Source of the DNA: Isoptericola variabilis 225 | GTDB taxonomy: Bacteria > Actinomycetota > Actinomycetes > Actinomycetales > Cellulomonadaceae | Length of the DNA: 64,000 bases | Direction: 5' to 3' | NCBI RefSeq assembly: GCF_000215105.1 | Contig: NC_015588.1 | Coordinates: 248,001-312,000 of the forward strand | Shown here: positions 1 through 64,000 of the stretch, in pieces | Layout: the number at the start of each line of letters is the position of its first letter | Position numbering within the stretch: position 1 is the first letter of the stretch | The notes under the pieces: generated by a model | Told to the model about the DNA's origin: nothing | Database searches by the model: none | The model's input: only the letters and a program-made list of their open reading frames with translations | Made by a program: the position numbers and the translations under genes

Positions 1-47
1 TCGAGCGGCACCACGAGTTCGACGACCTGCGCGCCGACGCCGCCTGA
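1..47 (+). CDS. 3' end of a gene entering from the left edge
   Basis: The frame beginning at base 3 reads ERHHEFDDLRADAA and stops with TGA at 45-47. The composition (charged, GC3-rich) looks like a genuine C-terminus, but only 14 residues are visible, so no family can be named. It converges on the phosphoglucomutase gene with about 55 bases between the stops. The other two frames are also open here, so the call is tentative. Confidence 0.35.
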   Translation, partial: ERHHEFDDLRADAA

Positions 48-102
48 GGCCACGGGCCGCACCGACGTCCGGGCGACCCTCCCGACGACCCTCGCGTCGA
101 CC

Positions 103-1785
<1,683 letters not shown>

Positions 1786-2075
1786 GGTCCGATAGTGCCA
1801 GTCCGTGCCCGGCCGTGCGCGCGCCGGGCGAGGGGCGTGACGGCCTGCCCGAGCGGACGACGCCGGCGCGGGACGACCGTCAGCCGGCGTCCGTGACCTC
1901 CGGGAAGTGCTGGTCCAGGCCGAGCATCACGTGCCGGAGCTCGCGAAGCGGTCCACCTCGCGCTCGGGCAGGCGGTAGATGCGCATGCTCGCCAGCATGA
2001 GGTCCGGGGACCCGGGCGTGCAACGGCCACGGTGCTCGACCGGGCCGCGACGCGAGGTCCTCGTAGGCTGGAGGC

Positions 2076-2411
2076 ATGTTCCCGCCCATGCAGCCCGACG
2101 TCCCGACGCGCGACGTGCGCGACCTCGACCCGACGGCCCCGCTCCCCGAGGACGCCACGCTGCTCGACGTGCGCGAGCAGGACGAGTGGGACTCCGGCCA
2201 CGTGCCCGGCGCCGTCCACATCCCGCTAGCCGAGCTGCCCGCGCGCTACGGGGAGCTCGACCCCGACACCGAGATCTACGTCATCTGCCACTCGGGCGGC
2301 CGGTCGGCGCAGGCGACGCGCTTCCTCGTCGACGGTCTCGGCTACGACGCGGTCAACCTCGACGGCGGCATGGTCATGTGGCAGCACCGGGGTCTGCCGG
2401 TCGAGGCCTGA
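2076..2411 (+). CDS. Single-domain rhodanese-like sulfurtransferase
   Basis: A 111-residue stand-alone rhodanese domain. LLDVREQDEWDSGHVPGAVHIP is the CH2A-type segment, and the active-site loop is CHSGGRS with Cys71, which would carry the persulfide. The end, NLDGGMVMWQHRGLPVE, is typical of the family. Such proteins move sulfane sulfur in the cytosol; the acceptor cannot be told from sequence. The start at 2076 could instead be the in-frame ATG at 2088. It lies between divergent pgm and the convergent antiporter gene, without an obvious operon partner. Confidence 0.9.
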   Translation: MFPPMQPDVPTRDVRDLDPTAPLPEDATLLDVREQDEWDSGHVPGAVHIPLAELPARYGELDPDTEIYVICHSGGRSAQATRFLVDGLGYDAVNLDGGMVMWQHRGLPVEA

Positions 2412-2429
2412 CCGTTCGAGGCCTGAGGC

Positions 2430-4031
2430 TCAGGCCGCCTCCCCGGCGGTGACCTGCTCCGCCTCGTCCTCGGCCGTGCGGTTCGCGGTCTTGGCGACGA
2501 CGACGAGCAGCGCCAGCACCCCGAGCGTCACGAGCAGCCCCAGCAGGGTGCCGGCGCCGAGCGCCACGGCGACGTAGCCGGCGAGCGCGGCGAGCGCCGC
2601 CCCGCCCGCGTACGGGAGCTGCGTGAGCACGTGCGTGATGACGTTGCAGCTCGCCCCGGTGGCGGACAGGATCGTCGTGTCCGAGATCGGCGACGCGTGG
2701 TCGCCCGCCACGGCACCCGCGAGCACGGCGCCGAAGGTGGGCAGGAGCAGCTCGGGCGCGTCGATCGTGTTGATGATGCCGCCCGCGAGCGGCAGCAGGA
2801 GCGCGAACGACCCCCACGACGTGCCGGTCGCGAACGCCATCGCCGCGGCGATGACGAAGATGAGCGGCACCAGCCAGGACGGGTCGATGTCGGCGGACTC
2901 GACCAGCCAGCCGAGGTACTCGCCCGTGCCGAGCTGCTCGATGAGCCCGCCGAGCATCCACGCGAGCAGCAGGATGCTGACGGCCGGCAGCATCGACCGC
3001 ACGCCCTCGACCCAGCCGCGCCCGAAGGTCCCCGCGGCGAACCGCGGGTTCGCCGCCGTGTGGCGGAAGTAGTAGAAGAGCGCGCCGGCCAGTCCCAACA
3101 CGCCGCCCCAGATGAGCGCGAGGCTCGTGTCGGTCTCCGCGAGGATCTCGACGGCGTCCCACCGGCCCGCGGCGTCGTACCCGGACCACACGATGCCGGC
3201 GAAGACGCCGAGGACGAGCAGGGCGAACGGCACGACGAGCGCCCGCATCGCGCCGGGCTGGTGCACGGGCAGGTCCTCGGAGAGCCTGCCGGGCAGCTCG
3301 GTGTCCTCGTCGTACGGGCGCCCGTGCGCGACGGCGCGCACCTCCTCGCCGCGCATGGGGCGCACGTCGAGCTGGAACACCACGACGAGCCACACCATGA
3401 CGACGGCCGCGATCGCGTAGTAGTTCGAGGCGGCGGCCCCGAGGAACGCCTGCACGCTGCTCAGCGTGAGGGCCGACGCCGCGACGATCGGCGCGAGCAG
3501 GCCCATGATGTACGCGCCCCAGCTCGAGAAGGGCGCGAGCACCGCGACCGGGGCCGACGTCGAGTCGATGACGTAGGCCAGCTTCGCGCGCGACACGCGG
3601 TGCCGGTCGGTGACGGGGCGGCTGACCTGCCCGACCGCGAGCGCGTTGAAGTAGTCGTCGATGAAGATGACGATGCCGAGGATCGCGGGCAGCAACTGCG
3701 CCCCGCGGCGCGTGCGGATGCGTCGCACTGCCCAGTCGGCGAACGCCTGCGTGCCGCCGGACATCATGATGAACGCGGCGATCACGCCGAGCAGCAGCGT
3801 GAAGACCAGGATGAAGACGTACCAGGTGTTGACCGCGCCGGCGTCCCAGAAGATCCCCGCGAACGCGTCCCACACGAGCCGCAGGGTCTCGAGCGGGTCG
3901 AACCCCGCGACGAGCAGCGCCGCGGCCAGCACACCCGAGCCGAGGCTCAGCAGCACCTTCCGGGTGATCACGACCAGGGCGATCGCCAGGACGGGCGGGA
4001 CGAGCGTGAGGATCGGGTAGGACTCGAGCAT
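2430..4031 (-). CDS. NhaC-family Na+/H+ antiporter
   Basis: A polytopic membrane protein of 533 residues with roughly 11-13 hydrophobic segments, matching the NhaC ion-transporter family. Diagnostic stretches include FIDDYFNALAVGQ near residue 125, TGTSWGSFALLLPLAGGI and AGAVAGDHASPISDTTILSATGASC in the C-terminal half, typical of the substrate path of NhaC and related antiporters. It should exchange cytosolic Na+ (or another small cation) for H+. GGAGG precedes the ATG at 4031. A full Mrp antiporter operon lies at the other end of the window, so the cell has at least two sodium/proton systems. The transported ion is inferred from family. Confidence 0.88.
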   Translation of the reverse strand: MLESYPILTLVPPVLAIALVVITRKVLLSLGSGVLAAALLVAGFDPLETLRLVWDAFAGIFWDAGAVNTWYVFILVFTLLLGVIAAFIMMSGGTQAFADWAVRRIRTRRGAQLLPAILGIVIFIDDYFNALAVGQVSRPVTDRHRVSRAKLAYVIDSTSAPVAVLAPFSSWGAYIMGLLAPIVAASALTLSSVQAFLGAAASNYYAIAAVVMVWLVVVFQLDVRPMRGEEVRAVAHGRPYDEDTELPGRLSEDLPVHQPGAMRALVVPFALLVLGVFAGIVWSGYDAAGRWDAVEILAETDTSLALIWGGVLGLAGALFYYFRHTAANPRFAAGTFGRGWVEGVRSMLPAVSILLLAWMLGGLIEQLGTGEYLGWLVESADIDPSWLVPLIFVIAAAMAFATGTSWGSFALLLPLAGGIINTIDAPELLLPTFGAVLAGAVAGDHASPISDTTILSATGASCNVITHVLTQLPYAGGAALAALAGYVAVALGAGTLLGLLVTLGVLALLVVVAKTANRTAEDEAEQVTAGEAA

Positions 4032-4118
4032 CAGGGACCTCCGTCGGCGGGTGCCCTGAGAAGGTAGGGGGTCGGGCGGTGCCCGGCAAACCCGCGCACC
4101 GCCCGACGCGCCTCGGCG

Positions 4119-4316
4119 TCAGCCGGCGTCGAAGCGCTCGCCCTCGTCCCCGTGCTCGTCACCCTGGGCCGCGTCGCGTGCCTCGCGCGCCTCCTTGTCC
4201 TTCGCCTCGCCGGGGAGCTCGGGCACCTCGGGCAGCGTCGGGTCGTGCGCGAGGAGCTCGCGCGCGAACGCGTTCGGCTCGAGGTGCGACGACGTGCCGG
4301 TGTCCTCGGTGGTCAT
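4119..4316 (-). CDS. Small acidic protein of unknown function
   Basis: A 65-residue, strongly acidic and hydrophilic product beginning MTTEDTGTSSHLEPNAFARELLAHDP. GAAGGAGG stands 7 bases before the ATG at 4316, which decides this start over an upstream in-frame ATG at 4370. No membrane segment, cysteine or recognisable domain is present, and the C-terminal half is a charged, probably disordered tail. The good ribosome binding site and codon bias support a real gene; no function can be offered. Confidence 0.65.
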   Translation of the reverse strand: MTTEDTGTSSHLEPNAFARELLAHDPTLPEVPELPGEAKDKEAREARDAAQGDEHGDEGERFDAG

Positions 4317-4381
4317 GTGTCGGCCTCCTTCGACGGTGGGCTCCACGGTAGGCACGACGGCGGCACCCACGCACTTTCCTC

Positions 4382-4433
4382 GCAGTTGTCAGGCCCACGC
4401 CCGGGTATACCGCGGCGTGGGCCTGACAACTGC
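4382..4433. repeat. Palindromic repeat, copy 1 (intergenic)
   Basis: A 52-bp near-perfect palindrome. The arms 4383-4401 (CAGTTGTCAGGCCCACGCC) and 4414-4432 are exact reverse complements, and the centre is GGTATACC at 4404-4411. The same architecture occurs at 20894-20945 and 21081-21130. This copy sits between the 65-residue gene and the SDR gene. There is no T run, so it is not a classical intrinsic terminator, although it could still form a strong RNA hairpin. Confidence 0.9.
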
Positions 4434-4456
4434 ATGGGGTGGGTGGGTGGCGGGGA

Positions 4457-5230
4457 TCAGTGCGCGGCGGCGGCCGCGAAGCGGTCGGTCGCGTTGAGTC
4501 GTGCGACCACCGCGTCGTACCGGCCCTCGGCCTCCGCGAAGCGCAGCGGCCGCACGTTCTGCACGAGCACCTCCCGCGCGTCGGGCTGCGCCTCGAGGAT
4601 CGCGAGGACCTCGTCGACGTACGCGTCGAGCGGCATCGCGACCGGGTTCTCCTCGTGACCGGGCATGAGCGACGTCCGCACCGCGGGCGGGACGATCTCG
4701 ACGACCTGGACGCCCGCCGGCTCGAGCTGGAGCCGGATGCCCTCGCTGAGGCGGTGGATCGCCGCCTTGGTCGCGTTGTACGTCGGCGTCACGGCGAGCG
4801 GCACGTGCGCGAGCCCCGACGAGACGGTGACGACCGCGGCGTCGGGCCGGGTCTGCAGGTGCGCGGTGAAGGCGGCGACGAGCCGGATCGTCCCGAGCAG
4901 GTTCGTCACGACGACGCGCTCGGCGGTCGCGAGGAAGTCGGCCGAACGCCAGTCCTCGGCCTCCATGACGCCCGCCATCGCGACGAGCACGTTGAGGTCC
5001 GGGTGGCGGTCGAGCACCTCGCGGGCGGCGGCCTCGATGCTCGCGGCGTCGGACACGTCGATGCGGACGGTGTCGATGCCGGGATGCTCGGCGGCGATCT
5101 CCGCGAGCCGGTCGGCGCGGCGGCCGCCGACGATCACGGTGCTGCCGAGGGCGTGGAGGCGCAGGGCGAGCTCGAGGCCGATGCCGCTCGTCGCGCCGGG
5201 GACGAAGACGGTGCTTGCCGTGAGGTTCAT
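4457..5230 (-). CDS. Short-chain dehydrogenase/reductase (DltE-like)
   Basis: A classical SDR of 257 residues. The cofactor loop is GATSGIGLELA near residue 10, GGRRADRL follows the second strand (suggesting NADP(H)), and the catalytic Tyr/Lys pair lies in YNATK with an upstream SSG serine. The sequence resembles the DltE-type cluster of uncharacterised oxidoreductases. The ATG at 5230 (MNLTAST) is chosen because the Rossmann fold begins at once; an upstream in-frame start at 5278 would add a proline-rich leader. It is divergent from the HTH regulator at 5344, which is a plausible controller. The substrate is unknown. Confidence 0.88.
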   Translation of the reverse strand: MNLTASTVFVPGATSGIGLELALRLHALGSTVIVGGRRADRLAEIAAEHPGIDTVRIDVSDAASIEAAAREVLDRHPDLNVLVAMAGVMEAEDWRSADFLATAERVVVTNLLGTIRLVAAFTAHLQTRPDAAVVTVSSGLAHVPLAVTPTYNATKAAIHRLSEGIRLQLEPAGVQVVEIVPPAVRTSLMPGHEENPVAMPLDAYVDEVLAILEAQPDAREVLVQNVRPLRFAEAEGRYDAVVARLNATDRFAAAAAH

Positions 5231-5343
5231 GGCTCCACCGTGCGGCGGCCGGCGCCCGGGCGGGAGAGGAGCGCCCATCGGGGGACCGACGATCCCTGGC
5301 TCAGGTCTGGCCGCGCGCCCCCGGCGCGGCGGACGATGGTCGC

Positions 5344-6075
5344 ATGGACAGAGCCGCGCTCGCCGCCTTCCTGCGCGCCCGCCGCGAGGCGCTGCAGCCG
5401 TCCGACGTCGGTCTCGCCGCGGGCCCGCGACGCCGCACGTCCGGGCTGCGCCGCGAGGAGGTCGCGGCGCTCGCGGCCATGTCGACCGACTACTACACGC
5501 GGCTCGAGCAGCAGCGCGGGCCCCAGCCGAGCGAGCAGATGCTCGCCTCCCTCGCCCGCGCGCTGCGCCTGAGCGACGACGAGCGCGACTACCTGTTCCG
5601 CATGGCCGGCCGCGGCACGCCCGACCGCGCCACGCTCACCTCGCACGTCGCCCCCGCGCTGCAGCGCGTGCTCGACCGGCTGCACGACACGCCCGCGCTC
5701 GTGCTGTCCTGCCTCGGCGAGCCGCTCGTCGTGAACGACCTCGCGGCGGCGTTGTTCGGCAACACGTCGCGGGTGCACGCCACGGGGTGGGAGCGCAGCG
5801 AGTACCACCGCTGGTTCATGGTGCCGGGCGAGCGCGAGCTCTACCCCGAGCAGGACCGCGACCGGCACAGCCGCGGCGTCGTCGCGAGCCTGCGCGCGGC
5901 GTACGGCCTGCTCGGAGCCGACTCGCGCGCGGGCGAGCTCGTGCGGCTGCTCCAGGCGGGCAGCGAGGAGTTCGCGTCCCTCTGGGAGCGGCACGAGGTC
6001 GCCCGGCGCTTCGAGCGGCACAAGACGCTCGTGCACCCCGTCGTCGGGCAGCAGGAGATGGCTCAGTCCAGGTAG
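5344..6075 (+). CDS. XRE-type regulator with MmyB-like ligand domain
   Basis: A 243-residue DNA-binding protein. An N-terminal helix-turn-helix (about residues 9-75) contains GLRREEVAALAAMSTDYYTRLEQQRG, the hallmark of the large actinobacterial family whose C-terminal half is a PAS-like MmyB ligand-binding domain (PALVLSCLGEPLVVNDLAAALFG and onward). Members usually repress the adjacent divergent oxidoreductase gene, which fits the SDR 113 bases away. The last 13 bases overlap the end of convergent purB. The C-terminus is slightly shorter than many homologues and ends soon after the HKTLVHPVVG strand. Confidence 0.88.
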   Translation: MDRAALAAFLRARREALQPSDVGLAAGPRRRTSGLRREEVAALAAMSTDYYTRLEQQRGPQPSEQMLASLARALRLSDDERDYLFRMAGRGTPDRATLTSHVAPALQRVLDRLHDTPALVLSCLGEPLVVNDLAAALFGNTSRVHATGWERSEYHRWFMVPGERELYPEQDRDRHSRGVVASLRAAYGLLGADSRAGELVRLLQAGSEEFASLWERHEVARRFERHKTLVHPVVGQQEMAQSR

Positions 6076-7529
6076 TCGGCGACGAGCTTCTCGGCCAGAC
6101 CCGTGTACGACGCCGGCGTGAGCTCGGTGAGGCGGCGCGCGACGTCGTCGGGCAGGCCCAGGCCCGCGACGAAGTCGCGCATGCGCGCGGCGTCGACCCG
6201 CTGGCCGCGCGTGAGGTCCTTGAGCCGCTCGTACGGGTTCTCCATGCCCTCGACGCCGGCGACCGACGCCGCGCGCATCGCGGACTGGACCGGCTCGCCG
6301 AGCACCTCCCAGTTCTCGTCGAGGTCGGCGGCCATGAGGTCGGCGTTGACGGCCAGGGCCTTGAGGCCGCGGCGCACGTTGTCGATCGCGAGCAGCGAGT
6401 GGCCGAACGCGGGCCCGACGTTGCGCTGCGTCGTCGAGTCCGTGAGGTCGCGCTGGAGGCGGCTGGTGACCAGCGTGGCCGAGAGCGTGTCCAGGAGCGA
6501 GCACGAGATCTCGAGGTTCGCCTCGGCGTTCTCGAACCGGATCGGGTTGACCTTGTGCGGCATGGTCGAGGAGCCGGTCGCGCCCGCGACAGGGATCTGC
6601 GTGAAGAACCCGAGCGAGATGTAGGTCCACACGTCGGTCGCGAGGTTGTGCAGGATCCGGTTGAACCGGGCGACGTCGGCGTAGACCTCGGCCTGCCAGT
6701 CGTGCGACTCGATCTGCGTGGTCAGCGGGTTCCAGGTGAGCCCGAGGCCCTCGACGAACGCCTTCGACACGGCGGGCCAGTCGACGCCCGGCACCGCGAC
6801 GGCGTGCGCGCCGTACGTGCCCGTGGCGCCGTTGAGCTTGCCGAGGTACTCGGCGGCCTCGATGCGGCGCAGCTGGCGGCGCAGGCGGTGGGCGAGGACC
6901 GCGAGCTCCTTGCCCATCGTGGTCGGCGTGGCCGGCTGGCCGTGCGTCCGGCTGAGCATGGGCACGCCCGCGTGCTCGCGCGCCATGCCGGCGAGCTGGT
7001 CGGCGAGCGCCGTCGCGGCGGGCAGCCAGACGTCGCGGACCGCGCCGGCGACCATGAGCGCGTACGAGAGGTTGTTGATGTCCTCCGAGGTGCACGCGAA
7101 GTGCACGAGCTCGCTCGCCGCGGGCAGGTTCGTGGTGCCCAGCGCCTCGGGCGCGGCGGCGATGCGACGCTTGATGAAGTACTCGACGGCCTTGACGTCG
7201 TGCACCGTCTCGCGCTCGATCGCGGCCAGCTCGGCGATCTCGTCGGCCCCGAACGTCGCGGGGATGCGCCGCAGGTAGGCGATCTCCTCGTCGGTCAGCG
7301 TCGGCGCGCCCGGCACGACGGCGCCGTCGGTCACGCCCGGCACACCGTTGCACAGCGTGACCAGCCACTCGACCTCGACGTGGATGCGCGCCCGGTTCAG
7401 CGCGGCCTCGCTCAGATGGTCGACGAGCGGCGCCACCGCGGCGCGGTAGCGGCCGTCGAGCGGGCCCAGCGCGATCGGCGGGGTGACGTCGGCGAGGTTG
7501 ACACGGGTCTGCTGCGCGGGAGAGGTCAC
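6063..7529 (-). CDS. purB: Adenylosuccinate lyase
   Basis: Acts twice in purine synthesis, cleaving SAICAR to AICAR and adenylosuccinate to AMP with release of fumarate. The fumarase/aspartase signature GSSTMPHKVNPIRFENAEAN is at about residue 318, and SRTHGQPATPTTMGKE and TTQIESHDWQAE carry the other active-site regions. The protein is about 488 residues, of the long PurB subclass. Start: GGGAG is only 1 base from an ATG at 7538 but 10 bases from the GTG at 7529, so the GTG (reading TSPAQQTRV) is preferred. The 3' end overlaps the regulator gene by 13 bases tail to tail. Confidence 0.95.
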   Translation of the reverse strand: MTSPAQQTRVNLADVTPPIALGPLDGRYRAAVAPLVDHLSEAALNRARIHVEVEWLVTLCNGVPGVTDGAVVPGAPTLTDEEIAYLRRIPATFGADEIAELAAIERETVHDVKAVEYFIKRRIAAAPEALGTTNLPAASELVHFACTSEDINNLSYALMVAGAVRDVWLPAATALADQLAGMAREHAGVPMLSRTHGQPATPTTMGKELAVLAHRLRRQLRRIEAAEYLGKLNGATGTYGAHAVAVPGVDWPAVSKAFVEGLGLTWNPLTTQIESHDWQAEVYADVARFNRILHNLATDVWTYISLGFFTQIPVAGATGSSTMPHKVNPIRFENAEANLEISCSLLDTLSATLVTSRLQRDLTDSTTQRNVGPAFGHSLLAIDNVRRGLKALAVNADLMAADLDENWEVLGEPVQSAMRAASVAGVEGMENPYERLKDLTRGQRVDAARMRDFVAGLGLPDDVARRLTELTPASYTGLAEKLVADYLD

Positions 7530-7634
7530 GGCGTGCATTCTCCCACGCGGCGAGGCCGCCCCCAGAGGCCGTCCGTGCACAGGCCGGCGTCGCCGCCCGA
7601 CGGCGGTGCGCGGCGCGTGCCTAGCGTCCGGGCC

Positions 7635-7853
7635 ATGACCTCGCTCGTCCCGCCCGCGCCCGGCCTCGAGCTGCTGCACGCGCGCCACCACCTCGACGCG
7701 GCCGACGGCGCGCTGCGCCTCGCGCTCGCCGTGCCGTGGGAGTCGCCCGCGGCGGACGCCTTCCGCGAGGAGGTCGCCGCGCTGCGGCACCTGCTCGGCG
7801 ACGACCGCGCCGCGCTCGACGACCTCCGCCGGCTCGTGGCGGTCCTGCCGTGA
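7635..7853 (+). CDS. Small WXG100-like helical protein
   Basis: A 72-residue product beginning MTSLVPPAPGLELL, with the segment PWESPAADAFREEV followed by a long predicted amphipathic helix (ALRHLLGDDRAALDDLRRLV). The W-x-S-x-A-A-x-x-F pattern resembles the WxG turn of small ESX/type VII secretion partners. Its TGA overlaps the GTG of the downstream hydrolase gene (GTGA at 7850), so the two are translationally coupled. Role as a secretion or chaperone partner is an inference from motif and coupling; no ESX machinery is visible here. Confidence 0.6.
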   Translation: MTSLVPPAPGLELLHARHHLDAADGALRLALAVPWESPAADAFREEVAALRHLLGDDRAALDDLRRLVAVLP

Positions 7854-7885
7854 GCGCCGTGAGCGCCGTGAGCGCCGTGAGCGCC
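7850..7885 (+). repeat. Four tandem GTGAGCGCC units at a start/stop overlap
   Basis: The 9-bp unit GTGAGCGCC occurs four times without interruption. The first unit contains both the stop of the WXG-like gene (TGA 7851-7853) and a possible GTG start of the hydrolase gene, and each later unit supplies another in-frame GTG, encoding (V-S-A)4. Gain or loss of units would keep the frame but move the start relative to the upstream ribosome binding region. Confidence 0.9.
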
Positions 7886-9497
7886 GCGGCGCCGCGGGAC
7901 CCGCGCGACACGCTCGTCGTCGTGGGCGGGCGACCCCTCGACCGGGTCGACGCCGAGGCGGTCGCGCACGCCGCGGGCCGGCTCGACGACGCGTCCGCCG
8001 ACCTGCGCGCCGCGGCCGCCGGGTGCTCGTCGGCGTCGGCGCGGCTCGAGCACGCGGCGTGGACCGCCGCGGCGGCGCGGCACGCCGCGGGGCTCGCGGC
8101 CGACGTCGCTCGGCGGCTCCACGCCCGGTCCGCGGCGTGCGCGCTCACGGCCGAGCGGCTGCTGCGGGCCGCCGGCCTCTACGTGCACGCCGAGTCGCAC
8201 GCCGAGCGGGCCGTCGGCGCGGTCGTCGCGACGGGGTCGGCCGCGGCGGCGCTCGGGGTCTCGGCCGTCCTGCGGCTCCCGGCGGTCGCCCCCTGGGCGC
8301 GGCTCGGGGGCCACCTCGGCGTGTGGCTCGGGGCCGGCGCCGACGCCGCGCGTGGACGCGCTGACGCCGCCCGAGGAGGCGCGGACGGTGCCGGAGCCGG
8401 TGCAGGCGCGGGCGTGCCGCCGTCGTGCACGCCGGTGCCGGGCGGGCCGGCGGTGGCAGTGACGCGCGCGATCGCGCCGTACGCGGACGAGGCCGTCGCC
8501 GGGGCGGCGTCCGGCGTGGCGGCGGGCTCGCCCCTGCGAGCGCGGTTCGACCTCGCCGTCACGGGCGGCGCGCGCGTGCTGGCCTCGGCGGTTCACGAGC
8601 TCCTGCCGCGCACCACGGTGACGGTGCGCGAGACCGCCGGCCTCGCGGGCGGGCGCCCCGCGTGGGCCGGCGCGCCGGCGGGCACGGTGGCCGAGGCGCT
8701 CGCCCGGACCGCCGACCTCTACCCGTGGGGGCAGCGGCATCGCGGGGCGCGAGGCGGTCGGGGCGCCGGCGGGGACGCTCGCGGTCGAGCGCGTCGAGCA
8801 CGCCGACGGCCGCGTCTCGTGGACCGTGCTCGTGCCGGGAACGCAGGGGCTCGTCTCGGTCCGGCACCCGTTCGACGGCGTGACCGACCTGGACCTCGTC
8901 GCGCAGGAGGCCTCGGACGTGGCCGCGGCGGTCACGGCCGCGCTCGAGCAGGCGGGCGCCCGGCCCGAGGAACCCGTGGTGCTCGTCGGCCACAGCCTCG
9001 GCGGCATCGTCGCGACGGCGCTCGCGGCGTCGCCGGAGTTCCGTGCGGGCCACCGTGTCGGCGGCGTGGTCACCGCCGGCTCCCCGACGGCGGCGTTCGC
9101 GACGCCGCCCGGCGTCCCCGTGCTGCACCTGGAGAACGAGGAGGAGCTCGTCTCGCCGCTCGACGGCCGGTCGACCGCCGAGAACCCGGCCACGGCCGAC
9201 CGGGTGACCGTGGGCCGGGCGCTGCGCGACTCGGTGCACCCGGCCGACGTCGCGGCGTCGGGCGCGGTGGCGGCCGCGCACGCGATGCCGACCCACCTGC
9301 GGACGCTCGAGCTCGCGCGCACCTCGGGCAGCGCGCAGGTGGGCGACGTCGTCGGCCGGCTCGAGCGCCTGCTCGGCGGCGAGCGCGGTACGACGCGCTT
9401 CTACACCGCCCGGCGCACCCTCGTCGGGGAGGGGCCCGTGGTGCTCGCGCCGGGCGAGGGGCCGGTCAGCCCTTCTTCGGGGCGAACGCTCCGATGA
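7850..9497 (+). pseudogene. Alpha/beta-hydrolase gene with a +1 frameshift
   Basis: The first frame (7850 to about 8731) encodes a helical, alanine-rich N-terminal region with two WXG-like helices (HAAWTAAAARHAAG), a hydrophobic segment and a loop. The following frame (from about 8730) encodes a lipase-like domain with the nucleophile elbow VVLVGHSLGGIVATALAA, then VVTAGSPTAAF and a C-terminal HAMPTHL. Reading through needs removal of one G from the GGGGG run at 8727-8731; TGG-GGC-AGC then continues as YPWGSGIAGREAVG. Either the gene is inactivated or the base count is a sequencing error. A helical partner-binding N-terminus plus lipase suggests an exported hydrolase; substrate unknown. The end overlaps the convergent membrane gene by 32 bases. 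Confidence 0.75.
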
Positions 9498-9858
9498 TCG
9501 CCTGCAGGACCGCGATGATGAGGCCGATCCACACGTACCACCAGAAGCCGCCGTCGACCACGAGCCCGTACTCGCCGAAGAAGTCCTGGGCCGTGAGCCA
9601 CGTGGTGATCCACAGCATGAACGCGTTGATCACGAGGAAGAACAGCCCGAGCGTGAGGATGAGCAGCGGCAGGGACAGCGCGGCCACGATCGGCTTGACG
9701 ATCATCGTCACGAGCGAGAACACGGCCGCCACGATGAGCACCGCCAGGATGCGGCCGCCGGTCGAGTCGCCCCCGAGGATCTCGAGGCGGTCGGGCAGGA
9801 TGAGGGTGGTCAGCCACAGCGCCAGCGCGGTCACGAGGATGCGCACGAGGAGGTTCAT
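9466..9858 (-). CDS. Four-TM membrane protein, phage-holin-like superfamily IV
   Basis: A 130-residue membrane protein with four hydrophobic segments: LLVRILVTALALWLTTLIL, ILAVLIVAAVFSLVTMIV, PLLILTLGLFFLVINAFMLW and WYVWIGLIIAVLQAIIG. This is the layout of the PF04020 family often labelled mycobacterial 4-TMS phage holin. The pair IVKPI and LPL...LTLGLF is characteristic. The ATG at 9858 has GGAAGG 9 bases upstream, whereas the ATG at 9867 directly abuts it, so 9858 is chosen. Despite the family name there is no phage context, and its role in the envelope is unknown. Confidence 0.85.
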   Translation of the reverse strand: MNLLVRILVTALALWLTTLILPDRLEILGGDSTGGRILAVLIVAAVFSLVTMIVKPIVAALSLPLLILTLGLFFLVINAFMLWITTWLTAQDFFGEYGLVVDGGFWWYVWIGLIIAVLQAIIGAFAPKKG

Positions 9859-9926
9859 GCCTCGCATCCTTCCACCGTGCGGTGCCCGTGGCCCGGGAAC
9901 GACGCGCGCGGTGGCATCCTGGGGCC

Positions 9927-11012
9927 GTGCCGAACACGACCTCGCCCGAGAACACCGTCCCCCTGCGCGCCGCCGTCGCCGCGCTGCCCGCGTACGTGCC
10001 CGGAGCGCGCGGGTCCGCGGGCAGGGTGTGGAAGCTGTCGTCCAACGAGAACCCGTACTCGCCGCTGCCGTCGGTGCTGTCGGCGATCGTCGAGGCGGCG
10101 GGCGAGGTCAACCGCTACCCGGACATGTACGCGACCGAGCTCGTCGGCGCCCTGGCGGGGCACGTCGGCGTCGAGCCGGAGCAGGTCGTCGTCGGCAACG
10201 GCTCCGTGGCGGTGCTGCAGCACGTGCTCCAGGCCGTGGTCGAGGCGGGCGACGAGGTCGTGTTCCCCTGGCGCTCGTTCGAGGCGTACCCCATCGCGGT
10301 GGCCGTGGCGGGCGGTCGGGCGGTGACCGTGCCGGTCGCCGCGGACGGCCGCCTCGACCTGCCGGCCATGGCGGCCGCGGTGACCGACCGTACGCGCGTC
10401 GTGCTGGTGTGCACGCCCAACAACCCGACCGGCCCCGTGGTGCACGCCGAGGAGCTCGACGCGTTCCTCGCGGCGGTGCCGCGCGACGTGCTCGTGGTCC
10501 TCGACGAGGCGTACCTCGAGTTCGTCCGCGACCCGCAGGCCCCCGACGGGCTCGCGGTGCTGCGCCGCAACCCCAACGTCGTGCTGCTGCGCACGCTGTC
10601 GAAGGCGTACGGGCTGGCCGGCCTGCGCGTCGGCTACGCCGTCGCCGAGCCGCGGCTCGCGGCCGGCATCCGCGCGGTCTCGACGCCGTTCGGCGTCTCG
10701 CACGTCGCGCAGCGCGCGGCGATCGCCTCGCTCGCGCCGACCGCGCAGGGCGAGCTGCTCGAGCGGGTCGACGCGCTCGTCGCGGAGCGCGCGCGCGTGA
10801 CCGACGCGCTGCGCGAGCAGGGGTGGGAGCTGCCCGAGACCCAGGCGAACTTCGTGTGGTTCCCCCTCGGCGAGGCGACGACGGCGCGCGCGGCCGAGGC
10901 GACCGCGGCCGGCGTGCTCGTGCGCCCGTTCGCGGGCGACGGCCTGCGCGTGAGCATCGGCGAGGTCGAGGCCAACGACGCGTTCCTCGCGGTCGCGCGC
11001 AGCTGGCGCTGA
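9927..11012 (+). CDS. Aromatic/histidinol-phosphate aminotransferase (PLP)
   Basis: A fold-type I PLP aminotransferase of 361 residues. LSSNENPYSPLPSVL opens the domain, VVVGNGSVAVLQHV binds the cofactor phosphate side, TPNNPTGPVV and LDEAYLEF contact the pyridine ring, and the Schiff-base lysine is in TLSKAYGLAGLRVGYA. The N-terminal sequence (PLRAAVAALPAYVPG) resembles the Pat/HisC2 group that transaminates phenylpyruvate, rather than the HisC of his operons; no his genes are nearby. The GTG at 9927 is chosen because homology begins there. Whether it acts on phenylpyruvate, histidinol phosphate or both cannot be settled from sequence. Confidence 0.88.
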   Translation: MPNTTSPENTVPLRAAVAALPAYVPGARGSAGRVWKLSSNENPYSPLPSVLSAIVEAAGEVNRYPDMYATELVGALAGHVGVEPEQVVVGNGSVAVLQHVLQAVVEAGDEVVFPWRSFEAYPIAVAVAGGRAVTVPVAADGRLDLPAMAAAVTDRTRVVLVCTPNNPTGPVVHAEELDAFLAAVPRDVLVVLDEAYLEFVRDPQAPDGLAVLRRNPNVVLLRTLSKAYGLAGLRVGYAVAEPRLAAGIRAVSTPFGVSHVAQRAAIASLAPTAQGELLERVDALVAERARVTDALREQGWELPETQANFVWFPLGEATTARAAEATAAGVLVRPFAGDGLRVSIGEVEANDAFLAVARSWR

Positions 11013-11046
11013 CCGCTCGCTCCGGTCACCACCCGCCGCAGGGAGT

Positions 11047-11709
11047 TCAGAGCGAGCGGAGCGCCTCGGCGATCAGGATGTCGCCGCTGCCGAACCGCAC
11101 GAACCGGCCGACCGTCGCGGGCTCCCGCAGGGCCTGCGCGGCGACCTGCGCGACGTCGGCGCGCGGCACGCGCCCGCCGCCGCGCGGGACGGTCTCGCCC
11201 TCGGGCACGAGGCCGATGCGTCCCGTGGCCGGGTCGTCGGTGAGCGTGCCCGGCCCGAGGACGGTCCAGTCCAGGTCGGTGCCGCGCAGGTGGTCGTCGG
11301 CGGCGAGCTTGGCGTCCGCGTACGGGAAGAACGACGAGTCCTCGGGCACGCCGTGGTCCGGCGTCGACCCGATCCACGACACCATGACGTACCGCCGCAC
11401 CCCGGCCGCCTGCGCGGCGTCCATCGAGCGGATCGCGGCGTCGCGGTCGACGGCGTAGGTGCGGGCCGGGTTGCCGCCGCCCGCGCCCGCGGACCACACC
11501 ACGGCGTCCGCCCCGTGGAGCACCGTCTCGACGTCCTGCGCCGACGCGTTCTCGACGTCGAGCAGGACGGGGTCGGCGCCGAGGTCGGCCACGCGGTCGA
11601 TCTGCTCGGGGCGGCGCACGATCCCGACGACCTCGTCACCGGCGTCGGCGAGCAGGGGGACCAGGTGGCGGGCGACCTTGCCGAGCGCACCGATGACGAC
11701 GACCTTCAC
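11047..11709 (-). CDS. NAD(P)H-binding atypical SDR
   Basis: A 220-residue protein with an N-terminal Rossmann loop VIGALGKVARHLVPLLADAG (G-x-x-G-x-x-x pattern), followed by GIVRRPEQ, VWSAGAGGG and YVMVSWIG. This is the NmrA/YwnB-like NAD(P)-binding group, which usually lacks the Tyr/Lys catalytic pair. GCAGGAGG stands before the GTG at 11709. It lies 35 bases downstream of soxR on the same strand, so the two probably form an operon; a redox-cofactor role (quinone or flavin reduction, or NAD(P)H sensing) fits that context but is inferred. Confidence 0.85.
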   Translation of the reverse strand: MKVVVIGALGKVARHLVPLLADAGDEVVGIVRRPEQIDRVADLGADPVLLDVENASAQDVETVLHGADAVVWSAGAGGGNPARTYAVDRDAAIRSMDAAQAAGVRRYVMVSWIGSTPDHGVPEDSSFFPYADAKLAADDHLRGTDLDWTVLGPGTLTDDPATGRIGLVPEGETVPRGGGRVPRADVAQVAAQALREPATVGRFVRFGSGDILIAEALRSL

Positions 11710-11744
11710 GGGGACCTCCTGCGAGCGGGCGGGGACGACGGTTC

Positions 11745-12245
11745 CTACGGTCGCGCAGCCGCGTCCGCGCCGCCACCGCGTGCCTCGGCGCGCGCGGCGT
11801 CGGCGGGCGTGTCGCCCTCGAGGTAGCGCGGGCCGGGGCCGAGCGCGGCGGCGCGGTCGCCGGGGTTCTGCAGCGCGCAGCGCTCGAGCGACAGGCACCC
11901 GCAGCCGATGCACGAGTCAAGGTCGTCGCGCAGGCGCTCGAGCTCGGCGATGCGCGCGTCGAGCAGCGGGCGCCACGACGCCGACAGCCGGGTCCAGTCC
12001 TGCGCGGTCGGGGTCCGCCGGTCGGGCAGGGTCGCGAGCGCGTCGCGGATCTGGGTGAGCGTGAGGCCGACGCGCGACGCCGTGCGGATGAACGCCACGC
12101 GCCGCAGCACGCTGCGCCGGTACCGCCGCTGGTTGCCCGACGTGCGCTCCGAGGCGATGAGCCCGAGCGACTCGTAGTAGCGCAGGCCCGACGGCGCCAC
12201 GCCGCTGCGGCGCGCGACCTCGCCGATCGTCAGGTGCGGTTCCAT
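11745..12245 (-). CDS. soxR: Redox-sensitive transcriptional activator SoxR
   Basis: A MerR-family regulator of 166 residues. The winged helix-turn-helix reads LTIGEVARRSGVAPSGLRYYESLGLI at residues 5-30, a dimerisation helix follows (about 85-110), and the [2Fe-2S] ligands Cys112, Cys115, Cys117 and Cys123 sit in CIGCGCLSLERC, exactly the C-x2-C-x-C-x5-C spacing of SoxR. Oxidation of the cluster by redox-cycling compounds switches the bound promoter on. The C-terminal tail is alanine- and arginine-rich and longer than in enterobacteria. A near-canonical SoxR box lies 34 bases upstream of the start. The gene is divergent from a split transketolase. Confidence 0.95.
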   Translation of the reverse strand: MEPHLTIGEVARRSGVAPSGLRYYESLGLIASERTSGNQRRYRRSVLRRVAFIRTASRVGLTLTQIRDALATLPDRRTPTAQDWTRLSASWRPLLDARIAELERLRDDLDSCIGCGCLSLERCALQNPGDRAAALGPGPRYLEGDTPADAARAEARGGGADAAARP

Positions 12246-12274
12246 GCGCGGCGCGACCTCCGTCGTCGAACCTC

Positions 12275-12305
12275 TTGACCTCAAGCGTCCTTGAACTTAC
12301 AGGAT
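12275..12305 (+). promoter_or_regulatory. SoxR box within a promoter facing the transketolase pair
   Basis: The 18-bp site CCTCAAGCGTCCTTGAAC at 12279-12296 matches the enterobacterial SoxR consensus pattern CCTCAAG-N4-CTTGAGG in all but the last two bases. On the plus strand a -35 element TTGACC (12275-12280) and a weak -10 CAGGAT (12300-12305) are 19 bases apart, the over-long spacer expected of MerR-family-activated promoters. The transketolase ATG is at 12312, so the leader would be very short or absent. The same box lies upstream of soxR itself and could also mediate autoregulation. Confidence 0.75.
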
Positions 12306-12311
12306 CGCGGC

Positions 12312-13025
12312 ATGACGACGACACGCACCGTCCCGCCCGAGGTCCTCGACCTCGTCGCCCGCGTCACGGGCGACGAGAAGCACGACCCCAGCGCACACTC
12401 GACGCTCGTCGTCGTGTGGGTGCTCTACGACCAGGTCCTGCGCGTGTCGCCGGACACGGTCGACGACCCGCATCGCGACCGCTTCCTGCTGTCCAAGGGC
12501 CACGGCCCCGCGTCGACGTACGCGGTGCTCGCCGCGAAGGGCTTCTTCCCGGCCGCGTGGCTCGACGACGTCGCGTCCTGGTCCTCGCGCCTGGGCCACC
12601 ACCCCGACCGGACCCTCGTGCCCGGGATCGAGATCGGCAGCGGCTCGCTCGGGCACGGCCTGGCGATCGGCGTCGGGCTCGCGCTCGGCCTGCGCCTGCG
12701 GCGCTCGCCCGCGCGCGTCGTCGTGCTCGTGGGCGACGCCGAGCTCGACGAGGGCAGCAACCACGAGGCGATCGCCGTCGCGGGGCGGTTCGGGCTCGGC
12801 AACCTCACGTGCGTCGTCGTCGACAACCACAGCGACGGGTACGGCTGGCCCGGCGGGATCGCGGCGCGGTTCGCGGTCGAGGGGTGGGCCGCCGCCGACG
12901 TCGCGGCGCGCGACCACGCGGCGCTGCGCGACGCGCTGCTGCGCACCGAGCCGGACCGGCCGAGCGTCGTCGTCGCCGACACGACGGTGGAGGTCGCTCG
13001 CGCGGGCACGGAGGTGGCGGCATGA
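12312..13025 (+). CDS. Transketolase, N-terminal (TPP-binding) subunit
   Basis: A 237-residue protein equal to the thiamine-diphosphate-binding domain of transketolase. LSKGHGPASTYAVLAAKGF and GHHPD are the substrate and cofactor histidine regions, GSGSLGHGLAIGVGLALG follows, and the ThDP/Mg2+ motif is GDAELDEGSNHEA...VDNHSDG. The second half of the enzyme is encoded by the overlapping gene at 13022, so the active enzyme is a heteromer. The enzyme moves two-carbon ketol units in the pentose phosphate pathway. Its ATG at 12312 is only 7 bases from the putative -10 of the SoxR-type promoter. Confidence 0.9.
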   Translation: MTTTRTVPPEVLDLVARVTGDEKHDPSAHSTLVVVWVLYDQVLRVSPDTVDDPHRDRFLLSKGHGPASTYAVLAAKGFFPAAWLDDVASWSSRLGHHPDRTLVPGIEIGSGSLGHGLAIGVGLALGLRLRRSPARVVVLVGDAELDEGSNHEAIAVAGRFGLGNLTCVVVDNHSDGYGWPGGIAARFAVEGWAAADVAARDHAALRDALLRTEPDRPSVVVADTTVEVARAGTEVAA

Positions 13026-13915
13026 GCATGCGGGACCGGTTCTACGCCGAGCTCGACCCGGTGCTCGAGCGGCACCCCGACGCGGTCGTCGTCCTCGCCG
13101 TCATCGGCGCGGCCCAGGCCTCCCGGGCGTCGGCGCGCCACCCGGGGCGCGTCGTCGACGTGGGCATCCGCGAGCAGGCGATGGTCGGCGTCGCGGGCGG
13201 GCTCGCGCTCGCCGGGCTGCGCCCGATCGTGCACACGTACGCGCCGTTCCTCGTCGAGCGCGCCTACGAGCAGGTCAAGCTCGACCTCGGCCACCAGGAC
13301 GTCGGCGCGCTGCTCGTGAGCACCGGCGCGTCTTACGACGCCAGCACCGCCGGCCGCACGCACCAGGCGCCCGCCGACGTCGCGCTCGTCGCCGCGCTGC
13401 CCGGCTGGGGCGTGCACGTGCCGGGGCACGCCGACGAGCTCGCCGCCCTCGTGCACCGCGAGGCCGGCGCGACCGGGCGCGCGTACGTGCGCATGTCGGC
13501 GCAGCACAACGCGCGGGCGTACCCCGTCGACGGGCGCCTGCACCTCGTGCGGGACGGCGGTGCGGGCTCGCCGCTCGTCGTGGCCGTCGGGCCGATGCTC
13601 GACACGGTGCTCGCCGCGGTCGCGGACCTGCCCGTGCGCGTCGCGTACACCGCGACGCCGCACCCGCTCGACACCGAGGGCCTGCGCGCGCTCGCCGGCC
13701 CCGTGCCGGCGCTCGCCGTCGTCGAGCCGTACCTCGAGGGCACGAGCGCGCACGCGGTCGCCGCGGCGCTCGCCGACCGGCCGAGCCGGGCGGTGCACGT
13801 GGGCGTGCCGCGCGACGCCGAGCTGCGCCGGTACGGCACGCCGCGCGACCACGCGGCCGCGCACGGGCTCGACGCCGCCGGGGTGCGGCGGCGGGTCAAG
13901 GAGCTCCTGGGCTGA
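13022..13915 (+). CDS. Transketolase, C-terminal subunit
   Basis: A 297-residue protein with the pyrimidine-binding domain (RVVDVGIREQAMVGVAGGLALAGLRPIVHTYAPF, where Glu of GIREQ should activate ThDP) and the C-terminal transketolase domain (from about residue 180). It overlaps the upstream subunit by ATGA at 13022. STGASYDASTAGRTHQAPADVALV resembles the DXS/transketolase C-subunit pattern. Stand-alone pairs of this kind occur in archaea and many actinobacteria, often beside a full-length tkt elsewhere. A specific sugar substrate cannot be assigned. Confidence 0.88.
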   Translation: MSMRDRFYAELDPVLERHPDAVVVLAVIGAAQASRASARHPGRVVDVGIREQAMVGVAGGLALAGLRPIVHTYAPFLVERAYEQVKLDLGHQDVGALLVSTGASYDASTAGRTHQAPADVALVAALPGWGVHVPGHADELAALVHREAGATGRAYVRMSAQHNARAYPVDGRLHLVRDGGAGSPLVVAVGPMLDTVLAAVADLPVRVAYTATPHPLDTEGLRALAGPVPALAVVEPYLEGTSAHAVAAALADRPSRAVHVGVPRDAELRRYGTPRDHAAAHGLDAAGVRRRVKELLG

Positions 13916-13926
13916 GGAGCGGTCCA

Positions 13927-13957
13927 CGGGTCGCCCGGGTGAACGCCGGGCGACCCG
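13927..13957 (+). terminator. Strong hairpin after the transketolase pair
   Basis: CGGGTCGCCCGG (13927-13938) and its exact reverse complement (13946-13957) enclose a 7-base loop, starting 12 bases after the stop codon. There is no T tract, the usual situation for terminators in GC-rich actinobacteria. It separates the transketolase genes from the ABC operon. Confidence 0.75.
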
Positions 13958-14127
13958 CGGGTGCCGCGGCGCGGCGCCGGTGACGGTTGCGACGACGGTC
14001 GATGAACGGTTCCCGACGGCCGCCACCGGCATGCCGCAAAAGCGGACGAAACGGGCGCGTGTCGTTCCTACGATGACCGAGGCCACCAGGCCGAGAGACC
14101 CCGTCCCCGTGCGAGCGGACCACCCCT

Positions 14128-15060
14128 GTGACCTCAGTCGACACCCCACCCGTGCGCGCCGTGCCCCGCGGCCGGCTCGGCACCCGGCGACGCCGCTCGG
14201 CGCTGCTGTGGTTCCTGCTCCTCGCCGGGCCCAACGTCGCCCTGCTGCTCGTGTTCGTGTACAGGCCGCTGCTGCAGAGCCTGTACCTGTCGACGCTGCA
14301 GTGGAACCTCGGGTCGCCCGTGGCGCGCTCGATCGGGCTCGGCAACTACGTCGAGTGGTTCACCGCCCCCAGCACCGGGACCGTCGTCACGACGACCGCG
14401 GTCTTCACGGTCGCGACCGTGGGTGGGGCGCTGGTGCTCGGGCTCGCGCTCGCGCTGCTGCTCGACCGCAGGCTGCGCGGGCGCGACCTCGCGCGCACCG
14501 TCGCGTTCGCGCCCTACGTGCTGTCGGGCTTCGCGGTCGGCATCTTGTGGCTGTTCATGTTCGACCCGCGGTACGGGCTCGTGCAGGAGCTGCTCGGCGC
14601 CGTCGGCCTCGCGTCGCCCCAGTGGTACACGGCTCGCCCGTGGCCCCTGGTCATGGTGATCGTCGTCTACCTGTGGAAGAACCTCGGCTACGTCGCGCTC
14701 ATCTATCTCGCGGGCCTGCAGTCCGTGCCCCAGGACCTCAAGGACGCCGCGGCGCTCGACGGCGCCTCGTCGGCCCGCACGCTGGGCTCGATCGTCCTGC
14801 CGCTGCTCACCCCGACGACGTTCTTCCTGCTCGTGACGATGCTGCTGTCGTCGCTGCAGTCCTTCGACATCATCAAGGCGATGACCTCCGGCGGCCCGCT
14901 GGGCTCGACGACGACGCTCATGTACTCGATCTACCAGGAGGGCTTCGTCAACGGCCGCGCGGGGTACGCGTCCGCGGTCGCGACCGTCCTGTTCGTGGTG
15001 CTGCTCGTCGTCACCGCGGTGCAGATGCGCTTCGTCCAGCGGAAGGTCCACTACGCATGA
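14128..15060 (+). CDS. ABC sugar/glycerophosphodiester permease, UgpA-type
   Basis: A 310-residue inner-membrane permease with about six transmembrane segments, starting ALLWFLLLAGPNVALLLVFVY. The cytoplasmic EAA loop is DAAALDGASSARTLGSIVLPLL near residue 208, which docks the ATPase. The family is MalF/UgpA-like (carbohydrate uptake type 1). It opens a four-gene operon in which all following starts overlap or closely follow the previous stop. A possible -10 TACGAT is at 14069-14074. No ATPase gene is present, so a shared MsiK/UgpC-type ATPase encoded elsewhere is expected. Confidence 0.9.
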   Translation: MTSVDTPPVRAVPRGRLGTRRRRSALLWFLLLAGPNVALLLVFVYRPLLQSLYLSTLQWNLGSPVARSIGLGNYVEWFTAPSTGTVVTTTAVFTVATVGGALVLGLALALLLDRRLRGRDLARTVAFAPYVLSGFAVGILWLFMFDPRYGLVQELLGAVGLASPQWYTARPWPLVMVIVVYLWKNLGYVALIYLAGLQSVPQDLKDAAALDGASSARTLGSIVLPLLTPTTFFLLVTMLLSSLQSFDIIKAMTSGGPLGSTTTLMYSIYQEGFVNGRAGYASAVATVLFVVLLVVTAVQMRFVQRKVHYA

Positions 15061-16007
15061 GCGTCCTCACGCCCCGCCGCCCGGAGCCCGCCGCACCGGA
15101 CCCGACCACCCCGGGGACGCAGGCGGCCCCGCCGACCGGGGCACCGCCGTCGGGCACGCGCGCGACCCCGACGCCGCGGCGCCGCCGACGCCGGGTGCTC
15201 CCCGTGGGCGGCTACCTCGCGCTCGTCCTCGCGACCGTGGTGCTCGGCGCGCCGCTGGTGTGGATGGTGCTCGCGAGCGTCAAGACGCCGGCCGACCTCT
15301 ACCAGGTCCCGCTGCAGTGGCTGCCGACCGAGGTCACGCTCGACAACTACGCGCAGGCGGCCCGGACGATCCCGCTGGGCCGGCTGCTGCTCAACAGCAT
15401 CGGGCTGACGGTCGTCGGCGCGGGCCTCAAGGTCGTGCTCGGCCTGTGCTGCGCCTACGCGCTCGTGTTCCTCGACATCCCGTTCAAGAAGGTCGTGTTC
15501 GGGCTCGTCATCGCGACGCTCATGATCCCGCCGCAGATCACGATCATCCCCAACTACACGCTGGTCGCGAGCCTGGGCTGGCTCAACACCTACCAGGGGA
15601 TCCTCGTGCCGGGCCTGGCCAGCGCGTTCGGCACGTTCCTGTTCCGGCAGCACTTCCTCACGCTGCCGCGCTCGGTCCTCGAGGCCGCCGAGCTCGACGG
15701 CGCGGGCCACTGGCGCCGGCTGTGGCGGTTCGTCGTGCCCATGAGCACGCCGACGCTCGCGGCCGTCGCGCTCGTGTCCGTCGTGACCGAGTGGAACGAC
15801 TACCTGTGGCCGTTCCTCGTCGTCGACGACCCGAGCAGGATGACGCTGCCCGTCGGGCTCACGCTCCTGCAGAACGTCGACGGCATGACGAGCTGGGGCG
15901 TGCTGCTCGCCGCGACCGTCGTCGTGACGCTGCCCATCCTCGCCGTCTTCCTCGTGCTGCAGCGACGCCTCGTCGCCGGCCTCACCGCGGGGGCCGTCAC
16001 CGGCTGA
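15057..16007 (+). CDS. ABC permease, UgpE/MalG-type
   Basis: A 316-residue permease with a long Pro/Thr/Arg-rich cytoplasmic N-terminus (residues 1-46) before the first membrane segment YLALVLATVVLGAPLVWMVL. The EAA motif is EAAELDGAGHWRRLWRFVVPM near residue 212, and EWNDYLWPFLVV is characteristic of the MalG/UgpE branch. ATGA overlap at 15057 couples it to the partner permease. The two would form the heterodimeric channel of the glycerophosphodiester-type importer inferred from the neighbouring phosphodiesterase. Confidence 0.9.
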   Translation: MSVLTPRRPEPAAPDPTTPGTQAAPPTGAPPSGTRATPTPRRRRRRVLPVGGYLALVLATVVLGAPLVWMVLASVKTPADLYQVPLQWLPTEVTLDNYAQAARTIPLGRLLLNSIGLTVVGAGLKVVLGLCCAYALVFLDIPFKKVVFGLVIATLMIPPQITIIPNYTLVASLGWLNTYQGILVPGLASAFGTFLFRQHFLTLPRSVLEAAELDGAGHWRRLWRFVVPMSTPTLAAVALVSVVTEWNDYLWPFLVVDDPSRMTLPVGLTLLQNVDGMTSWGVLLAATVVVTLPILAVFLVLQRRLVAGLTAGAVTG

Positions 16008-16111
16008 CCCCGCCCCGCACCGTTACCGCCGTCCCTCCCGCCGCCCGGACCCCGGGCGCCGTCCCTGCACGCCCCGCGCACCGACCCGGTGCACGACCCG
16101 AAGGAGCACCC

Positions 16112-17485
16112 GTGTCCCACCGTCCCGCACGGCGCACGTCCCGCCGCCGGCCGCTCGTCGTGGCGTCCGCGCTCACGGTCGCCGCAGCCCTCACCGCGAC
16201 CGCCTGCGCCGGGCCGAGCGTCGACGCCCCGGCCTCGGCCGGCGAGCCGACCACCGAGGCGATCGACTGGTCGCAGCTCGAGCCCGCCTCCGAGATCACG
16301 TGGTGGAGCAACCACCCCGGCCAGTCGAAGGCCGTCGAGGAGGAGCTCATCGCGCGCTTCGAGGCGGAGCACCCGGAGATCTCGGTCGACCTCGTGACCG
16401 CCGGCGCCAACTACGACGAGGTCGCCCAGCGCTTCCAGGCGGCGTCGCAGACCGACCAGCTGCCCGACCTCGTCATCGCGTCGGACGTGTGGTGGTTCCG
16501 GTACCACCTCAACGACCAGATCATGCCGCTCGACGACGTCTTCGAGCACCTCGACGCCGACGTGGACGACTTCCAGCCCGCGCTGTACGCCGACTACGAG
16601 TACGAGGGCCAGCACTGGGCCGCGCCGTACGCGCGCTCGACGCCGCTGTTCTACTACAACAAGGACCTGTGGCAGGCGGCCGGCCTGCCCGACCGCGGGC
16701 CCGAGACGTGGGCCGAGCTCGAGGAGTGGGACGCCGCGCTCGCCGAGCACCTGCCCGAGGGCGGCTCGACGTTCGGCCTCTCGACCGGGCCCTCGTGGGG
16801 CGCCTGGTGGTTCGAGAACATGATCTGGGGCCACGGCGGCCAGTACTCGGACGGGTTCGAGCTCACGCTCGACACCGAGGAGGCCGTCGCGGGCGGCCAG
16901 TTCCTGCACGACCTGTTCCACTCGTCCGGGATCGCGACCCTGTCGGCCGACGACGCCATGGCGGACTTCTCGTCGGGCCTCATCGCCTCGACGATCGGCT
17001 CGACCGGCTCGCTCAAGGGCGCGCTCGACGCCGCCTCGTTCGAGGTCGGCACGGCCTACCTGCCCGACGGCCCCGCGGGCGGCGGCACCCCGACGGGCGG
17101 CACCGGCCTGGCCATCCCGTCGTCGAAGACGCCCGAGGAGCAGCTCGCGGCCGCGATGTTCCTCGAGTTCCTCACCAACACCGAGAACACCGCCTACTTC
17201 TCGCAGAGCACCGGCTACATGCCCGTGCGCACCTCCGCCGTCGAGAGCGAGACCATGACGGCGACCTACGCCGAGACGCCGCAGTTCCGCACCGCGGTGG
17301 ACCAGCTCGCCGACAAGGCCCGGCCGCAGGACGACGTGCGCGTGTTCGTGCCGGGCGCCGACGCGCTGCTCAACGACGCCATCGAGCAGATCGTCATCGA
17401 CGGCACGGACCCGCGGACCGCGTTCGAGTCGATCGCCCCGCAGATCGAGACGGCGCACGCCGAGAACGTGGAGCCGTACCTGTGA
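16112..17485 (+). CDS. Extracellular solute-binding lipoprotein, UgpB-like
   Basis: A 457-residue binding protein. An Arg-rich start, a hydrophobic stretch PLVVASALTVAAALTATAC and a cysteine near residue 30 form a signal peptide with probable lipid attachment. The mature domain begins ITWWSNHPGQSKAVEEELIARF. The C-terminal half carries GGTPTGGTGLAIPSSKTPEEQ and NTAYFSQSTGYMPVRTSAV, segments typical of UgpB-class glycerol-3-phosphate/glycerophosphocholine binders. GAAGGAG lies before the GTG at 16112. The ligand is inferred from these segments and from the coupled phosphodiesterase gene. Confidence 0.88.
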   Translation: MSHRPARRTSRRRPLVVASALTVAAALTATACAGPSVDAPASAGEPTTEAIDWSQLEPASEITWWSNHPGQSKAVEEELIARFEAEHPEISVDLVTAGANYDEVAQRFQAASQTDQLPDLVIASDVWWFRYHLNDQIMPLDDVFEHLDADVDDFQPALYADYEYEGQHWAAPYARSTPLFYYNKDLWQAAGLPDRGPETWAELEEWDAALAEHLPEGGSTFGLSTGPSWGAWWFENMIWGHGGQYSDGFELTLDTEEAVAGGQFLHDLFHSSGIATLSADDAMADFSSGLIASTIGSTGSLKGALDAASFEVGTAYLPDGPAGGGTPTGGTGLAIPSSKTPEEQLAAAMFLEFLTNTENTAYFSQSTGYMPVRTSAVESETMTATYAETPQFRTAVDQLADKARPQDDVRVFVPGADALLNDAIEQIVIDGTDPRTAFESIAPQIETAHAENVEPYL

Positions 17486-18372
17486 GCCTCGGTCCGGCCG
17501 TCCCGGCCGGCGGCGGACCCGCCGTCGTCGCGCACCGCGGCAACAGCGCGGTCGCCCCGCAGAACACGCTCGCCGCGCTCGAGGCGGCGTGGCGCGCGGG
17601 CGCGGGCAGCATCGAGATCGACGTCCGGCTCACCCGGGACGGCGAGGTCGTCGTCATCCACGACGAGACCGTCGACGCGACGACGTCGGGCACCGGGGCG
17701 CTCGCCGACCTCGACCTCGCCGCCGTGCGGGAGCTCGACGCCGGGTCCTGGTTCTCGCCCGCCTACGCGGGCCAGCGGGTCCCGACGTTCGCCGAGGTGG
17801 TCGAGCTGCTGCTCGCCCGCCCGGGCGTCGAGCTGCTGCTCGAGGTCAAGGGCGCCTGGACGGCCGAGCAGGTCCGGCGCCTGACGACGCCGCTGCGCGA
17901 CGCCGGGCTCGCGGACCGGGTCGTGGCGCAGAGCTTCTGGCCGGAGACGGTCGCGGCGCTGCGCGAGGTGGAGCCGGGGCTGCGGCGCGGGCTGCTGGTC
18001 GCGGCGCTCGACGACGGGCTGCTGGCCCGGTGCGCCGAGCTGGGCGTCGTGGCGTGCAACCCGCTGGGCACGCTCCTGCTCGAGGACCCGGGGCTGGTCG
18101 ACCGCCTCCACGACGCGGGCCTCCAGGTCACGGTGTGGACCCTGAACGAGCCGGAGGAGTGGGCGCAGGCGGTGCGGCTCGGCGTGGACGGGATCATCAC
18201 CGACCGTCCCGACCGGCTGGTCGGCTGGCTTGCCGGCGTGCGCGTGGGGGCCGGCCGTGAAGGGCGTGTGCGCTCCCGGTGGCGTTTGGAGGAAACCTCC
18301 AAACGCGGGGGGCGAGCCTTGGGCGGCACACCGGCAGACCGCACCCTCGGGGTGCAACCTACGCTTGCGTAG
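17482..18372 (+). CDS. Glycerophosphodiester phosphodiesterase
   Basis: Hydrolyses glycerophosphodiesters to glycerol 3-phosphate and an alcohol. The catalytic core is AHRGNSAVAPQNTLAALEAA (His17-region), then EIDVRLTRDGEVVVIHDETVDATT with the metal-binding Glu/Asp and second His; LLLEVKG and VWTLNEPEEW...GVDGIITDRPD complete the TIM barrel. GTGA overlap with the binding-protein gene links uptake to breakdown. Homology ends near residue 252 (LVGWLAG). The last 44 residues are read through the hairpin-rich region 18240-18372 and look like an accidental extension. Confidence 0.9.
   Translation: MSLGPAVPAGGGPAVVAHRGNSAVAPQNTLAALEAAWRAGAGSIEIDVRLTRDGEVVVIHDETVDATTSGTGALADLDLAAVRELDAGSWFSPAYAGQRVPTFAEVVELLLARPGVELLLEVKGAWTAEQVRRLTTPLRDAGLADRVVAQSFWPETVAALREVEPGLRRGLLVAALDDGLLARCAELGVVACNPLGTLLLEDPGLVDRLHDAGLQVTVWTLNEPEEWAQAVRLGVDGIITDRPDRLVGWLAGVRVGAGREGRVRSRWRLEETSKRGGRALGGTPADRTLGVQPTLA
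18282..18306 (+). terminator. Perfect hairpin inside the 3' end of the phosphodiesterase frame
   Basis: GCGTTTGGAGG (18282-18292) and CCTCCAAACGC (18296-18306) are exact reverse complements around AAA. A second hairpin, GCACCC-TCG-GGGTGC, is at 18341-18355. They lie after the conserved end of the phosphodiesterase but before its stop codon, which is unusual for terminators. A role in termination or mRNA stability between the ugp-like and dehydrogenase operons is likely but unproven. Confidence 0.55.
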
Positions 18373-18390
18373 GCTACGAAGGCGTAGGTT
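18356..18390. promoter_or_regulatory. Operator-like palindromes upstream of the dehydrogenase operon
   Basis: CCTACGCTTGCGTAGG at 18358-18373 is a perfect 16-bp palindrome. A second, related half-palindrome CTACGAAGGCGTAGG follows at 18374-18388, and AACCTACGC / GCGTAGGTT (18356-18364, 18382-18390) pair across both. Such TACG-rich dyads are typical of TetR-family operators in actinobacteria. The site is about 90 bases before the E1alpha start, and its first copy contains the stop codon of the phosphodiesterase gene. No adjacent regulator gene is present. Confidence 0.5.
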
Positions 18391-18475
18391 CGGCGGTGCT
18401 CCAGACAGCGGGCACGCCGGGCCGACCACGCCGCGCAGCCTTGCCCCCCAGGGGGCCGTCAGCGAAGGAGACCGC

Positions 18476-19636
18476 GTGAAGAACGACGCCACCGGCGGGT
18501 CCGACGTCGCACCCGCGGACGTCACGCCCCTCGTCCAGCTCGTCGCGCCCGACGGCAGCCGCGTCGTCGAAGCCGACAACGCCGTGTTCCGCGAGCGCGT
18601 CGCGCACCTCACCGTCGAGGACCTGCGCGCGATGTACCGCGACATGGCCCTCACCCGGAGGTTCGACGACGAGGCCACCGCCCTGCAGCGCCAGGGCGAG
18701 CTCGCGCTCTACGCGCAGAGCCGCGGCCAGGAGGCTGCCCAGGTCGGGTCGGGCCGCGCGCTCGCCGGCCAGGACTACGTCTTTCCCAGCTACCGCGAGC
18801 ACGGCGTGCTGCACGTGCGCGGCGTCGACCCCGTCGACCGGCTGCGCCTGTACCGCGGCGAGGACCACGGCGGCTGGGACCCGAACGAGCACAACGTGCA
18901 CCTGTACACGCTCGTCATCGGGTCGCACGCGCTGCACGCCACGGGCTACGCGATGGGGCTGCAGCGCGACGGGCTCGTCGGCACGGGCGACGCCGCGCGC
19001 GACACCGCGGTCGTCACGTACTTCGGCGACGGCGCCACGAGCCAGGGCGACGTCAACGAGGCGCTCGTCTTCGCGGCCGTGAACAACGCGCCGGTCGTGT
19101 TCTTCTGCCAGAACAACCAGTGGGCGATCTCCGAGCCGACCACGAAGCAGTCGCGCGTGCCGATCTACAAGCGCGGCGAGGGCTTCGGCGTGCCGAGCGT
19201 GCGGGTCGACGGCAACGACGTGCTGGCCTGCTACGCGGTCACCGCCGAGGCGCTCGAGCGCGCGCACTCCGGCGGCGGGCCGACGTTCGTCGAGGCGTAC
19301 ACCTACCGCATGGGCGCGCACACGACGTCGGACGACCCGACGCGCTACCGCGACCGGGCCGAGGAGGAGCACTGGCGCCGCCGCGACCCGCTCGAGCGGC
19401 TCGAGGCGCTGCTGCGCGCCGAGGGCGGCTGGGACGAGGAATGGGCTGCCGCGCTGCAGGCCGAGGCCGACGCGTACGGCGAGCGTCTGCGCGACGGCGT
19501 CCGCGCGCTCGGCGCCCCGCCGGCCGAGACCATGTTCGACAACGTCTACGCGACCGACCACGCGCAGGTGACCGCCGAGCGCGCCTGGTTCCGCGAGTAC
19601 GAGGCCGCGACGGCCGGCGAGGAGGTCGCCCGGTGA
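18476..19636 (+). CDS. pdhA: 2-oxo-acid (pyruvate-type) dehydrogenase E1 alpha
   Basis: A 386-residue E1 alpha subunit. LYAQSRGQEAAQVGSGRAL, YVFPSYREHGVLHVRG and the ThDP motif GDGATSQGDVNEALVFAAVNNAPVVFFCQNN near residue 181 are clear, and YRMGAHTTSDDPTRYR is the phosphorylation-loop region. With E1 beta it decarboxylates a 2-oxo acid and acylates the lipoyl group of E2. The sequence resembles actinobacterial heterodimeric pyruvate dehydrogenases, but branched-chain 2-oxo acids are possible; the alpha/beta type is distinct from homodimeric AceE. GAAGGAG precedes the GTG at 18476. The next start overlaps its stop (GTGA). Confidence 0.9.
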   Translation: MKNDATGGSDVAPADVTPLVQLVAPDGSRVVEADNAVFRERVAHLTVEDLRAMYRDMALTRRFDDEATALQRQGELALYAQSRGQEAAQVGSGRALAGQDYVFPSYREHGVLHVRGVDPVDRLRLYRGEDHGGWDPNEHNVHLYTLVIGSHALHATGYAMGLQRDGLVGTGDAARDTAVVTYFGDGATSQGDVNEALVFAAVNNAPVVFFCQNNQWAISEPTTKQSRVPIYKRGEGFGVPSVRVDGNDVLACYAVTAEALERAHSGGGPTFVEAYTYRMGAHTTSDDPTRYRDRAEEEHWRRRDPLERLEALLRAEGGWDEEWAAALQAEADAYGERLRDGVRALGAPPAETMFDNVYATDHAQVTAERAWFREYEAATAGEEVAR

Positions 19637-20619
19637 GCACCCAGACCCTCACGTTCGCGCGCGCCATCACCGAGGGCCTGCGCGCCGCGCTCGAGCAGGA
19701 CGAGAAGGTCATGCTCATGGGCGAGGACATCGGCCGCCTGGGCGGCGTCTTCCGCGTGACCGACGGGCTGCAGAAGGACTTCGGCGAGGACCGGGTGGTC
19801 GACACCCCGCTCGCGGAGTCCGGGATCCTCGGCACCGCGATCGGCCTCGCGCTGCGCGGCTACCGGCCCGTGTGCGAGATCCAGTTCGACGGCTTCGTCT
19901 TCCCCGCCTACGACCAGATCACGACCCAGCTCGCCAAGATGCGCTACCGCTCGCGCGGCCGGGTCGAGGTGCCCGTCGTCGTGCGCATCCCCTTCGGCGG
20001 CGGCATCGGCGCGGTCGAGCACCACTCCGAGTCGCCCGAGGCGCTGTTCGCGCACACGGCCGGCCTGCGCGTGGTGTCGCCCGCCACGCCGCAGGACGCG
20101 TACGACATGATCCGCGCCGCGATCGTCTCGCCCGACCCTGTGCTGTTCTTCGAGCCCAAGGGCCGCTACTGGTCCAAGGGCGAGGTGACGCTCGGCGCAC
20201 CCGTGCCCGACGGCGTGCTCGACACCGCGCGCGTCGCCCGGTCCGGCGACGACGTCACGCTCGTCGCGTACGGGCCGACGGTAGCGACCGCGCTCAAGGC
20301 CGCCGAGGCGCTCGCCGCCGAGGGCACGAGCGCCGAGGTCGTCGACCTGCGCGCCGTCTCGCCGCTCGACGTGCCCGCCGTCGCCGCCTCGGTCCGCAAG
20401 ACCGGGCGCTGCGTCGTCGTCCACGAGGCGCCGTCGTTCCTCGGCGTGGGCGCCGAGATCGCCGCGCGCGTGAGCGACGAGTGCTTCTACTCGCTCGAGG
20501 CGCCCGTGCAGCGCGTGGGCGGCTTCCACGCGCCGTACCCCGTCGCCAAGCTCGAGCACGAGTACCTGCCGAGCGTGGACCGCGTGCTCGACGCCGTCGA
20601 CCGCGCCCTGTCCTTCTGA
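19633..20619 (+). CDS. pdhB: 2-oxo-acid dehydrogenase E1 beta
   Basis: A 328-residue partner of E1 alpha. VMLMGEDIGRLGGVFRVTDGL, DTPLAESGILGTAIGLALRG (Glu activates the ThDP aminopyrimidine) and EIQFDGFVFPAYDQI mark the pyrimidine-binding domain; GAVEHHSESPEALFAHTAGL is the active-site loop. The C-terminal transketolase-like domain ends HEYLPSVDRVLDAV. It is coupled by GTGA to pdhA and followed after 11 bases by E2 with a GAGGAG ribosome site. Acyl specificity is uncertain, as for the alpha subunit. Confidence 0.9.
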   Translation: MSTQTLTFARAITEGLRAALEQDEKVMLMGEDIGRLGGVFRVTDGLQKDFGEDRVVDTPLAESGILGTAIGLALRGYRPVCEIQFDGFVFPAYDQITTQLAKMRYRSRGRVEVPVVVRIPFGGGIGAVEHHSESPEALFAHTAGLRVVSPATPQDAYDMIRAAIVSPDPVLFFEPKGRYWSKGEVTLGAPVPDGVLDTARVARSGDDVTLVAYGPTVATALKAAEALAAEGTSAEVVDLRAVSPLDVPAVAASVRKTGRCVVVHEAPSFLGVGAEIAARVSDECFYSLEAPVQRVGGFHAPYPVAKLEHEYLPSVDRVLDAVDRALSF

Positions 20620-20630
20620 GGAGGAGCACG

Positions 20631-22109
20631 ATGAGCACGCAGCGCTTCCCCCTGCCCGACGTCGGCGAGGGGCTCACCGAGGCCGAGATCGTCGAGTGGC
20701 GCGTCGCCGAGGGCGACACCGTGACGGTCAACCAGGTCGTCGTCGAGATCGAGACGGCCAAGTCGCTCGTCGAGCTGCCCTCGCCCTGGGCCGGCACCGT
20801 GACCGCCCTGCTCGCCGAGGAGGGCACCACCGTCGCCGTCGGTACGCCGATCATCGAGATCGCCACGGGTTCGTCGCCCGCTCCCGCCTCTCCGGAGTTG
20901 TCAGGCTCAGGCGGGGGTATGGACCAGCCTGAGCCTGACAACTCCGCGGAGAAGGGGTCCGGGTCCGTGCTCGTGGGCTACGGGACGGGCGAGGGTGCCG
21001 CCGGCCGCCGGCGCCGCCGTCGTGCCACCGCGACCCCCGCTCCCACCCCCGCTCCCACCCCCGCTCCCACCCCCGCTCCCGAGTTGTCAGGCGCAGACCG
21101 CGGTATACCGCGGCGTGAGCCTGACAGCTCGCAGGATGCGGGCGGGCCGGCGATCGCCAAGGCCATGGCGAGCGTGCCGGTCAGCGAGGGCGCGACGTCG
21201 GGCACGCGCGTGCTCGCCAAGCCGCCGGTGCGCAAGCTCGCGAAGGACCTCGGCATCGACCTCGGCTCGGTGCACCCGACCGGGCCGGGCGGCATCGTGA
21301 CGCGCGAGGACGTCGTCGCGCGCGCCGAGGCGTCCAAGCCGCAGACGCTCGCGACCTACCCCGACGACGACCAGCCGTGGCTGTCGACCGGGACGGTCAG
21401 CCCCGACGGGCGCCAGACGCGCGTGCCGGTGAAGTCGGTGCGCAAGCGCACCGCCGAGGCGATGGTGGCGAGCGCGTTCACCGCGCCGCACGTCACCGTC
21501 TTCCACACGGTCGACGTCACGCGCACGATGCGGCTCGTCGAGCGGCTCAAGGCCGACCGCGACTTCGCCGACGTGCGCGTCACGCCGCTGCTGATCGCCG
21601 CCAAGGCGGTGCTGCTCGCGGTGCGCCGCCACCCCGAGATCAACGCGAGCTGGGACGACGCCGCGCAGGAGATCGTCTACAAGCACTACGTGAACCTGGG
21701 GATCGCGGCCGCGACGCCGCGGGGGCTCGTCGTGCCGAACATCAAGGACGCGCACGCGCTCGACCTGCTCGGCCTCGCGCGGGCGATCCAGGACCTCACG
21801 TCGACCGCGCGCGCCGGGCGCACGACCCCCGCCGCCATGTCCGACGGCACGTTCACCATCACCAACGTGGGCGTCTTCGGCATCGACACCGGCACGCCGA
21901 TCCTCAACCCGGGCGAGGCGGGCATCCTGGCGTTCGGCGCGATCCGCGAGCAGCCGTGGGTGCACAAGGGCAAGGTCAAGCCGCGCTGGGTCACGCAGCT
22001 CGCGCTGAGCTTCGACCACCGGCTGGTCGACGGCGCGCTCGGCGCGCGCTTCCTGTCCGACGTCGCGCGCGTGCTCGAGGACCCGGCGCGCGGGCTGGTC
22101 TGGGGCTGA
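20631..22109 (+). CDS. Dihydrolipoamide acyltransferase (E2)
   Basis: A 492-residue E2 with one lipoyl domain (residues 1-80; lipoyl-lysine K44 in EIETAKSLVELPSP), a long linker (about 81-190), a peripheral subunit-binding domain (about 192-228, RVLAKPPVRKLAKDLGIDL...GGIVTREDV), a second linker and the catalytic core (about 265-490) with the active-site DHRLVDG near residue 462. It passes the acyl group to CoA. The linker is odd: two palindromic repeats (20894-20945 and 21081-21130) are translated in the same phase as PELSG...EPDNS and PELSG...EPDSS, with an Arg-rich patch and four PTPA units between them. No E3 gene follows, so dihydrolipoamide dehydrogenase must come from elsewhere. Confidence 0.93.
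   Translation: MSTQRFPLPDVGEGLTEAEIVEWRVAEGDTVTVNQVVVEIETAKSLVELPSPWAGTVTALLAEEGTTVAVGTPIIEIATGSSPAPASPELSGSGGGMDQPEPDNSAEKGSGSVLVGYGTGEGAAGRRRRRRATATPAPTPAPTPAPTPAPELSGADRGIPRREPDSSQDAGGPAIAKAMASVPVSEGATSGTRVLAKPPVRKLAKDLGIDLGSVHPTGPGGIVTREDVVARAEASKPQTLATYPDDDQPWLSTGTVSPDGRQTRVPVKSVRKRTAEAMVASAFTAPHVTVFHTVDVTRTMRLVERLKADRDFADVRVTPLLIAAKAVLLAVRRHPEINASWDDAAQEIVYKHYVNLGIAAATPRGLVVPNIKDAHALDLLGLARAIQDLTSTARAGRTTPAAMSDGTFTITNVGVFGIDTGTPILNPGEAGILAFGAIREQPWVHKGKVKPRWVTQLALSFDHRLVDGALGARFLSDVARVLEDPARGLVWG
20894..20945. repeat. Palindromic repeat, copy 2 (inside E2 coding sequence)
   Basis: Arms 20894-20912 (GGAGTTGTCAGGCTCAGGC) and 20927-20945 are exact reverse complements over 19 bp, with a 14-base centre holding GGTAT. 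Outer sequence, half-length and central GGTAT match copies 1 and 3. It is translated as PELSGSGGGMDQPEPDNS in the linker between the lipoyl and subunit-binding domains, without breaking the frame. Confidence 0.9.
21034..21080 (+). repeat. 12-bp tandem repeat encoding PTPA units
   Basis: CCCCCGCTCCCA is repeated four times (the last unit one base short), encoding (P-A-P-T) in the E2 linker. Such Pro/Ala-rich segments make flexible but extended linkers between E2 domains. Slippage would change linker length in steps of four residues without a frameshift. It directly abuts palindromic repeat copy 3. Confidence 0.9.
21081..21130. repeat. Palindromic repeat, copy 3 (inside E2 coding sequence)
   Basis: A 50-bp palindrome beginning GAGTTGTCAGGC and ending GCCTGACAGCTC, centred on the perfect 16-bp CCGCGGTATACCGCGG at 21098-21113. 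It is translated as ELSGADRGIPRREPDSS, the same phase as copy 2. Only a few arm bases are mismatched (21093, 21096-21097, 21114-21115, 21118 region and A/G at 21126). Confidence 0.88.
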
Positions 22110-22170
22110 CGGGGGAGCGTCACAGCGCCCGGCGACCGGAGCGGCGCCGCGCCGCCCCTAGGCTGGACGG

Positions 22171-24201
22171 GTGACCTCCGCAGCCCCCGTCGCGCCCCCG
22201 TCCGGCGGCACGCCGCGCCTGCCCGCCCGCCCGTGGTGGCTGATCGCCGCCGGGCCGGTGGCGGTCCTCGTCGCGGTCCTCGCCGTGCTCGCCGCCGGCT
22301 CGTACACGCACGCGTTCGACGCGCTGTCCGGGTTCTCCGACCCGGGCGCCGCCGTCCGGTACGGGCTGCCGGTCGCGACCGTGCTCGCCGAGCTCGCCGT
22401 GTCCGTGGCCCTCGGCGCGCTGGTCGCGGCCGCGTGCCTCGTCGCGCCGGGGCGCGCGCAGTCGCGGCTGCTGTCCGCGGCGGGCGTCGCGGCGGCCGTG
22501 TGGGCGCTCGCCGCCCTGGCCCAGCTCGTCCTGCGCTACTCGTACGTCTCCGCGATCTCGCCCACCGCCGCCGACTTCGGCACCGGCCTCGGCGCGTTCG
22601 TCACCGACATCCCGCTCGGGCAGGTCGGCCTCGCGATCGTCGCGATCGCCGCCGCGACGTCGGCCCTCGCGCTCGCGGTGCGGGGCGCCGTCGGCGCGCT
22701 GTGGGTCGCCGTGCTGCCGCTCGCCGCGCTCGCCGTGCAGTCGACGACCGGCCACGCGGCCGGCGCCGCCAACCACGAGCTCGCCGTCGGCGCGATGTTC
22801 CTCCACCTCGCGGGCGCGGCGCTGTGGGTCGGCGGGCTCGGGGCGCTCGCGGTCGTCGTCGTGCGCCGGTCGGGCGCGTCGGACTCCGCCGCCGACGCCG
22901 TCGCGCGCTTCTCGCCCGTCGCGGCGTGGTGCTTCGCCGCGGTGGGCGTGTCGGGCCTGGTCAACGCCTGGATCCGCATGGAGGAGCCCGCCGACCTCAC
23001 GACCCCGTACGGCACCCTCGTGCTCGTCAAGGCGATGCTGCTCGCGGTGCTCGGCGCGCTCGGCTGGACGCACCGGCGCTGGGTGGTGGGCCGCCTGGCG
23101 GACGCGCCCGAGCGCGTGCGACTTCTGTTCTGGCAGCTGCTCGCCGTCGAGCTGTCGGTCGTCGGCGCGGTGTCGGGCGTCGCCGTCGCGCTCGGCTCGA
23201 CCGCCCCGCCCGTGCCCGACGACGTCCCCGCGGACACGTCGCCCGCCTACCAGCTCACGGGCTCGCCGCTGCCGCCCGAGCCGACGCTCGCCCGGTGGTT
23301 CACCGAGTGGAGCCTCGACCCGCTGTTCGCGTTCGCGTGCGTGGCCGGGCTGGTGGTGTACCTGCGCTGGGCCGTGCGGCTCGCCCGCCGCGGCGACCGC
23401 TGGCCGGTCGGCCGGACGATCTCGTGGTCGGCCGGGATGGTCCTCATGTTCTGGGTGACGAGCGGCGGCCCGTCGGTGTACGGGCACGTGCTGTTCAGCG
23501 GGCACATGGTGCAGCACATGATCATGGCGATGGTCGTGCCGCTGTTCCTCGTGCTCGCGGCGCCCGTCACCCTGCTGCTGCGCGCGATCCCGGCGCGCAA
23601 GGACGGCTCGCGCGGCCCGCGCGAGTGGGTGCTCGCGCTCGTGCACTCCCGGTGGGGGCAGTTCCTCGCGCGTCCCGTGGTGGCCGCCGTGCTGTTCGCC
23701 GGTGGGATGGTCGCGTTCTACTACACGCCGGCGTTCGAGTTCGCGCTGACCAACCACGTCGGGCACGTGTGGATGGTCGTGCACTTCACGCTCGTCGGGT
23801 ACCTGTTCGCCAACGCGCTCATCGGGATCGACCCGGGGCCCGCGCGGCCCGGCTACCCGCAGCGCCTGCTGCTGCTCTTCGCCACGATGGCGTTCCACGC
23901 GTTCTTCGGCGTCGTCCTCACCTCCGGCACGTCGCTGCTCGCGGCCGACTGGTACGGCAACATGGGCCGTCCGTGGGGCCCGAGCGCGATCGACGACCAG
24001 CAGCGCGGCGGCGGCGTCGCGTGGGGCATCGGCGAGCTGCCGACGCTCGCGCTCGCGATCGCCGTCGCCGTCATGTGGACGCGGTCCGACGAGCGCGAGG
24101 CCCGGCGGCGCGACCGCCGCGCCGACCGTGACGGCGACGCCGAGCTCGCCGAGTACAACGCGATGCTCGCGCGGATGGCCGACCGCGACGAACGTCGCTG
24201 A
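22171..24201 (+). CDS. CopD/CtaG fusion membrane protein
   Basis: A 676-residue polytopic membrane protein. The N-terminal half (about residues 20-350) is a CopD-like domain, with TGHAAGAANHELAVGAMFLHLAGAALWVGGLGAL carrying conserved His residues. The C-terminal half (about 370-640) is a CtaG domain of the cytochrome c oxidase assembly/caa3 type, with LFSGHMVQHMIMAMVVPLFLVLAAP, NHVGHVWMVVHF and the late FHAFFGVVL. The pairing in one chain is common in actinobacteria and points to copper import or delivery to the terminal oxidase. The tail is Arg/Asp-rich and cytosolic. The exact metal path is inferred. Confidence 0.9.
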   Translation: MTSAAPVAPPSGGTPRLPARPWWLIAAGPVAVLVAVLAVLAAGSYTHAFDALSGFSDPGAAVRYGLPVATVLAELAVSVALGALVAAACLVAPGRAQSRLLSAAGVAAAVWALAALAQLVLRYSYVSAISPTAADFGTGLGAFVTDIPLGQVGLAIVAIAAATSALALAVRGAVGALWVAVLPLAALAVQSTTGHAAGAANHELAVGAMFLHLAGAALWVGGLGALAVVVVRRSGASDSAADAVARFSPVAAWCFAAVGVSGLVNAWIRMEEPADLTTPYGTLVLVKAMLLAVLGALGWTHRRWVVGRLADAPERVRLLFWQLLAVELSVVGAVSGVAVALGSTAPPVPDDVPADTSPAYQLTGSPLPPEPTLARWFTEWSLDPLFAFACVAGLVVYLRWAVRLARRGDRWPVGRTISWSAGMVLMFWVTSGGPSVYGHVLFSGHMVQHMIMAMVVPLFLVLAAPVTLLLRAIPARKDGSRGPREWVLALVHSRWGQFLARPVVAAVLFAGGMVAFYYTPAFEFALTNHVGHVWMVVHFTLVGYLFANALIGIDPGPARPGYPQRLLLLFATMAFHAFFGVVLTSGTSLLAADWYGNMGRPWGPSAIDDQQRGGGVAWGIGELPTLALAIAVAVMWTRSDEREARRRDRRADRDGDAELAEYNAMLARMADRDERR

Positions 24202-24210
24202 GCCCCGCGC

Positions 24211-25422
24211 TCAGAGCAGCGTGTCCAGCACGCGCGCGGCGAGCCCGTGCGCGGTCGTCGTGCCCAGCCCCGACAGCACCGCGACCGCGCGGACGCCCGG
24301 CAGCGGCTCGGCGACGACGAACGGCCCCCCGGGCGGCAGGCCCACGGCGCGGCGACCGAGGCGTGCCGGCGTCGCGGGCTCCAGTCCCGACGACGACCAC
24401 CGCTCGAGCACCCGCAGGTCCGCGCCGAGCAGCATGCGGGCCTCGGCGAGCAGCGCCGCGTCAGCGGCCTCGGAGCGGTAGGGTGCGACGGCGTCGGGCG
24501 TGCGCGCGGAGCCGACGACGAACGAGCCGTCCGCGCGCGAGGTGAACGCCAGGTGCACGCCGGCGTCGAGCACGCCGGGTGACCGGGTGCGCAGGCGCTC
24601 GCGCACGTCGACGAGCGCGGGGCTGTGCCCGAACGTCGGGTGGTGCAGCATCGCGCTGCCGCCGAGCACGGCGGGCAGCGCCTCGGTCGCGGCGTCCACG
24701 GCTCCGGGGGCCGTGACGCGCAGCCACTGCCGGTGCGCGCGCCGCACGTCCGCGTCGGCCACGGCGTCGGGGAAGAGCCGGTCGAGGTCGTGGCCCACCG
24801 CGACGACGACCCGCTTGGCGACGATCTCGCCGCGCGAGGTGCGCGCGAGCGTGCAGCCGCTGCCCGGCTCGAGCGTGTGCACCGCCGTCGACCACGCGAC
24901 GTCCACGCCTGGGCGCTCCGCGAGCCAGGCGGCGAGCGCCGGGACCGACTCGCGCGGCTCGAGGCGGACGTCGAGCGGGAGCAGGACGCCTCCGACCACG
25001 TCGTCGCAGGCCAGGGGGGCCTTCTCCTGCACGCCGGCCGCGTCGAGCAGGACGGCGTCGCCGTCGCGCATCGCGACGAGGTCGTCGAGCACGGCGAGCT
25101 CGGCGTCGGTGCGCGCCACCACGACCGAGCCCGTCTGCCGCACCCAGAAGCCGGCCTCGCGCCCCAGCTTGAGCCACCGCTCGCGCGTCGCGAGCGCGCA
25201 CGCGAGCGCGATGCCGTCCTGCGTGGTGACCGCCGCGTGGCCGTCGCCGCGGACCGACGCCCCGAGCGGGCGCGGGTCGCGCTCGACGACGACGACCGAC
25301 TGCCCGCGGGCCGCCGCCTCGGCGGCGTGCGCCAGCCCGACGGTCCCGGCGCCCACGACGACGAGGTCCGCCTTCGGGGGCAGACCGGCGGGGCGGGCGG
25401 GACGGGGCGACTGCGGTCTCAC
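24211..25422 (-). CDS. FAD-dependent oxidoreductase (DAO/TIGR03364-like)
   Basis: An amine-oxidase-like flavoprotein of about 403 residues. The dinucleotide loop is LVVVGAGTVGLAHAAEAAARG, followed by VVVERDPRPLGASVRGDGHAA; the C-terminal AVLSGLGTTTAHGLAARVL closes the FAD site. It fits the D-amino-acid-oxidase-like fold and resembles the TIGR03364 group often found near phosphonate or aminoethyl degradation genes, none of which are seen here. The start is uncertain: GTG 25422 places the flavin loop near residue 20, whereas a GTG at 25512 would add 30 residues without homology-like character. Substrate unknown. Confidence 0.82.
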   Translation of the reverse strand: MRPQSPRPARPAGLPPKADLVVVGAGTVGLAHAAEAAARGQSVVVVERDPRPLGASVRGDGHAAVTTQDGIALACALATRERWLKLGREAGFWVRQTGSVVVARTDAELAVLDDLVAMRDGDAVLLDAAGVQEKAPLACDDVVGGVLLPLDVRLEPRESVPALAAWLAERPGVDVAWSTAVHTLEPGSGCTLARTSRGEIVAKRVVVAVGHDLDRLFPDAVADADVRRAHRQWLRVTAPGAVDAATEALPAVLGGSAMLHHPTFGHSPALVDVRERLRTRSPGVLDAGVHLAFTSRADGSFVVGSARTPDAVAPYRSEAADAALLAEARMLLGADLRVLERWSSSGLEPATPARLGRRAVGLPPGGPFVVAEPLPGVRAVAVLSGLGTTTAHGLAARVLDTLL

Positions 25423-25593
25423 GTCCAGAATCTGCCCGACGGTGAACACGCTGCTCAAGGCACCGCCGGGGTTGCGAGGAGGTGTTCGCCCACTGTTCAC
25501 CTGAGGTTCCACGGGCCGTCTCCGGGGCGTCTCGTCGGGTCTCGGGAGGCCCGAGAGGTCCGAGCGTCACCGGGACTGTGATAGGACGAGCGT

Positions 25594-27798
25594 GTGACCC
25601 AGGACACCACCGCGGCGGCGACCCCGCCGGAGCAGCAGCCCACGCCCTTCCACGACCTCGACGCCTACGTGGCGCTGCCCCGCGTCAGCGGGCTCGCGCT
25701 GAGCCGCGACGGTTCGCGGCTCGTCACGACCGTCCAGACCCTCGACCCCGAGCGCACCGCGTACCGCACCGCGCTGTGGGAGGTCGACCCGACGGGCGAG
25801 GCGCCCGCGCGTCGCCTCACCCGCAGCGCCAAGGGCGAGTCCTCGGCGTGCTTCGCCGCGAACGGCGACCTGCTGTTCATCTCGGCGCGCCCGGACCCCG
25901 ACGCCGGGAGCGACGACAAGGACCCCAAGGCCGCGCTCTGGCTCCTGCCCGCCTCGGGCGGCGAGGCACGCGTCGTCGCGACCGCGCCCGGCGGCCTCGG
26001 GGGAGTGCTCGCGGCGCGCGACGCCGACGTCGTGTCCGTGAGCGCGCCCGTGCTCCCGAGTGCCGAGGACCTCGAGCAGGACCGCGAGCTGCGCACCGCC
26101 CGCACCGACGCGAAGGTCAGCGCGATCCTGCACACGGGCTACCCCGTGCGGCACTGGGACCACGACCTCGGCCCCGACGAGGACCGCCGGTTCGTCGCCT
26201 CGCTCGCCGGCCTCGTCGACGAGCCGGCTCGCCCGCTGCCCCCGGCCGACGGCTCGGACGGCGACGCGTCCGACGACGGCGAGACGCCGGCGTCGCACCT
26301 CGACCTGCGCCAGGTCACGGGAGCCGGCCGCCAGCTGTTCGAGCACGCCGCGACCCTGTCGCCCGACGGCGGCACGCTCGTCACGACGTGGGTCGTCGCC
26401 GACCCCGGGGCCGCGCAGCGCGAGACCCTCGTCGCGGTCGACACCGCGACGGGCGAGCGCCGCACGCTCGTCGACGACCCCGACGCCGAGGTCACCGGCC
26501 CGGCCGTCTCGCCCGACGGGCGGTGGGTCGCCTACGTGACCATGACGATCACGACGCCGGAGCAGGCGCCCGTGGTCCGGCTCGGGCTCGTGGCGCTCTC
26601 GGGCGAGGGCGAGCCCGAGGTGCTGGCCGACGACTGGGACCGGTGGCCGACGTCGGTCGCGTGGCTCCCGGACGGGTCGGGGCTCGTGGTCACGGCCGAC
26701 GAGGACGGGCGCGGACCGGTCTTCCTGCTGACGTTCGGGGCCGGCGGGCCCGGCGCGGGCGAGTCCGTGACGGTCGAGCGGCTGACGGCCGACGACGCGA
26801 CGTTCACCGACGTCCGCGTCGCGCCCGACGGCTCCGCGCTGTACGCGCTGCGCACCTCCTACGCCGCGCCGTCGGAGCCGGTGCGGATCGACCTCGGCGC
26901 GTTCCTCGCGTCGGGCGCACCCGGCGAGCGCGAGCCGGTGACCGCCGTCGTGCTCCGCGGGCCGGTGCCCTCGCCCGAGCTGCCCGGCACGCTGACCGAG
27001 GTCGAGACGACGACCGAGGACGGCGTGCGCGTGCGGGCGTGGCTCGCGCTGCCCGACGGCGCGTCGGCCGACCGGCCCGCGCCGCTGCTCCTGTGGATCC
27101 ACGGCGGCCCGCTCAACTCGTGGAACGCCTGGTCGTGGCGGTGGAACCCGTGGCTGATGGTGGCGCGCGGGTACGCGGTGCTGCTGCCGGACCCGGCGCT
27201 GTCGACCGGCTACGGGCAGGACTTCGTGCAGCGCGGCTGGGGCGCGTGGGGTCAGGCGCCGTACACCGACCTGCTCGCGATCACCGACGCCGCCGAGGAC
27301 CTGCCCGAGATCGACGCGACCCGCACCGCCGCGATGGGCGGGTCGTTCGGCGGGTACATGGCGAACTGGGTCGCGGGGCACACCGACCGCTTCCGCGCGA
27401 TCGTCACGCACGCGTCGCTGTGGGCGCTCGACCAGTTCGGCCCCACGACCGACCACGCCTACTACTGGGCACGCGAGATGACCCCCGAGATGGCCGAGGC
27501 CAACAGCCCGCACCGGTTCGTGGAGAACATCCGCACGCCGATGCTCGTCGTGCACGGCGACAAGGACTACCGCGTGCCGATCGGCGAGGGCCTGCGGCTG
27601 TGGAACGAGCTGCTCACGAAGTCGGGCCTGCCCGCCGACGACGACGGCTCGACCGTCCACCGGTTCCTCTACTTCCCCGACGAGAACCACTGGGTGCTCA
27701 GCCCGCAGCACGCCAAGGTCTGGTACCAGGTCGTGCTCGCGTTCCTCGCCGAGCACGTGCTGGGGGAGAAGCCCGAGCTCCCCACGACCCTCGGCTGA
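25594..27798 (+). CDS. S9-family prolyl oligopeptidase / acylaminoacyl peptidase
   Basis: A 734-residue cytosolic serine peptidase. Residues 20-480 form a beta-propeller-like domain with repeated SPDG strands; the C-terminal alpha/beta-hydrolase domain has the oxyanion region LLLWIHGGPLNSWNAW, the nucleophile in MGGSFGGYMANWV, the Asp in VVHGDKDYRVP and the His in DENHWVLSPQHAKVW. This order is typical of DPP IV/acylaminoacyl-peptidase relatives. There is no signal peptide. The GTG start is supported by immediate homology-like content. It ends inside a hairpin-rich repeat shared with the convergent tetR gene. Confidence 0.92.
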   Translation: MTQDTTAAATPPEQQPTPFHDLDAYVALPRVSGLALSRDGSRLVTTVQTLDPERTAYRTALWEVDPTGEAPARRLTRSAKGESSACFAANGDLLFISARPDPDAGSDDKDPKAALWLLPASGGEARVVATAPGGLGGVLAARDADVVSVSAPVLPSAEDLEQDRELRTARTDAKVSAILHTGYPVRHWDHDLGPDEDRRFVASLAGLVDEPARPLPPADGSDGDASDDGETPASHLDLRQVTGAGRQLFEHAATLSPDGGTLVTTWVVADPGAAQRETLVAVDTATGERRTLVDDPDAEVTGPAVSPDGRWVAYVTMTITTPEQAPVVRLGLVALSGEGEPEVLADDWDRWPTSVAWLPDGSGLVVTADEDGRGPVFLLTFGAGGPGAGESVTVERLTADDATFTDVRVAPDGSALYALRTSYAAPSEPVRIDLGAFLASGAPGEREPVTAVVLRGPVPSPELPGTLTEVETTTEDGVRVRAWLALPDGASADRPAPLLLWIHGGPLNSWNAWSWRWNPWLMVARGYAVLLPDPALSTGYGQDFVQRGWGAWGQAPYTDLLAITDAAEDLPEIDATRTAAMGGSFGGYMANWVAGHTDRFRAIVTHASLWALDQFGPTTDHAYYWAREMTPEMAEANSPHRFVENIRTPMLVVHGDKDYRVPIGEGLRLWNELLTKSGLPADDDGSTVHRFLYFPDENHWVLSPQHAKVWYQVVLAFLAEHVLGEKPELPTTLG

Positions 27799-27911
27799 CC
27801 GCGAAGTAGCGCGGGAACTCGCGAAGTAGCGCGTTCCCGCGCTACTTCGCGGACTCGCGCGCTACTTCGCGGACTCGCGCGCTACTTCGCGGACTCGCGC
27901 GCTACTTCGCG
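27799..27911. repeat. Inverted and tandem CGCGCTACTTCGCG repeat array
   Basis: Six copies of a 13-14-mer lie between two convergent genes: two as GCGAAGTAGCGC (27801, 27821) and four in the opposite orientation as GCGCTACTTCGC (27838, 27858, 27878, 27898). The last four are spaced at 20 bp (unit GCTACTTCGCGGACTCGCGC). Bases 27799-27817 and 27834-27852 are perfect 19-bp inverted repeats. The last unit supplies the final AK codons and TAG stop of the tetR gene. It could act as a bidirectional terminator or mRNA-stability element. Confidence 0.9.
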
Positions 27912-28546
27912 GGTTGTCTCGGGGCGAGGAGCACGTCGACGAGCTGCTCGATGCGGGCGTTGGGGCCCTCGTCGTCGGGCGCGCCGAGGAGCACGGCACG
28001 GCTCGCCTCGGCGTAGGCGGCGAGCAGGAGGTCGACGGCGGTGCGCGGCTCGACGACGAACCGCAGGCCGAGCGCGTCGAGCAGCCGCGAGATGGTCGCG
28101 GCGAGCTCGTCCTTGAGCGCGCGCTGCTCGGCCAGGTACCCGGCGGCGACGGACGGGTCGCGCAGCGCGAGCAGCTCGAACTCGGCCGACATCACGCACC
28201 ACCGCCGCTCGGCGTCGGGGTGCGGCCCGACGGCGGCGAGCACCGACCGCAGCACGGTGCGGATGCCCTCGGGGCTGCGGACCTCGGCCGGGTCGAGCCG
28301 CTGCGCGAACTGCTCGAGCGTGGCCAGGTGGCGACGCTTCTCGCGGTCCATGAGCGCGAGGAAGAGCTCCTCCTTGCTCGCGAAGTTCGAGTAGAACGCG
28401 CCGCGGGTGAAGCCGGCCGCCTCGCAGACCGCCTCGATCGACGCGCCCTGGACGCCGAGCTCCGCGAAGACGTCGAACGCGGCGTCGAGCAGGCGCTCGC
28501 GGGTGCGCTCGCGGCGCGGCGAGCGCACGCGGGACTCGGTCGTCAC
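27902..28546 (-). CDS. TetR-family regulator of the adjacent MMPL exporter
   Basis: A 214-residue repressor. The N-terminal helix-turn-helix reads RERLLDAAFDVFAELGVQGASIEAVCEAAGFTRGAFYSNFASKEELF, a strong TetR_N match. The C-terminal ligand domain is less conserved. GAGGAGG lies before the GTG at 28546, which decides this start over in-frame upstream codons within the operator region. It is divergent from the MMPL gene and separated by an array of 13-bp dyads, so autoregulation and repression of the exporter are expected. The effector is unknown. Its last codons come from the repeat array. Confidence 0.9.
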   Translation of the reverse strand: MTTESRVRSPRRERTRERLLDAAFDVFAELGVQGASIEAVCEAAGFTRGAFYSNFASKEELFLALMDREKRRHLATLEQFAQRLDPAEVRSPEGIRTVLRSVLAAVGPHPDAERRWCVMSAEFELLALRDPSVAAGYLAEQRALKDELAATISRLLDALGLRFVVEPRTAVDLLLAAYAEASRAVLLGAPDDEGPNARIEQLVDVLLAPRQPAK

Positions 28547-28577
28547 GTCGGCCTCCTCGGGTGAATGTCGCCCCCAC

Positions 28578-28641
28578 TCTATCCAGTGCACGGGTGTATC
28601 GGATACATTCGTGCATCGGATACAGTGCTGTATCGGAAACC
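28578..28641. promoter_or_regulatory. Phased TetR operator array TGTATCGGATACA
   Basis: The perfect dyad TGTATCGGATACA is at 28595-28607. Variants follow at 28612-28624 (TGCATCGGATACA) and 28629-28641 (TGTATCGGAAACC), and a degenerate site (8 of 13 matches) precedes at 28578-28590. All starts are exactly 17 bp apart, so the sites rotate by about 1.6 helical turns between neighbours. The array fills the divergent region between the TetR start (28546) and the MMPL start (28669). Confidence 0.85.
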
Positions 28642-28668
28642 CCATCGTCCGTCGACCCGGGAGCCCCT

Positions 28669-31569
28669 GTGTCCTCCGTCCTCTACTCGCTCGGCCGGTG
28701 GGCCGTGCGTGCGCGCCGCCTCGTGGTGATCGGCTGGCTCGTCGTCCTGGCCGCGGTCGGAGGCCTCGCGGGCCTGCTCAACCAGGGCCTCGACAACTCG
28801 GTGAGCATCCCGGGCACGGAGTCGGCGGCCGCGCTCGACCGGCTGGCCGCGACGTTCCCCCAGGTCAGCGGTGCCTCGGCACAGGTCGTCGTGGTCGCCC
28901 CCGACGGCGCCACGATCCGCGACGAGGCCGTCCGCGAGCCCGTCGAGCACGCCGTCGACGCGCTCGGCGCGCTCGACCAGGTCGCGGCCGTGACCTCCCC
29001 GTACGACGACCTCATGCCCGCCTCGGTGAGCGACGACGAGCGGGCCGCGCTGCTCACCGTCCAGCTCGACGCCGCCTCCGAGAACGTGGGCGAGGGGACG
29101 CGCGAGGCGCTCGCCGACGTCACCGACGAGCTCGCGGCGGCGCTGCCCGCGGGCGCGCAGGCGTCGCTCGGCGGCGAGCTGTTCGCGACCGAGTTCCCCG
29201 AGATGAGCCTGATCGAGGGCCTGGGCCTGATCGTGGCGCTGGTCGTGCTCGTGCTCACGCTCGGCTCGCTCGTGGCGGCCGGCCTGCCGCTCGTCAACGC
29301 GCTGCTCGGCGTCGGCGTCGCGATGGGGCTGCTGTTCGCGGCGACGATCTTCGGCCCCATCAACTCCACGACGCCGATGCTCGCCGTCATGCTGGGCCTG
29401 GCGGTCGGCATCGACTACGCGCTGTTCATCGTGTCCCGCCACCGCGACGAGCTGCGGTCGGGCATCGCGGTCGAGGAGGCGGTCGCGCGGTCGGTCGCGA
29501 CGGCGGGCTCGGCCGTCGTCTTCGCGGGCCTCACGGTCATGATCGCCCTCGTCGGCCTCGGCGTGGCCGGCATCCCGTTCCTCACGATCATGGGCGTCGC
29601 GGCCGCGGTCGCCGTCGGCCTGGCCGTGCTCGTCTCCCTCACGCTGCTGCCCGCGCTGCTCGCCTTCGCCGGTGAGCGGCTCCGTCCCGCCCCAGCCCGC
29701 CCCCGCCGCGGCCGCGCGGGCCGGCGCGCGGCGAGCGCCGCCGTCGTGCACGACGACGTGCACGGGCACGAGCACCACAACCGCTTCTTCGCGGGCTGGG
29801 TCCGCACGGTGACACGCGCGCCCGCGCTGACGATCGCGATCGTCGTGGTCGTCGTGGGCCTGCTCGCGTGGCCCGCCACGCACCTGCGGCTCGCGCTGCC
29901 CGACGCCGGTGCCCTGCCGCAGGACAGCTCCGCGCGGCAGACGTACGACCTGGTCCGGGAGAACTTCGGCGAGGGCTTCAACGGCCCGCTCGTCGTCACG
30001 GGCTCGATCGTCACGAGCACCGACCCGCTCGGGCTCATGGAGGAGCTCGCGGACGAGATCCGCGCGCTGCCCGGCGTGGCCGACGTGCCGCTCGCGACGC
30101 CCAACGAGACCGCCGACACCGGCATCATCCAGGTCGTGCCCGAGGGCGCGCCCGACTCCGAGGCGACCGAGGACCTCGTCCACGAGATCCGGGACCGGCA
30201 CGACCACTTCCTCGAGGAGTACGGGGTCGACCTCGCCGTCACCGGCTTCACGGCGGTCGGCATCGACGTCTCGGCGAAGCTCGGCGCCGCGCTGCTGCCG
30301 TTCGCGCTCGTCGTCGTCGGCCTGTCGCTCCTGCTGCTCACGATGGTGTTCCGCTCCATCTGGGTGCCGGTCAAGGCGACGCTCGGCTACCTGCTCTCGG
30401 TCGGGGCCGCGTTCGGCGTCGTCACGCTCGTCTTCGAGGACGGCGTGCTGGCCGACGCGCTCGGCGTCACGCGCCTCGGCCCGGTCATCAGCTTCATGCC
30501 GATCGTGCTCATGGGCGTGCTGTTCGGCCTGGCCATGGACTACGAGGTGTTCCTCGTCTCGCGCATCCGTGAGGAGTACGTGCACGGCGGCGACGCACGC
30601 CGCGCGATCGTCACGGGCTTCGCGGCGTCGGCCAAGGTCGTCACCGCCGCGGCGGTTATCATGTTCGCGGTCTTCGTCGCGTTCGTGCCGCACGGCGACA
30701 TGAACCTCAAGCCCATCGCGCTCGGGCTCGCGGTCGGGGTCGCGGTCGACGCGTTCGTCGTCCGCATGGTGCTCGTGCCGGCGGTCCTCGCGCTGCTCGG
30801 CGAGCGCGCGTGGTGGATCCCGCGCTGGCTCGACCGCGCGCTGCCGACGTTCGACGTCGAGGGCGAGGGCCTCGCCAAGGAGCTGCGGCTCGCGTCGTGG
30901 CCGCGTCCCGCCGTCGCGGGCGTGCCCGACGACGCGGTCGCCGTCCGCGACCTCGAGGTCGCCGGCCCGTCCGGCCCGCGTCCGGGCGAGCCGCCGCTCG
31001 TCGGCCCGGTCAGCGTGCTCGTGCCCGACGGCGGTGCCCTGTGCGTGCACGGCGACGCCGCGGCGCCCGTGCGTGCGCTGCTGCTCGCGCTCGCCGGGCG
31101 CGTGGCGCCCGACGCCGGCGCGGCGAAGGTCACCGGGCTCGTGCTGCCCGAGCGCGCGTCGACCGTGCGCGGCCGCGTCGCCGTCGTCGACGCCGCCGCC
31201 GAGGCCGGGCGCCCCGCCGAGGCCGTCGACGCCGCGGTGCGCGACGGCGCCCGCATGGTCGTCGTCGACCGGACCGACGACGTCGTCGACCGCTCCGCGC
31301 GCGAGGCGCTCGCCGACGCGCTCGCCCGCGCCCAGCTCGCGGGCACGGCCGTGGTGCTCGGCGCGACCGGCGTCGCCGCCACGGACCTCGTGCCGCCGGG
31401 CACGCCCGTGCTCGACGTCGGAGGCGGCTGGGGTGCGCCCGTCACCCTGAGCGGCGGCCAGGTCCCGCCGCCCGTCCCGTCCGGCCACGTCCCCGTCGCC
31501 GAGGCGCCACCGACACCCGCGCGCACCGACGACCAGCGCGACCCCAGCATCGAGGAGGTGCGGGCATGA
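28669..31569 (+). CDS. MMPL/RND exporter with a C-terminal degenerate ABC-like domain
   Basis: A 966-residue membrane exporter. Two repeats each have one leading membrane helix, an external porter domain and five helices. The MMPL proton-relay pairs are in GIDYALFIVSRHRDE (D249, Y250) and AMDYEVFLVSRIREEY (D624, Y625). After the last membrane helix an extra cytosolic part (about 755-930) resembles an ABC ATPase scaffold: VRDLEVAG...PLVGPVSVLVPDGGALCVHGD, MVVVDRTDDVVDRSAREALADAL and a GTAVVLGATG strand, but the Walker A lysine loop is replaced by GDAAAPVRAL. It is probably a lipid or drug exporter under TetR control and is coupled by ATGA to the next gene. The GTG at 28669 follows GGGAG. Confidence 0.9.
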   Translation: MSSVLYSLGRWAVRARRLVVIGWLVVLAAVGGLAGLLNQGLDNSVSIPGTESAAALDRLAATFPQVSGASAQVVVVAPDGATIRDEAVREPVEHAVDALGALDQVAAVTSPYDDLMPASVSDDERAALLTVQLDAASENVGEGTREALADVTDELAAALPAGAQASLGGELFATEFPEMSLIEGLGLIVALVVLVLTLGSLVAAGLPLVNALLGVGVAMGLLFAATIFGPINSTTPMLAVMLGLAVGIDYALFIVSRHRDELRSGIAVEEAVARSVATAGSAVVFAGLTVMIALVGLGVAGIPFLTIMGVAAAVAVGLAVLVSLTLLPALLAFAGERLRPAPARPRRGRAGRRAASAAVVHDDVHGHEHHNRFFAGWVRTVTRAPALTIAIVVVVVGLLAWPATHLRLALPDAGALPQDSSARQTYDLVRENFGEGFNGPLVVTGSIVTSTDPLGLMEELADEIRALPGVADVPLATPNETADTGIIQVVPEGAPDSEATEDLVHEIRDRHDHFLEEYGVDLAVTGFTAVGIDVSAKLGAALLPFALVVVGLSLLLLTMVFRSIWVPVKATLGYLLSVGAAFGVVTLVFEDGVLADALGVTRLGPVISFMPIVLMGVLFGLAMDYEVFLVSRIREEYVHGGDARRAIVTGFAASAKVVTAAAVIMFAVFVAFVPHGDMNLKPIALGLAVGVAVDAFVVRMVLVPAVLALLGERAWWIPRWLDRALPTFDVEGEGLAKELRLASWPRPAVAGVPDDAVAVRDLEVAGPSGPRPGEPPLVGPVSVLVPDGGALCVHGDAAAPVRALLLALAGRVAPDAGAAKVTGLVLPERASTVRGRVAVVDAAAEAGRPAEAVDAAVRDGARMVVVDRTDDVVDRSAREALADALARAQLAGTAVVLGATGVAATDLVPPGTPVLDVGGGWGAPVTLSGGQVPPPVPSGHVPVAEAPPTPARTDDQRDPSIEEVRA

Positions 31570-33977
31570 CCGCCCCGATCACCGCCGGCCCCGCCCGCTC
31601 GCCGCGGCGCGACGCCTGGCGCATCACCGCCGTCGCGCTCCTGCCGATCCTCGTGCTCGGCCTGCTGCTCGCGGCGCTGTGGAACCCGATGGAGCGCCTC
31701 GGCACCGTCAGGGCCGCGATCGTCAACCTCGACGAGCCCGTCGAGCTCGACGGGCAGCTCGTCCCGCTCGGGCGCCAGCTCGCGGCGGGTCTCGTCGCGG
31801 GCGAGAACGCCGGGCAGGCCACCGACGGGTCCGCGGAGGCCGTGCGACCCGCGGGCACCAACTACGCGTGGGAGGTCACGGACGCCGACCGCGCCCGGGC
31901 CGGGCTCGACGACGGCACCTACGCCGCCGTGGTGACGATCCCCGAGGACTTCTCGGCGGCCGCCACCTCGTTCGGCGGCGACGACGCCGGTGCCGCGCGG
32001 AAGGCGACGATCGACGTCGCGACGCCGGAGGGCGGCCGGGTCGTCGACGACGCGCTCGCCCGGATCGTCGCGACCACCGCGACGTCCGTCATGAGCAGCA
32101 CCCTCACCGAGACGTACGTCGACAACGTGCTCATCGGATTCGACACGCTCGCCGAGGGCATCGGCGAGGCCGCCGACGGCGCCGGGCAGCTCGCCGACGG
32201 CGCGGGCGAGGCCGCCGACGGCGCGTCGCAGCTCGCCGACGGCGCCGGCCAGCTCGCGGACGGTGCGGGCGAGGCGTCGTCGGTGGCGTCGCAGCTCGCG
32301 TCCGGAGCGACGCAGCTCGCCGGCGGGGCGACCGAGGCGTCGTCGGGCGCGGCCCAGCTGGCGGGCGGCGCGTCCCAGCTCGCCAATGGTGCGCGCGAGG
32401 CGTCGACCGGTGCGTCGCAGCTCGCCGACGGCGCGGGGCAGGTGGCCGACGGGACGAGCCAGCTCGCCGGAGGCGTCGGCCAGAGCGCCGACGGCGCCCA
32501 CCAGCTCGCGGACGGGCTCGACGCGCTGGCCGCCGGCGCGGGTGACGCCGTCGCCGGGGCGGACGAGCTCGCGGGCGGGCTCGACGCGCTCGCCGCCGGC
32601 ACCGCCGGTCTTCCCGAGCAGACGCTGCAGTCCGCGGCGGCCGTCCGGGACGTCGCGGACGCCCTCGGTGCGTACGTCGCCCTCGGCTGCACCGTCGACC
32701 CGTCCACGGACGCGTGCGCGCAGATCGACCTCGTCGAGATTCAGGCCGGTGCCGCCGGCCTCGCGGCCGCCATCGAGGAGGGTGTCGGTGATCCGGGCTC
32801 GGCGACGTCGCCGCCCACCGGCCTGTACGCCCTCACCGCCGGCATCGCGCAGAGCGCGGACGGCGCTGCGGCGCTCGCGGGCGCCCCGGCCACGGAGAAT
32901 CGGCCGGCGACCGGGCTGCGCGCGCTGCAGGGCGGCGTCGGCCAGAGCGCGGCGGGCGCGGAGCAGCTCGCGGGCGGCCTCGACCAGCTCGACGCCGCCG
33001 CGGGTCAGCTCGCGACCGGTGCGTCGGGCGTCGCGGCGGGTGCGTCCGGCCTGGCCGACGGCGTCGGGCAACTGGCCACGGGAGCGTCCGGGTTCGCGGC
33101 CGGTGCGTCCGGCCTGGCCGACGGCGTCGGGCAGCTCGCGACCGGGGCGTCCGGCGTCGCGACGGGTGCCTCCGGGCTGGCGGACGGCGTCGGGCAGCTC
33201 GGCACCGGCGCGGGCGAGCTCGCGACCGGGACCGAGGGCCTCGCGGACGGCGTCGGGCAGCTCGCCGACGGTGCGGGCAAGCTCGCGGACGGCCTCGACG
33301 AGGCGACCGAGCAGATCCCCGCGTACTCCGAGAGCGAGCGGCAGAACCTTGCGTCCGTGGTGGCAGATCCGGTCGCCGCGCCGGGTGTCGACGACCTGTC
33401 GACCGGCGCGACCGGCCCGCTCTTCGCGGTCGTCGCGCTGTGGCTCGGGGCGCTGGGCCTGCTCACGGTCTTCCCGCCCGTGGTGGCCCGGGCGCTCGGG
33501 TCGACGCGCGGGTCGGTCCGGCTCACGCTCGAGGCGGCCCGCGTGCCGGCCCTCGTCGGCCTGGGCACCGGCGCGGTCGTGGGCGGGATCCTCGCGGTCG
33601 TCGAGGACGCGTCGCTGCTGAGCACGGTGGGCGCGGTGGTCGTCGGCGCGCTCGTGAGCCTGTGCTTCGTGGCCGTGCACCAGGGCTTCCTCGGGTGGCT
33701 CGGCGACCTCGGCCGCGGCATCTCGCTGCTCATCGCGGTGCTGCTCATCGGCACCGGCGTGGTCGCGACCGTCCCCGACGTCCTCGTCGGCCTGGCCGAC
33801 CTGCTGCCGACCGGTGCCGCGCGCGACGCGCTGCTCGCCGTCGTCGTGCCGGGCGTCGGAGGCATCGCCTCCGCGATCACGTGGCTGGTGCTGTGGACGC
33901 TCGCCGGCCTGGCGCTCGCGGTCGGCGCGACGGCACGCAGCCGTCGGACGCGGGTGGCGGCGCTCCTGCGGGCGTGA
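31566..33977 (+). CDS. YhgE/Pip membrane protein with long heptad repeats
   Basis: An 803-residue protein. One membrane helix near residues 20-40, a conserved external domain (YhgE/Pip N-terminus, LGTVRAAIVNLDEPVELDGQLVPLG), then two repeat blocks of 7-residue units of the type QLADGAG (about residues 191-348 and 475-582), and five to six C-terminal membrane helices (from about 617). The family is ABC-2-permease-like and often lies beside MMPL exporters and TetR regulators, as here. The repeats probably form a long helical stalk outside the membrane. It is coupled to the exporter gene by ATGA; a role in the same export process is inferred. Confidence 0.9.
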   Translation: MTAPITAGPARSPRRDAWRITAVALLPILVLGLLLAALWNPMERLGTVRAAIVNLDEPVELDGQLVPLGRQLAAGLVAGENAGQATDGSAEAVRPAGTNYAWEVTDADRARAGLDDGTYAAVVTIPEDFSAAATSFGGDDAGAARKATIDVATPEGGRVVDDALARIVATTATSVMSSTLTETYVDNVLIGFDTLAEGIGEAADGAGQLADGAGEAADGASQLADGAGQLADGAGEASSVASQLASGATQLAGGATEASSGAAQLAGGASQLANGAREASTGASQLADGAGQVADGTSQLAGGVGQSADGAHQLADGLDALAAGAGDAVAGADELAGGLDALAAGTAGLPEQTLQSAAAVRDVADALGAYVALGCTVDPSTDACAQIDLVEIQAGAAGLAAAIEEGVGDPGSATSPPTGLYALTAGIAQSADGAAALAGAPATENRPATGLRALQGGVGQSAAGAEQLAGGLDQLDAAAGQLATGASGVAAGASGLADGVGQLATGASGFAAGASGLADGVGQLATGASGVATGASGLADGVGQLGTGAGELATGTEGLADGVGQLADGAGKLADGLDEATEQIPAYSESERQNLASVVADPVAAPGVDDLSTGATGPLFAVVALWLGALGLLTVFPPVVARALGSTRGSVRLTLEAARVPALVGLGTGAVVGGILAVVEDASLLSTVGAVVVGALVSLCFVAVHQGFLGWLGDLGRGISLLIAVLLIGTGVVATVPDVLVGLADLLPTGAARDALLAVVVPGVGGIASAITWLVLWTLAGLALAVGATARSRRTRVAALLRA

Positions 33978-34007
33978 TTCGTTCGCAGGGTCCGGCGTGA
34001 CCCTGAG

Positions 34008-34193
34008 TCACGCGGCGACGTCGGCACGTACCTGTCCGACGGCGAGCCGCCAGCGCGTGACGAGCCGCGCGTCGGCCGCGCGGCGGGCAGGCACGCTCGC
34101 GAAGCGATGACGGCGGTGGTCGAGCAGCGCGTCGAGGTCGTGCTCGAGCGCCCAGCGCAGGGCGGCGACGACGTCGTGGGTGGAAGGGTGCAC
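34008..34193 (-). CDS. Possible small basic protein
   Basis: A 61-residue frame from GTG 34193 reads HPSTHDVVAALRWALEHDLDALLDHRRHRFASVPARR and ends VGQVRADVAA. Codon choice follows the genome bias (third-position G/C) and the sequence has helix-forming segments, but there is no convincing ribosome binding site and no recognisable domain. It occupies the gap between the YhgE gene and the divergent protease gene. It could be a chance frame. Confidence 0.35.
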   Translation of the reverse strand: MHPSTHDVVAALRWALEHDLDALLDHRRHRFASVPARRAADARLVTRWRLAVGQVRADVAA

Positions 34194-34264
34194 GCGGGAC
34201 AAGAGGGACGACTCGCCGAGTTGTGACACGGGCGGGTGTCGGACCGCTGGGTCAGACTCTCCGC

Positions 34265-35302
34265 ATGGAGCTGACCGAGGCACGCGAGACCAAGTCCCAG
34301 CTCGCGGCGTTCGCCCGTGACCTGGCCGAGCAGCACGGTGTGCCCGCGCAGCCGTACGCGCTCGAGGAGGGCGACCCCATGCGGGCGCCGACGATCGCGC
34401 TCGGCATCGCGCTGCAGGACGGCGGCTCCTACGGCATCGCGGTCCGCTACCGGCTCGGCGTCCCGACGGCGCGGGCGATCGTGCGCAAGGTCGCGGCAGA
34501 GGCCGGCGACACGGCCGACGTGCGCCGCACCGGCCGCATCCGCTCGCTCGGCGGCGGTGACGAGGCCGTCAGCCCGCGCCCGCCCGTCGTCACGGCCCAG
34601 GCGCTCGGCGAGACCGACCGCGTACGCCCGCTGCGGCCCGGCGTCTCGATCGCGCACGTCGACGTGACGGCGGGGACGCTCGGCGCGTTCGTCGTGCGCG
34701 CGGGCGACGGGTCCGACGACGCGCCGTACGTCCTGTCGAACTACCACGTGCTCGCCGGGTCGCCCGAGGCGAGGCCGGGGGACGTCGTCGTGCAGCCGGG
34801 ACCGGCCGACGGCGGGTCCGAGCCCGAGGACCGGGTTGGCGAGCTCGCCGAGGTGGTGCCGCTCGCGCGCGGCGAGCGGGCCACCGTGGACGCGGCGCTC
34901 GCGCGGCTCGACGACGGCATCGGCGTCGACCTCGACTACCCGGTGGGGCGGGTCACGACGACGGCGCGCCCGCGCGGTGACGAGGAGGTCGCCAAGATCG
35001 GCCGCACCACCGCGCTGACGCAGGGCCGGGTCACGGCCATCGAGCTCGACGACGTCCTCGTGGGCTACGGCGACGAGCTCGGCGTCCTCGCCTTCGACGA
35101 CCAGATCGAGGTCGAGTCCGCGGGGAGCGGGCCGTTCTCGCGCGGCGGCGACTCCGGCTCGCTGGTGTACCGGGCCGACGGCGTCGCGCTCGGCCTGCTG
35201 TTCGCCGGTTCCGAGACGGGCGGCACCAACGGCACCGGGCTCACGTACGTCAACCCGATCGACACGGTGCTCGAGGCGCTGGGCGTGGGGCTCGCGACCT
35301 GA
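34265..35302 (+). CDS. Trypsin-like (Nal1-like) serine protease without signal peptide
   Basis: A 345-residue chymotrypsin-fold protease. His161 is in YVLSNYHVLAGS, Asp209 in TVDAALARLDD and Ser297 in RGGDSGSLVY, giving a complete triad. KIGRTTALTQGRVTAIELDDV precedes the serine as in Nal1-like cytosolic proteases. No signal peptide or membrane helix is present, so it should act inside the cell. The first 100 residues form a separate domain (ALGIALQDGGSYGIAVRYRL...TGRIRSL) that resembles the whole 73-residue protein encoded at 38701. ATG 34265 is the first start before continuous domain sequence. Substrate unknown. Confidence 0.88.
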   Translation: MELTEARETKSQLAAFARDLAEQHGVPAQPYALEEGDPMRAPTIALGIALQDGGSYGIAVRYRLGVPTARAIVRKVAAEAGDTADVRRTGRIRSLGGGDEAVSPRPPVVTAQALGETDRVRPLRPGVSIAHVDVTAGTLGAFVVRAGDGSDDAPYVLSNYHVLAGSPEARPGDVVVQPGPADGGSEPEDRVGELAEVVPLARGERATVDAALARLDDGIGVDLDYPVGRVTTTARPRGDEEVAKIGRTTALTQGRVTAIELDDVLVGYGDELGVLAFDDQIEVESAGSGPFSRGGDSGSLVYRADGVALGLLFAGSETGGTNGTGLTYVNPIDTVLEALGVGLAT

Positions 35303-35317
35303 CGGGCTGCGCCGTCG

Positions 35318-35749
35318 GCGAACACGCTGCAGTGGTTCGTGCCGGGCGTGATCGTCATGATCTCGCTGTTCGGTACGTCCATGACGGGCTCGAACCTGCT
35401 CTACGAGGTCATGACCGGCTCCTACGAGCGCGTGCTCGCGACGCCGCTCGACCGGTCCGCGATCCTCGTCGGCCGGGCGCTCAAGGAGTTCGCCCCGCTG
35501 CTGGGCGCTCACGGGGCTCGCGCTGCTCGGCATCTTCTGTCCGGGATGATGCTGCCGCTCGAGGCCGGCCCTGGCTGGATGCAGGTCGCGGCGAGGTTCA
35601 ACCCGCTCACGTACATGGTCGACGCCGAGCGCGTGCTGTTCGCAGGTCGCTTCGACGACGCCGCGGTGCTGTGGGGCGTCGTCGCCGCCGCGGCGACGTG
35701 CGTCGTCGGGCTGGTCGTGGGCATCCGCACGACGCGCCGGGTCGTCTGA
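35318..35749 (+). pseudogene. Decayed ABC-2 permease (drug-resistance type)
   Basis: The sequence opens abruptly at ANTLQWFVPGVIVMISLFGTSMTGSNLLYEVMTG, mid-protein for an ABC-2 permease, with no start codon region. After KEFAPLLG the frame changes and bases near 35510-35545 encode ALTGLALLGIFC in another frame, a strand expected about 30 residues further on; then LLSGMMLPLEAGPGW returns in the first frame. Two internal deletions and a lost N-terminal half (about 120 residues) are therefore evident. The C-terminal helix GVVAAAATCVVGLVVG is intact. No ATPase partner gene remains. It is directly downstream of the protease gene. Confidence 0.85.
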
Positions 35750-35758
35750 CCTGGAGCG

Positions 35759-36394
35759 CTACGCGGCCCGGGCGAGCTCGCGGACCCAGCGTCCGTCGTC
35801 GGGCACGAAGCCCATGCGCTCGAGGTAGGCGGCGTCCTTGACGGCGTCGAGGCTGGTGACGACGCGCGTGAAGCCGCGGCCGGTGAAGATGCCGCTGTCG
35901 CGGTGGACGAACTCGCCGGGCGTGAAGTCGCGGAACCGCCTGCTGACCCAGTCGAGCTCGACGACGCCCTCGCCGCCGCCGGCGTCGCGCACCACGACGA
36001 CCCCGACCGTCTCGTCGCCGCGCTGCACGAGGAACGCCGAGCGCCCGGCGGGGTCGGCGTGCGGGTCGAACCCGGGCGACCAGTGGGCGATGTCGTCGGC
36101 GTGGGTCCGCAGCACGTGGCGCAGGTACGCGTCGTCGGGCGCGACCTCGACCACCTCGTACGTCGCGGCGTCGTGCGCCTCGCGGTACAGGCGCACGAGC
36201 CAGTAGACGTTGATGAGGGCGATCGCCCCGTTCATCGCCGCGAACGGCCAGATGGTGAAGATCGCGTTGTAGACCGTCGCGATGACGGAGCCGGTGAGGT
36301 TGAGCCACCGGAAGCGCAGCACGCGCGCCTGCGTGAGCGAGAAGACGATGAGGATCGAGCCGAGCCAGCCGAAGACCTCGAGCCACGGGACCAT
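35759..36394 (-). CDS. YgjV-like membrane domain fused to GNAT-like acyltransferase
   Basis: A 211-residue two-part protein. Residues 1-75 contain two to three membrane segments with LGSILIVFSLTQARVLRFRWLNLTGSVIATVYN, as in YgjV/PnuC-like small membrane proteins. Residues 80-205 resemble a GNAT fold (TVGVVVVRDAGGGEGVVELDWVSRRFRDFTPGEFV, ending AAYLERMGFVPDDGRW). The Q/RxxGxG/A acetyl-CoA loop is not obvious. The IS110 element lies 6 bases upstream of its ATG, so its native promoter is displaced; AGGAG at the element's end now serves as ribosome site. Function unknown. Confidence 0.75.
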   Translation of the reverse strand: MVPWLEVFGWLGSILIVFSLTQARVLRFRWLNLTGSVIATVYNAIFTIWPFAAMNGAIALINVYWLVRLYREAHDAATYEVVEVAPDDAYLRHVLRTHADDIAHWSPGFDPHADPAGRSAFLVQRGDETVGVVVVRDAGGGEGVVELDWVSRRFRDFTPGEFVHRDSGIFTGRGFTRVVTSLDAVKDAAYLERMGFVPDDGRWVRELARAA

Positions 36395-36408
36395 GTGTTT
36401 CTCCTATG

Positions 36409-37464
36409 TCAAGCCGCTGTCGCGTACTGTGCTGCGGCGGCAGCTTGCTGGGCGTTCTTGAGGGTGTTGAACACGACTCGGGCGAGTCGGCGTTTGAGGC
36501 AGCGCAGGGCTTCGGTCTTCGAGTCGCCGGCCGCGAGCCGCTTGTCGTAGTAGGCCTTGCCGAGCCCCCCGAGGCGGATCTGGGTGACGGCGATGCGGTG
36601 CAGGGCCGCATTGAGCTGCCGGTTGCCCGACTTGTTGAGGCGGACCTTGCCGGCGGTGCGTCCGGACCAGACCGGGATCGGCGCGACGCCGGCGTGCATG
36701 GCGTACTTGGCCTCGTGGGCGAACCGGCTGATCCCGGCGGTCTCGCCGAGGATCTTGGCCGCAGTCAGCGGCCCGCAGCCGGGCAGCTCGAGCAGCTCGG
36801 GCGCGAGCTGGTCAGCCAGCTGGGCAATCTCCTTGGCCAGCGCGTCCGCCCGCGCCGTGAGCGCGGCGACGTCGTCGAGCAGCTCGCGGGCCAGGCGGGC
36901 ATCGATGCCTTCGATGCCGGTGAGGAACTCCGCCAGCCGGGCCCGTGTGGACGCCCGGTCCAACGACTGGGGCGCCGGGTCCAGGGCCGGGTCGATCCGG
37001 TGCAGGTGCCAGCGCAGCCGGTTGATGATCGCGGTGCGCTGCCGCACCAGGTCCTCGCGGTGGTCGACCAGCAGCTTGACCTCCCGCGACGCCTCGTCAT
37101 GGGACGCGGCGGGCAGGTCGGGCTCGCGCAGCACCGCACGGGCCACGGCCAGGGCGTCGATCGGGTCCGACTTGCCCCGGGTGCGGGCGACCCGGCGCTG
37201 CTCGGCCATCATCTTCGGCGGCACCCGCACCACCTGCTGCCCGGCGTCCAGCAGGTCCAGCTCCAGGCGGGCCGACAGGTGCCGGCAGTCCTCGACGCCC
37301 CACCGCAGGTCAGTCCCGAACGTCGACTCGGCCCAGCGCACCGCCTTGTCATGACCCTGGGCATCGGCCTTCACCGTCAGCTGGCCGAGCCGGCGGCCGG
37401 CCGGGTCGACCGCGACGAACGTGTGCGAACGCTTGTGGACATCGGCACCGACAACGACAACCAT
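36409..37464 (-). CDS. IS110-family DEDD transposase
   Basis: A 351-residue recombinase that appears intact. The RuvC-like N-domain begins VVVVGADVHKRSHTFVAVDPAG (first Asp), with VEDCRHLSARL and GKSDPIDALAVARAVL supplying the other acidic residues. The C-terminal Tnp_20 domain reads ELPGCGPLTAAKILGETAG and KYAMHAGVAPIPVWSGRTAGK, with the catalytic-serine region, then RLNKSGNRQLNAALHRIA. GAGGAGG lies before the ATG at 37464. In this family the recombinase works with a bridge RNA from the leader. The stop codon overlaps the element's terminal sequence. Confidence 0.95.
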   Translation of the reverse strand: MVVVVGADVHKRSHTFVAVDPAGRRLGQLTVKADAQGHDKAVRWAESTFGTDLRWGVEDCRHLSARLELDLLDAGQQVVRVPPKMMAEQRRVARTRGKSDPIDALAVARAVLREPDLPAASHDEASREVKLLVDHREDLVRQRTAIINRLRWHLHRIDPALDPAPQSLDRASTRARLAEFLTGIEGIDARLARELLDDVAALTARADALAKEIAQLADQLAPELLELPGCGPLTAAKILGETAGISRFAHEAKYAMHAGVAPIPVWSGRTAGKVRLNKSGNRQLNAALHRIAVTQIRLGGLGKAYYDKRLAAGDSKTEALRCLKRRLARVVFNTLKNAQQAAAAAQYATAA

Positions 37465-37507
37465 GGTGGTTGCCTCCTCTCACCTGATCAGTGACGGGGA
37501 CGGTCGG

Positions 37508-37659
37508 ACCGGCCGGCGGACACATCTCAGTGGGGGCGACGCCACGCTCCTATCAAGTCACGCCGGCCGGTCCCTTCACACCCGGCGCCGGCACAACGCA
37601 TGCAGGTCAGGCCACAGGCCGACACCGAGGCTATGAGCCAGGCACCAGACGTGAAGGGA
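37508..37659 (-). ncRNA. Putative IS110 bridge RNA
   Basis: Read on the minus strand, two stem-loops follow one another upstream of the transposase. The first is closed by TCCCTTCAC (37571-37579) with GTGAAGGGA (37651-37659) and has a 71-base internal loop. The second is closed by ACCGGCCGGCG (37508-37518) with its perfect partner 37561-37571 and has a 42-base loop. The second loop contains CTTGATAGGAG (minus strand), nearly identical to CTTGACATAGGAG at the element's 3' end. Order and content match target-binding then donor-binding loops of IS621-type bridge RNAs. True RNA ends are unknown and probably extend beyond both limits. Confidence 0.65.
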
Positions 37660-37719
37660 TCCAACCACCGCAACCGCGGCACATCCACCCTCACACTGAC
37701 CCGAGGGTAGGGCCGCCCG

Positions 37720-38556
37720 TCACCGGTCGGTGCGGTTCTCCTCGTCTGGGTGGGAGCCGGTGCGCTCGCCACGGTCGAGCGCCGTGATCGCGGCCATCTC
37801 GTCGGCGTCCAGGGCGAAGTCGAAGATCCGCGCGTTCTCCTCGATGCGCGACGGCGTCGCGGACTTGGGGAACACGACGTCGCCGCGCTGCACGTGCCAG
37901 CGCAGGACGACCTGGGCCGGCGTGCGGCCGTGCGCGTCGGCGATGCGGGCGAGGGTCGGCTCGTCGAGGACACGTCCCCGGCCGAGCGGCGACCACGCCT
38001 CGGTCACGATGCCGTGCTCGCGGTCGAACGCGCGCACCTCCTCGTTGCCGAACCAGGGGTGCACCTCGACCTGGTTGACCGCCGGGACCACGGTGCCGGC
38101 GTCGAGCACCCGGCGCAGGTGGTTCGGCTGGAAGTTGGAGACGCCGATCGCGCGGGCGCGGCCGGAGCGGTAGATCTCCTCGAGCGCGCCCCACGCCTCG
38201 GTGTAGCGGTCGAGCGCGGGCAGCGGCCAGTGGATGAGGAAGAGGTCGACGAGCTCGAGCTGCAGCTCCTCGAGCGTGCGGTCGAACGCCGCGAGCGCGT
38301 CGTCGTGCGCGTGGAAGGCGTTGTTGAGCTTGCTCGTGACGAAGAGCTCGTCGCGGGGGATGCCCGACGCCGCGACCGCCTCGCCGACGGCGCGCTCGTT
38401 GCGGTACATCTGCGCGGTGTCGACGTGCCGGTAGCCGGCCTCGAACGCGCGCAGCACGAGGTCGCGTGTCTCCTCGGCGGGCAGCTTGTACGTGCCGAAC
38501 CCGAGCTGCGGGACGGGGACGCCGTTGTTGAGGGTGATGCTGGGGATCGCGGTCAC
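37720..38556 (-). CDS. Aldo/keto reductase
   Basis: A 278-residue AKR (AKR5-like, 2,5-diketogluconate reductase group). Catalytic residues are visible: Asp and Tyr in YRHVDTAQMYRNE, Lys in LFVTSKL and His in FLIHWPLP. NNGVPVPQLGFGTYKL opens the barrel, and VFPKSATPSRIEEN near the end binds the NADPH 2'-phosphate. It should reduce carbonyl compounds with NADPH; the natural substrate is unknown. Start GTG 38556 (TAIPSITLNNG) is chosen because homologous sequence begins there. Its 3' end abuts the IS110 element. Confidence 0.92.
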   Translation of the reverse strand: MTAIPSITLNNGVPVPQLGFGTYKLPAEETRDLVLRAFEAGYRHVDTAQMYRNERAVGEAVAASGIPRDELFVTSKLNNAFHAHDDALAAFDRTLEELQLELVDLFLIHWPLPALDRYTEAWGALEEIYRSGRARAIGVSNFQPNHLRRVLDAGTVVPAVNQVEVHPWFGNEEVRAFDREHGIVTEAWSPLGRGRVLDEPTLARIADAHGRTPAQVVLRWHVQRGDVVFPKSATPSRIEENARIFDFALDADEMAAITALDRGERTGSHPDEENRTDR

Positions 38557-38700
38557 CGTCCCATCCTCACCGATGTGACCCTGCGTCACGGACCCGGAAT
38601 GGCACCGGGCCGGTCGGACGTTCCTGAGAGTCACGGACCGGCCGCAGCGGCGGCGCGGTCTGGACACGCGGGGGAGAATGGAGCGCAGGAGGTGCATCCC

Positions 38701-38922
38701 ATGGTCACGATCGACCAGGCCCGCGCCGCCAAGGCTGAGCTCCGCAAGGCGGTCGACGGCGTCGACGGCGTGTGCGGGGTCGGGCTGGCCCAACGCGGCA
38801 GCGACACCGACTGGGTGCTGCAGGTGAACGTCGAGAACGCGCGCGCCCGCAAGGACGTGCCGCCCGTCGTCGAGGGCGTGCCCGTGCGCGTGCACGTCGT
38901 GGGACCGGTCCGCGCGCTGTAG
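38701..38922 (+). CDS. Stand-alone copy of the protease N-terminal domain
   Basis: A 73-residue soluble protein, MVTIDQARAAKAELR..., with a well-formed ribosome site GCAGGAGGTG before the ATG. Its layout (a helix, GVGLAQRGSDTDWVLQVNVEN, then VPVRVHVVGPVRAL) parallels the first 100 residues of the trypsin-like protease at 34265 (TKSQLAAFARDL, ALGIALQDGGSYGIAVRYRL, TGRIRSL). Such a free pro-domain could bind or inhibit the protease, although this is inference. It is divergent from the aldo/keto reductase gene. Confidence 0.75.
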   Translation: MVTIDQARAAKAELRKAVDGVDGVCGVGLAQRGSDTDWVLQVNVENARARKDVPPVVEGVPVRVHVVGPVRAL

Positions 38923-38933
38923 GCGACCGCCGG

Positions 38934-39047
38934 TCACCCACGCGGCGGTAGGAGGGCGCCCCAGCCGTCGTAGGTCGCGGCGAGCTCGTGCGCCAGACGC
39001 ACGTGCTTCTCGGTCAGGTCCTCGACGGCGGTCATGGAGACAGCCAT
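38934..39047 (-). pseudogene. C-terminal remnant, RraB-like
   Basis: A frame of 37 codons reads MAVSMTAVEDLTEKHVRLAHELAATYDGWG and stops at 38934. The ending (A-x-x-Y-D-G-W) resembles the C-terminus of RraB-type ribonuclease E inhibitors, which are normally over 100 residues. No N-terminal part is visible upstream. It is either a truncated relic or a very short gene; the family name is tentative. Confidence 0.4.
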
Positions 39048-39176
39048 CGGGGTCGTCGCCCGCACCACCCAGGGAGTCCTGCGGAAGAGGCGTCGCCGGC
39101 CTGCGTCGATCTCGCGGCAGGGAGCTGGCGGGTGCCCGGTTACAGCCTGGGTTCCGGGCGGCTGCACAATGACCCG

Positions 39177-41138
39177 GTGAGCACCACCTCCCTCCCCAAG
39201 GTCCGCGCCTCCGAGCTCGTCGGTCGCGGCTGGCTCAACACGGGCGGTCGCACGATCACGCTCGCGGACCTGCGCGGCAAGATCGTCCTCCTCGACTTCT
39301 GGACCTTCTGCTGCATCAACTGCCTGCACGTGCTCGACGAGCTGCGCGAGCTCGAGGAGCAGTTCCGGGACGTCCTCGTCGTCGTGGGCGTGCACTCGCC
39401 GAAGTTCGAGCACGAAGCGGACCCGGTGGCGCTCGCGGCGGCCGTCGAGCGGTACGAGGTGCACCACCCGGTGCTCGACGACCCGGAGCTCGTGACCTGG
39501 GGCTCGTACACGGCCCGCGCGTGGCCCACGCTCGTCGTCGTCGACCCCGAGGGCTACGTCGTCGCGCAGATGGCCGGCGAGGGGCACGCGTCGGCGATCG
39601 CGGCGCTCGTGCGCGAGCTCGTCGGCGAGCACGAGGCCAAGGGGACCCTGCACCGCGGCGACGCGCCGTACGTGCCGCCGGAGCCGACGTCGGGCACGCT
39701 GCGGTTCCCGGCCAAGGCGGTCGCGCTGCCGAACGGCAACCTGCTCGTGGCCGACGCCGGGCACCACTCGCTCGCCGAGCTCGCGCCCGACGGCGAGACG
39801 CTCGTGCGGCGCATCGGCTCGGGCGCGCGTGGGCTCGTCGACGGCGCGGCCGACGTCGCGCGGTTCAGCGAGCCGAACGGCCTGTGCCTCGTGCCGGAGG
39901 TGCTGCGCGCGACGCTGGGCTACGACGTCCTCGTCGCCGACACGGTCAACCACGCGCTGCGCGGTGTCCGGCTCGAGACGGGCGAGGTCACCACGGTCGC
40001 CGGGACGGGCGAGCAGTTCATGGTCGGGGGACCGGAGAACGTCCTGCCCGACGACGGCGGCCCGGCCCTGGCGTTCGACCCCGCCGAGACGTACCCGGCC
40101 CGGTCGGTGCGGCTCAGCTCGCCGTGGGACGTGGCGTGGTCCGAGGAGCTCGGCGCGTTCGTCGTCGCGATGGCGGGGAACCACACGCTGTGGGCCTTCG
40201 AGCCTGGCCCCGAGAGCGGCACCGTCCGCCTGCTCGCGGGCACGATGAACGAGGGCCTCGAGGACGGGCCGGGCGGGACGGCGTGGTTCGCGCAGCCCTC
40301 GGGCCTCGCGCCGGTCCTGGGCTCCGACGCTGACGGCTCGCTCTGGCTCGCCGACGCCGAGACGTCCGCCCTGCGGCTCGTCACGCCGGCCGCGGACGGT
40401 CAGGTGCAGGTGCGCACCGCCGTCGGGCAGGGGCTGTTCGACTTCGGCCACCGCGACGGCGCGGCGGACCAGGCGCTGCTGCAGCACCCGCTGGGCGTCG
40501 CGGCCCTCTCGGACGGGTCGGCCGTCGTCGCGGACACGTACAACGGGGCGCTGCGCCGGTACGACCCCGCCTCGAACGAGGTCACGACGCTCGCGAGCGG
40601 TCTCGCCGAGCCGTCGGACGTCGTCGTGCAGGTCGGGGGCGACGCGGTGCACCTGCTCGTGGTCGAGTCGACGGCGCACCGCCTCACGCGCATCGCGCTG
40701 CCCGCCGGCCTCGCGGGCGAGGTGCTCGACGGCGGAGCGCATCGCGTGGCACGCCCCGCGACCGAGATCGGCGCCGGCTCTCTGCGCCTCGAGGTGCCGT
40801 TCGTCCCCGCGCCGGGCCAGAAGCTCGACGACCGCTGGGGCCCGTCGACCTCGCTGCGCGTGAGCGCCACGCCGCCCGAGCTGCTGCTCGACGGCGCGGG
40901 CGACGGCGTCGAGCTGCACCGCGACCTCGTCATCAACCCGGAGGTGACCGAGGGTGTCCTGCACGTGACCGCCAAGGCGGCGTCGTGCGACCTGCCGCCG
41001 GAGGACCAGCCGCTCGGGCCCGACGGCGAGCCGGAGGACTTCTTCCCCGCGTGCCACCTCGCGCAGCAGGACTGGGGCGTGCCGGTGCGCGTCGTCGACG
41101 GCGGCACGTCCCGTCTCGACCTGCCTCTGCGGGGGTGA
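39177..41138 (+). CDS. Thioredoxin-like / NHL-repeat protein (NHLRC2-like)
   Basis: A 653-residue cytosolic protein. Residues 1-160 form a thioredoxin fold with LLDFWTFCCINCLHVLDEL, where CINC replaces the usual CGPC, and a cis-Pro in RAWPTLVVV. Residues 175-500 contain NHL beta-propeller strands (FPAKAVALPNGNLLVADAGHHSL, YDVLVADTVNHALRGV, GDGSLWLADAE-like strands). A C-terminal beta domain follows. This is the architecture of NHLRC2 proteins, whose biochemical role is unsettled. GTG 39177 is chosen because the thioredoxin domain begins there. It stands alone, with asparaginase downstream. Confidence 0.88.
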   Translation: MSTTSLPKVRASELVGRGWLNTGGRTITLADLRGKIVLLDFWTFCCINCLHVLDELRELEEQFRDVLVVVGVHSPKFEHEADPVALAAAVERYEVHHPVLDDPELVTWGSYTARAWPTLVVVDPEGYVVAQMAGEGHASAIAALVRELVGEHEAKGTLHRGDAPYVPPEPTSGTLRFPAKAVALPNGNLLVADAGHHSLAELAPDGETLVRRIGSGARGLVDGAADVARFSEPNGLCLVPEVLRATLGYDVLVADTVNHALRGVRLETGEVTTVAGTGEQFMVGGPENVLPDDGGPALAFDPAETYPARSVRLSSPWDVAWSEELGAFVVAMAGNHTLWAFEPGPESGTVRLLAGTMNEGLEDGPGGTAWFAQPSGLAPVLGSDADGSLWLADAETSALRLVTPAADGQVQVRTAVGQGLFDFGHRDGAADQALLQHPLGVAALSDGSAVVADTYNGALRRYDPASNEVTTLASGLAEPSDVVVQVGGDAVHLLVVESTAHRLTRIALPAGLAGEVLDGGAHRVARPATEIGAGSLRLEVPFVPAPGQKLDDRWGPSTSLRVSATPPELLLDGAGDGVELHRDLVINPEVTEGVLHVTAKAASCDLPPEDQPLGPDGEPEDFFPACHLAQQDWGVPVRVVDGGTSRLDLPLRG

Positions 41139-41231
41139 CGCGGGCGCCGGCCGACCGTCGCGAGACGGCCGTTCGGCGTTCGAAACGATTCGGAAATGGG
41201 TCGGTAGCGCGCGGTCGGTAGGAATGCCGGC

Positions 41232-42536
41232 ATGAGCACCGACGAGATGAACCCCCGGTCCCGCGTCAGGTCGATCCTCGGCCGCTGGGTCGCCCCTGCC
41301 GCCGTCGCAGCGCTGGTTGCCGGCGCGGTCACGCACGTGACGGCCCCGGACCCGGCGCCTGCGGCCGCACCCGTCACGGTCGAGTCGCCGACGACGTCGG
41401 CGCGCTACGATGCGGCGGTCGCGTCCGTCGCCGCCATGGCCAAGAACGGCACCAAGCCCAAGGTCACCCTCGTGGCGACCGGCGGCACGATCGCGGGCGT
41501 CGCCCAGGGTCGCGACACGTTCTCGAGCTATCGCGCGGGGACGATCACGGGCGAGGAGCTCGTCGCGCAGCTTCAGCCCGAGCTCGGGGCCATCGCGGAC
41601 GTGGACGTCGTCCAGTTCGGTAACTCGGGCTCGTCTGGCTACACGATCGCGCAGTTCCACGCGCTCACCCGCACGGTCGAGGACGCTCTCAAGGGCTCGG
41701 ACGGGGTGGTCGTCACCACGGGAACGGACACGCAGGAGGAGTTCGCGTACTGGCTCGACCTCACCGTCCAGTCGCAGAAGCCGGTGGTCACCACCGGTGC
41801 GATGCGGCCGTGGCAGGACGGCGAGGGTGACCAGGTCTTCGGTGCCGACGGCCCCGCCAACCTCTACAACGCGGTCAAGCTCGCGGCGAGCCAGGCGACG
41901 TTCTGCTACGGCACGGTCCTCATGCTCAACGACGAGATCCACGCGGCCCGCGACGTCACCAAGACGAACTCGTACCGCATGGACACCTTCCAGTCCCGTG
42001 AGTACGGCGTCCTCGGCTGGGTCGACCAGAACGACATCACCCTCGGCCGGGCCACGCCGCGTGTCCAGGCGTGCGACCGACCTCAGGACTGGATGACGCC
42101 GTTCGACCTGTCGACCGTCGAGGGCAGTGAGATCGCGCGCACGGAGATCGTGTACTCGTACCAGGAGGCCGGTGGCGAGTCGATCGCCGCGTTCCACCAG
42201 GCGGGAGTCGACGGCATCGTCACGGCGGGCACCGGCGCCGGCGGGATCTCGCGGGCGATGGGCCAGGCGCGCACCGCCGCGGCGAACGACGGCGTGGTCT
42301 TCCTGACGACGACCCGTACGGGTTCGGGCTCGGTGTACGGCGGGAGCGGCAACGTCATCGCGGGCGGCGACCTCACGCCCATCAAGGCGCGGCTCCTGCT
42401 GGCGCTCTCGCTGACGTTCAGCGACGACGTCGAGCAGGTGCGCACCTGGGTGGAGCAGGTCGGCAACCCGGAGTTCACGCCGACCGGCCGGGGCAACGGC
42501 AACGCGTCGCCGAAGTCCGCGACGCCGGGTGCCTGA
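41232..42536 (+). CDS. Type II L-asparaginase, exported
   Basis: A 434-residue asparaginase that deamidates asparagine outside the membrane. A signal-like region (WVAPAAVAALVAGAVTHVTAP, about residues 19-39) precedes the mature enzyme. The two active-site threonines are in VATGGTIAG and VVTTGTDTQEEFAYWLDL (the usual residue after TDT is Leu or Met; here Gln). NDEIHAARDVTKTNSYRMDTFQS is the flexible-loop partner and ATGSGS-type sequence is replaced by TRTGSGSVYGGSG near the C-terminus. The ATG at 41232 gives an N-terminus with an Arg pair before the hydrophobic stretch. A hairpin terminator follows. Confidence 0.93.
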   Translation: MSTDEMNPRSRVRSILGRWVAPAAVAALVAGAVTHVTAPDPAPAAAPVTVESPTTSARYDAAVASVAAMAKNGTKPKVTLVATGGTIAGVAQGRDTFSSYRAGTITGEELVAQLQPELGAIADVDVVQFGNSGSSGYTIAQFHALTRTVEDALKGSDGVVVTTGTDTQEEFAYWLDLTVQSQKPVVTTGAMRPWQDGEGDQVFGADGPANLYNAVKLAASQATFCYGTVLMLNDEIHAARDVTKTNSYRMDTFQSREYGVLGWVDQNDITLGRATPRVQACDRPQDWMTPFDLSTVEGSEIARTEIVYSYQEAGGESIAAFHQAGVDGIVTAGTGAGGISRAMGQARTAAANDGVVFLTTTRTGSGSVYGGSGNVIAGGDLTPIKARLLLALSLTFSDDVEQVRTWVEQVGNPEFTPTGRGNGNASPKSATPGA

Positions 42537-42550
42537 GCCACCACACGAGT

Positions 42551-42587
42551 CGAACGGCCCTGCACCCCGTGGGTGCGGGGCCGTTCG
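42551..42587 (+). terminator. Terminator after the asparaginase gene
   Basis: CGAACGGCCC at 42551-42560 pairs with GGGCCGTTCG at 42578-42587, with an inner stem of GCACCC/GGGTGC. It begins 14 bases after the stop and is the only hairpin before the kinase gene. No T tract follows, as is common in this genome. Confidence 0.8.
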
Positions 42588-42606
42588 CCGCGGCTAGGCT
42601 CCCCGC

Positions 42607-43461
42607 ATGCATCGTGTCCTCGTGGCCGGGCCCGCGTCGTGGAACACGCTCGTCCACGTCGACGACCTGCCCGAGCCGCGGCCGCACACCGTCTTCGCGC
42701 GCCGCCATCACGAGACGGTCGGCGGCACGTCGGCGGGCAAGGCGATGAACCTCTCGCGCCTCGGCCACGACGTGACGCTGCGGACCGTGCTCGGCACGGA
42801 CGAGCACGCGCCGAAGGTGCGCGCGGCGCTCGAGGCCGAGGGCGTCCATGTCCTTGCCGAGGAGGCGCCCGACGGCCGCACCGAGCGTCACCTCAACCTC
42901 ATGGACGCGCGCGGCGGGCGGGTGTCGGTCTACCTGCAGGCGCCGGGCGAGGTGCCCGCCTCCGGCCCCGCATGGGACGCGACGCTCGAGGCGCTCGACG
43001 CCGGGGACGCCGTCGTCGTCGACCTCGGCCTCCCGTCCCTCCCGGTGCTCCGGGCCGCCACCGCCAGGGGGCGCGACGTCTGGGTCGACCTCCACGACTA
43101 CGACGGCGCCACCGCGTTCCACCGGCCGTGGGTCGACGCCGGGACGCACGTCTTCCTCAGCTCCGACCGCATGCCGGGCTGGCGGGAGTTCATGGCTGCG
43201 CGCGCCGAGGCCGGTGCTCGGCTCGTCGTGTGCACGCACGGAGCCGACGGCGCCACCGCGCTCACGCCTGCCGACGGGTTCGTGGAGGTGCCGGCAGAAC
43301 CGGTCGTCGACGTCGTCGACACGAACGGCGCGGGTGACGGGTTCTTCGCCGGCTTTCTGGACGCGCACCTGCGCGGCGCGTCGCTCGCCGATGCCATGCG
43401 TGCGGGTGCGCACCACGCGGCACAGGTCGTCCGGAGCCCGGACCTCGTGCCGCTCCGCTGA
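42607..43461 (+). CDS. PfkB-family carbohydrate kinase
   Basis: A 284-residue sugar or nucleoside kinase of the ribokinase fold. GGTSAGKAMNLSRLG carries the substrate loop, and VVDTNGAGDGFFAGFLDAHL contains the catalytic Asp with the anion hole (D-T-x-G-A-G-D). The protein is shorter than ribokinase and lacks a distinct lid. Specific substrate (ribose, fructose 1-phosphate, adenosine or other) cannot be read from the sequence. It follows the asparaginase terminator and appears to be transcribed alone. Confidence 0.9.
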   Translation: MHRVLVAGPASWNTLVHVDDLPEPRPHTVFARRHHETVGGTSAGKAMNLSRLGHDVTLRTVLGTDEHAPKVRAALEAEGVHVLAEEAPDGRTERHLNLMDARGGRVSVYLQAPGEVPASGPAWDATLEALDAGDAVVVDLGLPSLPVLRAATARGRDVWVDLHDYDGATAFHRPWVDAGTHVFLSSDRMPGWREFMAARAEAGARLVVCTHGADGATALTPADGFVEVPAEPVVDVVDTNGAGDGFFAGFLDAHLRGASLADAMRAGAHHAAQVVRSPDLVPLR

Positions 43462-43537
43462 CCCCGGCCGGGCGGGGGTTGCAAGCGGCTCGCGGTCGCC
43501 GGACGCTGGCCGGACACGCGAGAACGAGGAGACGTCG

Positions 43538-43696
43538 ATGAGCGAGACGGACGAGGGCACCTACGAGGGCGACGACCGCCCCGACGAGGAGCGCGAGCAG
43601 ACGGACGCGTCCGAGCTGTCGGACGAGGGCGTCGGCGGCACGATGACCGAGCCCAACACGATGGAGCCCGAGGAGGGCCTTCCCGAGGAGGGCTGA
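43538..43696 (+). CDS. Small acidic disordered protein
   Basis: A 52-residue, glutamate/aspartate-rich product with no cysteine, no aromatic core and no membrane segment, ending EPEEGLPEEG. ACGAGGAGAC precedes the ATG at 43538. The sequence is likely disordered and resembles short acidic proteins common in actinobacteria, some expressed under stress. Function unknown. Confidence 0.6.
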   Translation: MSETDEGTYEGDDRPDEEREQTDASELSDEGVGGTMTEPNTMEPEEGLPEEG

Positions 43697-43703
43697 GCGG
43701 GCC

Positions 43704-44360
43704 TCACCGAGCGGCCGAGGGGACCAGGAGGTCGGGCAGCTCGAGCAGCGAGTCGATCACGGCGACCCGCGCGGCCTCGGGGCGTTCGGCGTGCAGGTAG
43801 CCCCACGGGCCGCGCCGGATGAGGACGGGGAGCATGCCCGCCTCGGCGGCGGGCAGCACGTCGTTGTCGAGCCGGTCGCCAACGTACGCGACGTCCGACG
43901 CCGGCACCCCGGCGAGCTCGACCACGCGGTCGAAGAAGGCGGGCTCGGGCTTCTCGACGCCCCACTCGTCCGAGGTGCGGATCGCGTCCACGGGCAGGTC
44001 CATCGTCTCGAGCGCCGCGCGCGCCTGCGGCGGCTGGTTCCCGGCGACGACGACGGCGAGCCCTGCGTCGCGGAGCGCCGCGAGCGCCGGGCGCACGTCG
44101 GGGTAGAGGTCGTCGGCGTCGAAGTTCTCGCGCAGGCCGTCGGGGTCCTCCGTCGCCCAGCGTGCGATCTCGTCCTCGACCTCGAAGCCCGGGCGCAGCA
44201 TCTCGAACGCCCTGCGGTGCGGCAGGTCGAGCGCCGCGCACCCGCCCAGCACCCCGAGGAACGTCAGCGGCGGCACGCCCAGCCGCTCCGCCCAGCGGAG
44301 CCAGATCCGCGACTCGTCGATGAGCGTCTCGCCGACGTCGAACACCACCGCGCGCACCAT
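43704..44360 (-). CDS. HAD-superfamily hydrolase
   Basis: A 218-residue HAD hydrolase. Motif I is VVFDVGETLIDE (the second Asp of DxD is Gly, as in many phosphatase-like members), motif II is VVVAGNQPP, motif III Lys is in GVEKPEPAFF and motif IV is VAYVGDRLDNDVLPAAEAGM. A C1-type cap lies at about residues 18-85. It is probably a small-molecule phosphatase; substrate unknown. ATG 44360 starts directly at the fold. It is divergent from the ArsR-type regulator. Confidence 0.9.
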   Translation of the reverse strand: MVRAVVFDVGETLIDESRIWLRWAERLGVPPLTFLGVLGGCAALDLPHRRAFEMLRPGFEVEDEIARWATEDPDGLRENFDADDLYPDVRPALAALRDAGLAVVVAGNQPPQARAALETMDLPVDAIRTSDEWGVEKPEPAFFDRVVELAGVPASDVAYVGDRLDNDVLPAAEAGMLPVLIRRGPWGYLHAERPEAARVAVIDSLLELPDLLVPSAAR

Positions 44361-44417
44361 GCTCGCGACTCTAACCGGGTCGTCCGGTGGACGACGGTGC
44401 GGTGATGGCCGGAGGTC

Positions 44418-44447
44418 GTGACATGATTTTTTGTCAAAGCGTACTGT
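44418..44447 (+). promoter_or_regulatory. Leaderless promoter with overlapping operator
   Basis: GTGACA (44418-44423) as -35 and TACTGT (44442-44447) as -10 are 18 bases apart. The expected start of transcription, 6-7 bases after the -10, coincides with the GTG start codon at 44454, suggesting a leaderless message. TGACA-N8-TGTCA (44419-44436), an 18-bp imperfect dyad, overlaps the -35 and spacer and is a likely binding site for the ArsR-type product. Confidence 0.55.
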
Positions 44448-44453
44448 CGAGCG

Positions 44454-45029
44454 GTGGACGATGTTCGAGTAGTCGCAGACGCGGGTGCGGTCGGAGTGGC
44501 GCTCGATCCGATCCGTACCTCGATCCTCGACGCTCTGGCCGAACCAGGGTCGGCAGCATCGGTGGCGGCGACGGTCGGGTTGACTCGCCAGAGGGTGAAC
44601 TACCACCTGAAGGCGCTGGAGGCTCACGGACTGGTCGAGCCAACCGGCGAACGCGTATGGGGCGGTATCACCGAGCGCTACGTGCAGCGCTCGGCACGGC
44701 ATCTCGTCGTCGCCCCCGACGTGCTCGAAGGCACGGTTCCCGACCCGAACGAGATCGCCGATCGTCTCTCGGCCGCCTATCTGGTCGCGGTGAACGCGCG
44801 GACCGTCTCCGAGGTCGGGTCGATCATCGACGACGCGGGGACCGGGACGCGGGTACCGACCCTGACGATCGACACGGTGATCGGGTTCGTGTCGCCCGAG
44901 GAACGCGCCGCGTTCGCCGCCGAGCTGCAGACGGCCGTCGCCAAGCTCGCCGCCAGGTATCACCACGATGACGGGCGACCTCACCGTCTCACCGTCTCGT
45001 CGTACCCCCGGCCCAAGGAGGACTCGTGA
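44454..45029 (+). CDS. ArsR-type winged-helix regulator
   Basis: A 191-residue regulator. The winged HTH is DPIRTSILDALAEPGSAASVAATVGLTRQRVNYHLKALEAHGLVE at about residues 18-62, an ArsR/SmtB-type fold without the metal-binding cysteines. The rest is a helical region. GTGA overlap with the next gene makes a regulator-effector pair; ArsR-SRPBCC pairs of this kind are common. Third-position usage is less GC-biased than neighbours, which hints at horizontal transfer. A promoter-overlapping dyad suggests autoregulation. Confidence 0.85.
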   Translation: MDDVRVVADAGAVGVALDPIRTSILDALAEPGSAASVAATVGLTRQRVNYHLKALEAHGLVEPTGERVWGGITERYVQRSARHLVVAPDVLEGTVPDPNEIADRLSAAYLVAVNARTVSEVGSIIDDAGTGTRVPTLTIDTVIGFVSPEERAAFAAELQTAVAKLAARYHHDDGRPHRLTVSSYPRPKEDS

Positions 45030-45976
45030 CCGATCCTGACCGCGGCGACGGCGTCGAGCACCGGGTCGAGCACACGCGAGAGCTGGCCGCCACTCCGGAG
45101 CAGGTGTGGGATGCCATCGCAACCGCCGACGGGATCTCGGCGTGGATGGTGCCGGTCCGGCTGGACCCCCCGGGAGGGTTGCGAGGTGTCGTTCGATCAC
45201 GGGGGTTCCGGTCGACCGGCGTCGTCACCGACTACACCCCGAATCGGCGTCTCGCGTACGAGAAGCCGTGGCCGATGACCGAGGAGATGCGCGAGTGGGT
45301 GGCCGACACCAGCGGACACGAGGTCACCGACGAGGAGCTGGCGTCGGTCTCCCCGATAGCCACCGAGTTCGTGATCGAGGCAGCGTCAGGTGGCAGCTGC
45401 ATCCTCCGGGCTGGGGCACGGTCGCGTTCGGCCCCGACGCTCGACGGTCGCGTCCTGGTCGACACCGGCATGACGGAGCTGCACCCGGCGGTGGTGGCGG
45501 CCTTCGATCCCCGCCTCCATCCCGTGAGCGAGCAGGACGTCGACGTCGCGAGCATCGACATCGTCGTCAACACGCACCTTCACGCCGATCACTGCGGTGG
45601 CAACCACCTCTTCCCCGGACGGCCGATCTACGTCCAGCGCCGCGAGCTCGACGACGCCCGCGGCGAGGAGGACTACACGATCCGCGAGTGGGTCGACGCG
45701 CCCGGCCTGCAGTACGTGCCGGTCGACGGGGAGCTCGAGATCCTTCCCGGCGTCCGGCTCGTCCCGACCCCCGGCCACACGCCGGGTTCACAGGTCGTGG
45801 TGGTCACGACCGGCGGACGTCCGGACGTCGTCTGCGGCGACACGGCAGTGTGGTTCGGGGAGCTGGACGAGCCACGCACCGAGGGTCAGCGGCGGATCCG
45901 CGCGCTCGATCCCGAGAGGGTCTGGCTCGCGCACGTGCACGAACCGTGGCGACGACCCGGCGCCACCCGCACGTAA
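45026..45976 (+). CDS. Chimera: SRPBCC domain joined to metallo-beta-lactamase C-part
   Basis: A 316-residue frame with two unrelated halves. Residues 1-125 are an AHSA1-like SRPBCC domain (HTRELAATPEQVWDAIATADGISAWMVP...TEFVIEAASGGSCILRAG), cut before its last helix. From about residue 128 the sequence is a metallo-beta-lactamase hydrolase that lacks the usual first 40 residues but has HADHCGG (HLHADH with metal ligands), TPGHTPGSQVV and WLAHVHEPW. The junction is at ARSRSAPTLDG. A deletion joining two neighbouring genes in frame is the simplest explanation. Function is doubtful: the MBL part keeps its metal ligands. Confidence 0.8.
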   Translation: MTDPDRGDGVEHRVEHTRELAATPEQVWDAIATADGISAWMVPVRLDPPGGLRGVVRSRGFRSTGVVTDYTPNRRLAYEKPWPMTEEMREWVADTSGHEVTDEELASVSPIATEFVIEAASGGSCILRAGARSRSAPTLDGRVLVDTGMTELHPAVVAAFDPRLHPVSEQDVDVASIDIVVNTHLHADHCGGNHLFPGRPIYVQRRELDDARGEEDYTIREWVDAPGLQYVPVDGELEILPGVRLVPTPGHTPGSQVVVVTTGGRPDVVCGDTAVWFGELDEPRTEGQRRIRALDPERVWLAHVHEPWRRPGATRT

Positions 45977-46019
45977 GGCCACGGCACGGCCGCCGCCGGT
46001 CGGCAGCCGACGCCGCGGC

Positions 46020-46484
46020 TCACTCCTCGACGTCGAACAGCGCGTCCCCGGCCTCGACGAGGTCGCCGTCGACGGCGGCGGGAACGAGCGCCTCGGCGGC
46101 GGCGTCGAGCGCGACGACGGGCACGACGGGCGAGCGCCCGCCGTCGGACACCCTCCGGGGCGACCACGACACGACGGGCTGGCCCGCGGTGACGGCGTCG
46201 CCCTCGGCGACGTGCACGGTGAACCCCTCGCCGTGGAGCTGGACGGTGTCGATGCCGAGGTGCACGAGCACGCCGCGACCGCTCGCGGCGGCGACGACGA
46301 ATGCGTGCGGGTGGAGCTTGACCACCGTCCCGGACAGCGGAGAGACGACGTCGCGCCCGCGCTCGGGGTCGGGCTCGATCGCGAGCCCGGGGCCGACCAT
46401 GGCCTGCGCGAAGACCGGGTCGGGCACGGACGACATCGCCACGACCCGTCCGGTGACGGGCGCGAGCACGCTCAGGCTGTCCAC
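46020..46484 (-). CDS. crr: PTS glucose-type EIIA
   Basis: A 154-residue soluble EIIA of the Glc family. The phosphorylated His75 is in GVLVHLGIDTVQLHG and the second conserved His is in LHPHAFVVAAAS. PVTGRVVAMSSVPDPVFAQAMVGPG is the N-terminal motif and VVSPLSGTVVKLHPH the middle. GAGGAGG precedes the GTG at 46484. It is divergent from ptsI (120 bases), so the two may share a control region. No EIIBC gene is nearby, so it serves membrane components encoded elsewhere. Confidence 0.93.
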   Translation of the reverse strand: MDSLSVLAPVTGRVVAMSSVPDPVFAQAMVGPGLAIEPDPERGRDVVSPLSGTVVKLHPHAFVVAAASGRGVLVHLGIDTVQLHGEGFTVHVAEGDAVTAGQPVVSWSPRRVSDGGRSPVVPVVALDAAAEALVPAAVDGDLVEAGDALFDVEE

Positions 46485-46603
46485 GGTTCCTCCTCGGTCG
46501 GCGGGCACCGGTGGACGCACCGGCGGCTCTGCTTGACGCATGGTGGGGCTCGGTCCAGGCTGTGCGCAACCGCACCTGCCCGGGGCGACGGGAGACCCTC
46601 GCG

Positions 46604-48277
46604 ATGACCACCACGTTGACCGGCTCACCGGTGAGCCCCGGCCGAGCCGCGGGCGTCGTCGTGACGATGCCCGAGCCCGTCCCCGAGCCGCCGACCACGC
46701 GCCTGCACGCGCACGAGGCGGACGCCGCGGTCGAGGCCGTGCGCACGGCCAGCACCGCGGTGCAGAAGCGGCTCGTGGACCGCGCCGACCGCGCCCGGGG
46801 CACGGCCGCCGACGTCCTGTCGGTCACGGCCGCGATGGCCGGCGACCCGACGCTCGCGAGCGACGCCGAGCGCCGCGTCCGGGAGGACCTCGTGACGCCC
46901 GCGCGCGCCGTCTGGGACGCCGCCGGGTCGCTCGCGGCGCAGCTCGAGCAGCTCGGCCCCCCGCTCGCGGAGCGGGCGCGGGACGTGCGCGACGTGCGCG
47001 ACCGGATCGTCGCGGAGCTCACGGGCGCGCGGCCGCCCGGCGTGCCCGAGCCCGGGCACCCGTTCGTCCTCGTGGCCGAGGACCTCGCCCCGGCCGACAC
47101 CGCGACGCTCGACCCCGAGACGGTGCTCGGCATCGTCACGAGCGGCGGCGGCCCGACGTCGCACACCGCGATCCTCGCGCGCTCGCTCGGGATCCCCGCG
47201 GTCGTCGCGGTCGCGGGCGCCGGGGACCTGCGTGACGGCGAGACCGTCCTGCTCGACGGCGGCTCCGGCTCGGTCGTGCGCGACCCGGACCCCGACGCCG
47301 TGGCCGCCGCGCAGCACCGGGACACCGCGCGCCGCGAGCTCCAGGGTCCGGGCCGGACCGCCGACGGCGTGCCCGTGGAGCTCATGGCGAACGTCGCCGA
47401 CCCCGACGGCGCCCGCGCGGCCGCCGAGGCGGGAGCCGAGGGCGTGGGCCTGTTCCGCACCGAGTTCTGCTTCCTCGGCCGTGCGGCCGAGCCGTCGGTC
47501 GCCGAGCAGGTGAGCGCCTACCGGCGGGTGCTCGCCGCGTTCCCGGGCCGGCGCGTCGTCGTGCGCACGCTCGACGCGGGCGCCGACAAGCCGCTCGGCT
47601 TCGTCACCGCCGACGACGAGCCCAACCCCGCGCTCGGCGTGCGCGGGCTGCGCACCGCCGTCGGGCACCCGGACGTGCTCGACCGGCAGCTCCAGGCGAT
47701 CGCCGAGGCCGCCGCGGCCGAGGAGGCCGAGGTGTGGGTCATGGCCCCGATGGTCGCGACGCCTGCCGAGGCGCGGGACTTCGTCGCCGCGTGCGCCAAG
47801 CACGGGCTCGAGCAGGCGGGCGTCATGGTCGAGGTGCCGGCGGCGGCGCTGCGGGCGCGGTGGATCTTCGAGCACGCGGCGTTCGGCAGCCTCGGCACCA
47901 ACGACCTCATCCAGTACGCGATGGCGGCCGACCGCGTGCTCGGCGAGCTGGCGACGCTGTCGACGCCGTGGCAGCCCGCCGTGCTCGAGCTCGTGCGTGC
48001 CACCTGCGAGGGTGCCGCGGCGCACGGGCGCCCCGTCGGCGTGTGCGGCGAGGCCGCGGCGGACCCGGCGCTCGCGCCGGTGCTCGTCGGGCTCGGGGTG
48101 TCGTCGCTGTCGATGACGCCGCGCGCGCTCGGCGACGTCGCCGCCGTGCTGGGCGCGACGACGTCGGAGGAGTGCGCCGAGCTCGCACGGCTCGCGTGCG
48201 AGCAGCCCGACGCCGAGTCGGCGCGCGCCGCCGTGCGGGGCCGGCTGGCGGCGCTGCTCGACGAGCTCGCCCTCTGA
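46604..48277 (+). CDS. ptsI: PTS enzyme I (phosphoenolpyruvate-protein phosphotransferase)
   Basis: A 557-residue EI that takes phosphate from PEP and passes it to HPr. The phosphohistidine is His187 in TSGGGPTSHTAILARSLGIP. The PEP-binding barrel has VGLFRTEFCFLGR, RTLDAGADKPLGF, MVEVPAAALRA and GSLGTNDLIQYAMAADR, and the C-terminal cysteine is in GVCGEAAADP. The N-terminal HPr-binding helical domain is present and the length is slightly short but complete. GGGAGA lies before the ATG at 46604. Its end is 9 bases from the convergent ptsH. Confidence 0.95.
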   Translation: MTTTLTGSPVSPGRAAGVVVTMPEPVPEPPTTRLHAHEADAAVEAVRTASTAVQKRLVDRADRARGTAADVLSVTAAMAGDPTLASDAERRVREDLVTPARAVWDAAGSLAAQLEQLGPPLAERARDVRDVRDRIVAELTGARPPGVPEPGHPFVLVAEDLAPADTATLDPETVLGIVTSGGGPTSHTAILARSLGIPAVVAVAGAGDLRDGETVLLDGGSGSVVRDPDPDAVAAAQHRDTARRELQGPGRTADGVPVELMANVADPDGARAAAEAGAEGVGLFRTEFCFLGRAAEPSVAEQVSAYRRVLAAFPGRRVVVRTLDAGADKPLGFVTADDEPNPALGVRGLRTAVGHPDVLDRQLQAIAEAAAAEEAEVWVMAPMVATPAEARDFVAACAKHGLEQAGVMVEVPAAALRARWIFEHAAFGSLGTNDLIQYAMAADRVLGELATLSTPWQPAVLELVRATCEGAAAHGRPVGVCGEAAADPALAPVLVGLGVSSLSMTPRALGDVAAVLGATTSEECAELARLACEQPDAESARAAVRGRLAALLDELAL

Positions 48278-48286
48278 CGCCGGCCG

Positions 48287-48562
48287 CTAGACGGAGGGGA
48301 CGGACTCCTGAGCGAGGAAGTCGGCCAGCTCGTCGAGCGCGGCGCTCGCGACGTCGTCGTCGGCCTCGGTGCTGAGCACGACCTCGTCGCCGGCGTCGGC
48401 GCCGAGCGTCATGAGCCCGAGGATGCTCGACGCGTCGACGGCCGGCCCGCCCGGCTTGGCGATCCGCACGGGCACGGGCTGACGCCCGGCGGCGCGGGCG
48501 AAGAGCGCGGCGGGCCGCGCGTGCAGCCCTTCGGCGATGGCGACGACGACGGACCGTTCCAC
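48287..48562 (-). CDS. ptsH: PTS phosphocarrier HPr
   Basis: A 91-residue HPr. His14 in GLHARPAALF is the EI/EIIA phosphorylation site and Ser46 in DASSILGLMTLGA is at the regulatory position. A GGGAGG sequence precedes the GTG at 48562. EI and HPr are usually co-directional, whereas here the genes converge tail to tail, so their expression must be controlled separately. The protein carries a few extra residues at its C-terminus (FLAQESVPSV). Confidence 0.93.
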   Translation of the reverse strand: MERSVVVAIAEGLHARPAALFARAAGRQPVPVRIAKPGGPAVDASSILGLMTLGADAGDEVVLSTEADDDVASAALDELADFLAQESVPSV

Positions 48563-48692
48563 AGTGCCTCCCTTGGCGGCTGGTGCGCCGAGCCTAGCGA
48601 CCGGCGCGGCGTCCGCGCGTCCGGGGCGACGACGGGTCGCTACGAGTACCGTGGGCAGCGACCTGCCAGGTACGGCCTCTAAGGTGCACCGC

Positions 48693-49562
48693 ATGCCCGA
48701 CGCGACCATCCCCGTGACCCTCTCGACGGCGTCGGTGTACCCGCGCCGCGCCGGCTTCGCCTTCGAGGTCGCGGCCGAGCTGGGGTACGACGGGGTCGAG
48801 GTCATGGTGTGGTCCGACGCCGTCACCCAGGACGTGCACACGCTCGCGCGGCTCGCGCGGGAGCACGGCATGCCGGTCCGCTCGATCCATGCCCCGACGC
48901 TGCTCGTCAGCCAGCGGGTCTGGGGACGGTCGCCCGCCCCCAAGCTGCGCCGCAGCGTCGAGATGGCCGGCGAGCTCGGGGCGAGCACCGTCGTCGTGCA
49001 TCCGCCGTTCCGCTGGCAGTACAAGTACGCGCGGCAGTTCCAGGACCTCGTGCGCGAGCTCAACGCCGACAGCGGCATCACGGTCGCGGTCGAGAACATG
49101 TACCCGTGGCGGACGCGCAACCGCAGCGCGCGCGAGCTCAAGGCGTACCTGCCCGGCTGGGACCCCGCCGAGCACGACTACGAGGCGGTGACGCTCGACC
49201 TGTCGCACGCGGCGGTCGCGCAGCAGGACGGGCTCGAGCTCGTGCACGGGTTCGGCGACAGGCTGCGCCACGTGCACCTCGCCGACGGCACCGGCTCGGC
49301 GCGCGACGAGCACCTCGTGCCGGGGCGCGGGCAGATGTCCTGCGACAAGGTGCTCCAGGAGCTCGTGCGGCGCGGCTTCACCGGCGACGTCGTCGTCGAG
49401 ATCTCCACGCGCAAGGCCCGCACCGCCCACGAGCGGCACTCGGACCTCGACGCCGCGCTGCACTTCGCGCGGGCCTACCTCTCGCCCGAGCCCGAGGCGT
49501 ACACGCCGCCGCCGCCCGAGCACCACCACCGACCGGCCGACGCGTGGGGGCACGGGCCCTGA
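48693..49562 (+). CDS. TIM-barrel sugar phosphate isomerase/epimerase
   Basis: A 289-residue AP-endonuclease-2-like TIM barrel. VTLSTASVYPRRAGFAFEVAAELGYDGVEVMVW opens the barrel, AVENMYPWR and LDLSHAAVAQQDGL carry probable metal ligands, HVHLADGTGSARDEHLVPGRG is the family's metal-binding strand and VVEISTRKAR the closing Glu. The C-terminal tail is Pro/His-rich. The family includes isomerases and epimerases of varied sugars; the specific reaction is unknown. It appears to be transcribed alone. Confidence 0.87.
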   Translation: MPDATIPVTLSTASVYPRRAGFAFEVAAELGYDGVEVMVWSDAVTQDVHTLARLAREHGMPVRSIHAPTLLVSQRVWGRSPAPKLRRSVEMAGELGASTVVVHPPFRWQYKYARQFQDLVRELNADSGITVAVENMYPWRTRNRSARELKAYLPGWDPAEHDYEAVTLDLSHAAVAQQDGLELVHGFGDRLRHVHLADGTGSARDEHLVPGRGQMSCDKVLQELVRRGFTGDVVVEISTRKARTAHERHSDLDAALHFARAYLSPEPEAYTPPPPEHHHRPADAWGHGP

Positions 49563-49566
49563 GCGG

Positions 49567-50478
49567 TCACCCGGCGTGCCGGGCGCCCGACGGGTCGTCG
49601 GCGGTCGCGTCCGAGGTGGCGTCGTCGGCCGGGTCGGACGGCGGCACGTCCGCGGGGTCGGGCAGGCCGGCGAGGAACCGGTAGCCCGCGAGCGCCAGGA
49701 CGAGCCCCGCCCCGCCGCCGACGAGCAGCGGCAGCTCGAGCCCGCCGCGCGCGAGCAGCCCGCCGAGGAGCGAGCCGACGGGCATCGCGCCCCACAGCAG
49801 CGTGCGCCACGTGCCGTGGACGCGGCCGAGCATGCGGTCCGGGACGAGCGCCTGCCGCAGCGACATGACGTGCACGTTCCACACAACCGTGCAGCCGAAC
49901 GAAACGAACATGGCCGCGGCCGCGACGCCGAGCACGGACGCGGCGCAGGCGGCGACCCACGCGACGAGGCCGAGCGCATTCGCCGCGGCCATGACGCGGC
50001 CCGTGCCGAACCTCTCGCCGAGCCGTCCCGCGACCGGCGAGCCCAGCAGCCCGCCCGCCGCCCCGACGAGGAGGAACGTGCCGTACCAGGCCTCGGGCAC
50101 GCCGACCTCGTCGAGCGCGAACAGCACGTACGTGCTCGTCGCGGCCGAGTGGCACACGCCGATCGCGACGCTGAGCATCCACAGGGGCCACAGCATGTCG
50201 TGGCCGCGCACGAACCGGTAGCCCGCGCTCAGCTGCCGCCGCGACGGGCAGGAAGAGGGCGAGCACCGCCCCCGCCGCGTACGCCGTCGCGCCGACCGCG
50301 AGCGGCACGACGACGCGGCAAGGTCCTTGCGCGCGACGATCGACGGCAGCACGGCCCGGATCGCGCCGTCGTACACCGTCTCGAGTCCACGCGGTCGAGC
50401 AGGATGCCCGCGGGGATGGCGAACAGCAGCCAGGGCAGCAGGGCGGCGACGGCCACGCCCGAGACGAGCAGCGGGCCG
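49567..50478 (-). pseudogene. Degraded MFS transporter
   Basis: Pieces of one transporter lie in three frames. Reading on the minus strand: VAALLPWLLFAIPAGILLDRVDSR (about 50376-50456), then, after a jump that skips about 60 residues of the usual fold, MYDGAIRAVLPSIVARKDLA (50317-50376), then VVVPLAVGATAYAAGAVLALFLPVAAA (to about 50232), then LSAGYRFVRGHDMLWPLWML to the end at 49567. The first 40-50 residues are missing altogether. Frame changes at about 50320 and 50232 each need a one-base indel. The C-terminal half still has intact helices and MSLRQALVPDRMLGRVHGT. The 5' fragment abuts the TetR stop codon. Confidence 0.8.
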
Positions 50479-51081
50479 TCAGGCCGCCGCGACCGGCGCG
50501 CCGACCGCCCGCAGCACGAACGCCTCGGCGGCGCGGATCGCGCGTTCGCGCGGGCCGGGCTCGTCGGGGATGAGCCGGCCGGACAGGCACGCGTTGACGA
50601 GCTGGACGGTCGGCTCGATGTCCTGCTCGGGGAACTCGCCGGCGGCGACGCCGGCGCGCAGGATGCGCTTGAGGATGGCCTCGACGATCTCGGCGTGCTC
50701 GCGCAGCCGCGCCTGCGTCGGCCGCGACAGGACGCTGCGCAGGTCGGGGCCCGGGGCGAGGTGGAACACGCGCGCGAGCTGCGCCTGCTGGCGGATGTAG
50801 GTGCGCAGCTGCTCGACCGGGTCGTCGACCTCGGCGAGCGCGCGCTCGAGCGTCTGGGCGTACTGCTCGGTCTCGTGCGTGATGAAGCCGAGGAGCAGCG
50901 CCTCCTTGTCGGGGAAGTGGTTGTACACGGCCGTGCGGCCGACGCCGGCGGCGGCCGCGATGTCGGCGAGCGTGATCGTGTCGAAGCCCCGCTCCGACAT
51001 GAGCGTCGACAGAGCCGTGAACAGCTTGTGCCGCGTCATCTGGCGGTGTTCGTGGAGGCTCTTGCCGATGATCTTGGGCAT
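50479..51081 (-). CDS. TetR-family regulator
   Basis: A 200-residue regulator. The HTH is KLFTALSTLMSERGFDTITLADIAAAAGVGRTAVYNHFPDKEALLLGFI (about residues 20-68). The ligand domain is helical with several Met/Leu stretches. ATG 51081 is adjacent to the dyad TGCTGACA...TGTCAGCA, so autoregulation is likely. The downstream MFS gene, its probable original target, has decayed, leaving the regulator with no adjacent intact partner except the divergent DinB-type gene. Confidence 0.88.
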   Translation of the reverse strand: MPKIIGKSLHEHRQMTRHKLFTALSTLMSERGFDTITLADIAAAAGVGRTAVYNHFPDKEALLLGFITHETEQYAQTLERALAEVDDPVEQLRTYIRQQAQLARVFHLAPGPDLRSVLSRPTQARLREHAEIVEAILKRILRAGVAAGEFPEQDIEPTVQLVNACLSGRLIPDEPGPRERAIRAAEAFVLRAVGAPVAAA

Positions 51082-51110
51082 GCTGACATCATAGGGTCGC
51101 GTTGTCAGCA
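51081..51110. promoter_or_regulatory. TetR-type operator in the divergent promoter region
   Basis: TGCTGACA (51081-51088) and TGTCAGCA (51103-51110) are perfect 8-bp inverted arms, 14 bp apart, between the TetR start and the divergent DinB-like gene. The first arm includes the initiator base of the TetR ATG. Its size and position fit a TetR operator controlling both directions. Confidence 0.6.
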
Positions 51111-51133
51111 CCTTCGCCGCTACGCTCGACCTT

Positions 51134-51697
51134 GTGACAAGTTCCACGAGCGGCGCCGACGCCTCGCAGGGCCGGCCCGACGACGTCGTCCCCGACACCA
51201 AGGACTGGACCTGGGTGCTCGAGCGGCCCTGCCCGGAGTGCGGCTTCGTCGCCGCCGACGTCGAGGTGGCCGAGGTCGGGGGAGCCGTGCGCGGCACGCT
51301 CCCGCGCTGGCGCGCCGCGCTCGCCCGCCCGGACGCGCGCGAGCGCCCCGCGCCCGGCGTGTGGTCGCCGCTCGAGTACGGCGCCCACGTGCGCGACGTG
51401 TTCCGCGTGTTCGACGACCGGCTCGCGCTCATGCTCGCCGAGGACGACCCGCGGTTCGCGAACTGGGACCAGGACGCGGCGGCGATCGAGGGCGCCTACG
51501 CCACCCAGGACCCGGCGGTCGTCGCCGACGAGCTGGCCGCCTCCGGCGAGGCCGTCGCCGCGCGGTTCGACGCCGTCACCCCGGACCAGCACGAGCGCCC
51601 CGGCCGCCGCAGCAACGGGTCGGTGTTCACGGTGCGCACGCTGGGCGCGTACTTCCTGCACGACGTCGTGCACCACCTGCACGACGTCAAGGCCTGA
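51134..51697 (+). CDS. DinB-superfamily protein
   Basis: A 187-residue helical-bundle protein. PDTKDWTWVLERPCPECGFVA at residues 20-40 and the four-helix core with GVWSPLEYGAHVRDVFRVFDDR and FLHDVVHHLHDV match the DinB/YfiT-like family, in which three His residues can bind a metal. Some members are thiol transferases (bacillithiol or mycothiol dependent), but this member's activity is unproven. GTG 51134 begins in the TetR operator region, suggesting shared control. Confidence 0.85.
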   Translation: MTSSTSGADASQGRPDDVVPDTKDWTWVLERPCPECGFVAADVEVAEVGGAVRGTLPRWRAALARPDARERPAPGVWSPLEYGAHVRDVFRVFDDRLALMLAEDDPRFANWDQDAAAIEGAYATQDPAVVADELAASGEAVAARFDAVTPDQHERPGRRSNGSVFTVRTLGAYFLHDVVHHLHDVKA

Positions 51698-51787
51698 CAC
51701 GCGGGGCGCACCGCCCGTCACACAGCCGTAACACGTCCGTAGCACAAGGGGCTCCCCATGTGTCGACGCGGCCGGTAGTTTCACGGC

Positions 51788-52792
51788 ATGTCCTACGTCC
51801 AGGCGCTCGTGCCCGCCGAGCATGCGTCGAAGCATCTGCTCGTGCTGCCGGAGGGCGCACCCGCGTCCCTGCCGGACCTGGCGGGTGCCTGGTTCGCCGA
51901 CGTCGGCTGGCTCCACGAGCCCGTGCAGGAGTCCCGGCCGCGCCGGATCGCCGGTGCGCGGTTCCGCGGCGTGCAGTCCGCGGCCGCTCCCGCGGCGCCC
52001 CCCGGTCCCGGCCGGCTGAGCGTCGGCGCCGAGCACTGCGCCGACGGCCCCTTCCCGGTGACGGCCGACCAGGTCGCGCACCTCGGGCTCACCGGGCCCG
52101 GGCAGGTGTGGGCGCTGGGACGCGCGGACGGGATGGTCGACGTCCGCGGAGCCCGCCCCGGCACGTACGACGACCGCGACGGCATCGCCCGCGCGTTCGC
52201 GAGCGCCCTGCCCGAGGGCGAGGAGCTGCGGCTCGTGCAGTGGGCCGTGGCCGTCGCGCGCAAGGTCGGCGGGGCCGTCCTGGCGGACGGCCGGCAGGTC
52301 ATGCGGCCCGACCCGTCCGGCGCGGTCGACCTCTCGCTCTACTCGGCGCACCCGGTCGGGGCGGGGGACATGCTGGCGGCGCTGCGCACGCTCGTCGCGA
52401 CGGCGCAGCTCGAGGCCGAGGAGACGGCGCCCGACGGGTCCACGCGGTACCGGCTCGTCGGCGCCACGCCGTACGACGGCGCTCTGGTCGTCCAGGCCGA
52501 GCGCGTCGAGCGGGTGCCGCGTGCGCTCGTGACGCTCGACTGGCGCGAGTACGGCCCGTTCGCCTATCACCTGGGATGGCGGCCGCACGACCCGTACGAG
52601 CTCCAGGTCGAGCAGCCGTCGGGCGTGCACGTCATCGCGCGGGCACGCATGCGCTCGATGGTCGCGCGCCTGGCCCTCCTGCTGCACTCGCGCGTGCACG
52701 GCACGCTCGTCGACGACGCCGGGTTCGTGGCCACCGCGCAGGAGGTCGGGCGCCGCACCGACGACGCCGCGCCCACCCGCGCGTGGGTCTGA
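51788..52792 (+). CDS. Protein of unknown function, paralogue of 55653
   Basis: A 334-residue soluble protein with no recognised domain. A central block reads DDRDGIARAFASALPEGEELRLVQWAVAVARKVGGAV...DPSGAVDLSLYSAHPV, which lines up with DRDGLARSFPAGLPHREEERVVTWLVAAARRLGGSV...DPGVAVDMTVYSDVWL of the gene at 55653. Both end with ARARMRSMVARLALLLHSRVHG-type or ARKRAADLVARCAKVLHDAVGG-type helices. The two therefore form a small family in this region, separated by the pirin and dcd genes. No signal peptide or catalytic motif is visible. Confidence 0.75.
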   Translation: MSYVQALVPAEHASKHLLVLPEGAPASLPDLAGAWFADVGWLHEPVQESRPRRIAGARFRGVQSAAAPAAPPGPGRLSVGAEHCADGPFPVTADQVAHLGLTGPGQVWALGRADGMVDVRGARPGTYDDRDGIARAFASALPEGEELRLVQWAVAVARKVGGAVLADGRQVMRPDPSGAVDLSLYSAHPVGAGDMLAALRTLVATAQLEAEETAPDGSTRYRLVGATPYDGALVVQAERVERVPRALVTLDWREYGPFAYHLGWRPHDPYELQVEQPSGVHVIARARMRSMVARLALLLHSRVHGTLVDDAGFVATAQEVGRRTDDAAPTRAWV

Positions 52793-52816
52793 CGCGCCTT
52801 GAGCCACTCCATGAGG

Positions 52817-53081
52817 TTGTCCACAGGGGCGTGTGCACAGGGGTGTGACGCCCGTCTCACCTGCGACGGGACCTGTGGAGGCCCGTGCTCGCAACCGCGC
52901 CGGGCAACAGATGCCCCGGGCACCCGGTGTGGGTGAAATCGGCGAGATCCCGCCGATCCTTCCGCAGACCACGGCCGGGTGGGTGCCTCCTCGACCGGCC
53001 GGTCATCCACAAATTTCGTCCACAGGGTTGTGGGCGACGTGGGTATTCCGCGCCCCTGGCTGTGGACGAACCTGTGGTCAA
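52817..53081. other. Cluster of DnaA-box-like sequences in a gene-free region
   Basis: The actinobacterial DnaA-box sequence TTGTCCACA is perfect at 52817-52825. One-mismatch boxes follow at 53003-53011 (TCATCCACA), 53016-53024 (TCGTCCACA), 53061-53069 (TGTGGACGA, minus strand) and 53073-53081 (TGTGGTCAA, minus strand). Four of the five lie within 79 bases. The flanking genes (unknown protein, pirin) are not those of oriC. A titration or regulatory site such as datA or DARS-like DNA is possible. Confidence 0.55.
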
Positions 53082-53102
53082 CAATCGGGTCGCCGTGACC
53101 TC

Positions 53103-53131
53103 TTGCAGACCTCGGGACGCGGGTCTAGAAA
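53103..53131 (+). promoter_or_regulatory. Candidate promoter for the structured RNA
   Basis: TTGCAG (53103-53108) and TAGAAA (53126-53131) are 17 bases apart, the optimal spacing. The -10 lacks the final T of the consensus. The predicted start would be about 53138, directly at the closing stem of the RNA candidate that follows. Confidence 0.45.
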
Positions 53132-53134
53132 CGT

Positions 53135-53471
53135 GCGTACCGGTCTCGAGGAGGTCGGACGGCGACGCCGCTGCAGCGGCCGGCCCGCCCGCTCGGAGAG
53201 ACACCGGTCGACCGGAGAACGACGGGCCGTCCCGTACCGCGGTGCGGGCTGCGGGTGACGACGCAGGTGCCTGTACGGGGCCGGAAGACCACCCGCGTCC
53301 GGCGTGCTCGTGGAGAACGGGCCGGAGGGGCTGAGGACGAAGGCGCCCCTCCGATCCGACGGGTCGCGCCGGGGCCGTGACGTCGACCACGGCGCCCTTG
53401 GTCCCCGGGATCGTCGACCAGGGGTACGCGGTCCCTTTCCGAGGCCCCCCGGCCGCCCCGGGGGGCCTCGG
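53135..53471 (+). ncRNA. Candidate long structured noncoding RNA (6S/Ms1-like?)
   Basis: About 335 bases with no credible reading frame lie between a -35/-10 pair and a strong terminator. The ends can pair: GCGTACC at 53135-53141 with GGTACGC at 53423-53429, just before the terminator stem. Internal hairpins include GCCGCTGCAGCGGC (53167-53180) and GGAGGGG (53324-53330) with CCCCTCC (53346-53352). A rod closed by its own ends, with internal loops, is the general form of 6S-type RNAs; actinobacterial Ms1 is similar. Hallmark sequences of RNase P RNA, tmRNA and SRP RNA were not seen. The identity is a hypothesis. Confidence 0.4.
53439..53471 (+). terminator. Very strong terminator hairpin before pirin
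   Basis: CCGAGGCCCCCCGG (53439-53452) and its exact reverse complement at 53458-53471 enclose CCGCC. With 14 perfect pairs it is the strongest simple hairpin in the window. There is no T tract. Its only upstream same-strand candidate transcript is the structured RNA, since the coding gene upstream ends about 650 bases before. Confidence 0.8.
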
Positions 53472-53536
53472 CTGTGCCCGGGACGAGCCGGGACGGTGCT
53501 GAGACGTCGGCGCACCCCGCGGCCTACGCTCGGTGC

Positions 53537-54610
53537 ATGAGCAACCTGGAGACCCGGCCGGACGAGCAGGTGTGCACGGCGGGGGAGCGGGGCGAGGGCG
53601 TCGAGCTCCTCACGCCGCGCGACGTCCCGCTCGGCGGGCCGCGCGCGATGAGCGTGCGCCGGACCATCCCGCAGCGGCAGCGCACGCTCGTCGGGGCCTG
53701 GTGCTTCTGCGACCACTACGGGCCCGACGACGTCTCGCGCTCGGCCGGGATGCAGGTCCCGCCGCACCCGCACATCGGCCTGCAGACGGTCAGCTGGCTG
53801 TTCGCGGGCGAGATCCTCCACCGCGACTCGGTCGGCTCTCTGCAGACCGTGCGGCCGGGCGAGCTCAACCTCATGACCGCGGGCGTGGGCATCTCCCACT
53901 CCGAGGAGTCGCCCGCGGGCGAGCGGCCCCCGACGCTGCACGGCGTCCAGCTGTGGACCGTCCTGCCGTCGTCGGACCGCGACGTCGAGCCGCACTTCGA
54001 GCACCACGCCGACCTGCCGGTCGCCGAGGTCGGCGGCGCGCGCGTCCAGGTGTTCATGGGCCGCCTGCGCGTCGGCGGCGAGGACCTCGTCTCGCCCGCG
54101 CGGACGTACACCCCGCTCGTCGGGGCGCAGCTCGACCTGCCGGCCGGGGCGAGCGTCGAGCTCGACGTCGACCCTGTGTTCGAGCACGCGCTGCTCGTCG
54201 ACGACGGGGACGCCACCTTCGCGGGCGAGCCGGTGCCCCAGGACGCCCTCGCCTACGTGGCGCCCGGGCCCCGGCGCGTCGTCGTCACGGCGGGCCGGTC
54301 CGCCGTCCGTGCCGTGCTCATCGGCGGCGAGCCCTTCGGCGAGGACATCATCATGTGGTGGAACTTCGTCGGCCGGACGCACGAGGAGATCGAGCGGGCC
54401 CGCGCGGACTGGATGGCGCAGATGGTCGACGGCCCCGACGGCGAGACCGCGTACGCGCCCGGTGCGGCAAGCCGGCGGTTCGGCGAGGTCCGCGGTTACG
54501 CGAGCGGGCCGCTGCGCGCGCCGGCCCTGCCCGACGTGCGCCTGCGCCCGCGCACCCGGCCCACGGGCCGCAACACCGACGTCGCGCCCGAGCCGCCCGC
54601 GATGAGCTGA
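53537..54610 (+). CDS. Pirin-family protein
   Basis: A 357-residue bicupin of the pirin family. Metal ligands are in PPHPHIGLQTVSWLF (His-x-His) and MTAGVGISHSEES (His and Glu), all within the N-terminal cupin. The C-terminal cupin (from about residue 190) is less conserved and ends with the region IMWWNFVGRTHEEIERARADW. Some pirins act as quercetinases and others regulate metabolism by protein contact; the role here is open. Transcribed alone after a strong terminator; a composite palindrome and a second terminator follow. Confidence 0.92.
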   Translation: MSNLETRPDEQVCTAGERGEGVELLTPRDVPLGGPRAMSVRRTIPQRQRTLVGAWCFCDHYGPDDVSRSAGMQVPPHPHIGLQTVSWLFAGEILHRDSVGSLQTVRPGELNLMTAGVGISHSEESPAGERPPTLHGVQLWTVLPSSDRDVEPHFEHHADLPVAEVGGARVQVFMGRLRVGGEDLVSPARTYTPLVGAQLDLPAGASVELDVDPVFEHALLVDDGDATFAGEPVPQDALAYVAPGPRRVVVTAGRSAVRAVLIGGEPFGEDIIMWWNFVGRTHEEIERARADWMAQMVDGPDGETAYAPGAASRRFGEVRGYASGPLRAPALPDVRLRPRTRPTGRNTDVAPEPPAMS

Positions 54611-54612
54611 CA

Positions 54613-54684
54613 GGTTCGATCGGCACTACGGCAGTCGGTCGGCACCTCGAGGTGCCGACCGAGTCCGGGACTGCCGAACGAACC
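54613..54684. repeat. Composite palindromic element after the pirin gene
   Basis: A perfect 28-bp inner palindrome spans 54635-54662 (centre CACCTCGAGGTG). Outside it, CGGCAGT (54630-54636) pairs with ACTGCCG (54670-54676), and GGTTCG (54613-54618) with CGAACC (54679-54684), giving a 72-bp nested dyad. It starts 2 bases after the pirin stop. It shares no sequence with the 50-bp family at 4382. It could be a stability or termination element. Confidence 0.85.
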
Positions 54685-54707
54685 AGGAGCACGCGCCCGG
54701 GAACGAC

Positions 54708-54742
54708 GAAGCCCCCGGCCGGTGACGCGGCTCGGGGGCTTC
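54708..54742. terminator. Bidirectional terminator between pirin and tRNA-Gly
   Basis: GAAGCCCCCG (54708-54717) pairs perfectly with CGGGGGCTTC (54733-54742) around a 15-base loop. On the minus strand it starts 9 bases after the mature tRNA 3' end, and on the plus strand it follows the pirin gene, so it can end both transcripts. The minus strand would read a short U/T-poor tail. Confidence 0.8.
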
Positions 54743-54750
54743 TGCTCGTG

Positions 54751-54821
54751 AGCGGGTGACGGGAATCGAACCCGCGCTGTCAGCTTGGGAAGCTGAAGTT
54801 CTACCATTGAACTACACCCGC
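54751..54821 (-). tRNA. tRNA-Gly (anticodon CCC)
   Basis: On the minus strand a 71-base cloverleaf is complete. The acceptor GCGGGTG pairs with CACCCGC, the D arm is GTTCAATGGTAGAAC, the anticodon stem TCAGC/GCTGA encloses TTCCCAA (anticodon CCC, reading GGG), and the T arm is CGGGTTCGATTCCCG. The discriminator is U, and CCA is not encoded. The gene stands alone, opposite to dcd, with a terminator just downstream. Confidence 0.95.
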
Positions 54822-54955
54822 GCTGCACGCCGATGACGGTGTGCGCGCCCCGATCATACCGAACGTCCCGGACAAGTCCGAACCCGACGCACGCACCGCC
54901 GTCGGGCACCGCGGACATCCCGGCGGCGCCCAGGCTCGCGGGCTACCGTGTGCCC

Positions 54956-55531
54956 GTGCTGCTCTCCGACCGCGACATCCGCGCCGAGCTCGACGCCGGC
55001 CGCGTCGTCCTCGACCCGTACGAGCCGGCGATGATCCAGCCGTCGAGCATCGACGTGCGGCTCGACAAGCTCTTCCGGCTGTTCGACAACCACAAGTACC
55101 CGTTCATCGACCCGTCGCAGGAGCAGCCCGAGCTCACGCGCCTGGTGGAGGTGGACGAGGGCGAGCCGCTCGTGCTGCACCCCGGCGAGTTCGTGCTCGG
55201 CTCGACGTTCGAGGCGGTCACGCTGCCCGACGACGTCGCGGCGCGTCTCGAGGGCAAGTCCAGCCTGGGCCGGCTCGGCCTGCTGACGCACAGCACCGCC
55301 GGGTTCATCGACCCCGGCTTCTCGGGGCACGTCACGCTCGAGCTGAGCAACGTCGCGACGCTGCCGATCACGCTGTGGCCGGGCATGAAGATCGGGCAGC
55401 TGTGCTTCTTCCGGCTCTCGTCGCCCGCCGAGAACCCGTACGGCTCGAGCGTGTACGGCTCGCGGTACCAGGGTCAGCGAGGCCCGACGGCGAGCCGGTC
55501 GTGGCAGTCGTTCCACCGCACCGACGTCTGA
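54956..55531 (+). CDS. dcd: dCTP deaminase
   Basis: A 191-residue trimeric enzyme of pyrimidine nucleotide synthesis. [21 protein letters not shown] is the typical N-terminus, [37 protein letters not shown] holds the active-site Glu and substrate loop, and [23 protein letters not shown] the C-terminal lid. Actinobacterial members are often bifunctional (dCTP to dUMP), which the GSRYQGQ tail is compatible with, but this is not provable here. The GTG at 54956 gives exactly the usual family length. Confidence 0.93.
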
Positions 55532-55652
55532 CGGTCGGGTCATGAGCACGTTCCACGAGGACGGTCGGCGTCGCTACGCTCGGTCCCGCCGCGCCGGATC
55601 CGGCGCGGGTCACGCCCCCGGCGTGCTCAGGACCCGTAAGGAGCTCCGCCAG

Positions 55653-56774
55653 ATGGCCCAGCCCACCGCGACCCCGCCCCCCGTGCCGCGCGTGTCCGCG
55701 CAGGGCCACCAGGCCCGCCACCTGCTCGCGCTCCCGGCGGACGTGGTCGTCGACGAGGTCGAGGTCCTGGCGATGTCGCGCTTCGTCGGCACCCGCTGGG
55801 ACGTCGTGCCGCCCGACCTGCCCGGCGCCGACCTGCCCGTGGGGCGGATGGCGGGCCCGGGCGAGACCGGGCTGCTGCGCCTGACCCGGCACAGCTCGCT
55901 CGCCGGCCCCTACGCGCCCGCGGGCGACGGGTTCGAGCTCGGCCTGCCGGCCGGCACCGCGACGGTCTTCGACGTGCTGTGCCCGCGCGAGCGCTGGGAC
56001 GAGGCGCCCCCCGCCTTCGGCGGCGACCGCGACGGGCTCGCGCGGTCGTTCCCGGCAGGGCTGCCCCACCGCGAGGAGGAGCGCGTCGTCACGTGGCTCG
56101 TCGCGGCCGCGCGCCGGCTCGGCGGCTCGGTGCGGCTCGACGTCGCGGGCCTGTGGGACCCGGCCGACGGCGGCCGGCGGGGGCCGGGCGCCGGCGTCGT
56201 GCTGACCCCCGACCCGGGCGTCGCGGTCGACATGACGGTCTACTCCGACGTGTGGCTCGACCCGCAGGCCGCCGAGCGCGTGCTGCGCTCGGCCCACCCC
56301 CGGTTCGCGCTCGCGACCCAGGGCAAGGAGTACCTCGGCCCGCCCGAGGGCATCGCCGAGCGTCCGGCCTTCCCGGGCGACGACCTCGACCCGGAGCTGC
56401 GCCGGGCCATCCACGCGCGCGCGGACGACTTCGACATCGCGGCGCTCCAGGCCCCGATGGTCCTCGACGGGTACGGCGTCGTGGTCGACCTCGGCCTCGA
56501 CGGGTGGGTCACCGTCGAGATCAACGGCGAGGAGAACCTGCCGCTCCTGCTGCGCGACCTGCCGTGGGCCGCCGGTGGAGCGGTGAGCTACCGCGTGCGC
56601 TGGGACCCGCCGGACCTGGTCGAGTCGCAGCAGGAGTTCCCGCAGCCCGCGCACGTCGTGGCACGCAAGCGCGCGGCCGACCTCGTGGCGCGCTGCGCGA
56701 AGGTGCTGCACGACGCCGTGGGCGGCGAGGTGGCCGACGAGTTCGACTTCCTGCTGGACCCCGCCGACCTGTGA
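55653..56774 (+). CDS. Protein of unknown function, paralogue of 51788
   Basis: A 373-residue soluble protein related to the product of 51788 through the central DRDGLARSF...DPGVAVDMTVYSD block and the C-terminal ARKRAADLVARCAKVLHD helix. The N-terminus is rich in Pro, and a long hydrophilic loop PADGGRRGPGAG interrupts the alignment. TAAGGAG stands before the ATG at 55653. It is followed after about 90 bases by the Mrp operon on the same strand, but no functional link is evident. Confidence 0.75.
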   Translation: MAQPTATPPPVPRVSAQGHQARHLLALPADVVVDEVEVLAMSRFVGTRWDVVPPDLPGADLPVGRMAGPGETGLLRLTRHSSLAGPYAPAGDGFELGLPAGTATVFDVLCPRERWDEAPPAFGGDRDGLARSFPAGLPHREEERVVTWLVAAARRLGGSVRLDVAGLWDPADGGRRGPGAGVVLTPDPGVAVDMTVYSDVWLDPQAAERVLRSAHPRFALATQGKEYLGPPEGIAERPAFPGDDLDPELRRAIHARADDFDIAALQAPMVLDGYGVVVDLGLDGWVTVEINGEENLPLLLRDLPWAAGGAVSYRVRWDPPDLVESQQEFPQPAHVVARKRAADLVARCAKVLHDAVGGEVADEFDFLLDPADL

Positions 56775-56864
56775 CACCGGTCACGGGCACCGTCCTCGGG
56801 CCGTGCCGGCGCGGCCCCTCCCGCTACAGTAGGAAGCCCCCGCCCCCTGACGGACGGAGAGTTC

Positions 56865-59741
56865 GTGCCGCTCGTGCTGCTCGTGCTGCTGGCGCATCTG
56901 GTGCTGGCGGTCGGCGCGCCCGTGCTCGTCTCCTGGTGGGGGCGCCGCGCGTTCTGGGTCCTGGCGCTCGCGCCGGCCTCGGCCGCCGCGTACGCGCTGA
57001 CGTGGACGACGCGCGTCATGGAGGGCGAGGCGGCGACGACGCACGTCCCCTGGGTCCCAGGCCTGCACCTGGCGGTCGACCTGCGCCTGGACACGCTGTC
57101 GTGGTTCCTGCTGCTCGTGGTCGGCGGCGTCGGCGCGATCGTCATGCTCTACTGCGCGGCCTACTTCTCGCGCGACGCGCACGGCATGGGCCGGTTCGCG
57201 GGCGTCCTGACGGCCTTCGCCGGCGCGATGGCGGGGCTCGTCGTCGCGGACGACCTGCTGCTGCTCTTCGTCTTCTGGGAGCTGACGACCGTCTTCTCCT
57301 ACCTGCTCATCGGCCACCACGCGGACCGCAAGTCCTCGCGGCGGGCCGCGATGCAGGCGATCGTCGTCACGACGGCGGGCGGCCTCGTCATGCTCGTCGG
57401 CCTCGTGATCCTCGGGGTCGCGTCGGGGTCGTGGCGGGTGTCCGAGGTCGTCGCCGACCCGCCGTCGGGCACCGCCGTCACGGTCGCGGCGGTGTGCCTG
57501 ATCGTCGGTGCGGCGACCAAGTCGGCGCTCGTCCCGTTCCACTTCTGGCTCCCGGCCGCGATGGCGGCCCCCACCCCGGTCTCGGCCTACCTGCACGCGG
57601 CAGCGATGGTCAAGGCCGGCGTCTACCTCGTCGCCCGCTTCACGCCCGCGTTCGGGGAGACGCCCGTGTGGCAGGCGCTCGTGGTCGTGCTCGGCGGGGG
57701 CGCGCTCCTGCTCGGCGGCTACCGGGCGCTGCGCCAGCACGACCTCAAGCTCGTGCTCGCGTTCGGCACCGTCTCGCAGCTCGGCCTGCTCGTGCTGCTG
57801 CTCGGCATCGGCACGCGCGGCGCCGCGCTGGCGGGCCTCGCGCTGCTGGGGGCGCACGCGCTGTTCAAGGCGGCGCTCTTCCTCGTCACGGGCGCCGTCG
57901 ACGCCGTCACCGGCACGCGCGACCTGCGCCGGCTCTCCGGGCTGTGGCGCACGATGCCGCTCACCGCGGCGGCGGCCGGCCTCGCGACCGCGTCGATGAT
58001 CGGGCTGCCGCCGTTCGCGGGCTACGTCGCCAAGGAGGCCGCGCTCGAGGCGCTGTCGCACGGGCACGGGCCGCTCGGCCAGGTCGCGTTCTGGGCCGTC
58101 GTCGTCGGCTCGGTGCTCACGGTCGCCTACGGGCTGCGGTTCTGGTGGGGCGCGTTCGCGACCAAGCCCGCCGGCACCGCACCCGAGGGGGAGGAGGTGC
58201 GGACCGGGCCCCGCCGCCGCGTGCCGACGCTGCTCGTCGCCCCGCCCGCCGCGCTCGCGCTCGGCGGCCTCGCCGTGGCCGTGGTGCCGAGCGTCGGCGA
58301 GCGCCTGCTCGCCCCGTACGCCGACACGTACCCGACCGGCGAGCCGGGCCACCTCGTGCTGTGGGCCGGGGTCACGCCCGTCCTGATCGTGACCGCCGTC
58401 GTGCTCGCCCTGGGGCTGCTCGCGTTCTGGCAGCGCGACCGGGTCGAGCGGTGGCAGGCCGGCCTGTGGTCGCCGCGCGGCGCCGACCTCGTCTACCGCC
58501 GCTCGATGCGGCGCCTCGACGAGCTCGCGGCCGACGTCACCGCGTTCACCCAGCGCGGCTCCCTGCCGTTCTACCTCGCCGTGATCCTCGTCGTGCTCGC
58601 GCTCGGGCCGGGTCTGGCGCTCGCCGTCGGGCTCGTCGGCCGGTCCGACGGCGGCGGCCCGGCGGTCGAGGTCGTCGCCTGGGACCGGCCCGCGCAGGCC
58701 GCGGTCGCGGCGGTCGTCGCCGTGGCGGTCCTGCTCGCGGCCCGCGCGCGCCGGCGCCTCAAGGCCGTGCTGCTCGTGGGGGCGGCCGGCTACGGGAACG
58801 CGGCGCTCTTCCTGCTCCACGGGGCCCCCGACCTCGCCCTGACCCAGGTGCTCGCCGAGACCGTGACGATCGTCGTCATGGTGCTCGTGCTGCGTCGCCT
58901 GCCCCCGTACTTCTCGGACCGCCCGCTGCGCGCGTCGCGCTGGGGCCGCATGGTGCTCGGCGGCGTCGCCGGCGTGGTCATGATGGGCTTCGCGGTGCTC
59001 GCGTCGTCGGCGCGCGTCGCGACGCCGGTGAGCGTCGACTTCCCCGAGGAGGCCGAGGTCTTCGGCGGCGGCAAGAACGTCGTCAACGTGACGCTCGTCG
59101 ACATCCGTGCCTGGGACACCGTCGGCGAGCTGTCCGTCCTGCTCGTCGCCGCGACCGGCATCGCCTCGCTCGTGTTCCTCCGCCAGCGCAGCGGCAAGGT
59201 GCTGCGCCTCGCGCAGGCGGACGACGTCGAGCACGAGGACCGGCACACGCGCAGCGTGTGGCTCGCCGCGGGCCGCACGCAGGACCCGCGCCGCCGGTCG
59301 ATCCTCTTCGAGGTCGTCACGCGGGCGATCTTCCACGCGATGGTCGTGTTCGCGCTGTTCCTGCTCTTCAGCGGGCACAACGCGCCGGGCGGCGGCTTCG
59401 CCGCGGGGCTCGTCGTCGGCATCGCGCTCACCGTGCGGTACCTCGCCGGCGGGCGGTACGAGCTCGGCGAGGCCGCGCCCGTGCACCCGGGCCTCCTGCT
59501 CGGCACGGGCCTGTTCCTGTCGGCCGGCGTGGGGCTCGCGTCGATGGTCGCGGGCCAGGAGGTGCTCGAGAGCTTCATCGTCGACCTCCACGTGCCCGTG
59601 CTGGGCAAGATCCACCTCGTGACGTCGCTGTTCTTCGACGTCGGGGTCATGCTGCTGGTCGTCGGGCTCGTGCTCGACATCCTGCGCACGCTGGGCGCCG
59701 AGCTGGACCGGCAGGCCGAGATCGAGGGGCGGGCGGTCTGA
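56865..59741 (+). CDS. mnhA: Mrp Na+/H+ antiporter subunit A (with B-type extension)
   Basis: A 958-residue membrane protein, the largest Mrp subunit. The N-terminal two thirds is the Complex I ND5-like antiporter (FVFWELTTVFSYLLIGHHA, AATKSALVPFHFWLPAAMAAPTPVSAYLHAAAMVKAGVYL). The C-terminal third has the MnhB-like part (VTRAIFHAMVVFALFLLFSGHNAPGGGFAAGLV), so a separate mnhB gene is not needed. It drives Na+ export with the proton gradient. GTG 56865 opens a six-gene operon in which each start overlaps or touches the previous stop. Confidence 0.94.
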   Translation: MPLVLLVLLAHLVLAVGAPVLVSWWGRRAFWVLALAPASAAAYALTWTTRVMEGEAATTHVPWVPGLHLAVDLRLDTLSWFLLLVVGGVGAIVMLYCAAYFSRDAHGMGRFAGVLTAFAGAMAGLVVADDLLLLFVFWELTTVFSYLLIGHHADRKSSRRAAMQAIVVTTAGGLVMLVGLVILGVASGSWRVSEVVADPPSGTAVTVAAVCLIVGAATKSALVPFHFWLPAAMAAPTPVSAYLHAAAMVKAGVYLVARFTPAFGETPVWQALVVVLGGGALLLGGYRALRQHDLKLVLAFGTVSQLGLLVLLLGIGTRGAALAGLALLGAHALFKAALFLVTGAVDAVTGTRDLRRLSGLWRTMPLTAAAAGLATASMIGLPPFAGYVAKEAALEALSHGHGPLGQVAFWAVVVGSVLTVAYGLRFWWGAFATKPAGTAPEGEEVRTGPRRRVPTLLVAPPAALALGGLAVAVVPSVGERLLAPYADTYPTGEPGHLVLWAGVTPVLIVTAVVLALGLLAFWQRDRVERWQAGLWSPRGADLVYRRSMRRLDELAADVTAFTQRGSLPFYLAVILVVLALGPGLALAVGLVGRSDGGGPAVEVVAWDRPAQAAVAAVVAVAVLLAARARRRLKAVLLVGAAGYGNAALFLLHGAPDLALTQVLAETVTIVVMVLVLRRLPPYFSDRPLRASRWGRMVLGGVAGVVMMGFAVLASSARVATPVSVDFPEEAEVFGGGKNVVNVTLVDIRAWDTVGELSVLLVAATGIASLVFLRQRSGKVLRLAQADDVEHEDRHTRSVWLAAGRTQDPRRRSILFEVVTRAIFHAMVVFALFLLFSGHNAPGGGFAAGLVVGIALTVRYLAGGRYELGEAAPVHPGLLLGTGLFLSAGVGLASMVAGQEVLESFIVDLHVPVLGKIHLVTSLFFDVGVMLLVVGLVLDILRTLGAELDRQAEIEGRAV

Positions 59742-60268
59742 TGGTCGTGCTCGAGAACACCGCGTCGCTGGCGCTCGTGGCCGTGATCGGCGTGCTCGTC
59801 GCCGTCGGGGTCTACCTCATGCTCGAGCGGTCCCTCACCCGGGTCGTGCTCGGCTTCGTCCTGGTCGGCAACGGCGTCAACCTCACGCTGCTCGTGGCGG
59901 GCGGGCGCGCCGGCTCGGCGCCGATCGTCGGCACCGCGCCCGACGGCGAGCCCATGAGCGACCCGCTGTCGCAGGCGATGATCCTCACGTCGATCGTCAT
60001 CGCGCTCGCCCTCACGGCGTTCGTGCTCGCGATGGCGTACCGGTCGTGGCAGCTCCACGGTCACGACGAGGTCGCCGACGACGTCGAGGACCGGCGCATC
60101 GCGCGCGCCGCCGCGGCGAACGCGCCGTCGTTCACCGACCTCGACGCGCAGGACACCGGCGAGACGCTCGCCGAGGAGGCGGCCGAGGCGCAGGACGAGG
60201 TGGCCTCGGAGGACGAGGCCGAGCCCGGGCGCGACGCCCGGGACGGCCGTCGGGAGGGAGCGCGATGA
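59741..60268 (+). CDS. mnhC: Mrp antiporter subunit C
   Basis: A 175-residue NuoK-like subunit. Three membrane helices (SLALVAVIGVLVAVGVYLML, VVLGFVLVGNGVNLTLL, AMILTSIVIALALTAFVLAMAYR) match MnhC. After the last helix an unusual acidic, Ala/Glu-rich cytosolic tail of about 60 residues follows, longer than in most MnhC proteins. The start ATG overlaps the mnhA stop (TGATG). Confidence 0.9.
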   Translation: MVVLENTASLALVAVIGVLVAVGVYLMLERSLTRVVLGFVLVGNGVNLTLLVAGGRAGSAPIVGTAPDGEPMSDPLSQAMILTSIVIALALTAFVLAMAYRSWQLHGHDEVADDVEDRRIARAAAANAPSFTDLDAQDTGETLAEEAAEAQDEVASEDEAEPGRDARDGRREGAR

Positions 60269-61866
60269 GCTGGGGACTGCACTCGCTCGTGCCGCTGCCC
60301 GTCCTGCTGCCGCTCTGCGCGGCAGGCCTCACGCTCGCCCTGCACCGGCACACGCGCGCGCAGCGCGTCATCAGCACGACGGCGCTCGCGGCGACGACCC
60401 TGACGTCGGTCCTGCTGCTCGTCGCGGCCGACGCCGGGCCCGTCGTGGTCGACGTCGGCGGGTGGGCCGCGCCCGTGGGCATCCCGCTCGTCGCGGACCG
60501 GCTCTCGGCGCTCATGCTCACCGTGAGCACCGCCGTCATGCTGTGCGTCCTGCTGTACTCGATGGGCCAGGGCGTCGTGGGCGAGGCCGCCATCGACGGG
60601 CACGGCCGGGTCGCCGAGATCGTGCCCGTCGCGATCTACCACCCGACCTACCTCGTGCTGGCCGCCGGCGTGTCGAACGCGTTCCTCTCGGGCGACCTGT
60701 TCAACCTCTACGTCGGGTTCGAGATCCTCCTCGCGGCGTCGTTCGTGCTGCTCACGCTCGGCGGCACGGGCGAGCGCATCCGCGCCGGGTCGGTCTACGT
60801 CGTCGTCTCGCTCGTGTCCTCGCTGCTGTTCCTATCCGCGGTCGCGCTCGTGTACGCGGCCACCGGCACGGTGAACATCGCGCAGGTCTCGCAGCGGCTG
60901 CACGACGTCGACCCGACCGTCAGCCTCGCGCTGCAGCTCCTGCTGCTGCTCGCGTTCGGGATCAAGGCCGCGATCTTCCCGCTGTCCGCGTGGCTGCCCG
61001 ACTCCTACCCGACGGCGCCCGCGCCCGTCACGGCGGTGTTCGCCGGCCTGCTCACCAAGGTCGGCGTGTACGCGATCATCCGCACCCAGACCGTGCTGTT
61101 CGGCGACCAGCCCGTGGTCGACCAGGTGCTGCTCGTGCTCGCGCTCGCCACGATGCTCGTCGGCATCCTCGGCGCGGTCGCGCAGGACGACGTCAAGCGA
61201 CTGCTGTCGTTCACGCTCGTGAGCCACATCGGCTTCATGATCTTCGGCGTCGCCATGGCGTCGGAGGCGGGCACCGCGGCCGCGATCTTCTACGTCGTCC
61301 ACCACATCACCGTGCAGACCACGCTGTTCCTCGTCGTCGGGCTCGTCGAGCGCCGCGGCGGGTCGACGTCGCTCGAGCGGCTCGGCGGGCTCGCCCGCGT
61401 CGCGCCCGGGCTCGCGATCCTCTTCTTCGTCCCCGCCATGAGCCTCGTCGGCATCCCGCCCCTGTCCGGGTTCCTCGGCAAGGTCGGCCTGCTCACCGAG
61501 GGCGCGCGGCTCGGGACGCCGCTGACCTGGACCCTCGTCGCCGGCTCGGTGCTCACCTCGCTCCTCACGCTCTACGCGGTCGTCAAGGCGTGGAACAAGG
61601 CCTTCTGGCAGACCCCGCCGGACGAGGTGGTCGAGCGGTCCGACGACGCGACGCACCTGCCGCGCGGCATGGTCGGCCCGACGGCGGTGCTCGTCGGCGC
61701 GGGCCTGGCCCTGACCTTCGTCGCGGGCCCCCTGTACGGGTACGCGGAGCGTGCGGCCGCGACGTCGATGGACGGCACGACGTACGTGGACGCCGTCTTC
61801 CCCGGCGGCGCCGACCGGGGCACCGGGCACTCCGACAACGTGACCCAGGCGGGTGAGGACTCGTGA
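60265..61866 (+). CDS. mnhD: Mrp antiporter subunit D
   Basis: A 533-residue ND4/ND5-like antiporter subunit with about 14 membrane helices. FNLYVGFEILLAASFVLLTLGG, LLLAFGIKAAIFPLSAWLPDSYPTAPAPVTAVFAGLLTKVGVYA and QDDVKRLLSFTLVSHIGFMIFG are typical, including the conserved Glu and Lys of the proton path. ATGA overlaps the mnhC stop. Together with subunit A it forms the proton/sodium channel module. Confidence 0.94.
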   Translation: MSWGLHSLVPLPVLLPLCAAGLTLALHRHTRAQRVISTTALAATTLTSVLLLVAADAGPVVVDVGGWAAPVGIPLVADRLSALMLTVSTAVMLCVLLYSMGQGVVGEAAIDGHGRVAEIVPVAIYHPTYLVLAAGVSNAFLSGDLFNLYVGFEILLAASFVLLTLGGTGERIRAGSVYVVVSLVSSLLFLSAVALVYAATGTVNIAQVSQRLHDVDPTVSLALQLLLLLAFGIKAAIFPLSAWLPDSYPTAPAPVTAVFAGLLTKVGVYAIIRTQTVLFGDQPVVDQVLLVLALATMLVGILGAVAQDDVKRLLSFTLVSHIGFMIFGVAMASEAGTAAAIFYVVHHITVQTTLFLVVGLVERRGGSTSLERLGGLARVAPGLAILFFVPAMSLVGIPPLSGFLGKVGLLTEGARLGTPLTWTLVAGSVLTSLLTLYAVVKAWNKAFWQTPPDEVVERSDDATHLPRGMVGPTAVLVGAGLALTFVAGPLYGYAERAAATSMDGTTYVDAVFPGGADRGTGHSDNVTQAGEDS

Positions 61867-62429
61867 GCCCTCAGCGCCTGCGCCGCCGCGTGCTGCGGCT
61901 GCGGATCCACTGGCCCACGCTGCTGGTCCTGGCCGGCGTGTGGATCGTGCTGTGGGGCGACCTGTCGTGGGCCAACGTCGTGGGCGGGCTCGCGGTCTCG
62001 GCGCTCGCCGTCGTGCTGTTCCCGCTCCCGGCCGTCGCCGCCGACACGACGCTGCGGCCGTGGCCGTTCCTGCGCCTCCTCGGGCACTTCGCCGTCGATG
62101 TGTTCGCCGCGTCGTTCCAGGTGGCCTGGCTCGCGTTCCGGCCCGGTCCCGCGCCGCGCGCGGGCATCGTCGGCGTCCGGCTGCGCAACCCGGACGACGT
62201 CGTGCTGACCGTGACGGCCGCGATCACCTCGCTCGTGCCCGGCTCCGTCGTCGTCGAGGCGCAGCGGCGCTCGGGGATGCTCTTCCTCCACGTGCTGGAC
62301 CTCGAGGGGTCGGGCGGCCCCGACGGCGTCCGTGAGCGCACGCTCGCGCTCGAGGAGCGGGTGCTGCGCGCGTTCGCCGGACGCAGGTTGCTCGAGCGCG
62401 TCGAGCTCGGCGCGGGAAGGGAGGGCTGA
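61863..62429 (+). CDS. mnhE: Mrp antiporter subunit E
   Basis: A 188-residue subunit. LRIHWPTLLVLAGVWIVLWGDLSWANVVGGLAVSALAVVLFP matches MnhE helices 1-2, and AITSLVPGSVVVEAQRRSGMLFLHVLD is its conserved cytosolic core. GTGA overlap links it to mnhD, and its stop overlaps the mnhF start. Predicted to be required for assembly of the full Mrp complex. Confidence 0.92.
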   Translation: MSPQRLRRRVLRLRIHWPTLLVLAGVWIVLWGDLSWANVVGGLAVSALAVVLFPLPAVAADTTLRPWPFLRLLGHFAVDVFAASFQVAWLAFRPGPAPRAGIVGVRLRNPDDVVLTVTAAITSLVPGSVVVEAQRRSGMLFLHVLDLEGSGGPDGVRERTLALEERVLRAFAGRRLLERVELGAGREG

Positions 62430-62833
62430 TGGACGACGTGCTCGTCGTCGTGGGCGTCCTCGCCGCGGCCATGCTCGCGGTCGGCGCGACGCTCGCGGTC
62501 GTCCGCGTCGAGCGCGGCCCCTCGATGCTCGACCGCACCGTCGCGTTCGACGTCCTCACCACGACGCTCGTCGGCGTCATCGCCCTCGAGGCGGCGTTGT
62601 CGCGGCGCACCGAGACCATCCCGATCCTCGTGGTGCTCTCGCTCGTCGGGTTCATCGGGTCCGTCGTCATCTCGCGCTTCGCCGCGCGCGAGCGCCCCGA
62701 GGAGGGCGCCGGGCGCGGCCACGGCGAGTCGGCCGCCGAGGGCGCGCGAAGCGACGCCGAGGAGCAGGAGGGCCGGGACGCCGCGGTCGACCCCGAGCAC
62801 CACGGCGGCGGCGCGGAAGGGCAGGTGGGCTGA
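62429..62833 (+). CDS. mnhF: Mrp antiporter subunit F
   Basis: A 134-residue small subunit with three membrane helices (VLVVVGVLAAAMLAVGATLAVV, FDVLTTTLVGVIALEAALS, ILVVLSLVGFIGSVVISRF) and the conserved RVERGPSMLDRTVAFDVL. The final 45 residues are an extra Glu/Gly/His-rich tail that is not typical of the family. The start overlaps the mnhE stop. Confidence 0.92.
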   Translation: MDDVLVVVGVLAAAMLAVGATLAVVRVERGPSMLDRTVAFDVLTTTLVGVIALEAALSRRTETIPILVVLSLVGFIGSVVISRFAARERPEEGAGRGHGESAAEGARSDAEEQEGRDAAVDPEHHGGGAEGQVG

Positions 62834-63219
62834 TGGCCGGCGAACCGACCTGGGTCACGCTCCTCGCGGACGCGGTCGCGGCCGTGTGCCTCCTCGCCGG
62901 AGCGTTCCTGGCGCTCGCAGCCGGCGTCGGCATGCTGCGCTTCCCCGACGTGCTGGCGCGCATGCACGCCGTGACCAAGCCGCAGGTGCTGGGGCTGATC
63001 CTGGTGCTGACGGGGGTGGCGCTGCGGGTGCGCAGCTGGCCGGTGCTCGCGATGCTCGGGCTCGTCGTCGCCTTCCAGCTCGTCACCTCGCCCGTCGCCG
63101 CGCACATGGTGGGGCGCGCCGCGTACCGCACGGGCAAGGTCGCGCCCGGGGACCTCGAGGTCGACGACATGCGGCGCACCCTGCCCGACGACGGGCGCCC
63201 TCCGGGCACCGGGGCGTGA
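62833..63219 (+). CDS. mnhG: Mrp antiporter subunit G
   Basis: A 128-residue subunit with helices LADAVAAVCLLAGAFLALAAGVG, PQVLGLILVLTGVALRV and VLAMLGLVVAFQLVTSPVAAHMVGRAAYR; GMLRFPDVLARMHAVTKPQVLG is the MnhG signature. It closes the operon A(B)-C-D-E-F-G, and the next gene is on the other strand. Confidence 0.93.
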   Translation: MAGEPTWVTLLADAVAAVCLLAGAFLALAAGVGMLRFPDVLARMHAVTKPQVLGLILVLTGVALRVRSWPVLAMLGLVVAFQLVTSPVAAHMVGRAAYRTGKVAPGDLEVDDMRRTLPDDGRPPGTGA

Positions 63220-63229
63220 CGACCGCGCC

Positions 63230-63751
63230 TCAGGCGCGGGCCTCCCGCGCGAGCAGGCGCTCCTTGATCGCGAGCCCGTACCGGAAGCCGCCGAGCGAGC
63301 CGTCGCTGCGCAGCACGCGGTGGCACGGGACGAACAGCGCGGCCGCGTTCGTCGCGCACGCGCCCGCGGCGGCACGCACCGCGGCGGGGCGGCCGGTGCG
63401 CGCCGCGTACTCGGTGTAGGTCACGCGCTCACCCGGCCCGACCTGGCGCAGCACGTCCCACGCGAGCTCGCGGTACGAGCCCGACCGCTGCCGCACGGGC
63501 ACCCGGCCCACCGCGTGCGGGTCGCCCGCGTAGTAGGCGGCCACCGCCTTCGCGGGCTCGGCGAGGTCCGGGTCGGCGGACGCGTCGTCCGCGTCGACCT
63601 CCTGCACGTCCGACGGGCGGAGCGTGGGGTGCACGAGCGCGACGAGCGACGCGACGTCGTCGGTCCAGCCCGAGGCGAGGACCGCGCCGTCGGACACGAC
63701 GAGGGAGAACGGGCCGTCGGGCGTGGCGAGCGTGGTGGCACGGGCGGTCAT
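63230..63751 (-). CDS. ogt: Methylated-DNA-protein-cysteine methyltransferase
   Basis: A 173-residue suicidal DNA-repair protein that takes methyl groups from O6-methylguanine. The acceptor cysteine is in ALFVPCHRVLRSDGSLGGFRYG, and ERVTYTEYAARTGRPAAVRAAAGACATN is the HTH with the Arg finger. The N-terminal domain is short and variable. GGAAGGGA precedes the ATG at 63751. It is coupled by ATGA to an AlkA-type gene upstream, making an alkylation-repair pair. Confidence 0.94.
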   Translation of the reverse strand: MTARATTLATPDGPFSLVVSDGAVLASGWTDDVASLVALVHPTLRPSDVQEVDADDASADPDLAEPAKAVAAYYAGDPHAVGRVPVRQRSGSYRELAWDVLRQVGPGERVTYTEYAARTGRPAAVRAAAGACATNAAALFVPCHRVLRSDGSLGGFRYGLAIKERLLAREARA

Positions 63752-64000
63752 GGTGCGGTCCCTTCCGGACGGGGGCTGGTGGTCGTGGACGGCGCGGCGA
63801 GCGGTGCCGCCGCGCGCCACAGGTGCACCGCGGCGTACGAGCGCCACGGCGCCCAGGCGGCCGCGCGCGCGGCGAGCGCCCGGTGCGGTGCCGCGGCCGC
63901 CTCGGGCAGGACGCCGGCCGCGCGGGCGCCGGCGAGGAGCGCGACGTCGCCGTCGAGCCAGGCGTCGGGGTCGCCGAGCACGCGCATCGCGACGTACGCG
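63748..64000 (-). CDS. AlkA-type DNA-3-methyladenine glycosylase, C-terminal part
   Basis: The frame is open to the right edge and shows the last 83 residues: YVAMRVLGDPDAWLDGDVALL, then HRALAARAAAWAPWRSYAAVHLWRAA, the characteristic end of AlkA or Ada-AlkA proteins. The catalytic Asp and HhH motif lie outside the window. Whether an Ada or AraC domain is fused at the N-terminus cannot be seen. Its stop overlaps the ogt start. Confidence 0.88.
   Translation of the reverse strand, partial: AYVAMRVLGDPDAWLDGDVALLAGARAAGVLPEAAAAPHRALAARAAAWAPWRSYAAVHLWRAAAPLAAPSTTTSPRPEGTAP

Follow-up and report, generated by a model that had tools for sequence, protein, structure and literature searches.

Fixed-length palindromes read in a single frame inside genes of Isoptericola and related genera, and their putative link to nuclease-like proteins

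The locus raises the question of how two palindromic repeats come to be translated as part of an E2 acyltransferase of a 2-oxoacid dehydrogenase. The gene (ORF 20631..22109, + strand; 492 aa) is located in the window, the whole stretch of 64,000 nucleotides of Isoptericola variabilis 225 analysed here, and its product matches the lipoyl, E3-binding and catalytic domains of Pfam (PF00364, residues 6-77; PF02817, 194-228; PF00198, 261-487). Two elements lie in the linker, both read in frame 0: copy 1 (20895..20944, +), translated as ELSGSGGGMDQPEPDNS, and copy 2 (21081..21130, +), translated as ELSGADRGIPRREPDSS. A third copy, to which no strand is assigned, is found at 4383..4432 and has symmetric CAG/CTG outer ends. 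A sequence-only reading had described two palindromes about 190 bp apart in the E2 gene, in identical codon phase and of the same total length as a third, intergenic copy. The starts are 186 bp apart, translation confirmed the shared phase, the third copy is indeed intergenic, and all three measure 50 bp when the outer three bases per side are counted. The arms are shared overall, as had been claimed, except for one altered base in the right arm of copy 2 (GCCTGACAGC); the proposed common centre fails for copy 1, which reads GGTATGGACC and does not have the GGTATACC centre.

Folding of the three window copies compared with 200 shuffles gave z values of -7.4, -8.5 and -11.4, and a pattern requiring both 10-base arms was found twice in the window against 0.00 expected from shuffles. 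Together with control-pattern counts, the shuffles rule out a chance origin of the palindromes. Between the two elements lies VLVGYGTGEGAAGRRRRRR (20969..21025, +; coordinates set by eye), a recurrent part of E2 linkers whose motif is present in relatives; on sequence comparison it is no part of the element. Two further features had been listed as oddities of this linker. The Arg patch (LVGYGT...RRRRR) is no oddity, since the genus and many other relatives have it in their E2 linkers as well, and Ala/Pro repeats are likewise present in many of those linkers. The sole Rfam match in the window at the gathering threshold is a tRNA gene at 54751-54821.

Many further copies in the genome had been named as a sign of a mobile repeat, and they were found. 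The I. variabilis genome (G000) is one contig of 3,307,740 bases with oriC at position 0, where dnaA, dnaN, recF and gyrB are located (proteins identified by reading). A strict pattern matched at 24 places (33 matches over two strands), a pattern allowing three mismatches at 47 and a covariance model at 48. Searching with the arms only, at gaps of 16-46 bases, yielded 101 places (control 1); among the 90 matches listed, 88 had exactly 30 bases between the arms, and the other two, of 51 bp, are 23S rRNA genes. The exact pattern TGTCAG-N30-CTGACA occurs 98 times (control 0). We located 97 copies, 93 of them with exact arms, and 5 of the 98 exact copies were left unplaced. The element is 50 bp long with a fixed core of 42 bp and falls into two subfamilies, assigned by a simple rule on the core: A, the type of the window (48 copies), and B, half of the copies (49), with the consensus core TGTCAGAAAGCTGGTGGGCCCGGGCCCACCAGGCTTCTGACA. 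The arms of A covary: on five measures each of 500 shuffles scored lower, and z is 4.6. The effect is modest in size, and at one variable pair, columns 16/35, only 25 of 48 copies match, which is the chance level. No arm-to-arm covariation was detected in B (z 0.5).

Inside genes, the placement follows a single frame. Genes were called with a custom script in stretches chosen mostly for their element content, and 33 of the 97 located copies fell within 23 called genes. Since coding sequence makes up 89.7% of the examined stretches, genes are strongly avoided (P 1.6e-39). All 33 copies read NTG TCA GNN (frame 0), giving peptides close to ELSGPGxGIPxxEPDNS for A and xVSExxWAxAHQxSDTx for B. The 32 in-gene copies at relatives' loci do the same, so that the frame is kept in 65 of 65, a set in which some sites are orthologous and the copies are thus not all independent. 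An in-gene match in a different frame (L252), whose genome is a distant one sampled in the phylum survey, was taken as a background hit. Frame 2 contains a stop in 97/97 copies; frame 1 is free of stops in 92/97 and encodes Cys in every copy. In A, frame 1 is hydrophobic (GRAVY 0.25 versus -1.24 in frame 0). In B, apart from Cys, the contrast between frames 1 and 0 is small, and frame 0 itself carries a stop in 5/49 copies; the single-frame rule is therefore not fully accounted for. In-gene neighbours less than 400 bp apart are spaced by multiples of three in seven of seven pairs (54, 63, 63, 141, 186, 186 and 381). Agreement of the interior with the subfamily consensus is 0.78 in genes versus 0.83 in intergenic copies for A, and 0.78 versus 0.81 for B.

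All 23 host genes were scanned with Pfam, 21 scoring above the family cut-off, and some names reflect our own reading of the domains. The hosts include two E2 paralogues, an HrpA-type helicase, HemD, MoeA, SMC, an acyl-CoA carboxylase of alpha type, MenE-like, MenD-like and NuoG-like proteins, a P-type metal ATPase and a relative of formamidopyrimidine-glycosylase, besides others. Two B elements occupy the linker of the second E2 paralogue (G000 C1:557453-558928; L197:1954-3429); each of the two E2 genes seen in the genome thus contains elements, A in one and B in the other. An in-frame B element also lies inside the SMC hinge-domain region (G000 C1:1292423; L206:1920).

The remaining 64 copies are intergenic and crowd behind stop codons: a distance of 24 bp or less was found for 50 of 68 sides facing a gene 3' end versus 13 of 60 facing a start codon. 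Many are organised as doublets, with 14 at 60-63 bp in G000, 11 at 60-62 bp in the relative G013 and 4 at 62 bp in G027. Members of a doublet resemble each other as direct repeats beyond random halves in G000 and G027, and hardly so in G013. In G013, three pairs (C1, near 1449389, 3509359 and 3601116) also share a wider spacing of 281-287 bp. Sequence upstream of the elements is rich in C and that downstream in G, and no flank repeat of 3-9 bases rose clearly above shuffles as a target-site duplication. An IS110-type transposase gene (L193:945-2000; G000 C1:200444-201499) lies ~290 bp from a B element.

To judge by sequence, the window's copies belong to a family of coding palindromes, fixed in length, that is dispersed through Isoptericola and related genera. 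The A model detects copies in 18 of 58 genomes including its own, with a patchy distribution over 9 of the 17 other genus members. Among 17 E2 linkers of the genus (18 genomes without G001), elements are present only in that of G000 and that of I. halalbus (G014), so the linker is not conserved, and this second test named in the sequence-only reading also came out in favour of a mobile repeat; the G014 elements differ from those of G000 in sequence and in the second position. Over 80 named E2 loci, the exact N30 pattern occurs in the linker of four. The interiors are genome-specific: about RCYSNGCGCG..GTATAC in G013, a GGGTCAC type in G014 and GCGCTCGCCG in G027, while Actinotalea and Cellulosimicrobium elements have other interior types.

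In-gene elements sit in protein loops where relatives show other sequence or a variant of their own. We compared such loops in 108 site-by-genome pairs, covering 17 in-gene sites (11 of A and 6 of B, from a total of 33) in seven relatives and, at one site, G013. The same loop was occupied by an element with a different interior in 14 pairs, all of them at A sites (14/68); the arms were exact in 12, changed at one base in one and at two in another. At the B sites of G000, no intact element was found in the compared relatives (0/40). A carboxylase loop holds a separate variant in each of G000, G002, G007, G013 and G014 and is unoccupied in G003 and G009. Apparent decayed relics are ELPGSGRRAPGPEPDDA in the MenE-like protein of G014 and DRSDAPRADARPASDAP in G006 at B site 1146325. 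From the occupied loops with different interiors and the relic-like loops, at least some insertions look old, with the sequence at them turning over by lineage; reinsertion at hot spots may also explain shared loops. A clean empty site was not found among these relatives: those without an element differ in length variably (e.g. +9 to +22 aa) and not by 17, and some carry longer, unrelated loops at the site. A survey of 396 genomes of the phylum, drawn without other members of the family, gave N30 matches in 22 genomes, one or two per genome except for G000 (98), G280 (15) and G143 (4). In the distant actinobacterium G143 (C1, C5, C7, C9; L272), the four matches are near-perfect palindromes that share the 42 bp length and the arms (TGTCAGGCACTTAACCGAA...), and the 15 matches of G280, also distant (L270 and other places), are of a different look (TGTCAGC..GCTGACA).

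The elements are also unevenly placed on the chromosome. In each of three genomes, which represent two genera, the largest element-free gap includes the position opposite oriC, at fractions 0.401-0.600 in G000, 0.353-0.537 in G013 (dnaA at 327 kb) and 0.286-0.672 in G027 (dnaA at the contig end). The chance of such a gap over that point is 0/20,000, 0.0136 and 0.0065, respectively, when clusters separated by more than 2 kb are treated as independent; synteny is shared by G000 and G013. The mean distance from oriC is only weakly below random (P 0.037, 0.051 and 0.038; 0.28 for B alone), indicating that the terminus effect is a gap and not a gradient.

Four of 376 genes examined have copies on both sides, and two of these four are the sole two homologues found in G000 of one family, predicted to combine an AbiEi-like DNA-binding half with a PD-(D/E)XK-like half. 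One paralogue is framed by A copies and the other by B; the two remaining framed genes are unrelated to this family. The framing was noticed in this one genome while inspecting clustered copies, and the probability that both family members are framed by chance is ~1e-6, a post hoc figure that takes ~5 framed genes per ~3000, with the gene total assumed. A relative with an A-type element centre has a protein of the A type (79% vs 57% identity), and in G013 the interval between the elements at 3600040 and 3601116 could accommodate a gene of similar length. The N-terminal half of the framed protein has the fold of AbiEi antitoxins, to which it adds a nuclease-like C-terminal domain. Because a whole-protein fold search barely covered residues after ~202, the C-terminal part was predicted alone; its Foldseek resemblance to PD-(D/E)XK is non-significant (best E 0.087), with a modest Z. 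The protein database search considered the best 120 of 621 matches. No relative of the protein was detected in viral_contigs (two patterns) or among plasmids, and a single 33% match came from an unverified phage record that does not contain the element.

We consider that the palindromes are probably, by a modest measure, linked to these nuclease-like proteins and spread and homogenised by cutting and copying. Each subfamily would be the target of a separate AbiEi-like/PD-(D/E)XK-like protein, whose AbiEi-like half would read the TGTCAG half-sites and whose nuclease half would cut or nick the palindrome, possibly when it is extruded. Repair from another copy would then spread and homogenise the elements, much as at a homing site, or in a REPtron whose HUH transposase had been exchanged for a nuclease. 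Gene-disrupting insertions would be lost, and those in loops would survive only in the frame that gives a hydrophilic, Cys-free linker peptide. A site cut near the terminus would usually have no replicated sister for repair, and elements would be missing there for that reason. We infer both the mobilisation by the nuclease-like protein and the account of the terminus gap through binding, cutting, repair and sister copies. Several results weigh against this reading: framing in a single genome, two unrelated genes framed as well, neither target-site duplication nor a clean empty site, a non-significant fold match of the nuclease half, the small frame contrast and in-frame stops of B, and no intact element in the compared relatives at B sites. 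AbiEi-type proteins may, in addition, only repress their own promoters.

A serious rival, to which we give roughly one chance in four, is that these are selfish RPE-like palindromes moved by some other enzyme, the nuclease-like genes being bystanders or autoregulated AbiEi-type genes beside elements that landed there by chance. All descriptive results hold without the nuclease, two further genes are framed as well, and the available parts of the RPE papers name no mobilising enzyme (PMC3767692, PMC2229807); the framing of both members of a two-gene family and the matching of subfamily to paralogue argue against it. Other carriers and movers were considered. A RAYT was rejected, PF01797 being found in 0/33 genomes (E 0.001; the control matched in 5/14 named genomes), and DUF222/HNH proteins of the 13E12 type were considered as possible mobilisers, on which a literature search brought up nothing of use. 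Phage carriage of A was dismissed too: of seven matches in viral_contigs, the six inspected are weakly palindromic (22-32 of 50) and were taken as chance. The B pattern had no match in viral_contigs, and none of the phage and plasmid records matched the element.

It is unlikely that the elements are host sites bound as doublets by a protein that organises the chromosome or times division, as Noc or SlmA do, hence their absence from the terminus. The gap in three genomes, the fixed length with doublets at 60-63 bp and the independent variation of B half-sites (z 0.5), as for a protein target of two half-sites, fit such a role, and the ~70 Noc and 24-52 SlmA sites are also uneven in the available text of PMC4726725. 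Genus relatives, however, have few copies or none, interiors differ between species at shared loops, and a third of the copies in genes is odd for host sites. Less probable still are terminators or mRNA-end hairpins maintained for their RNA structure, into some of which reading frames later extended. The crowding at gene 3' ends, strong predicted hairpins and the covariation of A arms speak for them, but a terminator needs neither conserved arms nor one exact length, a TTT within 12 nt downstream of the copy (strand read) follows 0/64 intergenic copies, unlike intrinsic terminators, Rfam has no match at the element, and copies lie in loops of conserved proteins. Pure selection for an RNA hairpin was rejected, as A arms covary and B arms do not.

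The nuclease-linked family would best be read as RPE-like coding palindromes organised like a REPtron, a nuclease replacing the transposase. The known examples of palindromes within protein-coding sequence come mainly from Rickettsiales, obligate intracellular bacteria. In the available text of two reports, RPE and WPE elements are, as here, palindromes that interrupt conserved genes without breaking the frame and that lie between genes too; they occupy solvent-exposed protein parts, and Rickettsia and Wolbachia orthologues may carry different element groups at or near one place (PMC3767692, PMC2229807). The puzzle of differing elements at shared places is thus met in Rickettsia as well (PMC3767692). 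The comparison with RPEs made in the sequence-only reading thus holds for how the elements work and not for membership, since RPEs are ~100-150 bp long and the present family exactly 50 bp. The family also differs in its free-living, GC-rich actinobacterial hosts, its one frame in all 65 copies, its doublets, its terminus gap and its candidate nuclease.

REPtrons (REP/REPIN with RAYT) share species-specific palindromes, doublets at preferred spacing and a mostly single-copy gene per repeat class among its own repeats, according to the accessible parts of PMC3116915 and PMC8266576. The family is no REP/REPIN-RAYT member because it has no Y1 transposase (PF01797; 33 genomes); its flanking gene is AbiEi-like/PD-(D/E)XK-like. 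REPs are mainly extragenic, with 14 of 1,067 occurrences overlapping a gene in P. fluorescens SBW25 (PMC3116915, as available), whereas a third of the present copies are in genes, where they are depleted yet far from excluded. Like MITEs, the elements are short, non-autonomous and present in many copies; unlike them, they show no target-site duplication in our search, and a parent element bearing the same ends was not seen. Noc and SlmA sites are palindromes too, likewise dispersed and few or lacking near the terminus (PMC4726725, as available); the present elements differ in length (50 bp vs ~14 for Noc), species-specific interiors, in-frame protein copies and patchiness between species.

A literature search, in which subscription journals are thinly covered, returned no paper title on such elements in actinobacteria. 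RPE-like behaviour is now seen in bacteria that live freely and can be cultured, and a concrete candidate enzyme is at hand, so that experiments can address how coding repeats enter and spread in proteins. To this behaviour are added a strict length and frame, sequence that turns over by lineage at shared loops, and an exclusion zone on the scale of the chromosome. We propose tentatively, as a possibility rather than an expectation, a new class of mobile repeat with a cognate AbiEi-like/PD-(D/E)XK nuclease, spread by cut-and-copy repair that depends on the sister and tolerated in one frame as harmless linkers. If true, this would be a nuclease-based counterpart to REP/RAYT that has inserted loops of 17 residues in housekeeping proteins throughout a bacterial family. 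Together, the framed nuclease-like genes and the coding palindromes suggest a so far undescribed route by which repeats spread through genomes and proteins.
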